A DNA stretch of 51,744 bases from Xylaria sp. FL1777 (lineage: Eukaryota > Ascomycota > Sordariomycetes > Xylariales > Xylariaceae), in contig MU400765.1 in assembly GCA_022578965.1 (NCBI GenBank), forward strand, positions 1 through 51,744, written 5' to 3'. The translations under genes and the position numbers were made by a program. Of the stretch, positions 1 through 51,744 are shown piece after piece (position 1 is the first letter of the stretch; the number at the start of each line of letters is the position of its first letter). The notes under the pieces are model-generated. The model was not told where the DNA came from, did not search any database, and saw only the letters and a program-made list of their open reading frames with translations.

Positions 1-104
1 TAAAATAATATTATAATTAAATATATTAGCAATATTTAATATAATTTGTTTTTTGTATTTTTATATAAATATATTAAAAGGTTTAATTTTTTTAAATATA
101 TAAC

Positions 105-2054
105 TATTATTATAGCTAGAAGCTTTTTTGCTTTTTTTTGCAACTAGCTAGATTTATAAAGACACTTGTGCGGCTTTAAGAACTAAACTTACAGAAACCT
201 ATTATATATAAAATAAACCCGTATAAGTAACAGCTTAAAAAAGGATAAAGGTAAAAATAAAAAAAGCAAAAAACTATAATGCAACTTTTTTAATATAAAA
301 CTAGCTATAATTAGCTAACGGTGCAAACTTAAACTAGCAGTAGCTAGTAATAAGCTTAACGTTAAATTTGCAGTACTATATAAACAAGCTAAATAAAGCA
401 ATAATAAACGCTAAGATTTTTTTTAAAGAAAACTTAAATAAGCAAACTATTTATAATGCTTGCTAAGTTGTTAAAAAGCTATTAAAAGCGTATTACTTTT
501 AACAAATAAGCAAGCAGCTATAAGCAAATAGCAATATTAAAAGTAGCAAGCATACTAATTAAAACTTGTTATAAACGTTATTAATAAAGCAAAAAAAGCT
601 TACTATAAAAGTAAAATTGCTATATGTGCAAATTTAGCAATTTAAGAATTATATAAGCAAATAAACTAAAGTTAACAACTTTTTTTACTAATAGTTTATG
701 TTTTATGTAAATATGCTATAAGTAAATAATAATAAAAAATTTTTATATGTTGTTTTGCTAATTTATTTTAAAGCTATTATAGCAATAAACTTTAATTAAG
801 CTATTATTATAACTTTTGTTAGCTATAAAACTAAAGTAAAAACAAGGTTAATTATAATATAAAAGCTAAACTAAGCAATAAAAGCAAATGTAGTTTAAGC
901 AGTATATAAACTACTAAATAATAACTAAAAGGTTATTTTTAATAAGCAGAAAATTTAAACCTAAATGCTAGCAAATATGTTATAAGCTTGTTAAGCGTTT
1001 AATAAAAAATTAAAAGTGCACTTTTAATTATACTAGCTAGTAATTTTAAGCTTGCTAATTAAGCAAGTGCTAAAAATAAAAAAAAATAAAAATGCTAGCT
1101 TAACTTAAGCTAGCTAATTAAAAGCTAAAGATTAAAAAGCTGTTTTTTTTACTTTGTTTATTATAGCGCAAGTAAAAAACATGCTTAGTATACATTAAGG
1201 TTATAACTGCAAAAAATGCAAATATAACATATATTAATAGATTTTTTTAGAACTATTATTATTTTTAAATAGCTTTTTACTTTATGAATATAATAATAAC
1301 TTAATGCTATAGCTGCTAAAAATAAAGCTATTAAGCTAGCATATGCAAAAATAAATAAAAATATAACTAGTGTAAATCTTTAAAATATGCTAGAAATAAA
1401 GCAAACTTATGCTTTATATAAACCGAAAAAAAAGCAGCTATATGCTTTTTTTGTTAAAGCAACTACTTAGCTTAAGCAATAAAATGCTTAAAAGCTATTT
1501 AAACGTATAAGCTAGCTAAAAACGCTTTTATTTATTACTTTATGTAGTTTGCAATAAAACTAACTTTAAGCTAACTATATATTATTACTGTTATAAAAAC
1601 GCTACGTAAGCAAAAAGCTAATAATTTAGCAAGCAAAAATACTATTTGCTTAAAAGGTTGCTTACTAGAAAAAACTGTACTAATAACTATGCAAAAAACA
1701 AGATTGCGGACTATTATTAATATATTAAAGCTTTAAGACTAGCTTAAAAAAAACCTGTTTAAGGATTATTAGTAAGCGGTTTAAATAATAAAAGGCTATA
1801 CTTATGCAGTAAACAAAAACGCAAGCAGCAAAAGCAATAGTATTAAATAAAAATTAAGCAACGCAGTTTTTAAACAGTAGCGCTTATATAATTAGCTATA
1901 AAAAAAATATAAGTTATAATAGCAAGTAGTTAGCAAAAATGTTTTTATTTAGCTTTAGCACAGTTTTTACTTATATATAAAATTAGGTAGCTTTTAGCAT
2001 AGCTTTTTAAAGCTGTTAAACTTAAGTAATACAATATATTATTATAGCTAGAAG
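105..2054. mobile_element. Possible decayed LINE-like insertion flanked by 18-bp direct repeats
   Basis: The 18-mer TATTATTATAGCTAGAAG occurs at 105-122 and again, identical, at 2037-2054. The roughly 1.9 kb between the copies has more G/C than the sequence to its right. Directly inside the left repeat are T-runs (CTTTTTTGC, then TTTTTTTT). A minus-strand non-LTR retrotransposon with its poly-A end on the left would look like this, with the 18-mer as target-site duplication. No coding remnant could be read, and the local vocabulary is low in complexity, so a chance or inherited repeat remains possible. Confidence 0.3.
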
Positions 2055-5000
2055 TGCTTTTATTAAATCTTTTAATTTTTTAAAATTTTTGCTTATATTT
2101 TTAAAAAATTTTATTTTGTTTTATTACTTTAAATAAAATTATGTTAGCTTATGCTTTTAAATTAATTAAAATGTTATATTTTTTTTTTAATATATAAGTT
2201 TAACTTTAAATTAATTTTGTTAGTTATTATATTAAACTTTATATAAAGCTTTAGTTTTTTTAACTACTTGCTGCTTTTTTAATAAGTGTTTATTTTATTT
2301 TTTAATTCTTTTTTATAAAATGTTTAAATATTTATTTTATTTAATATTTTAAATATTATTATACTTTGTTTTGTTTTTGTTTTTAAGCAAGCTTTAAATT
2401 ATAGTTTTTAAGCTTTTTTACTTTTAGTAACTATTTTTTAATATAATTATGCTTTAATTAGCTAGTAATATTTATAGCAGTTATTTTTATATTTTTTTTA
2501 AAATAGTATTATAAATACAATTAAAATTTTTTTTAAATGTTTTAAATTTTTATAAATCTTTATAATAAACTATAGTTATAACTAATTACTTTAATTTATA
2601 AAAGTTTTATATTTTTATTTTTGTAATTTGTTTAAAAAACTAATTATTTTTTAATTTATTAAATAAATATTAGTAGCAATAATATATTATATAATAATTT
2701 TATAATACTTTATTATATTTTAAATTTTTTAAGCATAAAATATTATTATTGTTTTTTATTATAGTTTTATTATAATAATAACTTTTAGCAATTAATTAAA
2801 TTATTAGCTTTAGTTTTTAAAACATATTAGTTTTTATGCTAATTATTAATACTTTTTTGTTTTGTTATATTTAAAGCAATTTAAGCTATAAAAATATTTT
2901 GTTTATTTTTATTAGTTTTTTTTTATAGTATTTTTTATAGCTTTTAATTTTATTTGTTTTTGCTTTAAAGTTTTATAAATTTTGTTTTTTTAAGTTTATT
3001 TAGCAATTAAATGTTTTAATAATTTATAATTAGTTTAATAACTATACTATTTATAATTATAGTTTTATTTTTTTAAACATAATTTTTTTTTAAGCTATAT
3101 TTTAAGCTTTAGTAGTTTAAAATTTTTATAGTTTTATAAGTTTACTAATTATATTAATTTACTATTTTTTATTGTTTGTTATTTTTAATTAAACTATTTT
3201 TTTAAGTTATATATTAAATAACTTTAATTATTTATATAGCAAATATATTTTTTTGCAATTTGTTTTAATAACTATAAAGCTTTTAAATAATATTTATATG
3301 TTTATTTATTTTAATTTATATAAATAAAGCATTTAGTTTTATTTAGTATAGCACTTTTATTTTAACTTAAAATAGCAATTTTATATTTTTGTTTTAAAAA
3401 CGTATTTTTTAAATTATTTTATTATTTTTTATTATTTTAAACTTTTATAACTTGTATTTTTTTTTTAAGTTAAAAAATCTTTCTTTTTTTATAGCTTTTT
3501 TTTTTGTTTTTTTTCTTAAATTAGCATTATTTTTAAAAGTGTTCTTTTTTTTATAGTTATAACATTTAACTTTAAATATATTTTAAAGTTATTATTTTTA
3601 AACTTTATTAATTTGCTTAAATCTTTATTTAATACTTTTTTAAGTATTTTTTTTTTGTTTTTTTTAGTTTTTTTAGTTTTAAAATATTAATTAAATAATT
3701 ATTAATTAATTATAATAGCTATATTAATATATATATTAATTTTTGCTAGTTTATTTATTTTATATAGTTTGTTTTAAACTTAAGTTTTAAGTTTATTATA
3801 AAATAAGTAAAATAATATAAGCTTAAGCAATTTTAAAATTGCTATTAATTATTTAAATTTTATAGCATAATTTATTACTACTTTTGTTTGTTTTAAGCAA
3901 TAAAATGCTTTTTTTATGTATTTTGCTTTTTAAATATTTTTAAATAATGCTTTTATTTAATTTTTAAACTTAATATAATTTTTAAAAATCTTTTTTATTT
4001 TTAGCTTAAAGTTAGTTAACTTATTAGCTTTTAAAAAATCTTTTAAAATAAGTTAAAATTATTTTAGTACTTTTTTTAACAAAAATTATAAAATAGTTAT
4101 TATTTTTTAATCTTTTTTTATAATAGTAATAAAATATTATTTTAAATAAAGTTTAATATAAATTAAAAAAGCTTTTATATTTGTAAATTTATTATAAAGC
4201 TTTAAAGCAGTAAATTTAAAACTTTTAATGTTTAGCATTTTTAATATTATAAATAATCTTAATAATAAAAGCAATAATAATAATAAAAAATTAAGTTTTT
4301 TATTTTAAATTATTACTTTAAATATAGTAGTAATAAAAATAAACGTTAAGTTTATTAATAATAATATTAATATTAATTATAATATAATTATTTATTTAAA
4401 GCTTTAATTTATTATTATAATAATAATTATTATTGCTACTTTAATTATTATAATTAATATTTACGTTAATTTAAAAGTTATAACGCTTAATATTTAAGCT
4501 ATTTTTTAAATTAAAACAACTAGTTTGCTTTATAGCACTAATATTAATATTAGTTTTTTTTTATTACTACTATTTAAATTTTTTTTTTTTATTACTGCTT
4601 TTTTTTTAATAAAAATAACTAATAAAAGTATTAAAATTTATTGTTTTAATACGTTATTAATTTTAAAAGTTTTTAAGATTTTTAAACTTAATTTTTAACT
4701 TTTTATTTTTAGTAATATAACTTAAATCTAGTTTATTAATTATTAAGTAAAGTTTATTTATGCAATACTATTTAGCATTTTTGTTTTTTAAATATTTTTT
4801 TAGTATATTTTTAAAAATCTATTTTATAAATTATTTATTATTTAACTTTTTATATTAATATTTGTTTTTATATATTAAGTTCTATTAATTAAAAAGCTAT
4901 TAAAGTATAATAAATTTGTTATATATTAATATAATAAGTTTGCTTTTAAAGTTTTAATTTGTAAATAATAATAAAATTTTTAATAGTAGTTCGTTAAAAA

Positions 5001-5222
5001 AGTTTTTAAAGTACTTTTATTACTATATATTAATAAAAGTTTTAAAAGTTTAAAAGTAATAAATATATTAATGCTTAATAGTTATAAAAAATTAATAGCT
5101 AAAAAGCTAAAAACTAAATAAATAACTAAATATAAAAAGTGCATAATTATATAAACAAAAGAAATAATAGTAATAATTTATAAACGTTGCTTTTTTTAAT
5201 AAACTTAATGCTATATTGTTTT

Positions 5223-5298
5223 AAGTTTAAAGCTTAATAAACTTAACGCTTAAATTTGTTAAGTTTAAAGCTTAATAAACTTAACGCTTAAGTTTGTT
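5223..5298. repeat. Two tandem copies of a 38-bp unit
   Basis: Positions 5223-5260 and 5261-5298 hold the same 38-bp unit, which begins AAGTTTAAAGCTTAATAAAC. The copies differ by a single A/G transition near the end. Partial matches continue just outside on both sides (AATAAACTTAA at about 5198, and AAATTTATGCATT after 5298), so this may be the remnant of a longer minisatellite within a decayed element. Confidence 0.75.
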
Positions 5299-6103
5299 AA
5301 ATTTATGCATTAAACTTTTATAGTAGTTTAAATACATATTTTTTTAACAAATAAGACTTTTTTTACGCATGCTTTCTTTACACCTAGTCTTTTAATTAGC
5401 CTAGTTAGCTTATTTTGTAACAATAACAAGCTATAAAACGCTAATAATATATTTTTATTAATTTAAAAAATAAATTTTAGTATATTGCTATATATAAATT
5501 ATATTACAAAAAAATAACGTTTATTATATTATTTAAGCTATATAAATAAATAATAATGCTTTTTAGATTTTATAACGCTTTAGCAATATTTTAAGCACTA
5601 ATACAAAAAATAATTAAACTTTTTTATAAATAATTAGCTAGCTTATTTAATAATATTTATATTTAAGCTAAAATAAAAAAATAGCTATATAAACGCTATT
5701 ATTTGCTATTTATATAATTAATTAAATATAATATAATAGTTAATATATTAAAAATACTGCTTTTTATAAATTTTAGTATTTTTTTTAATTTTAATGTTTT
5801 TTGCAATAATATTAAAGCAAACCTAGCAAAAATTATAGCAATATAAAAGCAGCTTATGTTTAAAACTATTATAAAAATAAAAATATTTATAAATGCTATA
5901 AGCTATTTTAAGCATTTTATTAAAAACTATTTATTAATTGCTATATTATTAATTATACTAATAAAAAAACTTAAAAACTAAAAAATAAAGTTAAGCATAA
6001 AAACTAAAAATATATAGCAAAAAATTTATAAAGCTATTATTACTATATTAATTATTTAAACTTTTAATTAAAAGCTTTTATTTATAATAAATATTAATTT
6101 AAG

Positions 6104-6389
6104 TATTAAATAGGCTTTATACGATTATACATTTAATATATATGTGCTAAAACAAAGTACAATAATCTTTGTATTATAAGCTGTTTATGTTTTATATGTT
6201 TAAAAGAAAAAAAGGTTTATATAAAGCAAAAGTTCTTCTTTATATATAAGAACTTTGCTAATATACAAGCTAAGCTAACACTAAAATTACCTCGGTTTAT
6301 GCTTAGCTTTTGCACGAAGTAGTTTTTATGCAAAACTTATTATATATACTATATATAAGAGTTATAACTAATAACTAGTTATTTTAATA
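6104..6389. repeat. Left LTR of element A
   Basis: This 286-bp terminal repeat matches 13195-13480 in direct orientation and 15147-15433 and 22234-22520 in inverted orientation. It is the least mutated copy over part of its length (for example it retains GGCTTTATACG, which the sister LTR has as AGCTTTATATA). The differences from the other copies are G/A or C/T. Confidence 0.9.
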
Positions 6390-6940
6390 TTAGCTACTTT
6401 TTTTTTAGTTATAATTTTTTTCGTATAATGCTATTTAAAAAAAATGAAAAAAAATAGTCTTATAAAAAGTTAAACACTTAATACTTTAGTTTTTATAAAA
6501 AAAGGGTTGTTTATATGTTTGCTTTTTTTAAACTTTATAGTTATATAAAGCTTAAGTTTAAAAGTAATTGCTTTTTAAGTAAAGCATTTAAACTTTTATG
6601 CAGTTTAATTATTGTTAGCATAATTAAAGTTCTTTATTTTTATTGTTATATAGCTAACTAACGTTAGTTAATAGTATAAAATAAAATATTAGCAGTAAGC
6701 AATTTATACTAAAGTTAATTAAAGGTTTCTTTTTTGTATAGCAGCAAGTTTAGTAATGTATTAAAGTATAAAAGCTAGGCTTTATTTATAAAAAAAGCCT
6801 AAATTTTGCAGTGTTTTTTGTTACTTTTATATCTTTAGATTTTTTACTTTATATAGCTGCTTATTTTACTATTAGCTACTTTATACGCATATATACATAC
6901 TTATAACAGCTTTACATTTAGTTATTTTTATATATATACT

Positions 6941-6963
6941 TATATATATATATATATATATAT
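6941..6963. repeat. (TA)n microsatellite inside element A
   Basis: About 11 TA dinucleotides run in a row. The mirror position in element B (about 21660-21680) carries the same run, so the microsatellite belongs to the retrotransposon family and predates both insertions. Confidence 0.8.
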
Positions 6964-9900
6964 TTATATAATAGCTGCTTTATTATAATATAACATTAAT
7001 AGTTGCTAGCTTTACATTATAAGCTAAAACAGTAATTATAATATTATATAACTATTAATTAATAATTTTAGCAATTAACTGTTTTTTTAGTTATTATATA
7101 TAAATATATATATTTGTTTTTTTTTTTGTACGGCTTATTATTTAAGTAATTTACTAATAATTGTTTGTTATATAAAAAGTAACAAGTTTTAAGTTATATT
7201 AATGCTTTTAGTTAATATTAAGGTTTAAATTTTATATAGTGCTTTAATTGCTTTTATTATAGCTTAAATAATTTATTATAAAAGCTACTTTTATGCAGTA
7301 TTTATTTAGTTATATAGCACTACAGTTATTTTATGCAGCTAAAATGCTTATATAAACTACAAAAGCTTTTTATTTTAGGGTTACTAATAAGTAGTAAAAT
7401 TTTAAAGTAATATATATGCTATATACGTTTAATAATTGCATAATATTTATTATAATTATTATATTTAAATAAATAAAGAAAAATTAAGTGTTGCATAATA
7501 GTTTAGTAAAAAAAGTAAAAAAAAGTGTTAAGCATTTATATATAGCTTAAAAAATAATTATACAAAAAAAAATATAAAATTTGTAATATTTTATAGTTTT
7601 TGGTGTTTTTTTTAAAATTAAATATATTTACTTGTTGCTTTTTTATTTATTATATAATTATTATAACAATTTCTATACAAAAGTATTTTTTTGATTTTCT
7701 TTTTTTAATTTGTTTATATAAAAGTTGTTTTTATTTTTTTTTTACAAATGCTTTTATTTATATAATTAGCTAGTTTATAAATACTAAGGTTTTTAGCGCT
7801 TAGTTTAGTGTTTTTTTCGTAAACGCATTAGCTAAATTGTTTTTACTATTAATTTATTATACTTTAAAGATTTTTTTCTTTTTATATAACTTTTTAAGTA
7901 ATATAATATTAATTATAAAGCGTTTTTTTTAAGTAGTTTTTAGCTTTACTAAATAGTTATACAACAATTTTAAGTTTAAATATAGTACAGCAAAAATTAA
8001 AAGTATTTTTAGCGTAGCTATAATTTTTTAAAGCGTTATATAAAAAGCTATAGCACTATTAAAGCTATTTATTATGCTATATAATTTATTAGCTAACATA
8101 CTTTACATTATTTGCTTATATTTACTAAAGTTCTAATATATAATGTTTTTTTTAATTTTAAAAGCTAGGTTTTTTTTTATATAATGCTTTATTGCAAATA
8201 TAATAATAAATCTAAGTTATAAAGTTATATTAGTATTATTTATAAATAAACTATTTATAAAAATAAATAGTTTTATATAGCTTAAGTTTAAAAATATAAA
8301 CATTAATTTGCAATTATAATTATTTATTTACTACTTGATTTTATGGTTTAAATTTTTAATATTTGCTAATGCTAAGTTAGTTATTTAAATAATAGCTGCA
8401 AAGTTATATATAGTTTTTAATTAGCAAATATTGCTTATATAAGCGCTATATGCACGTTAAAAAATATATTACTATATAGCATTTTTTATATAAAAGTTAA
8501 TTAAAGCTAGTTAGTTTATTTAGTTTTTTTATATAAGCATTATATTTTTTTTATATAAAAAAGTAATTTAATTACTATTAAATTTAATAAAGTAATCTTG
8601 TTATAAAGTTTTTTTTAGCTTTGCATAAAACTTTGCTTTATATAACTTATGTTTTTTTTTTATTAAAAATTTAAATATAGCAAAACTAAACGTATTATTT
8701 ATTTATAAACTTATAATACTAAATTTATATAAAGGTTTTAATATAAACAATAAATATAAATTATATATAAAAACTACTATATTAAGTTTTTTATAATAAT
8801 ATTAATAATAAATCTTAAACTAATATAGCTTTAATTTAGCTAAGCTATATAATAGTTATATAATTTATATAATTATTTTTTTAAAATACTTTAAAATAAG
8901 TTTAAAAAGTAGTTATATAAGGATTTTTCGTGCAAGCTTGTTTTTTAATTATATATATGCTTACGTAATATTTTAAAGCTTGCTTAAAACATTAAAGTTT
9001 TAAATTAGCAAAAAGCCTAAAACTAATAATAACTATTAGCTTATTTGCTAAATTATTAGTAATTAAGTTAATATAGTTTTTTTTTTTGTATTATTATAGC
9101 TTTATATAATTAATTTAAACTTTTTATATAGCTTAGTTATTTTTTTTTTAATTTTTTATATAAAGCAAAACTTAAAAATTTAAGTATTACTATATTTGTT
9201 TAAATTATATTTTATAAACTAAAAAACACCTTATATAATAAAGTTATTAATTTTTATAGCGTTTAATTTTTCGAACAAAGTGCTAAAAGTGCTAATAATG
9301 CCGTTTTTGCATAATTTTACTGCTAAAGCATAATTTTGTTCCTTTTTTAAAGTTAAAAACAAATTATTAATGTTTTATACAAACGCTATAAAAAAGTTTT
9401 TAGCTTTTTTAAGTTTTTTGCGTTTTTTTTATATAGCTAGTTTTATAGCTAGTTTTGCAGTAGTTATATTTTCGTTTTTATTATTTACTAAAGTATGTTT
9501 AATTATATAGTAATATAGCTTAACTTATATTTATTTAAAGCAAATTAAGCTATTTATAAAGTTAATAATTATATTAAGTTTTTTAATTAATTATATTTTA
9601 TATAGCTTTTTTTAGCTTTGCTTTTTATATTATATAAAAACTTTATTACATAAAAATAAAAATAATACTTTATATAAAGCTAGCTTATTATGTTTATAAA
9701 TTATATAGCTAATTTTAACTTTTGCTTGTTTTTTACAAAGCATTTTTATAGCTTTTTTAACTGCTTTAGCTTTTTATACAATATTTAGCAAAAAAAAAAA
9801 GTCTTAATTAACCTTTAAATATACTTTAAATATAAAAAGCGTTAAAACTAAGCTATTAAGCTTTACAGTATTATTTAAAGCTTTAATTATTATTTATAAA

Positions 9901-12900
9901 ATTAATTTATTTTTTATATAATAACTTAGTTTAACTTTTAGTATATTATATATATAATAAAAAGATTTATATACTTTTTTTATTTTGCTAATAGTTTAAT
10001 AAGCTTTAATAAGCATTTTTTAGCATTTTATACTTATAATTTTAGTTTAGTTTTAAAATTTTTCGGACAAAAAGTTTATATTAAAATTATATATAATATA
10101 ATTTAAAAATTTTTAGTATATATTAATTTAGCATTTATATAAAGCTTTTTAAGCATTTTATATAAATATAAATTTTAAAAATATAGCTACTTAAAATAAT
10201 ATAGCTATATTAATTATATATAAAACTTACTTATTATTTATTTATATAGTATTAATTATAACTTTATAATTAAAGTTATAATTATTTTTAATTATAAACT
10301 TAAAACAATAAAATGTTTAATTATATAACTAGCAATAATAATAAAACTTTTAGATTTTTTTTAAAGCAAAGCAATTAATATTATAGCTTATATAATTAAG
10401 CATATTATATAGTTTTTTTGTATAAAAATATTTAAAGCGTTTATAAAGCTTTTAAAGTTCTATTTTTATAAAGTATAAACTTGCTTTATATAAGCTAATA
10501 TTAAAAAATAAATGTTTTTATTTTTATACAACAAAAATAATCTTTTTGTTTTATTATATAATAATGTTTTTTATATTATTAAAGTATGCTTTTAAATAGT
10601 TAACATTTTTTAATAAAAATAAAAAAAAAGTAAAAATATTTAAAATATAGTATATAGTTATATTAAAAGCATTTTTTATTTATATAGTGCTTATAATACT
10701 TATAGTATTATTTTTGCTAAAACAAATATAAGTATTATTTAAAGTTTAATTAATTTTTATATAAAAATATATTTAAAAGTATGCTTTTAATTACGCTTTT
10801 TTTACTATTAAATAATTAAAAGCGTTAGTATTTTATAGTTTAGTTTAATAATTTATATAATAATAATTACTTAATATAAATTAATTATATAATATTATTG
10901 TTTTATAATTTTAAATATTTTTTTTTATTATATAATAAAAAAATGTGCTATTTATTAAATACTAAATAGTTTAATTATTAAATTTTTTATTAATATTTTT
11001 AGTACTATTATTTAACTTTAAATATTTTTTGCATTTTATTATATATAAAAAGAATTTTTTTAAAGTAAGTTTTTAGCTATAAATTATTTTGTACAAATTA
11101 AAAAATATGTTTTTTATATAAGCTTTTTTTTAAAAAGTATAACGTATTAACTAGTAGCTTTTTTTTTAGCAAACAAAGCATTTTTTGTTTATATAAAAGT
11201 TTTAATTCTTTTAGTTATAGCTTTAAAAATAGCTTAGCTATTTAATTAATTAACTTAATAACCTTAGTATAAATTTAGATTATTAGTTTTTTATATAACT
11301 ATAGTTATATTTTTAGTTTATAAAATATAATTTATTATTTTTTTGTATAAAAGTTTTTATTATATTATTTAATATTATATATAAGCATGCTTATAAGTTA
11401 GCAAAAAATTTTTTATATATAAGTTTTTAAAAAATTAACGTTATAGCTAACTTTAATACACTTTAATATATTTATATAATATTTATACTTAATTAAATTT
11501 TGCTTTAATAATTAGTACTAAACATTTACTATGCTTTTTTAAGCTTATTAAGCATTAATTTAAGTATTTTATATAAAGCTAAATTTAAGTTTTTTTTTTT
11601 TATTTATACAAAAAAAACTATTGTTTAATTAGCTTAATACTAGCTATAGTTTATATTAATATTAAAATAAATATTTATTATATAGTATATTTTATTTTAA
11701 GTTTTATTTAAACTAATATAGTTAATAAAAAAGTTCTTTATATAACTTTTTAAAATATATAAAAATATAGCATAATATTAGTTTTTTATAATTTTAATAT
11801 ATTAGCAAGCAATAATAAATAAATAAGCTTTGTTATATAATAAGTTATATAGCTTGCTTATATAATTTTAGCTTAAGTTTTAGCTTTTTTAAAAAACAAT
11901 ATATTTATTAAAAAATATAAATTTATTTTATATAAACTTTATTAAAAGTAAATTAAAAAACATACTTTTAACAACTAAATTTAATGTTATATAAATATAT
12001 GTTTTTTGCTTTAATATTTGCAATAAATAATACTAAACAAAATATTTATATATTAATTAAAAAATTAGTTTATAGCTTGCTTTTATTATATAAAAATCAA
12101 ACAGCTTAAAAAGATTTTAATATTTAATACTTAGCTAAATTAATTATAATTAGTATTTATGTTATTACGTTTAAAATTATACGTTAAAACTTAGGTTTTT
12201 AAAAAATAATTTAATATATAAATAATTTAAAAAGTTTTAACTATTATATAAAAAAGTATTTAGCTATTAACTTAATATTAAAAATATTACTAATAATTAA
12301 ATAATTATTATATAATAAATATTTAGTAGTTCTTTTAATTTTTTAATTATAAAGTTTTTATAAGTTATTTTTATAAGCTTTTAAATTATAATTATTTTTA
12401 ACATTAAGTAAATTTTTTTTAACTTAAGGTTTTTAAGCAAAGCACTTTATACGCCTTAATAAATTTTCTAGAAATAATTTTCTGTTTATTTTTTAAAAGT
12501 TTTAGCAAACCTTTTTTAAAAGTAATCTAGTAGTTTATAAAAATATAAATAGTTAGCATAATAAAATACTAATTTAATATTTAGCTTAATTTTAGTTATA
12601 TAGCTAAAATTAATTTTTTAGCTTTATATTTTAAAATTAATTTAAATATTTATTTATTATATGCTTATTAAAACGTTTTTAGCTAAATCTTTATATATAA
12701 AAATAATTAGCTTTAATTTTAAAAGCATTATAAATAGTTATTTGTTTTTTTAAAACATAATAAATTTAGCTAAATTATATAATATATTTAATTTTATATC
12801 TAGGTTATATAAATTGCTATTTTATTTTTATATAGCAATATAATTAATATATTGCTTAATATTTATATAGCAATATAGTTAAAAAAATAGCAAAGTTGCT

Positions 12901-13194
12901 TGCTATTTTTTTTATTTTGTTTTTAGTATTAATAAACAAATTAAAAGTTTAGTTTTTATATATAAATAAATTAGATCTTTTCTTTTTTTTTTTTATATGT
13001 GCTTACTTTAGCTAATTAAAAAAAGTAAACTAAACAATATATTTATACGTTAAAAAAAAAACAAACATAATATAAAAAACAAATCTTTTTTTAATAAGTT
13101 AAAATAAAAATATATTATATAATTTTATTATTACTTTAGCTAATTTATAGTTTGTTATAAATAAATTAAAAGTATAAATATAACTATTAATTAA

Positions 13195-13480
13195 TATTAA
13201 ATAAGCTTTATATAATTATACGTTTAATATATATGTATTAAAACAAAATATAATAATCTTTATATTATAAGCTATTTATGTTTTATATGTTTAAAAGAAA
13301 AAAAAGTTTATATAAAGCAAAAGTTCTTCTTTATATATAAAAACTTTGCTAATATATAAACTAAACTAACACTAAAATTACCTTGGTTTATGTTTAGCTC
13401 TTGCACAAAATAGTCTTTATATAAAACTTATTATATATACTATATATAAAAGTTATAACTAATAACTAGTTATTTTAACA
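13195..13480. repeat. Right LTR of element A
   Basis: This 286-bp LTR has the same length as its partner at 6104-6389. It ends in TATTTTAACA and is followed at once by TTAAG, the target duplication also found before the left LTR. Confidence 0.9.
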
Positions 13481-13485
13481 TTAAG

Positions 13486-15141
13486 CATATATTATATTAA
13501 AGTATATTTAATATAGCTGCATTTTTATAAAATAACTATATTTTTATATTTAATAGTATATTTTTTAAAAAAGCTTAAAGTATATTAATTATGCTATTTA
13601 ATGCAAAAAAAAAAATTGCTAGCTATAATATTAGTATTTTAATATTAGCAACATTAAATAAAAAATAAAAAAGTTATTATTTATATAAATTATAAGTTTT
13701 TTATAATAATAAAAACAAAAATAAAATAACTAGTAAAAATAATACGTTTTTTAAACGCTATTAAATATTTTAATATAAAATTATATATAAAATAAACAAA
13801 TTAAACGTTTTAATAAATTAGCTATTAAAACTATTAGTTATACTAGTTTTTTTATTAATTAAAGCTAAAATTAATATAAAATTATTATTAAAAGCTAAAA
13901 TATAACTAATAATATTACTATAATATTTTAATATTATAAATTTATAAGTTATTTTTAAAAATTTTTGTTTTAAAACTAAATTACTATATAATATAAGTTT
14001 AAAGTAAATAAAACAACACTTTATTAAAAAAAATAGCATATTATTTAAGCTAATTAACTATAAATAAGCTTTAAAAGATTTTTTATATTTAGTTAATATA
14101 ATATTTTAAGCTATAATATTTTTAAAAGTGCTTAAAGTACTAAAATTGCTATAAAACATAAAAAATATATATATTAACTTAAAGCATACTATTATTAAAA
14201 GCTTAATTTAAAAGCTAAATAAGCATTTTTAGTACTTAAAAGTTATATTTATTACTTAATAAGTTATTACTAAATATAATTAATACTAGCTAATAAAACT
14301 ACTATTAAATAAATTTTTAAATTTATAATTTATTATATTATTTTTATTACTTATATATTAAGCTATAAATTATATATTTATAGCTAATTTTAAGCTATTA
14401 ATATATATTAAATATGCTATTATATAAATTAAAGCAAAAATAATGCTTAATATTAGTTTTAAAGCAATAAAACTACTAATTTAATAAATTAACAAAATGT
14501 TTAGTTTTTTTAAAAAATAAATAAGCAATAATGCAAGCATATTTATAAATAAAAAAGCAACTAATTAATATAAATTAAATAGTTTTATTATAAAATTAAT
14601 TATATTTAAAAAATTTAAAAATAATAATAAAATTAAAAAAGTTAATAATAATATTAAGCAAATTATATTATATAAAAGTTTAACTTATTGCTATTTTAAT
14701 TTTTAAACTTTATTAAAAGTAGCTATTTATATATATAACTAAACTTTAAAGCTTAATAATTATAGCAGTTATTTTTTATTGTTTAAAATATAGCTATTAA
14801 ATTAATAACTAGCTATAAAAATTACTAACTATATTAAAAATTTAAACAAAAAAAAAATTAAATTTTAGTAATATTTAATATAAAACTATAAAGCATTATT
14901 AATATATAACTATTTTAATAGTTTAAAAGCATTAAAAAACTAAATTTAAGCTTATTTACAAAAAAAAAAAAGCTTAATTAAAACTTATAAAACTAATAAT
15001 TAAGTTTTATATATTAAATAACAAGCTAATAAGTTTAAACTATATTATAATAACTTATAAGCTATTATAAGTTATTATTATAATAATATATATAAACTAT
15101 AAAGCTTTAAAAAAATAATATTATTTAATAAATATAATAAT
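13486..15141. other. AT-rich spacer between the two retrotransposons
   Basis: This is 1.66 kb of AT-rich sequence without recognisable repeats or genes. A 73-codon frame on the minus strand (13818-14039) is rich in I/L/F/K/N/Y and is explained by base composition. The spacer is probably the decayed element or heterochromatin into which both retrotransposons inserted. Confidence 0.7.
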
Positions 15142-15146
15142 AATAA

Positions 15147-15433
15147 TGTTAAAATAACTAGTTATTAGTTGCAACTCTTATATATAGTATGTATAATAAG
15201 TTTTGCACGAAAACCACTTTGTGCGAGAGCTATTGCATAAACTAAAGTAATCTTAGTGTTAGCTTAGCTTATATGCTAGCAAAGTTCTTATACATAAAAA
15301 AGAACTTTTGCTTTATATAAACTTTTTTTTCTTTTAAATATATAAAACATAAATAGCTTATAATATAAAGATTATTATATTTTATTTTAGTATATATATA
15401 TTAAACGTATAATTATATAAAGCTTATTTAATA
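15147..15433. repeat. Left LTR of element B
   Basis: It starts TGTTAAAATAACTAG and ends GCTTATTTAATA, the latter a transition-mutated TAACA end. It is preceded by AATAA, the target duplication of element B. Confidence 0.9.
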
Positions 15434-18400
15434 CTAATTAATAGTTATATTTACACTTTTAACTTATTTGCAATAAACTATAAATTAGCTAAAGTAATAA
15501 CAAAGTTATATAATATACTTTTATTTTAACTTATTAAAAAAAAATTTGTTTTTTATATTATGCCTGTTTTTCTTTTAATGTATAAATATATTGTTTAGTT
15601 TACTTTTTTTAATTAGCTAAAGTAAGCATATATAAAAAAGAAAAAAAAAAATTTAATTTATTTACGTATAAAAACTAAACTTTTAACCCGTTTATTAGTA
15701 CTAAAAACAAAATAAAAAAAATAATAAGCAACTTTGCTACTTTTTTAATTATATTGCTATATAAACACTAAGTAATATATTAATTATATTGCTATATAAA
15801 AGCAAAACAGCAACTTATATAACTTAAATATAAAATTAAATATATTATATAATTTAGCTAAATTTATTATGTTTTAAAAAAACAAATAACTATTTATAAT
15901 ACTTTTAAAGTTAAAGCTAATTATTTTTACGTACGAAAACTTAGCTAAAAATATCTTAATAAACGCATAATAAATAAACGCTTAAATTAATTTTAAAATA
16001 TAAAGCTAAAAAATCGATTTTAGCTATATAACTAAAATTAAGCTAAATATTAAGCTAGTATTTTATTATGCTAACTATTTATATTTTTGTAAACTATTAA
16101 ACTACTTTTAAAAAAGGTTTGCTAAAACTTTTAAAAAATAAACAAAAAATTATTTCTAAGAAATTTATTAAAGCATATAAAGCGTTTTACTTAAAAATTT
16201 TAAGTTAAAAAAAATTTATTTAATGTTAAAAATAACTATAATTTAAAAGCTTATAAAAATAGCTTATAAAAACTTTACAATTAAAAAATTAAAAGAACTA
16301 CTAAATATTTATTATATAATAACTATTTAATTATTAGCAATATTTTTAACATTAAACTAATAGCTAAATATTTTTTTGTATAATAGTTAAAATTTTTTAA
16401 ATTATTTATATACTAAACTACTTTTTAAAAACTTAAGTTTTAACGTATAATTTTAAACATAATAACATAAATATTAATTGTAATTAATTTAGCTAAGTAT
16501 TAAATACTAAAATTTTTTTAAGCTGTTTAATTTTTGTATAACAAAAGCAAACTACAGACTAATTTTTTAATTAATATATAAATACTTTGTTTAATATTAT
16601 TTACTGCAAATACTAAAGCAAAAAACATATATTTATATAATATTAAATTTAGCTATTAAAAATATGTTTTTTAATTTACTTTTAATAAAGTTTATATAAA
16701 ACAAATTTATATTTTTTAATAAATATATTGCTTTTTAAAAAAGCTAAAACTTAAGCTAAAACTATATAAGTAAGCTATATAACTTATTATATAACAAGGC
16801 TTATTTATTTATTGCTGCTTATTAATATATTAAAATTATAAAAAACTAATACTACGTTATATTTTTATGTATTTTAAAAGGTTATATAAAAAACTTTTTT
16901 ATTAACTGCATTAATTTAAACAAAACTTAAAGTAAAATATACTATATAATAAATATTTACTTTAATACTAATATAAACTATAGCTAATATTAAGCTAACT
17001 AAACAATAGTTTTTTTTATATAAATAAAAAAAAAAAACTTAAACTTAGCTTTGCATAAAGTATTTAAATTAATGCTTAATAAGCTTAAAAAAGCATAGCA
17101 AACGCTTAGCGCTAGCTATTAAAACAAAATTTAATTAAATATAAACGTTGCATAAATATATTAAAGTATACTAAAGTTAATTATAACGTTAATTTTTTAA
17201 AAACTTATATATAAAAGATTTTTTGCTAATTTATAAGCATGCTTACGTATAGCATTAAACAGTATAGCAAAAACTTTTATATAAAAAAACAATAAGTTAT
17301 ATTTTATAAACTAAAAATATAATTATAGCTATATAAAAAACTAATAATTTAAATTTATATTAAAGTTATTAAGTTAACTAATTAAACAGCTAAACTACTT
17401 TTAAAGCTATAATTAAAAAAACTAAAACTTTTATACGAACAAAAAATGCTTTATTTGCTAAAAAAAAAACTACTAATTAATATGTTATACTTTTTAAAAA
17501 AAAGCTTATATAAAAAACATATTTTTTAATTCGTATAAAATAATTTATAGCTAAAAACTTACTTTAAAAAAATTTTCTTTATACGTAATAAAATGTAAAA
17601 AATATTTAAAGTTAAATAATAGTGCTAAAAATATTAATAAAAAATTTAATAATTAAATTACTTAATATTTAATAAATAGCGCATTTTTTTATTATATAAC
17701 AAAAAAAAACATTTAAAACTATAAAACAATAATGCTATACAATTAGTTTATATTAAGCAATTATTATTATATAAATTACTAAAGTAAACTTTAAAATATT
17801 AGCGCTTTTAATTATTTAATAGTAAAAAAAGCTTAATTAAAAATATATTTTTAAATATATTTTTATATAAAAGTTAGTTAAACTTTAAGTAATATTTATA
17901 TTTGTTTTAGCAAAAATAATACTATAAGTACTATAAGCATTATATAAATAAAAAATGCTTTTAGTATAACTACATATTATATTTTAAATATTTTTACTTT
18001 TTTTTTATTTTTATTAAAAAACGCTAACTGCTTAAAAGCATACTTTAATAATACAAAAAACATTATTATATAATAAAACAAAAAGATTATTTCTATTATA
18101 TAAAAATAAAAACATTTGTTTTTTAATATTAGCTTGTATAAAGCAAGTTTATATTTTATAAAAATAAAACTTTAAAGGTTTTATAAACGCTTTAAATATT
18201 TTTATATAAAGAAACTATATAATATGTTTAGTTATATAAGCTATAATATTAATTGCTTTGCTTTAAAAAAAATTTAAAAGTTTTACTATTATTGCTAGTT
18301 ATATAACTAAGCATTTTATTGTTTTAAGTTTATAATTAAAAATAACTATAACTTTAATTATAAAGTTATAATTAATGCTATATAAATAAATAATAAACAG

Positions 18401-21400
18401 ATTTTATATATAATTAATGCAGCTATATTGTTTTAAGTAGTTATATTTTTAAAATTTATGTTTGCATAAAACGTTTAAAAAACTTTGTATAAATGCTAAA
18501 TTAATATATATTAAAAACTTTTAAACTATATTATATATAACTTTAGCATAAACTTTTTATCTAAAAAATTTTAAAACTAAGCTAAAATTATAAGTATAAA
18601 ATATTAAAAAATACTTATTAAAGCTTATTAAGCTATTAGTAAAATAAAAAAAGTATATAAACTTTTTTGTTATATATATAATATACTAAAAGCTAAACTA
18701 AGTTATTATATAAAAAATAAGTTAATTTTACAAATAGCAGTTAAAGCTTTAAATAATATTATAAAACTTAATAGTTTAGTTTTAATGCTTTTTATATTTA
18801 AGGCATATTTAAAGGTTAATTAAAACTTTTTTTTTTTGTTAAATATTATATAAAAAGCTAAAGCAGTTAAAAAAGCTATAAAAATGCTTTACAAAAAACA
18901 AACAAAAGTTAAAATTAGTTATATAATTTATAAACGTAATAAGCTAGCTTTATATAAAGTATTATTTTTACTTTTATGCAATAAAGTCTTTATATAGTAT
19001 AAAAAGCAAAACTAAAAAAAACCGTACAAAATATAATTAATTAAAGAACTTAATATAATTATTAACTTTATAAACAGCTTAATTTGCTTTAAATAAACAT
19101 AAGTTAAGCTATATTATTATATAATTAAATATACTTTAATAAATAATAAAAAAGAAAACATAACTGCTATAAAACTAATTATAGAACTAGCTATATAAAA
19201 AAAACGCAAAAAACTTAAAAAAGCTAAAAACTTTTTTATAGCGTTTATATAAAACATTAGCAACTTGTTTTTAACTTTAAAAAAAAAATAAAACTATGCT
19301 TTAGCAGTAAAGTTGCGCAAAAATAGCATTATTAGTACTTTTAGCGCTTTATTTAAAAAATTAAACGTTATAAAGATTAATAACCTTGTTATATAAAGTG
19401 TTTTCTAGTTCGTAAAATATAATCTAAACAAATATAATAATACTTAAATTTTTAAGTTTTGTTTTATATAAAAAATTAAAAAAAAAACAACTAAGCTATA
19501 CAAAAAGTTTAAATTAGTTATGCAAAGCTATAATAATACAAAAAAAAAATTATATTAACTTAATTATTAATAATTTAGCAAATAAGCTAATAACTATTGC
19601 TAGCTTTAAGCCTTTTGCTAATTTAAAACTTTAACGCTTTAAGTAAACTTTAAAATATTATATAAGCATATATATAATTAAAAAACAAGCTTATATAAAA
19701 GATTTTTATACAATTATTTTTTAAACTTGTTTTAAAATATCTTAAAAAAACTATTATATAAATTATATAACTATTATATAGCTTAACTAAATTAAAGCTA
19801 TATTAGTTTAAAACTTATTATTAATATTACTGTAAAAAACTTAGTATAATAGTTTTTATATATAATTTATGTTTATTGTTTATATTAAGACTTTTATATA
19901 AATTTAGCATTATAAGTTTGCAAATAAATAATATGTTTAGCTTTGCTATATTTAAATTTTTAGCAAAAAAAAAACGTAAGTTATATAAAGCAAAGTTTTA
20001 TATAAAGCTAAAAAAAACTTTATAATAAAATTACTTTATTAAATTTAATAATAGTTAAATTACTTTTTTATATAAAAAAAATATAATGCTTACGCAAAAA
20101 AACTAAGCAAACTAATTAGCTTTAATTAACTTTTATATAAAAAATGCTATATAGTAATATGTTTTTTAATATGTATGCAGCGCTTATATAAACAACATTT
20201 GCTAACTAAAAGCTATATATAACTTTGCAGCTACTGCTTAAGTAATTAACCTAGCATTAATAAATGTTAAAAATTTAAACTATAAGGTTAAATAGCAAAT
20301 AAATAATTATAACTGCAGATTAATGTTTATATTTTTAGATTTAAGCTATATAAAACTATTTATTTTTACGAACGGTTTATTTATAAATAATACTAATATA
20401 ATTTTATAATTTAGATTTATTATTATATTTATAATAAAGCACTATATAAAAAAAAACCTAGCTTTTAAAATTAAAGAAAACATTATATATTAAAACTTTA
20501 GTAAATATAAATAAATAACACAAAATATATTAGCTAATAAATTGTATAGCATAATAAATAGCTTTAATAGTACTATAGCTTTTTATATAATGCTTTAAAA
20601 AATTATAGTTATGCTAAAAATACTTTTAATTTTTGTTATATTATGTTTAAACTTAAAATTGTTATATAATTGTTTAATAAAGCTAAAAACTACTTAAAAA
20701 AAACGCTTTATAATTAATATTATATTACTTAAAAAGTTGTACAAAAAAAAAAAATCTTTAAAATACAATAAATTAATAATAAAAATAATTTAGCTAACGC
20801 GTTTATAAAAAAAACACTAAACCAAGCATTAAAAACCTTAATATTTACAAACTAGCTAATTATATAAATAAAAGCATTTATAAAAAAAAAGTAAAAATAA
20901 CCTTTATATAAACAAATTAAAAAAAAGAGTTAAAAAAATACTTTTGTACAAAAATCGTTATAATAATTATATAATAAGTAAAAAAGCAACAAGTAAATAT
21001 ATTTAATTTTAAAAAAAACACTAAAAACTATAAAACATTATAAATTTTATATTTTTTTTTATATAACTATTTTTTAAGCTATATATAAATGCTTAATATT
21101 TCTTTTTACTTTTTTTATTAAATTATTATATAACACTTAACTTTTTTTTATTTATTTAAGTATAATAATTATAACAAGCATTATATAATTGTTAAATATA
21201 TATAATATATGCATTACTTTAAAATTTTATTATTTATTAATAACTTTAAAATAAAAAGCTTTTATAGTTTATATAAGCATTTTAGCTATATAAAGCAACT
21301 ATAATACTATATAACTAAATAAGTACTACATAAAAGTAGCTTTTATAATAAATTATTTAAGCTATAATAAAAATAATTAAAGCATTATATAAAATTTAAA

Positions 21401-22233
21401 CTTTAATATTAACTAAAGGTATTAATATAACTTAAAACTTGTTACTTTTTATATAACAAACAATTATTAATAAACTATTTAAATAATAAGCTATATAAAA
21501 AAAAAACAAACATATATATTTATATATAATAACTAAAGAAATAATTAATTGCTAAAATTATTAGTTAGTAATTATATAACGTTATAACTACTGTTTTAAT
21601 TTATAACGCAAAGTTAGCAATTATTAATATTATATTATAATAAAGTAGCTATTATATAAATATATATATATATATATATAAGTGTATATATAAAGATAAC
21701 TAAGTGTAAAGCTATTATAAGTATATATATATATATATAAAGCAGCTAATAGCAAAATAAGCAGCTATACAAAATAAAAGGTTTAAAAATATAAAAGCAA
21801 TAAAAAGCACTGCAAAATTTAGGCTTTTTTTATAAACAAAGCCTAGCTTTTATACTTTAATATATTATTAAACTTGCTGCTATACAAAAAAAGAACTTTT
21901 AATTAACTTTAGTATAAATTACTTATTGCTAATATTTTACTTTATACTATTAGCTAACATTAGTTAGCTATATAACAATAAAAATAAAAGACCTTAATTA
22001 TGCTAGCAATAATTAAACTGCACAAAGGTTTAAATGCTTTACTTAAAAAGTAACTACTTTTAAACTTAGGCTTTATATAATTATAAAGTTTAAAAAAAGC
22101 AAACATATAAACAACTCTTTTTTTCGTAAGAACTAAAGTACTAAATGTTTAACTTTTTATAAAACTATTTTTTTTTTATTTCTTTTAAATAGCATTATAT
22201 AAAAAAAATTACAACTAAAAAAAAAATAGCTAG

Positions 22234-22520
22234 TGTTAAAATAACTAGTTATTAGTTATAACTTTTATATATAATACGTATAATAGATTTTATATAAAGA
22301 CTACTTTATGCAAGAGCTATTATATAAACTAAGGTAATTTTAGTATTAGTTTAACTTATATACTAGCAAAGTTTTTATATATAAAAAAGAACTTTTGCTT
22401 TATATAAACCTTTTTTTCTTTTAAACATATAAAATATAAACAGCTTATAATACAAAAATTATTATACTTTGTTTTAGCATATATATATTAAACGTATAAT
22501 TATATAAAGCTTATTTAACA
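22234..22520. repeat. Right LTR of element B
   Basis: It starts TGTTAAAATAACTAG and ends GCTTATTTAACA, so both canonical TG/CA ends are preserved. It is followed by AATAA. This copy shows best that the family's LTR ends are TGTTA...TAACA. Confidence 0.9.
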
Positions 22521-22525
22521 AATAA

Positions 22526-23122
22526 CTTATTTTTAGCTTATAGCAAAAATAATTATTTAATAAAAAGTTTATAATATATTAATAAATATATACTAAAAAA
22601 AAATAAACAAAAATTAAAAGTATTAATAATATAAATATTAAAAAATATTTATAAATAGCTTTATTTTTATAAATAATTAAAATAGCTATTTAACAAAAAA
22701 AATAATTATAGCTTTTAAGCAATATAAGCTATAATATATATTATATAATAGTTGCTATATAAAAACCTAAAAAACATAAACTAGCTTTACTTAAATTAGT
22801 AATATTTATACATAGTTTTTTAGTACTATACTCAGGAGATGTTTTTCTTTTGATATTTACCTTTTTAAGTACAGACCTAACCTTACGTAGTAATTACAAG
22901 GTTCTGGGCCAGTATTCAGAAGGCACAAGCCTTAGCGTGGCGCTACAGGATTATCATCCTGTAGACCTGGACCCACTTGTTACCTACCGTATGTACTTAC
23001 CTCTTATGGGGAACCAAGACGTAATCCTCAAATACCTATCAAACGACTAACGAAGAGAATACCAATATTAAATATTAATGACTATCATCTAGAATACACT
23101 TGATTACACTACCTGCCCATAC
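22526..23122. other. Boundary between AT-rich block and gene island
   Basis: AT-rich sequence continues to about 22830 and then changes within a few tens of bases to balanced composition. From 22850 to 23050 an ATT-initiated 66-codon frame is open, but it has no recognisable domain and is more likely chance or a gene fragment. A perfect 9-bp hairpin with a 4-base loop (CTACAGGAT, TATC, ATCCTGTAG) lies at 22943-22964. The 3' end of the phosphatase-like gene follows at 23123. I see no convincing gene here. Confidence 0.6.
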
Positions 23123-24625
23123 TCAGAAGACCTTGGAGGAAGAATGCGCAATTCTCTTCCCTACCAAGGTGCCATTGCCCAGATCCCGTTCCGTGTATAC
23201 AGAGAGAACGTCGGTGCTGTTGTCGTAATCGACGCCGCACCGCTCTGAGAAGCCCTGGAACGCATCGACGCGGTCTTGGATATATCGCTCGAAGCCGCCC
23301 CTCGAGCAGCTAGTCCCGGGACCGTCAGCGCAGTCTGGTAAAGGCTGCGGCGCGCCATTGACCAGCACGCGGTAGTATTCGCCATCGTCATACCCGTAAG
23401 TGCCCTTGCAGCTCAGTCTCTCGATAGCCAGGTTGCCCAGGAATGGCAGCACGTGGGAGCTCTTCCACGCGCGACCGTGGTTGATTCGATCAAGCGGCAT
23501 CGTATCGTTGATCGCAGATGCACTGCCCCCGAAAGCCGAGTTGTTGAACAGTCCCATAGCAACAGCGACCATGGGCGGCAATTCGCGGTGCGTGAAGCTC
23601 ACGTACATGTCCTCGCTGCTGTTATCGCTCAAGAGGAGGCCAGCCGTGGCGTTGAGCCAAGGCAGCCCGACAAATCCAGTCACTTGGTTTCCGTAGCCGA
23701 CGTTGTAGTGGTACTGGATATCCGCCGTGTACTCCCACCCAAGCCAATCGTCGGGCGAGAAGAGATCCAGGTCGCAGAAGGGTGAGCTCCCTCGGATCAC
23801 GGACTCATAACCGCAGAGTTCCATCATACCATAGACATCATTCGAGGTGAAGTTGAAGTCGGGCGCCAATGCATTCAGTCTGGCCGTTATTGGCGCTGTG
23901 AACTTCTCAAGGTACACATTTGACTGATCGCTACCTGCGGAGGACGAATATGCCGGACAGCTCTGATACGGTGTCAGAGTGTTGGCGCCGGCCTTTTCGG
24001 ATTCATAGATGCTGATGACACGGATCTCGTTATCGTCCGTCTCAAGCCCTCGCACAAGGGACTGGGCAGATTTATACGTGCGCTCAGCAGACGACGTCCA
24101 GACACGGGTCGGAAGCCTCAGGTTTGGGTACCGGAACGATAGCGTAGCCCCAAGCTGTGCAGCTTCAACTTTGCCCGCGCGCGTTAGGAGCTCTTGCTCG
24201 GCTTCTGTGATGGGGCCTGTCCAGCCAGACAGGAAATTCAACGTCGGGATCTTAGCCCAGTCAACTCCTCCTGTGTGATTCTCCAATTTGGTGATGAAGG
24301 GTTCGATGTACTCCTCGTAATCGAAGTCATTAGCGTAGATTGCCGCATGCCGGTTGAGATACGCTACTCGCACTGGTGTACAGCCTTGTGGTGTTGAAGG
24401 AGATGTGGGCGGATCTTGTGGTTCAAAGTAGGGTGCAACTCCGCCTAAGTGTTCAAGAGGGTTGAATTTATAGGTTGAATAGAGTAACGTCGCCGAACAG
24501 GTCTGAGCTACAGCGAATAAAAGCCCCGTCTGAAGCCACTGGGGCGAGTAGTAAAGACTCGTAGAAGGCATCGTACTTGTTCCTTTCATTGGCTCTAACC
24601 ACGATGAAATGCTTTGACAACCCAC
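23123..24625 (-). CDS. Secreted histidine-acid-phosphatase-like protein (branch 2 histidine phosphatase)
   Basis: This single-exon frame encodes 500 aa. The first ATG gives a longer N-terminus; an internal Met at residue 19 (genomic 24571) places the hydrophobic stretch of residues 29-48 nearer the start, as a signal peptide or anchor, and may be the true start. The histidine phosphatase fold is suggested by R92-H93 in NRHAAIYAND, by S178/S179 and R182 in SSAERTYKSAQSLVRG, and by THRE at 345-348 followed by MGLFNNS. The usual RHGxRxP is altered: Gly is Ala and the second Arg is missing. The usual HD is H346-R-E348, which resembles the HAE of inositol-polyphosphate phosphatases. Several N-x-S/T sites and paired cysteines suggest an extracellular or vacuolar protein. 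Phosphate release from phytate or other esters is the family role; the substrate here is unknown. Confidence 0.85.
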   Translation of the reverse strand: MGCQSISSWLEPMKGTSTMPSTSLYYSPQWLQTGLLFAVAQTCSATLLYSTYKFNPLEHLGGVAPYFEPQDPPTSPSTPQGCTPVRVAYLNRHAAIYANDFDYEEYIEPFITKLENHTGGVDWAKIPTLNFLSGWTGPITEAEQELLTRAGKVEAAQLGATLSFRYPNLRLPTRVWTSSAERTYKSAQSLVRGLETDDNEIRVISIYESEKAGANTLTPYQSCPAYSSSAGSDQSNVYLEKFTAPITARLNALAPDFNFTSNDVYGMMELCGYESVIRGSSPFCDLDLFSPDDWLGWEYTADIQYHYNVGYGNQVTGFVGLPWLNATAGLLLSDNSSEDMYVSFTHRELPPMVAVAMGLFNNSAFGGSASAINDTMPLDRINHGRAWKSSHVLPFLGNLAIERLSCKGTYGYDDGEYYRVLVNGAPQPLPDCADGPGTSCSRGGFERYIQDRVDAFQGFSERCGVDYDNSTDVLSVYTERDLGNGTLVGKRIAHSSSKVF

Positions 24626-25290
24626 GAGTGATTTGGGTGAGCTCAGAGCTTGTTTTACTTATGTATCGCTAATTTCGTTGGTAGCCCAAGTCGTCACAAA
24701 GACGGTAATACAACCTACAGAGCGTTCAAGGCGTCATACCTTTGCCAAGCAACAAGCCAAACAGGCACAAGAAGCTTGTTTCCCCAATACCGCATATTTT
24801 GCCCCTTGTTCCTGGATCCGCAGATCAATCTCAATTTAGTCGAGACATGCGTCATTAGAAATACAGATCAGCTCTTGAAAGGAACGTGGCGACAGCTAAT
24901 CAGGCTTTGACTGATGTCATTGCAACTCCTGGACCCAGACGTCGAAAACTAGCTGGCAATATAGTACTGTATTTTTTCGAATATGATTGGGCTAAGTTGC
25001 TAGGGCAAAATAAATTATGTTGCTGGCTAGTGAATACTGAAATACCGGCAACTACAGGAAGATCCTTGCCGATGGCCCTCGGACCGTTTCCAACGCGGAG
25101 AATTGCAACTCCTCCAACGATACGACTTCGCTACTACATGCTCCGCTCACCGAGACGAGTTGGCAAATTCATAGCAAGTAGTCACGACAAACAAATAAAT
25201 ATCAACGAGTATACGCAACATGCGGATGTCTAAATGCCGGCCAAAATGCGTCCAAACTTCCGTACCAGGGCAAAGTAACAGGCCGCCGCA
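24626..25290. other. Divergent intergenic region, phosphatase / pectate lyase
   Basis: This 665-bp stretch has normal composition between two divergently transcribed secreted-enzyme genes and must hold both promoters. Short open frames here have no family resemblance and overlap each other on the same strand. No clear TATA box, repeat or RNA gene was seen. Confidence 0.6.
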
Positions 25291-27309
25291 ATGAGGTTAG
25301 AACATATTCTCCTCCTCGCAGCCTTCGGGCACCAGTCCGCCACGGCCGGATCTCTTCCAACCCCGAGGCTCAAACCTCGAGACAAACCCGCCCTACCAGA
25401 CCGGAAACCCTTTGGCTTCGGCGCCGCAGCGACGGGCGGGGGAGTAGCTCACGAAAACAACACGTACGTGGTGGACAACATGATGGATCTGCGAACGGTT
25501 CGTATGTGCACACTGGAGTCATTTTCTTCCCTTTCTGGTAACCTGAGTACTTCCAATATGTCGTAGGAGCATGCATCAGGGGCATAATATTCACTCAAAA
25601 GAGTAACTACTGACTCCAGCAAGCATAGTGAAGATGGACGAACCGCGAATAGTGTATGTGAAGGGCGAGATCCAGGGGAATCAGATCAATGAGACGTTCT
25701 GTGGGGATTGCCAATACTATATCGATTCGAGCAATGTGCCGGAATTCAACTTCACTCTCTACATTATGGCACTCAACGCTACCTACACGGACGCCGTTAA
25801 GGCGGCTGTGGCTGCGAACCAGACGTTCGAAGGCCGGAATGCAACGGAGTATTTGGAGTTACTGAACCATCAAAATGTGTGCCTTTCTCTTTCGACCATG
25901 TCGGGAGCTGACATAACGTGTACCGTATTTACTTACCAACATCGTGAAGCTATAATTAACATCTGTGGTGACACCAGGGATGGCGCGGCATAGCACAAAA
26001 CGTCCAGAAATCGTGGGAGTCAATCGATGCTCAAGGGAACCTGACTCTGATCGGAATGGATGTGAGTAAATGAATGAATCTTTTTCTTCCTTCTGCTACG
26101 TAGATATCATATTAGAAGCCACCATTCCTACTACTTGGCACTCCAACTTGATTCGTAACCCTGAATATACGCGCGGGTGTCGCGTAGAAAGGAGAAATCC
26201 CCAGTTAACTCCATCATCTAGTCTACAGCATATCTCCATGGTGTATCCTTAGTTTTCAACAGCCGCAGTAACATAATAATGCGAAATCTCCGCATATCCT
26301 CACCACGGGACTGCTTCCCTGCGCCAGAAACGTACCCATCGAGCTGGAACGCGCGATACGACGCTGTATCCTTCGTGACGACGACAACGGCCTGGCTAGA
26401 CGGAAACGTATTCTCCGATAGCACAGCCGGCGCGGTCGCGCCCGATGAGTTTCTCTGGGGATGGGAGGTGGACCATTACGACGGGCTCTTCGACGTCGAG
26501 GACGGCTCGGACGCTATCACCTTCAGCCACAACGTCGTCGCGAACCACCATAAGAGTCTTCTATGGGGCGGCGGCGAGAAGGAGGGATCTCGCGACATGG
26601 GCAAGATGCGTTTCACCGTCTTCGGGAACCGGTTCGCGAATTCCTCGAGCCGGAACCCCCTCATGCGCTTCGGAACCTTCTACATCGCCAACAACGTCTT
26701 CTCGAACTACGAGAACAATCCCCCCTTGTACTCGTCCTCTGACGAAAAATCTAGCTCGTATTCTCCGGAGCCGCGGACGAAAGGCGATATTTCCAGAGTC
26801 GAAGATAATGCTCCCTACATGCCCGATTTCCAATATAACTTAGGCATATACAACCTGTAAAGCAATCCCCATTCCCGATCAACCAGAAGGATTATACAAA
26901 TCCACTGACCAGACGTCGCACACGTAGATCATCAGTTCTAGTCTCAGGGAATTACTTCGACCAAACAGGCGCCTATCCGGACGATGCCACTCGCATCTTC
27001 ACGTTCTCGGACCTCGCGACGCCGGATCAGCCCGCGAGGTTCTGCTCACCGCCCGACGCATCGTCCTTAGATGCGGGACAGCTCAGCTCACTCGCGCAGC
27101 CACAGAGCAGTCTGAACGGGGGAATGGTCAACCTGACGGCCAACGTATTGCAGACCTTCGCGTACTATCTTAGCGAAAAGATGGATTCTGTCGACGGTGG
27201 GCTTGTGGCAGACTGCGCTAAGTTTGAGGGGCAGGATATGCCAATCAGGTTCAACACGGCGGAGGAGGTGCTTGAATACGTGCTCGGGAACGCGGGACAA
27301 GTTGATTGA
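25291..27309 (+). CDS. Secreted pectate lyase, polysaccharide lyase family 1
   Basis: I reconstruct five exons: 25291-25501, 25620-25876, 25978-26065, 26229-26856 and 26928-27309, giving 521 aa with phases that join throughout. The N-terminus MRLEHILLLAAFGHQSATAG is a clear signal peptide, followed by the FGFGAAATGGG start of the lyase fold. PL1 hallmarks are AWLDGNVFSD, DGLFDVEDGSD, ANHHKSLLWGG and RNPLMR at about residues 327-332, which fits the RxPxxR motif holding the catalytic Arg. The enzyme should cleave de-esterified pectin by beta-elimination outside the cell; pectin lyase activity cannot be excluded. Intron 1 is an introner-like element (see separate entry). Intron 2 has a weak GTGTGC donor and is the least certain junction. 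Introns 3 and 4 restore TYLHGVSLVFNSRSN and GIYNLSSVLVSGNYF, which support them strongly. Confidence 0.9.
25502..25619 (+). mobile_element. Introner-like element (ILE) copy 1: intron 1 of the pectate lyase
   Basis: This 118-bp intron begins GTATGT and ends CTGACTCCAG. Splicing joins codon C|CA (Pro71) and restores the frame ...DLRTV-P-SIVKMDEPRIVYVKG. It is 105/118 identical to the intron at 48838-48955 (minus strand) in an unrelated gene, with no gap. Ten of the 13 differences are transitions. A perfect 9-bp inverted repeat, CTGGAGTCA at 25513-25521 and TGACTCCAG at 25611-25619, spans nearly the whole intron and would pair in the RNA. The flanking exon bases share nothing with those of copy 2, so the repeat unit is exactly the intron. 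A TAAC branch-point candidate lies in GAGTAACTAC just before the right arm. Confidence 0.9.
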
Positions 27310-27593
27310 AACATGCTGTATGAGAGTCACGGATACTACTACATGGTTATCGGGTCCTTCATTGCCTGCCAGATATGCTAAGCTTAAGTAGATACCAGGA
27401 GTATATGAATACGTCTTGGGGAAACATATTGATTCTCATAGTATATAAGCTATAAATGCGAATGCCAACGTCAACTCAATCATAACTGTTATGCGCCCCG
27501 GAGTAGCGCTATGCGTCATCACCACCTCATATAGAGTGGATGAAGATTCTATATATCTTTAGTTATACACTCTCGTATTCTCACATCGCGAAC

Positions 27594-30500
27594 CTAAGAT
27601 TCATCGGAGGTGGCTTCCATATCCATGTCAGAACTCTCTCTAGTAGCGATAGGAGTATGATCCTCTAGTTCATCCGTCTGATGCACTAATCCCTCCCAGT
27701 ATTTTCCACCAGTACGCATCACAAGATAGGGATTGATATCAGCCGCGAAGTACTTCTCACGTCTCGTAGTCGCTCTAGAGCCACCTTCAAGAGCCGAGAG
27801 GGCCGCTCTTGTCGTTCGCATGCGCTTTTTTTCAGGTCTTCCGCCTTCGCTTAGAAGGTTGCTTCGCATACGGCGTTCATTGTGGAGCCGTTGGTCGTAG
27901 GACACGATACTGCGAACATATGGAGCCACATCTAGGCATAGAGGAGTCATTTCCCTATCGAATACGGACGGGTCAAGAGAGTTATTTGCATGTATCTTTT
28001 CAGAAACTGCAATAGGATCGAAGGCCAGGCTGTAGTCTTTGCGTGTGATTGGACCCTCAGATCGTGAAGACATCTTGAGATGATGCTCGATATCGCTCGT
28101 AATACGCCTCTCATCGAATCGATTTATAGGGCTCGCATTTGGGGAGAGCAAATCAGCATCAACTAGTTTCGATTGAGCAAGGACTCTTAGTGAAGTAGAT
28201 AAGTCCTGTGAGATTGAAGCACAATCATATAGTGGGGTAACTTCTAAAATCTTATCACCAATTGTGAAGTCGTCCAACGTCTTGGTATGTAGATGCGGCG
28301 TCGTTGCATCAAGAACAATGTGGTTTGAGAGAGGTGACAGGAAAGGGCCGCACATATCAGATTCACTTATGATATCCGCGAATGTCTCGATAGACTGTAG
28401 AAGGGCGAGGCGGGCGGTTCGTGAAGAGGCTCCCTCCGTAGCTTTCTTAGCCCAACAGGAGGGATCTCCAATCTTGTGGTGATCAGAGATATCCAGGCCC
28501 CAATACTCCCATGCCTCTCGATACAAATCTGGGACAATGGAGGGTAACGATGACTCCATAGTTACCAAGTCCCTGCTGAGCCAGCCCATACCACTGTGAT
28601 ATGTATCTTGACTGACAACTCGAATCGTTTGCCCTTCTTCGTCAACATCACTACCTTTTGGCCATCGGGGATAGAACCAGTCAAAGCCACCGCGAAGGTC
28701 TCCAACGCCAATCTGGCACCAGTAGTTTAGTTCGGTGATTGCAGCGCGGAGGTCATGACCGCGCGAGTCATAGAGAGCCTCAATGGCATGTCTCTTGAGA
28801 GTGTGCCCTTCATTGGCGGCAATCAAAAGAAGCATATCTACCGCTAAGTCTGCGGGTGGGGAGGCAAGGCGAAAAATACCATGGAGTTTTAGGCTTTGCA
28901 AAGGCACAGTCGATTCGTTGTTACAGGTCATTACGAATGGCCGTTTCGACTGGGCAATCATGGAGATAATAGTAGCCCAAAACTGTTTATCTTCTTCATA
29001 GAGAATATCAACTTCCTCTAATAGAATTAGTGACTGTTTTTGATCCCTATTGGGCTTCTTCTCTTGTGATACAGGCTCCGGAGCTTTAGAGGTTTGGTCA
29101 GCCTTGCTAGCCTTTTTTGTCGGTTGGGATTGTTTTGGCTTGAAGAAAGATGTCATCATGCCCTGCTTCCCAGATGTGAGGTCCTTAACAACCTCCTCGT
29201 CTGTCGTAATATATCCCCGGTGCTCATCTTTCTGATGATGCTGAACGAGATGATTTCGTGTCATATCCCCAACCCTTTCCAATATGTCTTTGCCGCTTCT
29301 ACGTGCTCCGGCGTTGACCTCAAAGACTTCAAAATCGAGCTCCTTGGCTATCGCATATACTGTTGCCGTTTTGCCGCATCCATGTGGACCACTCAGTAAG
29401 ACAGCATTGGCCAATCTGTTTCCAGGTTTGCTTCCTCGATCTACTCCATCACCAGACCGCACAACCGTTCTCTTGGCTCCGTGCGTAAGCCATTGCGGCT
29501 CGTTATCCGAGATCTCGTCCATATCGCTGGATTCATCACCACTGGATACCACAAATCCTTCTAGTTTTTTATGTCTACGCTTTTTTTTTGGAGCAGAGCT
29601 GTTTTTAGGCTTAGGTACATTGTCCGACGCACCTGTGTCCACCGCTTGGACTTTCAAGCTCTGGAGCCAGTCCCTTAAAAGCTCGGCTTCTCGTCCGCTT
29701 TGAAGTACACACTGTGCCGACGTAGGTGCGTACTTCTGGGTCCAAGCAATAGATTCGCATGTGCACTTGTCAAATGCAGACAGCGTAGTTGCTATAGCGT
29801 TATATGCATGATTGATTGCTGGGTGTGTCTTCACCAAGCCACCGCTATTGTACAGCGTGCGAAGCTCCTTGAAAACCCGTGCTTGGAGTTTCCGGCCACT
29901 TTCGAAGTGTTTGATGGGTACTCGAACCTGGGGCGCTACGGGAGCAAAATCTCCATGATTGGTCAATTTCAGACCGTCGGCAATCTGGCGAATACCTAAT
30001 TTCAAAGCCCTGTCACACATGATACTTTCATGCTGGCCGATGTGAATGACTTGCCCCTTGGCCTTGCGTCCTCTGGAGCTCCCCAGGATTGGTCCAAGTC
30101 CAGTACGGTCGATAAATTGTAGTGACAACTCATCGCGAATGTGAACCATGTCACGCCATGGCCACACTGGATATTGCGCTCCTGGAATTTTCATTGTACC
30201 TTTCTTTAAGCCTAGATTTGAGAGTGCCGAATTCGAAGGCGTGGGACGAGTTTGCGCGGAGGAGCAGGGAGTCGACGTGAAGATAACTTGTCGTTTAGAT
30301 GATGTCTTGCCTATTTTTGCTGCCTTCTGATCGTCATCGTGGGTGGAAGACGCACCGTTGGTTTTGGTCTGGAAGAATGGATGTGCTGGCTTTTTGGGCA
30401 ACACAGTCGCACCTATTTTTGGAGTTATTGTTCCCAAGGCCATGCCACTGGTGTTCCTCTGACTGGAAGGTGGTGTACCGGGAGTTGGATTCGTTAGTGC

Positions 30501-31280
30501 CGGTGAAGGAATTCGCGAGGTTCCCAAAAGTACTCCGTTAATCCGCTGGCCGACCTGCTCTCGCGATGTCGCATCAATTCCGTATAGTATGGTGATGACC
30601 AAAGCTTTAGGTTTTCGGCCACGCCTTTTACCTGAGGTCGAGGTTGATGCGAGTGCTGATGGTTTAGCTCGTGGGGGTGATCCAATTGTGCCAGTTGTCA
30701 GGTTCAACTTCAGCAGCTTCTGCGACTTCTGTGCACATGTAGAGTCGGGCTCTCTTCGAATCTCCTGATCTGTCCGGGTGCCATGTTCGAACTCAGCAAC
30801 GCATTGGGAGGCTTGTATGGAGTTGGGGCTGGCGTTGCAATTGACTGGTTCTCGCAGTTGTTCACCATCTTGCGTCTTTTTGAGTTCGGGCTGATTACCC
30901 TTCGCATTTTCCTGCACAAGGTGTTTGGCAATACTTGGACCAGCAGAAACTCGTGTCCGGCGTTTTGTACGTGGCGCCCTAGGAAGAGCCGTCTCAGGAG
31001 CGCCAGAGAGGGGCTCTGTTTTCCGACGCTTTCGTTTGCGTTCGCTAGGCTCGAAGTCGTTGTTGTTGTTGTTGTTGTTGCGGTGGTTGTTGCGGTGGTT
31101 GTCGCGGTGGTTGTCGCGGTCAACAGGGTCGTTCCTCGATTCGTCGGACGCAGGACTGCACGAAGGATCGGGGGTCGGGGGGGTCACAGCATCGTTGGTC
31201 TTAGAGACGGCGGCGGGCGCTGAGAAGAAGGGGTGTAGTTTCTTGAGTTGCGCCTCGGCACCATCGCCAGTCTCGGCCAT
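27594..31280 (-). CDS. elg1: Elg1 (ATAD5), PCNA-unloading RFC-like AAA+ subunit
   Basis: One uninterrupted exon encodes 1228 aa. The AAA+ core shows Walker A GPHGCGKT (631-638), Walker B LILLEEVD (about 751-758) with the LEEVD variant typical of Elg1 rather than the DExx of Rfc1, and sensor-1 MTCNNE (784-789). The N-terminal half is disordered and basic, with an Asn/His run (about 55-74). Elg1 replaces Rfc1 in an RFC complex with Rfc2-5 and removes PCNA, especially SUMO-PCNA, from DNA after replication. A perfect PIP-box, QGMMTSFF (706-713), lies between Walker A and B. PIP-like HPFF motifs occur at 16-19 and 300-303. The gene converges on the pectate lyase (284 bp between stops) and diverges from utp8. 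The ATG at 31278-31280 is the only sensible start. Confidence 0.92.
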   Translation of the reverse strand: MAETGDGAEAQLKKLHPFFSAPAAVSKTNDAVTPPTPDPSCSPASDESRNDPVDRDNHRDNHRNNHRNNNNNNNDFEPSERKRKRRKTEPLSGAPETALPRAPRTKRRTRVSAGPSIAKHLVQENAKGNQPELKKTQDGEQLREPVNCNASPNSIQASQCVAEFEHGTRTDQEIRREPDSTCAQKSQKLLKLNLTTGTIGSPPRAKPSALASTSTSGKRRGRKPKALVITILYGIDATSREQVGQRINGVLLGTSRIPSPALTNPTPGTPPSSQRNTSGMALGTITPKIGATVLPKKPAHPFFQTKTNGASSTHDDDQKAAKIGKTSSKRQVIFTSTPCSSAQTRPTPSNSALSNLGLKKGTMKIPGAQYPVWPWRDMVHIRDELSLQFIDRTGLGPILGSSRGRKAKGQVIHIGQHESIMCDRALKLGIRQIADGLKLTNHGDFAPVAPQVRVPIKHFESGRKLQARVFKELRTLYNSGGLVKTHPAINHAYNAIATTLSAFDKCTCESIAWTQKYAPTSAQCVLQSGREAELLRDWLQSLKVQAVDTGASDNVPKPKNSSAPKKKRRHKKLEGFVVSSGDESSDMDEISDNEPQWLTHGAKRTVVRSGDGVDRGSKPGNRLANAVLLSGPHGCGKTATVYAIAKELDFEVFEVNAGARRSGKDILERVGDMTRNHLVQHHQKDEHRGYITTDEEVVKDLTSGKQGMMTSFFKPKQSQPTKKASKADQTSKAPEPVSQEKKPNRDQKQSLILLEEVDILYEEDKQFWATIISMIAQSKRPFVMTCNNESTVPLQSLKLHGIFRLASPPADLAVDMLLLIAANEGHTLKRHAIEALYDSRGHDLRAAITELNYWCQIGVGDLRGGFDWFYPRWPKGSDVDEEGQTIRVVSQDTYHSGMGWLSRDLVTMESSLPSIVPDLYREAWEYWGLDISDHHKIGDPSCWAKKATEGASSRTARLALLQSIETFADIISESDMCGPFLSPLSNHIVLDATTPHLHTKTLDDFTIGDKILEVTPLYDCASISQDLSTSLRVLAQSKLVDADLLSPNASPINRFDERRITSDIEHHLKMSSRSEGPITRKDYSLAFDPIAVSEKIHANNSLDPSVFDREMTPLCLDVAPYVRSIVSYDQRLHNERRMRSNLLSEGGRPEKKRMRTTRAALSALEGGSRATTRREKYFAADINPYLVMRTGGKYWEGLVHQTDELEDHTPIATRESSDMDMEATSDES
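31060..31116. repeat. Coding microsatellite/minisatellite in elg1
   Basis: (GTT)7 at 31060-31080 is followed by three copies of a 12-bp unit CGGTGGTTGTTG/CG (31081-31116). On the coding strand this makes a run of Asn preceded by NHR/DNH repeats in the disordered N-terminus of Elg1. All changes are in multiples of three, so length variation would keep the frame. Confidence 0.9.
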
Positions 31281-31825
31281 ATTAACCGGCAGATTTGGTC
31301 AGGTCGATGTCCGAGGCACTTTCCCTGGTTTGAACGGGTAAATCATGAGGGAGGCTCTATAGTCGTGTGATGCGATGGCTATGTAGGGGGCGTGTGAACA
31401 GATGGTCTACATAAATGGTGTAAAGCAGGAGGAGGTACTATGTAGGTGAAGGGGAGGGGATAGACAAGCAGTTGTGAGGCTGTTGTACATTTTAACGAGC
31501 GCTGCTGCAAGCTGGAGTCGCGTCTCTGGGTCTAGGCAGTTGTGGGAATCGCGGTCGGCGCGTCATGATTTAAACCTCTGTTAATTGAGCTTTCAGGACC
31601 CATTCTCTCCCGGGTGTCGGACAGCTGACTGAGGTGGCTTGCCGGTAGTACCTACCCATTCCTAGATAAGTAATTGCCCCACCATGATCGGTGTTTTTGG
31701 ATCATGCAAACCGACCATGGGCAACTTTTTTTCTTAGGCTGGATTAAGCTGGGAGCTGTCAACGGCGCAGCGTGAACTCGAAGAACAAGCTCGAGTGCCA
31801 CCACTCGACCACTACGGCCCCAGCA
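31281..31825. other. Shared divergent promoter region of elg1 and utp8
   Basis: This 545-bp stretch lies between the two start codons. It is GC-balanced with short G-rich and C-rich runs. No TATA box or repeat stands out, and short frames seen here have no family resemblance. It must contain the 5' UTRs and promoters of both genes. Confidence 0.6.
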
Positions 31826-34748
31826 ATGGCTTCCCAGTTCCAAGTCCAGAAGCCCTATGTGCTGACGACCCTACCTCGGCCTCTCGATCCAACCACGGGC
31901 ACGTACGTCGTGGGCGAGGTACACGGATATGCGCCGGGATCCAAGAAGCGGAAAAGGCGCCGGGCGGAATTGACGGTGGGAGTCGACGGAGAAGCAATAA
32001 ACATCTACGATGTAAGTCTGCTCCCCGATCGCTATATATATATATATTATACCTACCTACCTACCTACCTACCTACCGGTACGCAAGAGTGCTTGCTAAG
32101 TTGCGCCTGTTGTTGCTGTGCAGGTCTCATCCTCAAGGCTCGTCACATCATATCCCATTCCTCCTCAGTCGCGCCTCTCTTGCCCAGCTAGCTCCATCCG
32201 ATTGAAATCCGCTTCGACCAAGCATGTGTCGCGCTATACCTACGTCGCGTTGGATGAGTCCCGGGCAAACAAGGTTACCCTTTTCAAAGACGGCATCGGC
32301 GAATCGGGCAAGACGAACCAAGTCACTCGCTCGGCATCACTAGGTCAAGGTCACCCTATCGTATGGCTTACGCCTGTGTCGAACCTCGCAGCTGTTCATG
32401 ACACCACAGATGCCATTTTCGATAGTGAGCTTTTGGTTGTAAGGGCAGACGGCGAGGTCATATGCCTCGATGGCGACAGTCTGAGGCAAAAATGGGCATC
32501 AACCGCTTTGGTAATGCTTCAAGAGCTTACTAATGATGCGAGGACAAACTTTACCGTCGAATTTTGCCGTTCTGTCTTGGTTTCCGAAGTAGTCAAGGGC
32601 ATATTCAAGGGAAACAGTGATGTATTCAGCCTGCTCTCTGACCCTGGCCGGGATCTCGATGAAGAAATGGAGGTTTTGGTCTTGGTTTCTAGCTCTGGTC
32701 CAGCCAGTCATCGTTGCCGGCATCTCCACGTTGTCGGCCGGCTACCCTCAACACTAACCTATATACAAGAAAATCGAGGCATTGTACAACTTCATGTCAT
32801 GCCTTTGGTGACCTCCCATGAAAAACTGGGCAGGTCACGGTCCTATCGCCTTGACACCCGCAACGGGGCTCTATTAGAGCTTCATCACCACACTATTGTC
32901 ATTCACGACTTAACGACAAGCGTACCAAAAATTACGTCAACTATGCAACTGGACGGCACCAATTCGTTTCTATCGCTAAGCAAGACTTCCCTCTTGTGCT
33001 CTACCAATACCCAGCTCTCTGTTTTCAACCCAGTTTACAGGTCACTGCAAAACACCGTTGATATCGATCTGGCATCTCCAGGACAGACAGTTACTGGGAG
33101 TAGTGAAGATTCTGTTGCATGTCAATTAGTCGCTTACTTCTCTCCACTAGAGCGTGCCATCTCGATCGTCGGCTCTAATCTGGTCGCGATTCAGTTAGAG
33201 GTACCCAAGAATCGACATGCAAAACGACGCGCTGAGGGCCTCCTCATTGATTCAATAGGACGCGGGCTTCCCATGTCAAACAGGAGCTCAATGCCATCGT
33301 CAAAATCGCCAGCCAAGGGCTCCATCTTTTCGAATTATCTTCCGGGCTCGATAAGAGGTGACTATTGGGGAAAATGGACGGCAGATCAAGAATACGCTGA
33401 CTCTCTGCTGAATTCTAACAATATTTTTGGCTTTGAAATATTCCTTGCGGAGAAACTGGGTATTCAAGTGGAGACAGTTTCTGTGCAGAACGAAGATAGC
33501 ACGGACACATCGTCTAAAAATTCTCTGGTCTGGCGTCTTCCTAAATCACGCGCAAACTACCCAGCCGTAGATAGGAGATGGATATTATTCACCATAAGCC
33601 GGTCATTCCAGTGGAATAACGCCTTACCGGAAGACTCAAAAATTCCCCGGCTAATTTTCCAACTGCCACAAAGTAATATTCTGTATTATTTGGTAGATGC
33701 CGGGCATTTAACGCTATCAAACTTACGAGCAGCCTTCCGAGACAGACTCATCGAAAAGGAGCTAGTTGACAGTTTCCTCGCCGAGGAACTCGTCTCACGA
33801 CTCTCAGAGATCGACCCCTCCCTGGAACTTTTGGTAGTTTACCTATCTGCCACCCAAGTAGGTGCTTTAGAGATTCTCTTAGTACTCAGGACGCTTATGA
33901 AGAGCTTGGAGTTGGTCAATGACTCCAATAAGCCTCTTCCTAAGCTTCTAACAAACGGCGTGGCCGAAGACGCCACAAGTGAAAACGACACGGCCGAGAA
34001 TGAGAACATTGGCATGGAGTTGGATGATCTAGAAGACGAAATTCAGAAAACGGTATCTTACCTTAATAACGAGGATGCCGGCATCCGTGGCAGAGGACTC
34101 AGCGTCGCCTTCACCAAGCTTGGAGCATGCCCACGCTCCTCCGGTGTCAAAGCTCTGAGAACCACCTTTAAGCCCCAGGAGATCCTATCCCTGATGTACG
34201 TGCTGCGAATTGAACTGGTCAAAGGTGGCTGGACGGATCGTTACCTCGAGGTCGACTACCGCGACGAAAACGCCCCATTCGACGCCCCTCCCGACGGCAT
34301 TATAAAGCTCATCGCCGACCTCCTAGGATTCTGCCTAGACTCCCTGGGGCCGGGCGGCTGGCTTCTGAACGACACTATGCAGGCGAGCGATGACGTGGCA
34401 GACTTTGTCGGATCACTAACGCACGAGGTCAGCGCAGCCCTTGAAGGGTTGGAAGAGATGGCTTTCCTCCACAATTTCCTAGCCGGTCCAGTCAAGTACT
34501 TCGAGGAGGTCTCGAGAAAAGCGGCGGGCGCGGTGGCCCAAGATGCTAACAGCACCAAGCCCATCACAGTCTGCGTCAAAGATCCCGCGGCCAAGGCACT
34601 GCCGCTGGGCCTGAAGACTACGTCTCAGCACGTGTCGAGTCACAAGGTCGCTTCGGGTGGCGAGATCTTGCAGAGGAGTCTTAGGGAGAGGGGTCATCTG
34701 CTTAGTCAAAAGGTAGGATCATACTCTTTAGAGAGGATTGTGATCTAG
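31826..34748 (+). CDS. utp8: Utp8 family, small-subunit processome (t-UTP) component
   Basis: There are two exons, 31826-32011 and 32124-34748, giving 936 aa. The 112-bp intron (GTAAGT...TGTGCAG) is in phase 0 and joins INIYD to VSSSRLVTSYPIPP. That junction resembles the start of the yeast Utp8 beta-propeller (LTVGVDGEAI, SYPIP). A basic stretch KKRKRRR at 40-46 fits nuclear/nucleolar import. The C-terminal part (for example FKPQEILSLMYVLRIELVKGGWTDRYLEVD) is the conserved helical region of fungal homologues. Utp8 belongs to the t-UTP/UTP-A subcomplex that binds the 5' external transcribed spacer of pre-rRNA and supports rRNA transcription and 18S processing. Frames beginning upstream of 31826 use a GTG and were not accepted. 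The family call rests on sequence resemblance recalled from memory. Confidence 0.82.
32034..32077 (+). repeat. (TA)n and (ACCT)n microsatellites inside the utp8 intron
   Basis: The intron of utp8 contains a short (TA) run (about 32034-32047) followed by nearly seven ACCT units (32051-32077). Both lie between donor and acceptor and should not affect the protein. The ACCT motif is the same word found widely in the intergenic DNA of this island. Confidence 0.9.
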
Positions 34749-37700
34749 AAAAATTTTCATCCCCAAAAAATAATGGATATTTTATATTACTGGGCTTGGG
34801 ATAGATGAGCCGTAGTCTAGCATCTCCCAGCTTTCCCCCCTGTTCGTTATTCTTTGTGATTCAATAGCACACGCTAGGCGCCTGACTACATGTCTGCATG
34901 AATGTTGCCGGGCGTATTATAGGATGGGCATCAGTTTTCTGTCCAGGGGGGAGAAGGGAAAAGATGTGATGGTCAGCCAATGGCTGCGCTCTATCGGCCC
35001 TACTATATATGGATATCCCACGAGCTTCATCATCACTTCACGTCCTACTTCATGGTCAGGTTATCTTATACAGATATATTTTGAAAAGTGAGGTGGGAAA
35101 ACGGCCGAAGAGAAGAAATGCTCGGGTAGTTGACAAAGTTTACCTCTCCCATCAAGAAAATATAGGACATATAATCTATTAGTTGGACCAATGTGGATAA
35201 GGCAGTTCACATAAACACCATATCAGAACCTCCAGAAGACAGTACCAGTGGGTTTAGAGTTCGCAATGGGTGCAACCGCTCTCAGTTGAATTTTAGGCCC
35301 TTATTCATAAGTTCCATTAATTCATTATCAAGAACGTAGACGAATATTAAGTGTATGGCTAGGAAGTGTATGGTGCTTGTAATCCAGTGCGTGACCCAAA
35401 TTCCCCTGCCTTGCTGACGGCCTATACTAAGCGGTAGGTGGTAGGCGAGCAAATGCTAGAGTCGATAGACACAGGATCTAAGGAGAATCACATGCCACAG
35501 GTACAACTTCCCAGTCCCGCGAGAACGATGAGATGAGGGCCGCCTTCTTATCCTTATTAAGCCGGCACACGTTCATACGCAAGTGCCACTACAGTATAGC
35601 GTCTACCAGGTCCCTAGTCAAGTTTTCGGGAAGAGACAGACATGTGGGAAAGAAGTATCTGTTGTACGAATCCTCACAAACCTCGTGTTTCGAAATGCTC
35701 AGAGCCGAGATCGGAAGCTGTATAGTGTCATATCGTAGTACCGGGATGATCTGAACATTCTACATCTGGAAGGGAAGCTCCTCACATTTCGATCTGGCGT
35801 GTATTTGACACTATTGACATGGCAATAGCCAAAGTTAGATAGAAGAAGCGAAGAGAACAGTATGGTTCCAGATTCAAATAGCAGCATTAGACGGCATAGG
35901 CCAGCGCTCATTGTCGTCCACCCTTCTCGTCTCCTTGGACAAACATTGATACTGCGAGCTCTTGCCCCTACGAATGGCGCACAGAGTCGGGCACCTCATC
36001 TCTTACCCGACGCGCGCTAAATCGACCAGGAGTTGCCCAGCCCAACGGCTAGTTAGACTAGGCCGCGCAATTCGGTATTGTAAAAGCATAAGCCCAGGCG
36101 CGAACAAGCCTTGGACCCTCGGCGGATGTCGCCGTTCTAGTGAATCTCTGAGCCTGCTGTGTGTAACCAAAACAAAACCGTTGACTTTGCCCGAGGGCAA
36201 ATACATGAGTCAAAGTTGACACTAGCTCAGCCGCTTTCTTGCAAGGTCTGGTAATACGCGACAAGAGAGTAAGCAATGAAGTCTATAGGTACTCAGCTAT
36301 TGGTTAGCGCATAGCTCAACGCTTACTGCATGCGGCGACCGATTGTTGCCTAAACGCGGGGCGTTCTCATCGGCAGACACGACCATCTTTATGATGATTC
36401 TCCGAATTGTCGAATCAGAACCAAGCGCTTTGATAACGTGTCTCAGAGGCTCTGTGAAAGCTCATGCGGATTACAGGCGATTATTATCTAGTCTCGATTT
36501 CTATGATGGCTTCAAAGCGTCGAAACTCTCGAGCGACCCGATCGAGCCCTGTCAAATGCTCGATCGCTAGTGCATGGCAGTGAAGCGACTAGAACAGCAC
36601 CAGCCACTTGGCGATGCAGATGTAACGCATGGCGGCATATCGACTCACACATGTAGACCGAGATATATCGTTTAAGTGATGCTGTGAGAGTGCTTGAGAA
36701 GCACATGTCATACCGCCTAGTAGAAGCTACTCTCCGTGCTGTATACTATGACAGGCGTATGGTGCTCTGGGAGCAACGGGTAGCGCCGAAGATACGACTG
36801 GAGGTAAACGCGAGCGAAGGGTCTGCTACTACCACGGCATCCTGAAAATCCCGATCTCAAGAGGGCGGCGGCCGCCGAAGGGAGAAGACAATAGTTGGAA
36901 CAGTGATGGGAGCGGCGATGGGAGCGTATGATGCGCTACGGCCCAGGTAGATTGGCGGGAGAATGAACCACGTTCGTCGACCCAAGACCGAAAGAGCTCC
37001 CCATCGTAATATATCGCGCGCTAGATCCGGCACCAGGAGAATTCTATAGGGCACCCAAGCATAAGCGAGCGTTTCGTCTGTTGGGGTTTCGGGCGGCGAT
37101 GGAAGCAGCGCATTACCTAACGGCATCAGTGGCAAAGTCGGGTATAGATGGTCGTCTCAATTGCCCATCGGATCCGATTTGAAGCTCTGATGGGAACAAC
37201 ATGGGAACAACTTGGGTAGCTGACCAGGCCATAGTTGGGAGCCGTCTAAGTAGAAGAGAAGGGGAGAGGGAGGGAGGAGTGCGGAGAGGGCCGAGAGGAG
37301 AGGCCATGACACGGATAAGGGTATCCATCCATACAGCGACCTGGCAAGTAGTCATTGCACCTATAGCCGGTACACCACTATACCGCACATATGCAAGACG
37401 CAGATGCTTGCGAAGGCCATCCAGTCAGCAGAGGGCATCGGTAATGAAGGTACATAGGGTATGTAGGTAGGTACCTACATGTATGCGTATGTGGGTACCT
37501 AGGGAGATCGGTGGGGAGACGACTACCTGCCCAGGTGGGCACTTACCTAAGGTACCTATGTACATAGGTAGTCTACTATTTACAGTACAGTATATGTACG
37601 AAGCATCATGGGCAGTGACAAGAGGAGCGTTAAGCAAACAGCGTTTGTTCCCGCCACTTTCCCTTTCGGGCGACTAGGCTATCGTCGAGGACCACTCAGC

Positions 37701-40075
37701 ACCCATCGTCGATTTCCGATTTACGATTTCGGACGTTGCATTTCCCCGCGACAAGATGCAAATCGGGCGGGCGGGCTGCCGGTCGCTTATCAGGGAGGCA
37801 GTGGCGCAGCCTTACTAACTCTATTCGTGCAGCGTTTCGTGCAGCGTGCACCGTGGCACCATGCCAGTACCCGTGTGTTACCTACCGTGTGTTACAGGCC
37901 CATTCGATGTTCCCTTCAACGAACGTACAGTAGGGGTACCATACACAACAACAGCCAGGGAGACCACGGCTGCTAGGAGTGCACAGATGCTATATGTACA
38001 CTGCCTAGGTAGATGGAGTAGCGTACATATTGCGTACGCAGTACATTCTGTATGTATACTAGGTGTAGGTAATAGTAGGTAGTGTGCAGCTGCGGTCAAA
38101 ACTGCGGGGTTTTGAATTTCAGCCTCGATGAGACACCATTGCAGGCTGACCCGTCCCCAGCGAGGGTCCTAGTCTACCTAGGTACCAACCCCGAGCTAAT
38201 CAGAGTCATGGGTACAGTTCTGGGGCAATGAGCTGACAGGCCAGCTGCATGGGGCTGGGCCTACAAAAGCCGATTCAGAGGCAGGTGCACGTACATATAG
38301 TGTACACATACATACTTAAGTACCTATCCAAAATACCACCTCACTGGAACGGGGAAAGCCCCAGCAACACTAGACGATAGTAGGTGTCATGGCTAATGTC
38401 CCGAAAGGAGACAGAACAGACATCACTTGGGATGTATGTAGGTATGCGGAAAGGATGATGACAACAGTGCTACAGCGCTTTGGGCCCTCAGCCCGTCCAA
38501 TTAGACCATGTTCTATCGTCAATAAGTAAAAGTAAAGACGGCAACGTGGAAAACGGTCAAGGGTCAAGAAATGTTGTGGGTCTTGAGCCGCTAACATCTA
38601 ACATCCATGTTCTATTCTCAGTACAGACTAGTAGGCTAGGCTATGATGAAATCCGGCCGATTTCAATCTGCACTTACGTCACAACGTCTCGTCAACGGGG
38701 CGTTGCCCTTGCTGCTACCCGCAATGCACTTGCCAGCCGCCGGGCTGCACTGCCGCAAAAGATGTACCGACAGAGTACCTTCCTGCGTCGAACTTCCCAG
38801 CTGGAAAGCACACAGGGAGGGCCATGACAGATTTACATGTGTCGTAGGTAGAGACCTGCCTTCCTAACAGGCAGGCCGTGTACCTACATGTATGTAGTAG
38901 GCAGGGCAGAGGCGACTGGCCTGACACGGCAAGCATCATCTGCACTTCCACTTGCTTTACCACCCCTTTGTTTCTCTGGACGGAACCACCTAGACTGAAC
39001 CACCTGGACTACCTACCTAGGGTAGGCGACTGAACCTGCCAGTTCAGGAACTACCGCATCTCTGCCAGGTGCCTCACCTGCATTGCATGCACATCCACGG
39101 CGTTCGATGTTGATTGCTGCTGCCAATCTCCCGTACAGCGAACCTGCTTGCAAACCCCGTCGAGCTTGGGCTTGGGCAACAAAGGCAACAAGAGGGCAAA
39201 CAACGTTGGAACCCAACGCCCCAGCCGAGTTTCATCACCGACCATGACAACCATACCAGCTCGGCTGCGCTCTCACTGCTCACTCTCGCTTTTCAGGACG
39301 AATATAGGAGCAAGCAAGCCCTTGCTTTGTTGTTGACTGAATATCTCATCATTCAGCAGCTATTGAATAGCCACTACATTGCCGAGAACTCATCCGTATA
39401 CGTGACACCGGCACTCATCAGCTCTCACAGATCTCCGACAGTCTCGACTACGTACAACCTCCCCTTCTTGTCCATTTCTTTCTCTCGTCTTTGTTATTCT
39501 TGTTCAGGCGTAGTGAAACCACTACTGGCTCGCCTCTCTTCGCTACCTGCTGTAACTGTAAGTCAGTGCCACCCGCACATAAATCGCCTGCTAGGTAGTC
39601 CCAGCAGGCCATCACTCGGAACCACGCTCTTTTATTAGTAGCATGGACGGAAAGGCATGTACTCGTTAATATTTACTGATGTCGAGGTCAGCATACGAGC
39701 ACCACGTACGCTCAGGCTAAATTTCAAGCCAGGCAATCAGTGTTGGTCAGCGTCAGTCCATTCATACCATTTTTACTAGGCCTACAACAGCCATAGCGTC
39801 TAATCCTACCATCACACACACACGGGCGCGCTCCAGGGTGAACGCACGTAGTCCAGCCTAACAGCTCACATCCATTCACCTCCATTTGCATCTGTCAGCT
39901 TTAATCAGATCTGCGGACTCTGCCAGCTTTGTTTGCTCCTCTCATCTTCCACACAGCTCACCCCTTCGGTCCGTGAAGACGTTATAGTAGTACGAGTCTC
40001 GGAATCCACAAGTTCTGCTATGCTAACTGTCTCTGAATTAGAGATCCTTGTTCCTAGTTTACGAGGAGAGACGTC
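34749..40075. other. 5.3-kb gene-poor region inside the island
   Basis: No convincing protein-coding gene was found. The many short frames (the largest is 174 codons at 39114-39638) overlap on both strands, lack domains, and show no conserved exon joins. From about 37.4 to 39.05 kb the sequence is rich in TACCTA/TAGGTA words and small palindromes. From about 39.1 kb the plus strand becomes pyrimidine-rich (for example 39460-39510), as in fungal promoters and 5' leaders, and GTAAGT at 39557 could be the donor of a leader intron of the gene at 40076. tRNA and 5S signatures were not seen. A non-coding RNA or long leader is possible, but unproven. Confidence 0.55.
37467..37571. repeat. Palindromic TAGGTACCTA-type motif cluster
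   Basis: The sequence holds the perfect 12-bp palindrome GTAGGTACCTAC (37467-37478), a GGTACCTAGG copy near 37494, and the perfect 16-bp palindrome ACCTATGTACATAGGT (37554-37569). Related words recur at 38170-38185, 38875-38900, 39005-39025 and 43547-43560, and again at 47295-47314. All lie outside coding exons. Confidence 0.8.
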
Positions 40076-42751
40076 ATGGCGGCAAATCACATCGAAGATG
40101 AAGTCAAGCCTGCATCGCCCGCGATATTGATGTCTATCGATACCCTTGACGAATTTGCGCGCAAACTATATAGGCGTGCACGCAACGCTGGTTCCAGCTT
40201 CGAAGCTGTGGCTACTGTTGTCCGCGACTTGCATACTGTGCTTAAGCATCTCAAGGTCGAGGCTGAGGATCCCGAATCTCTGCTGAATAGTGAGAATAGC
40301 ACCATTTATACTCGACAGTTGGCACCCACAATAGAGGACTCCGAGTTCACACTGAAGCAGCTAGACACAATCCTGGAGAAATACTTCGACGGCAGCTCAG
40401 GTGGATCGTCAGCCAGCGGAGATAGTGAGCGCCATGTTGTCGTAAATGACAGTAAGAAAGGTTGGATAATGTTGGATAGCCTAGAGCTTGATAAGGTCGA
40501 CCTGATTTGTAGCAAGCTGGCCAGTCAAAAGCTCAATATTGACATGTTTCTCGACTCCGTTCAGCTACACAACCCCAGCAAGTCGCGCCAATTAGTAGAC
40601 ACCACTAGTACCGATCTCGACGCTATTAAGGATAAGGTTGATGCCATAGCCTCGCGCCTTTGTCAGCGCGAAGATTCGGGGTTTTGCGAGGACGAGGATC
40701 AGCTCTGGGAGCAATTCAGGGACGCACTCGAAGAGGATGGCTTTTCGAAAGATGTACTGCGGAAGAACCAAGTAGGTTTACAGTTCCTTCCTCCCCTCTG
40801 TCTATAACCAATTAGAACAAATGTCTGACAGATATTATAGGATGTCCTACGAGCGTATATTCGTCAAGTTGATGAAAAAATCACAGCATTTGGTGGTGGT
40901 ACACCTTCTGTTAGGGGTTTTTTAGAGAGCTATACACCGTCAGCGGACCTCGACATGAACCCGCCTTATCCAACCCCGACAAATATTAGTGAAAGAGCTC
41001 CTTGCCATCCTGATATTAACAATGAAAAGTTCTCCCCCTCTTTAAAGATGGAGCGGCTGCGATATGATGACTACCCTCCTCAGCCTGCTCAACTATCCAC
41101 TCGAGATACTGGCCTCTCGTACGACGACCACTATTCTTGTGACAACCAAAACGAACCGCCTTCAGGCTCGATGGCTTTAATATCAACGAAGGAACTTATG
41201 GCATTAGACGGACAGAACACTGACCTAGCCATCGTCATGGGTAATATGCACATGCATAATGTGCCTCCATCTATACACGGGAACTATGTGACTTCCAGCT
41301 CTCAACCTCGGAGATACTTACCTCCTTCGTCCTCACAGCCACTCCTTTTCTCCCCTGCCGATCGAATTTATACTCTTGATGAACAATACGATTATGAACA
41401 TGACCCGCCGCCCAGATACGTCCCTTCACTGCCACCCCCGCCACTCAGTGGCGACAGAAGTTCCCCACCCACTATTAATTCTAATTCAGTATCTGCCCCC
41501 TCTCTCGTTCGAAAAGAGGCAGCAATCCCGTCACAGGAGTCAACCTACCCAAGAATTGCGCGCCTAGGACCTGACAGTCAAGGTCGAGAAATCCTACCCG
41601 ATGCGAAGTGGACACGAATCCGCCGGAGCTTGGTGTCACCTGAAGTCCTCGCACGAGAAGGCCTACGCTATGAAGCACGTCCCGAATTTGTCGCCATACT
41701 TGGCGAATTAAGGAGGGAAGATATTGCTGAGCTAGCAAGAAAAAGCGCAGAGGTGCGCAACGGGCGGAGGCGAGGCATGCCAAACACTTCGAGTGGTTCC
41801 ACGCAAGGTAGATTCGATGAGAGAAGACGGCGGCCGGAGGACTCTTATTATCCTGATAAATACCGAAACTGGGACGTCATCGAGGGTCAACGCGATAAGA
41901 ACAGGCCTGGATATGTGATTGACCCTCACGGTCGACATCGTGCAAATAGTACAGTCAGTTCTACCGGTGAATTATGGGATTCAAGCGATGATGAAGCATC
42001 TGAAGACGCTTATGACCATGCCTCATTTGCCCGCTGCCCAAGCTCTTACCCTCCTCCTTCCCAGTCACGTCCATCCTCGTGCCATCAATACTTTAACCCT
42101 TGCAATGGATCAAATGGAGCAGACGCATCCGGCAATGGCGAGGACAAGGGTACTAAAGTCTACCCGGCTATCGTACCATCGCCGATAGAAAAAGAAAAAA
42201 ATGGGGAAAGCCGCGAAAAAACTAGTCCTTCGGCGACAGTGAAACCAAAACCTATTTTGAAAAATAAACATGATGATCCGCATGTACGATTTGACCCTAA
42301 ACCTCAAGTCTTTGAGGATGGTTCGGGTTCGATATCACGGAGTGCCGGTCGACGAGACAGAGGGAAGGAGACTAATGAGCGAGATTATCGGGATAGAGAT
42401 CACGATAAAGTTCGGATCCGGGATAAAGACCGGGATAAAAGATATCGGACGGATCGCGATCTTGATCGAGAACGTCGATCAGATCGGGATGCTGATCGAG
42501 ATCGTGAGCGCGAGCATCGGAATAATGGCGGCAATAGCAGTAGCAAGCATTATACAGGCACTTCTGGTATTCGACGCAGTGACCGCGATGACCAATCTAA
42601 CCGGCGTTACCGAGATGATCGCGATCATGACCGAGACCGCGATCGGGGAAACCGCAAGAAGGCTCGAAGCGAGACACTCCGCGCAGTTGGGATTGGGGGT
42701 GCCGCCGCTAGCTTGTTGAGTGTGCTAACAGAGGCTGCCGCCGGCTTGTAG
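40076..42751 (+). CDS. DUF8035-type protein with RD-rich C-terminus, function unknown
   Basis: There are two exons, 40076-40771 and 40841-42751, giving 868 aa. The 69-bp phase-0 intron (GTAGGT...CTGACAGATATTATAG) joins LRKNQ to DVLRAYIRQ. Residues 1-230 look helical (FARKLYRRARNAG, VVRDLHTVLKHL, TLKQLDTILEKYF), like the N-terminal modules of many fungal signalling or STAND-type proteins. The middle is a disordered Pro/Ser/Tyr-rich region. Residues about 485-540 (KWTRIRRSLVSPEVLAREGLRYE... RREDIAELARKSAEVR) resemble the short DUF8035 domain found in such fungal proteins. About 730-840 is an Arg/Asp repeat region (RDRD, RDKDRD) suggestive of nuclear or RNA-associated proteins. The role is unknown; the domain name is from memory. 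Confidence 0.75.
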
Positions 42752-44101
42752 TCGCTTGGGAAAGACTGAAACGATAACTGGAAGACTGAAGCAACGACAT
42801 CATCGCTATTATTATCACCGCCGTCACCTCTATCACGACCCTCTTTTCAATGCAAAAATTGGACTAATGTCTCTTCGGTGTAGCAGGCGGAAAAATATCA
42901 AGTGCGAAGCGTGAAATTTGCCTTCATGGCCGGGTTTTGGGGATATCATTCACATTGTGGCATTACATTACCACACCGGCGTTTTTCTTTCTTTCTGTTG
43001 TTGCTGTTGTTGTTTAGTATACCCTATCTGGAGTCACCTTACGATCTACACTCGTTTTATACCATTTGTACAGCTTGAAATTTGTAGAGAGAGACTAGGT
43101 ATTTTTGTTTATGTAGTGAGAAGTTGGAAAGAGAAAACGTAGATGGATTATATACAGGAAGAATCTGGAAAGAATGTGCGTGGCCGGACGTTTTGTCCCT
43201 ATGACTTGTGTTCTACTTATCAAAAGTAGATTGCTGATGAAGTTCTAGTACACCTAAAGTTTCTAGTATTTACTCTCTAAGGCTAGTGATATCTGTAGTC
43301 TATTTACTTGAGCAATGAAAGGACTACGATATGCAATCCAGCTAACCCTCTAATCTGTTGTACAAAGCCGGCAAATTTGGGCCTTGGTGATAGTAGTGGA
43401 CAGGCGAGTTTAGAATAAGAGGACCTATCGTAGCTTCCTAACTGTCAGGCTTTGCCATTATGTGAATGTATTGTAGTTGTAGATGGTATGGAGTGGACCT
43501 AGTATCCTAACACTGTCGCTACCATATATATATATATATATACACACCTAGGTAGCTAGGCCATAGCTGCCTACACTAACTCTAACTTGGTTTCTCGCCC
43601 CCTAAGTCATAAATCGACTCTTCTAGCAGCTGCAAACAAAATCTTCAGTACAACTGATATGACAATGACGCTCACGACACGAAGATAAAAGGGACTTGGG
43701 AATCATTTGTTCATATATTTCATTTGATCTCTTTATAACCATCGTATCTACCACTTAGCCAAGTGAGCACCTATGTACCGCTCCCCCTGCGTCAAGCAGA
43801 ATTCCATTCCGTCCATATGCATGTCGCTCGAAGTATAAACATAACACAATACATAGCATACGATAATCAATGATCCACCTCCCCCAAGAAAGACAGACAT
43901 ATAACCTCTTTTCAACGTTGTTTCCAACGACAGATGCCCACCCATCTAATGGAATTAACACTAACCACGGAACCAACCACTAAATCGCAACATGGAGGTA
44001 GCATTTAGGAACCTGCTCCTGGTTCATCGAGCCAGATGGATGCAACGTATAACAAAAGCATAGACAAAACTCAAACTTAAACAACTATGACGTAAGAACT
44101 A
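42752..44101. other. Convergent intergenic region
   Basis: This is 1.35 kb between two gene ends, so it holds two 3' UTRs. It includes an (AT)9 microsatellite at 43524-43541 and a TAGGTAGCTAGG motif just after it. A 74-codon frame at 42918-43142 and two overlapping minus-strand frames near 43750-43976 have no family resemblance. I see no gene. Confidence 0.65.
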
Positions 44102-46927
44102 CTAGCGACCTTGCCGTCTTGAAGACCGCCTAATCGTGTCCATCTCCTTCCCCTTCCCCTGAACAGAAGGATCGGAACTCAAACTCCGAATCTTATCCGA
44201 TGTCTGGTAGCTCTCGGGTTCGTTCTTGCCCTCAGAAAGAACCTGTTTACTATGCCTCATGATTTTCATTTTCTCGACTACGAAGTCCCGCTGTTTTCGT
44301 GCCTCGGGAATGTCGTACTGAAGCTGTGTAGATGGCGGGAGATGCTCGGCGTCCGCTGTACCGTTGTCTTCGACGGGTTCAAGGAACTTATCAAATTCAG
44401 ACCCGCCCGACACAGACTGCGCGGGGCCGGATTGCCGCGCCATGGGACCAGGGGCAGAGGCGGAATCGGCGCTCGCGCTGGATGCAGCAGACACGTTGCT
44501 TGTCGCACGGCCGAGGATCTGACGCTTCCGCCGGCCGGGGCGCGACAGAGGACCCGAATGGAAGATAACCCCCTCCGGCGCTGCATCGCCATTTGTCATG
44601 AGAGAATTGAGTCTTTTCGACAGTTCCAGGCGCTCGAGGTCTTTAGCCTGTTGCGCCTTGCGCCGCTGTTCGGTCTCCGGATCACAACTAGGTGGTTCTT
44701 TCGATGTTGTTCGCGTAGTGGCGTCTGATTCTTCACCTGCTTCAGAATCGCCCACTTCGCCTTCTATAGGGAGGCGCTTAAGTGTTTGCTTTGCCTGATG
44801 GTGTTTCGGCGGAGACGTTGATTTATTTAGGTTGCTAGCTGTTGTCTCTGAGAGTGGTGCTGATGCGAATGCGTGGTCGAGATGGGGTGGGTGCGTAGGC
44901 GCCGTTTCGTAGTGTGACTCGAGTGTGTCCTGTCTTCGAAGCGAAGACGTTTGGTGATTGGCACTCGCCGTATCAATGTCGAATGCAGTCGTATCTATAC
45001 CGGCTCGTGGAGGCGGCGCTTGCGCTCCACGAATAGGTTTCGTAATAGTGGGTTTCGTGGGTACGGGCTCTGATCGAGATCTGTTGAGAGTTTCTCTCCC
45101 TTGCTTCTTATCCTCTTCTTTACGCTTCAAGTTCGCACGGAGAGAGTCCAAATTCCGAACTAGTTCTTCGAATTGGAACGTGTTCCATGGCATTAAGCAT
45201 CCTGTTGTGATGCACTGCCATAGCCATTCAACATTGATGATTGGTATGTTGTGATATATAGCAAGGTCACGTTTCTGTTCTCTCAGTGTACCCAAATCCG
45301 GGCAGATGAGTAGTGTGATCTGCCTATTTAGTTTTTCTGAATATATAGCACCTAACTGCGTAACAGTTTTCTCCACTTGATTCAGCTGTTCATTGACGAA
45401 ACCAGCTGTGCATATCGTCAAATTTTGAAATCCGTCAATAGGAAATCGTGGAAATGGCTGGCCCAGAACACGGTCGCTAGGAAGAAAGAGGGTCTTGTTG
45501 TGAATGCAACGTTCGATGAAAAACTCTGTAACGATCTGGACTCCGTCGGGAAGTCGTGGATGGCTATCAGGCTGTGATGTTTGTGGTACGAGTAAATAAC
45601 GCCGATTTGGCAGTACAGCATGACTTGATGACGCAACATCATTCAGGGATAGCGCTAGTTGGCCACCATGTGAAGTGAGGAAGCCGAGGAGAACCTGCTC
45701 TTTTGGTTCCGGAAAGCCATGAACAAAGAATCGACAGCCCGAAAAGATACCTTTCCTAAGAGCTGGCCAGCCACTGTCGCTCGGTTGTATTGCGGGTTGT
45801 GCTACGGCTTGTATAGTCTCGGTTGCGGATTTGGCCGAGTCTGTAGGAACTGGAGCAACAGGGGTGCTCGATTCTCCCTGAACATTATCGGCTCGTGAGA
45901 GGTCGCCAGCCGACTGATTTAAGATATCTCCCCATATATTATGACTCTGGCTATTCATCCTCATACTCGCGCTCTTCCGCAGTTTTCTCCTCCCCCCTTC
46001 GGAAGAAACACCGGGCCCGTCTCGCGCTCGTTTGCCAAGCGATATTCGTTTGAGGTCCCGGCGTGACCAAGCACCGTTGCCCCGTTCTTCTGGTGGGAGG
46101 GTGGGATCGTAGCATTCCTCGTTGAGTATCATGGCCCGTTCGACGCTGTCATGTAGCCATTCAATAGAAACGCAGCGGATATCCCATCTACGGGCAGCGC
46201 CGTACTTCTTACCCTCGGGTTTGGAGACTATGAGATGGGTTACTCGCCGGGAGAGGTCGGCGACGTATTCGCCGCCGTTCGCTCTCACCTTGTCCTCGAT
46301 CATGGCTCGCACAACATCTGCAGACGTCAGCTATAGTCGATTCACAGGTTCGAGGTCGGGAGACGGACTGTCCTCAAAGCCGGTCAGACAGCACACCAGC
46401 CTCTGTCTCCCGGACTCGGCCGCGTGGGAGCTGCTGGGACCACCACCACCCGACTCGAATGTCTTCAGCTTCCAAAGCTGTTCCAACGCAGCAAAGTCGA
46501 TCTCTTGGTCCTCCACCCACAGTGTCCGCACGGCATCGACCCAGCCAGCAGCCATGGGCTTGATATCGGGTCTCTCCTTGGCGACATGGCGGTACTTGGC
46601 CGTGTTGTAGTCGCCGACGATGAGGTGGGTGACGTCGGGCGTGAGGTCGTACTTGTGGACGCCGCCCATGTCGGCAGTGCGCTGGGCTATTTCGCTCTAC
46701 ATGGACAAGCAAACGTCAGTCGGCACGCCAGTCGACACGCCAGTCGACAGCATGATCAGAGATACACTTACACGTTGGTCGGCCTCGATACTCGTGCAGC
46801 AGAGCACGAGGCCATGAAAGGGCCGCGAGGAGTTGAAGGAATGGTAATCGTTGCTATCAGTGGCATCGGTGGCATCGATGGCATCGTTGGCATTGTCGGA
46901 AGTGGGCGGCGAGTTCAGCATGGCCAA
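44102..46927 (-). CDS. rad4: Rad4/Cut5/Dpb11 (TopBP1 family), four-BRCT replication and checkpoint scaffold
   Basis: Three exons (46927-46772, 46696-46369, 46317-44102) give 899 aa. Four BRCT repeats can be read: BRCT1 about 36-120 (FHGLVLCC, VTHLIVGDYNTAKY, AAGWVDAV), BRCT2 about 150-235 (RLVCCLTGFED, NGGEYVADL, VTHLIVSKPEGKKY, SIEWLHDSV), BRCT3 about 350-443 and BRCT4 about 457-547 (ICTAGF, LGAIYSEKL, NVEWLWQCI). The C-terminal third is disordered. These proteins bind phosphorylated Sld3/Sld2 to start replication and phosphorylated Rad9 to activate the ATR/Mec1-type checkpoint. Intron 1 (75 bp) carries a tandem repeat. Intron 2 is only 51 bp with an unusual GTCCGT donor but a good CTGAC branch and CAG end; it is needed to link GFED to VRAMIEDK. 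The start could be Met1 or Met3. Confidence 0.9.
46713..46748 (-). repeat. Three tandem 12-bp units inside rad4 intron 1
   Basis: On the coding strand the unit is GTCGACTGGCGT, present three times (one copy with two transitions). It fills about half of the 75-bp intron, and one copy contains a CTGAC branch-point word. Confidence 0.85.
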
Positions 46928-48267
46928 TTGAAGAAAGCTATGAGTGGAATTCAGAGCATGACGGGAACTACGAAACTTTTAAGGCTCGAAGATTGCCAGG
47001 TGGTACATAAGTTGAGTGGCATCAAGATGTGTAGGTAAGTACTTAGATAAGAGGCGCGGCTAGCAAGTCGCGTCAAAGAGAAACCCATTAAACGATAAGG
47101 TGGGTCTACCTGTTGGTGGTCGCGTTTCTGGGTGACGCGGGATGGGTGACGGGTGCCGTAAGTAGGTACCAGCAGCGTTTTATCTCAGTGAGCTACTGTA
47201 CCTAGGTAGCCCCACCCTCGACCCCGGACCATCCTGCGTTGACCTTTAAAGGGGCGCTAGCGGTGAGAAACTACATATATGTAGAGGATTGATTGACTAG
47301 GTACCTACCTAGTCTAAAAAGGGAAACAAAAAAGACGGCAGGTTTACAAGAGTTAGTGATATAGAAAGTAGGCGACGAAACATTCAAATATATAGGTATG
47401 TAATCCCTTGCAAGTCCACCCGTCTTCTTAGCAGACATTCAAGGAATGAGAGAAGAGGCCTAAACACATTGAGAACGCCGAGAGGCTTCGGACTGCCGGG
47501 TAAATCCGCATCGGAGAATCTAGTCGGTTCTTTACTACTACGCGGGCATGGAAATGTCATTCATTTACTGCCTATAATATCTCGTTACATCGCCCTGCTT
47601 TATCTTCACCAGCATACCGATCCCGCCAAATCAGGACAGCGAGACAAGACCGCAAAGGATCGAGCGTTCCCGCTCAGTAGCGTGCAAGAGAGCCTAAGCA
47701 CAATGTTAAGCCTGACGAGTCAAGGTCAGCATAGGATCACCTCAACTAGAGGTTTGTATTGAGTGCAAAGACTAGAAAATTACTTGTGGGGCTGATAAAA
47801 GCATTAAAGGGGCCTCTTTTAAGTACCTATCCAAGCACCTGTTCTCCCTTCATCAGCTTTTCCCGTTTCCAACTTCCCGAGTACATTGACTCCTCTCAGG
47901 CCGACCATGTCATCGGACGGGAAGGTCCCAGGAGCCTCCCTTCACATGATTGAGTCTCTTGAGTACACGGGGCCACAATAGACGGATCATTCTGTTGCTC
48001 ATTATTCGTTTGCGTATATCGTTTTACGCATTATACAGCCTATTCCTGACCATGCCTCTTCACAGACGAAGCTCCCTTAAGTCATCATCTTCCATCAAGG
48101 GACCCAATTCACCGCCAGCAGAGCATAGTATTATAACGCAATGTCTCGAACCTCGTCCGTCAAATATCACTTTCGTCCCAACCTATTCTAGTATGCAATG
48201 CGGCTTGTGATGCAAGCCACATCTTGAACCCGTGTTGCGCGTCATGGCCTGAATAAACACTCTCGCT
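46928..48267. other. Intergenic region upstream of rad4
   Basis: This 1.34-kb stretch holds the rad4 promoter and the 3' region of the membrane-protein gene. It contains several TACCTA/TAGGTA words, including a perfect 9-bp stem GACTAGGTA-CC-TACCTAGTC at 47295-47314. Plus-strand frames of 64-97 codons between 47469 and 48210 have no recognisable domain. I see no gene. Confidence 0.6.
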
Positions 48268-49133
48268 TTACGACAGGGCCGGGCTCGAGCTAGGCTTGCG
48301 AGCCGGAACAAAGACCCTCGCCTTTCGCTCGAAGCTCATTTGGGCACCGGCGGCCGCGAGAGTGATCAACTCAATGGGGATGAGGATCACGGACAAGTAC
48401 AGAGCGGTCTGGCTCTGCTTGCACAGAGTACCAAAGTGCGGTTCTAGTTTCATGTTGATATAACCCCACTGACAGCTCCAACTCTGCAGGGTATCAGCCG
48501 TGGTGGAAGTGTTGACGGCGTAGAAGAAAGCGATGCCGATCAAAGCAGCAGCGAACCCAACGAAGGGCGCAATGAATGTTATCGAGGTGTGTACGAGTGT
48601 ATGGTTTTGAAGCTGAAAGAGAACAAACACGTTAACACACGAACTTAGGAGGTACAGCTAGAGCAGTGAAACTTACCACTTTGGCTTTGCTAAATATGAG
48701 GGAAGCAAGATTCGCAAGTATTATGATTGAACTTCCTACAACTAGAGCCACAGTAGGGCGAAGGTCGAACTCATCTGGCCACAGGGCCAGGTTGAAGGCA
48801 CTCGCCACATGGGTGTTGTTATATACCACTATTATCGCTGGAGTCAGTAATTACTCTTTTAGGCGAATATTATGCCCCTGATGCATGCTCCCGAGACATG
48901 TTGGGAGTCATCAGGTTACTAGAAAGGGAAGAAAATGACTCCAGTGTGTACATACTGAGGGAATTGGCAGATGTCCCGAGGATGGTAATGCCACTGACAA
49001 GGGCGAGACCAGTGAGGCCGATACGAACGCTGTTAAGGAGACGAATAGTTCCCTGGTGTCGTTGGTAAGTGACATCTCGAGGATCTACCTCGAAGGTCGA
49101 AGGAGATGCCGGCCCCTTTTCTTCGAAAGACAT
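48268..49133 (-). CDS. Small four-pass membrane protein, function unknown
   Basis: Three exons (49133-48956, 48837-48677, 48612-48268) give 227 aa with consistent phases. Four hydrophobic segments lie at about 33-56, 86-108, 122-146 and 182-203. The loop between TM3 and TM4 holds two cysteines (about 160 and 177), and both ends are polar. The layout resembles small MARVEL-like or fungal-specific integral membrane proteins, but I recognise no named family. Intron 1 (48838-48955) is the second copy of the introner-like element; removing it joins SANSLS to TIIVVYNNTH. Intron 2 (48613-48676) is an ordinary 64-bp intron with GTAAGT and TTTCAG. The gene lies about 0.7 kb from the right AT-rich block. 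Confidence 0.8.
48838..48955 (-). mobile_element. Introner-like element (ILE) copy 2: intron 1 of the membrane-protein gene
   Basis: On the minus strand this 118-bp intron begins GTATGTACACACTGGAGTCA and ends TACTGACTCCAG. It is the same length as the pectate-lyase intron and 105/118 identical, including the perfect 9-bp inverted repeat. It falls after the first base of a codon (A|CG, Thr60), the same phase as in copy 1. The exon bases on either side differ completely from those at copy 1. Read through without splicing, both genes meet a stop or lose the frame. Confidence 0.9.
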
Positions 49134-49855
49134 TATAACGGAGGGGGATAAATAGATAGACAGATAGATAGGCCAAAAGACGCCCAGTTACTTGGGAGAA
49201 GCGTGAAATGAGAAAGGAGTGTGTCGAAAGTATATACGCAGCGAAGAGAAAGTTAGTCTACCATAGAGACAGGCGAGTCGAAAGAGACTGCCCACACTGA
49301 CGGCGTAACGACGGATCGAGGGGATTATGAACGAAGAGCTGTCTCTCAGGCGCCGAATGAAGTCAGAACTACACCGGGATATTTATCTTGGAGTCGATAA
49401 GACAGTGCTGGGGTATAGGAGGCGGGAGTGCTAAGGATAGCATGGCGAGTGACACCTTTGGCGGCATGAGGTGTGGTATCTAGCGATGCGCCTATGCGCA
49501 CGTCTTGCGCCGGGAGACCAGTAAACAGACCGGAAGCTGGGGTCTAGCGCGGAGTGCTGCGAAGTTGCTGCGAAGTGTGCAAGCCCGGCGATGATTTAGG
49601 CGGTGATATATCATTATGGAGGTGCAGCTCGATCACGGATTGGCCGAGCCGTGCCGTAACGGGGTCTAGCTCTGGGGCATCACCGGCGCTTAGGCGAAAG
49701 ACACCTCTAGCAGCAGGGCCAATGAGAACACGGCAGTACCGCCCAATTCGGGCGCCAGTGTACCTCGCTTCTGTTGCATATCGTAACAACCGGTAATTCT
49801 AGTACAAGGATAGCACGTAACTTGGAGTATTTCTAGTTACTATTGCTTAGTACAA
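49134..49855. other. Upstream region and right edge of the gene island
   Basis: This is sequence of normal composition upstream of the membrane-protein gene. Just before the start codon is a short GATA/GACA repeat (about 49151-49172). Two mirror-image frames of about 80 codons (49544-49796) overlap on opposite strands and show no family features. Composition changes abruptly to AT-rich at about 49855. Confidence 0.55.
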
Positions 49856-51744
49856 AGGGTACTTTTTTACTAACTTTACTTATGGTTAATATATATACTT
49901 GTACTTATATTCTTTACTTATTTAGTGTATTACTATGCTTTTAATAAGTTAAAAGCTTAGGTTTAATAATAAATTTAAGCAAACTATTAATTTTTTACTA
50001 AAGCGTTAAAAGATTAGCTAAAACTAAAAAATTAATAGTTAGCTTAAAATAATGCTATAATGTTAAAAATAGTTTATTATTACTATTATTACTTTATTAA
50101 TACAAAAGAAATTTTATTTTATTATTGTTTTATAAAATATAAAAAGTTTTTATTAATGTTTATTTATACTTTAAGTTATTAAACATAAAGTATTAATTAT
50201 TAAAAGTAAGCTATTTATTATTAAATGCAAATATTTGTTTTTTTTATAGCACTTTTAAACAAAAATACAAAAAAAAAACTTGCTATTAATGCTGCTTATT
50301 AATATTTTTAATGTTTTAAATAATTATTTAGCCTTTAATTAACATACTATAAAACTGCATACTTATTTTATAATAAAAAATTACACGTTATATAATTGCT
50401 TATTACTTATAAAAAATTATTTATATATTTACTTTTTTTTTTTTATTAATAAACATAAATAAAAGTTTATTAAAAACTTAGAATATTTAAAAAACTTAAA
50501 ATTTATTTTTAATTATTACTTATTAATATATTTAATTATAACTAAACTAAAGTTCTTTAAAAAACAGTTAAAAAAATATAAATTTAAACTACTTAATAAT
50601 ATACTTACTTTTTAAAACTAACTATTTAGTAGTTTTATATTTAAGGAAAAGCTTTTTATTTTTATTTTTATTTTTTAAAGCTTAAAAAAAAATAAACTAC
50701 AAAAATAGCAACGCTTTAATATATTATTTATATATAACAAAAAAATCAAAGTTAAAAAAAAAGCTTTAAATAATAACTTATTTGTTTTTTAGCTAAAAAA
50801 AAAGCAGCTTTTTTTTTTGCAGAATACTTTTATTTTGCTTTTAATACTGCTTATATTTATTATTTTACTTACTATTTTAACTTTTAATCTTTATACTAAT
50901 AATATTATATTATAATGCTTTAAGCTTAAAAAGCTTAATATAAATAATTATAATATTAAGATTTAAGCTTTTAAGTTAATAAAGTTAAGCGTTAGCTTTA
51001 TTAGTATATTTAAACTTAAAAATAAAAGTGCTAATTAAAACAACTTTAATACTGCATTATAAAATGCTACGCTAAAAAAAAGCATTAAAAATATACTTAA
51101 TAATACTTTTTTTAAGCTTATAAAACTTTTTAATAATATAAATAATATTACTTAAAATACTTTTATTAAACGTTAAATTTATTAAACTACTATAAATAAT
51201 TATTTATTAGCTAACATTAAAAGCAAACTAAACTTAATTATTAAGCAAAAATAAAACATAAATAATAAAATAAATGCTTATGTTATATATTATTAATTAA
51301 TTATTTATTATTAGCAATAAAAAATAAATTATTTATTAAACTTATTATATGCTTTATTAAAAAAAACCTTAGTATAAATAAAAAAAATTAATAAATATAA
51401 TAAGTATTAAATTAATAACTATTAAACTATTAACTTTTTTTAATTTAACTAAAAAATCTTTAATTAACTTAAGCAATTATAATATATAGCAAATTTAAGT
51501 AATGCTTTTAATACTTAAAAAATATTTATAACTATTATATACTTTATTGCAAATATTAGTAATAAATTTTTAATTATTTTAAAAAAGTTAATATTTAAAG
51601 CTTATAATTATTTATTATAAAATTAGCACTAAAGTAGCTTTTAAAGCAACTTAATGCTTTTATATATACTTTGCACCTTTTTTTTTGCTAGCTAAAGCTA
51701 AAGTTATATAATAACTTATTTAGCTTACTAAGCTTATAATAATT
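49856..51744. other. Right AT-rich, RIP-type degenerate block
   Basis: This is nearly pure A/T sequence like the left block, without reading frames. No copy of the LTR family was found in it, and no direct or inverted repeat could be delimited. It is probably another decayed transposon cut by the window end. Confidence 0.8.

Follow-up and report, generated by a model that had tools for sequence, protein, structure and literature searches.

The first introns of a pectate lyase gene and a membrane protein gene of Xylaria sp. FL1777 belong to a family of about 96 introners, which occupy coding sites of the type Y[A/C]^TGR (^ marks the point of insertion) without detectable duplication. We put the probability at a little under 60% that this family, including the two predicted 127-nt introns in the window (the whole stretch of 51,744 nt analysed here, contig C260 in our search), spread by a reverse-splicing type of insertion of intron RNA into transcribed genes.

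A predicted 127-nt intron in two unrelated genes

Copy 1 of the element lies at 25502-25628 (+) and forms intron 1 of the gene for a pectate lyase of polysaccharide lyase family 1. Meanwhile, copy 2 lies at 48829-48955 (-) and forms intron 1 of the gene for a small membrane protein. Both are 127 nt long and in phase 1, with the termini GTATGT...CATAG in copy 1 and GTATGT...AATAG in copy 2, the latter splitting a Met codon (A^TG). Compared base by base, they are identical at 111 of 127 positions. The sequence-only reading had described a shared intron of 118 nt, with homology running from the donor GT to the AG at 25619. Its ungapped match between 25502-25619 (+) and 48838-48955 (-), at 105 of 118 positions (89%), was reproduced, as was the start of the homology at the donor GT, but its end was misplaced. 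Conserved sequence continues for nine bases 3' of CTCCAG, as C-G-A-N-N-ATAG, and is then followed mostly by TG, so that the intron measures 127 nt. The two copies are much more alike than chance would allow: with the same query, no fewer than 40 places among 96 first-look candidates in the 58.7-Mb genome score.

Because the two candidate 3' splice sites differ by 9 nt, both preserve the frame, and frame alone cannot decide between them. Splicing at the upstream AG would give an in-frame stop after two codons in 10 phase-0 copies. When the pectate lyase is spliced at 127 nt, each of the 52 aligned relatives (111 listed) runs through the junction ungapped, and the three extra residues of the 118-nt product occur in none of these 52. 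The membrane protein spliced at 127 nt is letter-for-letter identical to the deposited Xylaria sp. FL1777 protein P0232. Its junction holds one residue, Met in 43 cases, in all 120 listed proteins (189 found; P0232 included), compared with four residues in the 118-nt product. The junction was also free of gaps in six of six further genes tried against solved structures, namely those of an acetoacetate-CoA ligase, two short-chain dehydrogenases, a dihydroxy-acid dehydratase, a dihydrodipicolinate-synthase-like protein, and a carboxylic ester hydrolase. The 118-nt intron was rejected on account of the phase-0 stops and of the relatives of both genes, which contradict its product, and its length was corrected to 127 nt. 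The 127-nt segments are predicted introns, whose splicing is deduced from homology and from gene models, the deposited model P0232 giving indirect support.

In the gene models, exon 1 of the pectate lyase spans 25291-25501 (+), with the ATG of MRLEHILL as predicted start. The membrane protein gene spans 48268-49133 (-) and encodes 224 aa in three exons (49133-48956, 48828-48677, and 48612-48268), its product being the one identical to P0232. No FL1777-named protein occurred among the 111 listed relatives of the pectate lyase (25291-27100), although a deposited protein exists for the membrane protein gene on that contig; the pectate lyase gene may be unannotated in the deposit, or altered further on. 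The nearest relatives of an acid phosphatase gene at 23123-24625 are from Ustulina deusta (88%) and Xylaria. The host belongs to the Xylariaceae, in the order Xylariales of the Sordariomycetes.

A family of about 96 copies

We searched the genome (58.7 Mb in 588 contigs) by sequence and by end patterns, which provided the genome-wide copy count that the sequence-only reading had proposed: about 96 similar introns in unrelated genes. These comprise 89 copies that were read and seven unread one-ended matches (C225:64627, C211:11103, C14:478344, C165:86405, C3:366675, C21:473136, and C67:156885). The two end words of the family are GTATGTGCACACTGGAGTCA (5') and TGACTCCAGCGAGCATAGTG (3'). Allowing up to three mismatches, the 3'-end pattern TGACTCCAGCGAGCATAGT had 97 matches in the genome against 5 for the reversed control, and the 5'-end pattern had 86 against 0. 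Paired at a distance of 106-136 nt, the patterns yielded 81 pairs, and a further eight one-ended matches were altered copies, giving the 89 distinct copies read. Six 3'-pattern matches lacking the family body (L114 and L116-L120) were read and then excluded, and L053 and L037 were counted with an older relative described below. Alignment A2 holds 75 of the 89 copies; L080, L088, L111, and L113 were left out for their length, and L047, L058, L082, L092, L098, L102, L107, L115, L124, and L128 for odd indels or brevity.

The median divergence of the 75 aligned copies from their consensus is 6.3%. Three pairs of copies from different genes are distinguished by one base, and other such pairs by two; near-identical pairs of this kind represent recent copying. 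The family body and similar ends (GTAAGC...CTATAG) recur in an older relative of about 158 nt. It was found at nine places by DNA search, query included, and its 3' pattern had 24 matches with up to three mismatches against 0 in the control. This pattern contains TG and is therefore uninformative on the insertion site of that relative. Members of this more diverged subfamily were seen in L088 at 1216-1372 (+), in L053, in L037, in L002 (-), and in L016. The 127-nt form may be a derivative of the ~158-nt subfamily that was shortened and took over.

Locus L016 carries three family members on one strand (+): a 127-nt copy at 1501-1627, a diverged copy at about 1646-1780, 20-30 nt downstream of the first, and a 158-nt relative at 2406-2567. 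Several other copies are altered at their ends. In L010 (1500-1626, +), the donor GT is mutated to AT, and an in-frame GTAATA three bases upstream may serve as a substitute donor. The same stretch after GTA is deleted in L113 and L111, which turns the donor into GTAAGTCAT and removes the 5' arm of the inverted repeat; this is either a single shared event or the same deletion occurring twice. L047 (1405-1525, -) has lost six bases upstream of the acceptor, and its end still reads TAG followed by TG. Finally, the long C run of L058 (1-80, the start of contig C207) is probably an assembly-end artefact.

Placement in coding frames

All 89 copies read are crossed by an open frame on the strand of the element, taken for each copy as the best of three frames. 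In 82 of the 89, no stop occurs within 20 codons to either side, or within as much flank as was fetched, while seven copies (L011, L012, L013, L017, L026, L047, and L054) have only 8-18 open codons on one side; the flank used in this test was only about 70 nt in 13 copies. An open score of at least 70 was reached by 73 of the 76 copies with 180 nt of flank, compared with 30% of random window positions, and by the antisense frames in 63% of 52 at the same loci. Codon use favours the sense strand and frame of the element in 83 of 89 copies, and the codon score is not positive in the assigned frame in 13 of 89. The codon table behind these scores was built from the same loci, with leave-one-out in the strand test and without it in the phase check.

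Among the 89 copies read, none was recognised outside an open sense frame, be it intergenic or antisense, as judged without a full genome annotation. The sequence-only reading had named a family lying mainly outside genes, with no tie to splice sites, as the outcome that would speak against introner-like elements; what we find is 89 of 89 copies in open frames. Its introner interpretation gains support from the ~96 copies, from their placement in open sense frames, and from intron-free equivalent sites in tandem repeats.

Insertion site and phase

The exon flanks of the two window copies had been described as unrelated. This holds beyond the immediate junction, but around the junction the flanks share a strict motif, Y[A/C]^TGR. 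In copy 1 (+), the site consists of TC (25500-25501) and TGA (25629-25631), and in copy 2 (-), of CA (48956-48957) and TGG (48826-48828). Across the family, position +1 is T in 87 of 89 copies, +2 is G in 76, and +3 is A or G in 75. On the other side, -1 holds A in 58 copies, C in 21 (together 79 of 89), and G in only 5, and -2 is C or T in 78. Relative to the codon-position background, positions -2, -1, +1, +2, and +3 carry 0.41, 0.64, 1.80, 1.23, and 0.27 bits of information, respectively. Among 22 predicted ordinary introns taken as a control, 4 had T at +1 and 12 had G at -1. A full match to YMTGR was found at 53 of 89 sites, exact CA^TG at 32, and A^TG at 51, and a Met codon is split in 40. 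The donor reads GTATGT in 79 of 89 copies, and the final five bases are CATAG, AATAG, or TATAG in 83.

The distribution over phases 1, 0, and 2 is 69, 18, and 2 copies (a first assignment had been 65/19/5, from which the codon-use check moved four copies). At the full YMTGR sites, the counts of 43/9/1 compare with 26.6/9.6/16.8 expected from the YMTGR words of the flanking exons (p about 4e-6). The near-absence of phase 2 (2/89) exceeds what the site word accounts for.

Seamless insertion and empty equivalent sites

Comparison of the left and right flanks of 48 copies at many offsets revealed no covariation and no target-site duplication. A TPR gene (L065) contains four tandem repeats with TGAA..CCTTGC at the same place, and only the second of these holds the introner; the three unoccupied repeats read through as CA^TGA, CA^TGA, and TA^TGA. 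If these three stand for the empty site, they show that insertion neither duplicated nor removed a base. In L101, a paralogue of the encoded protein (51% identical) is open across the junction. The related genes L101 and L122 carry copies about two codons apart, a near-parallel gain. In the genes compared, which are a subset of the 89, insertion left the exon bases intact, with none lost, gained, or duplicated.

We considered CA...TG as part of the element and rejected it, because the unoccupied repeats of L065 already hold CA or TA together with TG, and because relatives often carry the fitting residue, such as Met in 43 of the 120 listed copy-2 proteins. A search for a larger partner element found no paired ends more than 136 nt apart within 1,000 nt.

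Inverted repeat, branch point, and folding

The family has the inverted repeat mentioned in the sequence-only reading. The repeat is 9 bp long; 11 nt separate it from the 5' terminus of the intron, and 9 nt from the 3' terminus. In copy 1 (+), the 5' arm CTGGAGTCA occupies 25513-25521 and the 3' arm TGACTCCAG occupies 25611-25619, ending at the AG formerly taken as the acceptor. The same arms lie at 48936-48944 and 48838-48846 in copy 2 (-). Of 75 copies, 46 form all nine pairs of the repeat and 68 form at least eight, and UAUG and CAUA are able to pair outside it. The predicted branch-point element ACTGAC is located at 25609-25614 (+), with its A at 25613, 15 nt upstream of the final intron base, and all 89 copies have a CTRAY word within 30 nt of their 3' end. 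The branch-point consensus RYURAY is that given in the consulted portion of PMC12403724.

Both window copies fold better than their shuffled versions (z of -2.34 and -2.39). Covariation in the stem did not rise above shuffles, with 91.5% of pairs formed compared with 91.6% after shuffling, and any double change was seen at 4 of 25 pairs. The RNAalifold consensus fold also differs from the near-terminal stem. With covariation at the level of shuffles and a different consensus fold, selection on the stem finds no support.

How the family may have spread

According to the interpretation we favour, excised intron RNA would be inserted at the target word in the transcribed coding strand, and the inserted RNA would then be copied into DNA. 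The predicted near-terminal stem, formed by CUGGAGUCA with UGACUCCAG, could bring both ends together. We favour an RNA route because the ends of the element fall exactly at the splice sites, the copies are placed on the coding strand, there is no duplication, and there is no visible partner. The main tension for this route is the sharp target word; its strict T at +1 is not predicted by reverse splicing in the published accounts as far as their consulted text goes. The palindromic core CA^TG combined with an inverted repeat, as in a DNA transposon, also counts against it. The base at -1 is more often common to near relatives than to distant ones (0.79 compared with 0.50, p 0.0025), as might be seen if some flank travelled with the copy. 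Further points against are the stem covariation at shuffle level, the seven short open frames, the high antisense scores, and the 13 copies whose codon score is not positive.

A stronger version of the RNA route treats the spliceosomal intron as a site-specific mobile element, and we offer it only tentatively. Its RNA would be guided to YA^TGR in expressed coding strands, mostly splitting Met codons, and would retro-insert without a scar. This would be a nuclear counterpart of group II retrohoming, in which the word is read by intron and spliceosome and not by a transposase.

The main rival is a DNA enzyme that cuts bluntly at CA^TG-like words. The family would then be a non-autonomous DNA transposon with sub-terminal inverted repeats, inserted bluntly in the middle of the word, whose ends happen to be splice sites, so that coding copies survive. 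We regard this as unlikely, although it would account for the 9-bp inverted repeat near both ends and for a sharply defined site with a palindromic core (CATG) in 32 of 89 copies, and terminal inverted repeats are reported for 72 of 177 surveyed introner families in the consulted text of PMC9860276. Such an element would be expected to leave intergenic and antisense copies, yet no copy among the 89 read was recognised outside an open sense frame. Neither the 48 copies nor the L065 repeats revealed a target-site duplication, and no larger partner was apparent, since ends sought up to 1,000 nt apart paired at no more than 136 nt. The site is also asymmetric in strength, with T at +1 in 87 of 89 but A at -1 in 58 of 89.

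Less probable again is that the introns are filler from break repair. Following the proposal of Fekete and co-workers for Xylariales stwintrons, excised self-complementary intron RNA would be ligated in where genes have suffered double-strand breaks, and would then be converted to DNA. The same fungal order, the near-terminal inverted repeat, and the seamless insertion agree with this model. However, it gives random sites, and the part of PMC12403724 consulted reports no nucleotide bias, whereas here +1 is T in 87 of 89 copies and the phases are uneven (69/18/2).

Copying between genes by template switching or microhomology, in which the intron moves with a few flanking bases and YA...TGR is the shared microhomology, appears highly improbable. 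Near relatives do share the -1 base (at the frequencies given above) and, more weakly, -7 and -2, but no sharing was found at the other flank positions tested from -8 to +8, and the shared stretch would be only 2-5 bases. Ordinary introns that are alike through gene duplication or chance would suit L101 and L122, two members of one gene family hit two codons apart, but can practically be dismissed, as the ~96 copies evidently lie in different genes and their flanks have nothing in common but the motif.

Why the family matters

How new introns arise is a long-standing question, and the introners of ascomycetes stand out as not fitting the DNA-transposon account in the consulted text of PMC9860276. 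The FL1777 family offers about 96 copies of graded age, together with occupied and unoccupied equivalent sites in a single gene. Its target word is sharp enough for building an insertion assay, and spread as intron RNA, the reading we prefer, would allow a direct test of intron origin. The nearly invariant T at +1 and the surplus of phase-1 copies are constraints to be accounted for by any model, be it reverse splicing, break filling, or DNA transposition.

Comparison with known systems

Among the papers found on introners in fungi, Xylaria, Kretzschmaria deusta, and FL1777, none describes the FL1777 family, judging by its title and the opening of its abstract; supplementary tables, such as those of Gozashti et al., may list it. 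The closest parallel in taxonomic terms is provided by the [D1,2] sister stwintrons of Xylariales, which come from the same order, in a study from 2025 that covers the same family, Xylariaceae (PMC12403724, consulted in part). According to these portions of the text, stwintrons are likewise repeated introns that appear at new sites, seamlessly and without target-site duplication, and have inverted repeats near both termini, with the 3' arm before the acceptor. The 14 taxa named there do not include FL1777. Stwintrons are nested double introns starting with 5'-GGT or 5'-GGC in the passages seen, whereas each FL1777 copy is one single intron, preceded by G in only 5 of 89 cases. Neither site nor phase bias is reported for stwintrons in the sections consulted of PMC12403724 and PMC8469720, and the FL1777 family has both. 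The stwintron repeat GUAUAAAAAC (NTIRE-10 type) is absent from the FL1777 family consensus, where the repeat is CUGGAGUCA. The extra G before an internal GT or GC donor, which is a stwintron trait, was not found, and removing one intron restores the FL1777 protein frame. A genome search for the stwintron donor word gave 0 exact and 13 one-mismatch cases among 619 matches, with 132 in the reversed control, and was too noisy to be informative.

Introner-like elements of Dothideomycetes, reportedly the subject of work by van der Burgt in 2012 and Torriani in 2011, belong to a fungal class other than that of the FL1777 family. The likeness is considerable in the parts of PMC4457414 consulted: near-identical introns in unrelated genes, subfamilies of different age, and parallel gains. 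These elements prefer AG/GY sites, as cited in the consulted text of PMC8469720, in contrast to the Y[A/C]^TGR of the FL1777 family, where 5 of 89 copies have G at -1 and 87 have T at +1. The AG/GY preference does not amount to a strict criterion.

Helitrons insert between A and T without duplication, and their ends are 5' TC...3' CTRR. The insertion of the FL1777 family at A^T resembles this mode. The family differs from Helitrons in ending with GT...ATAG, and no strong hairpin was seen just before its 3' end.

DNA-transposon introners, which Huff is said to have described in 2016, invite a comparison on several traits. An inverted repeat of at least 6 nt near the ends, which is one of these traits, is present in the FL1777 family. 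In the consulted text of PMC9860276, these introners are short, non-autonomous, intron-creating elements that carry an inverted repeat, as here. They are flanked by 3-9 bp duplications, from which a splice site is often recruited; no such duplications were found in our family, whose GT and AG both lie inside the conserved element. The same source, in the part available, treats ascomycete introners as an outlier without target-site duplications and terminal inverted repeats, and the FL1777 family, unlike these, has an inverted repeat. Set against the portions of the literature compared, the FL1777 family is a fungal-type introner family whose target specificity differs from that of the fungal families described.
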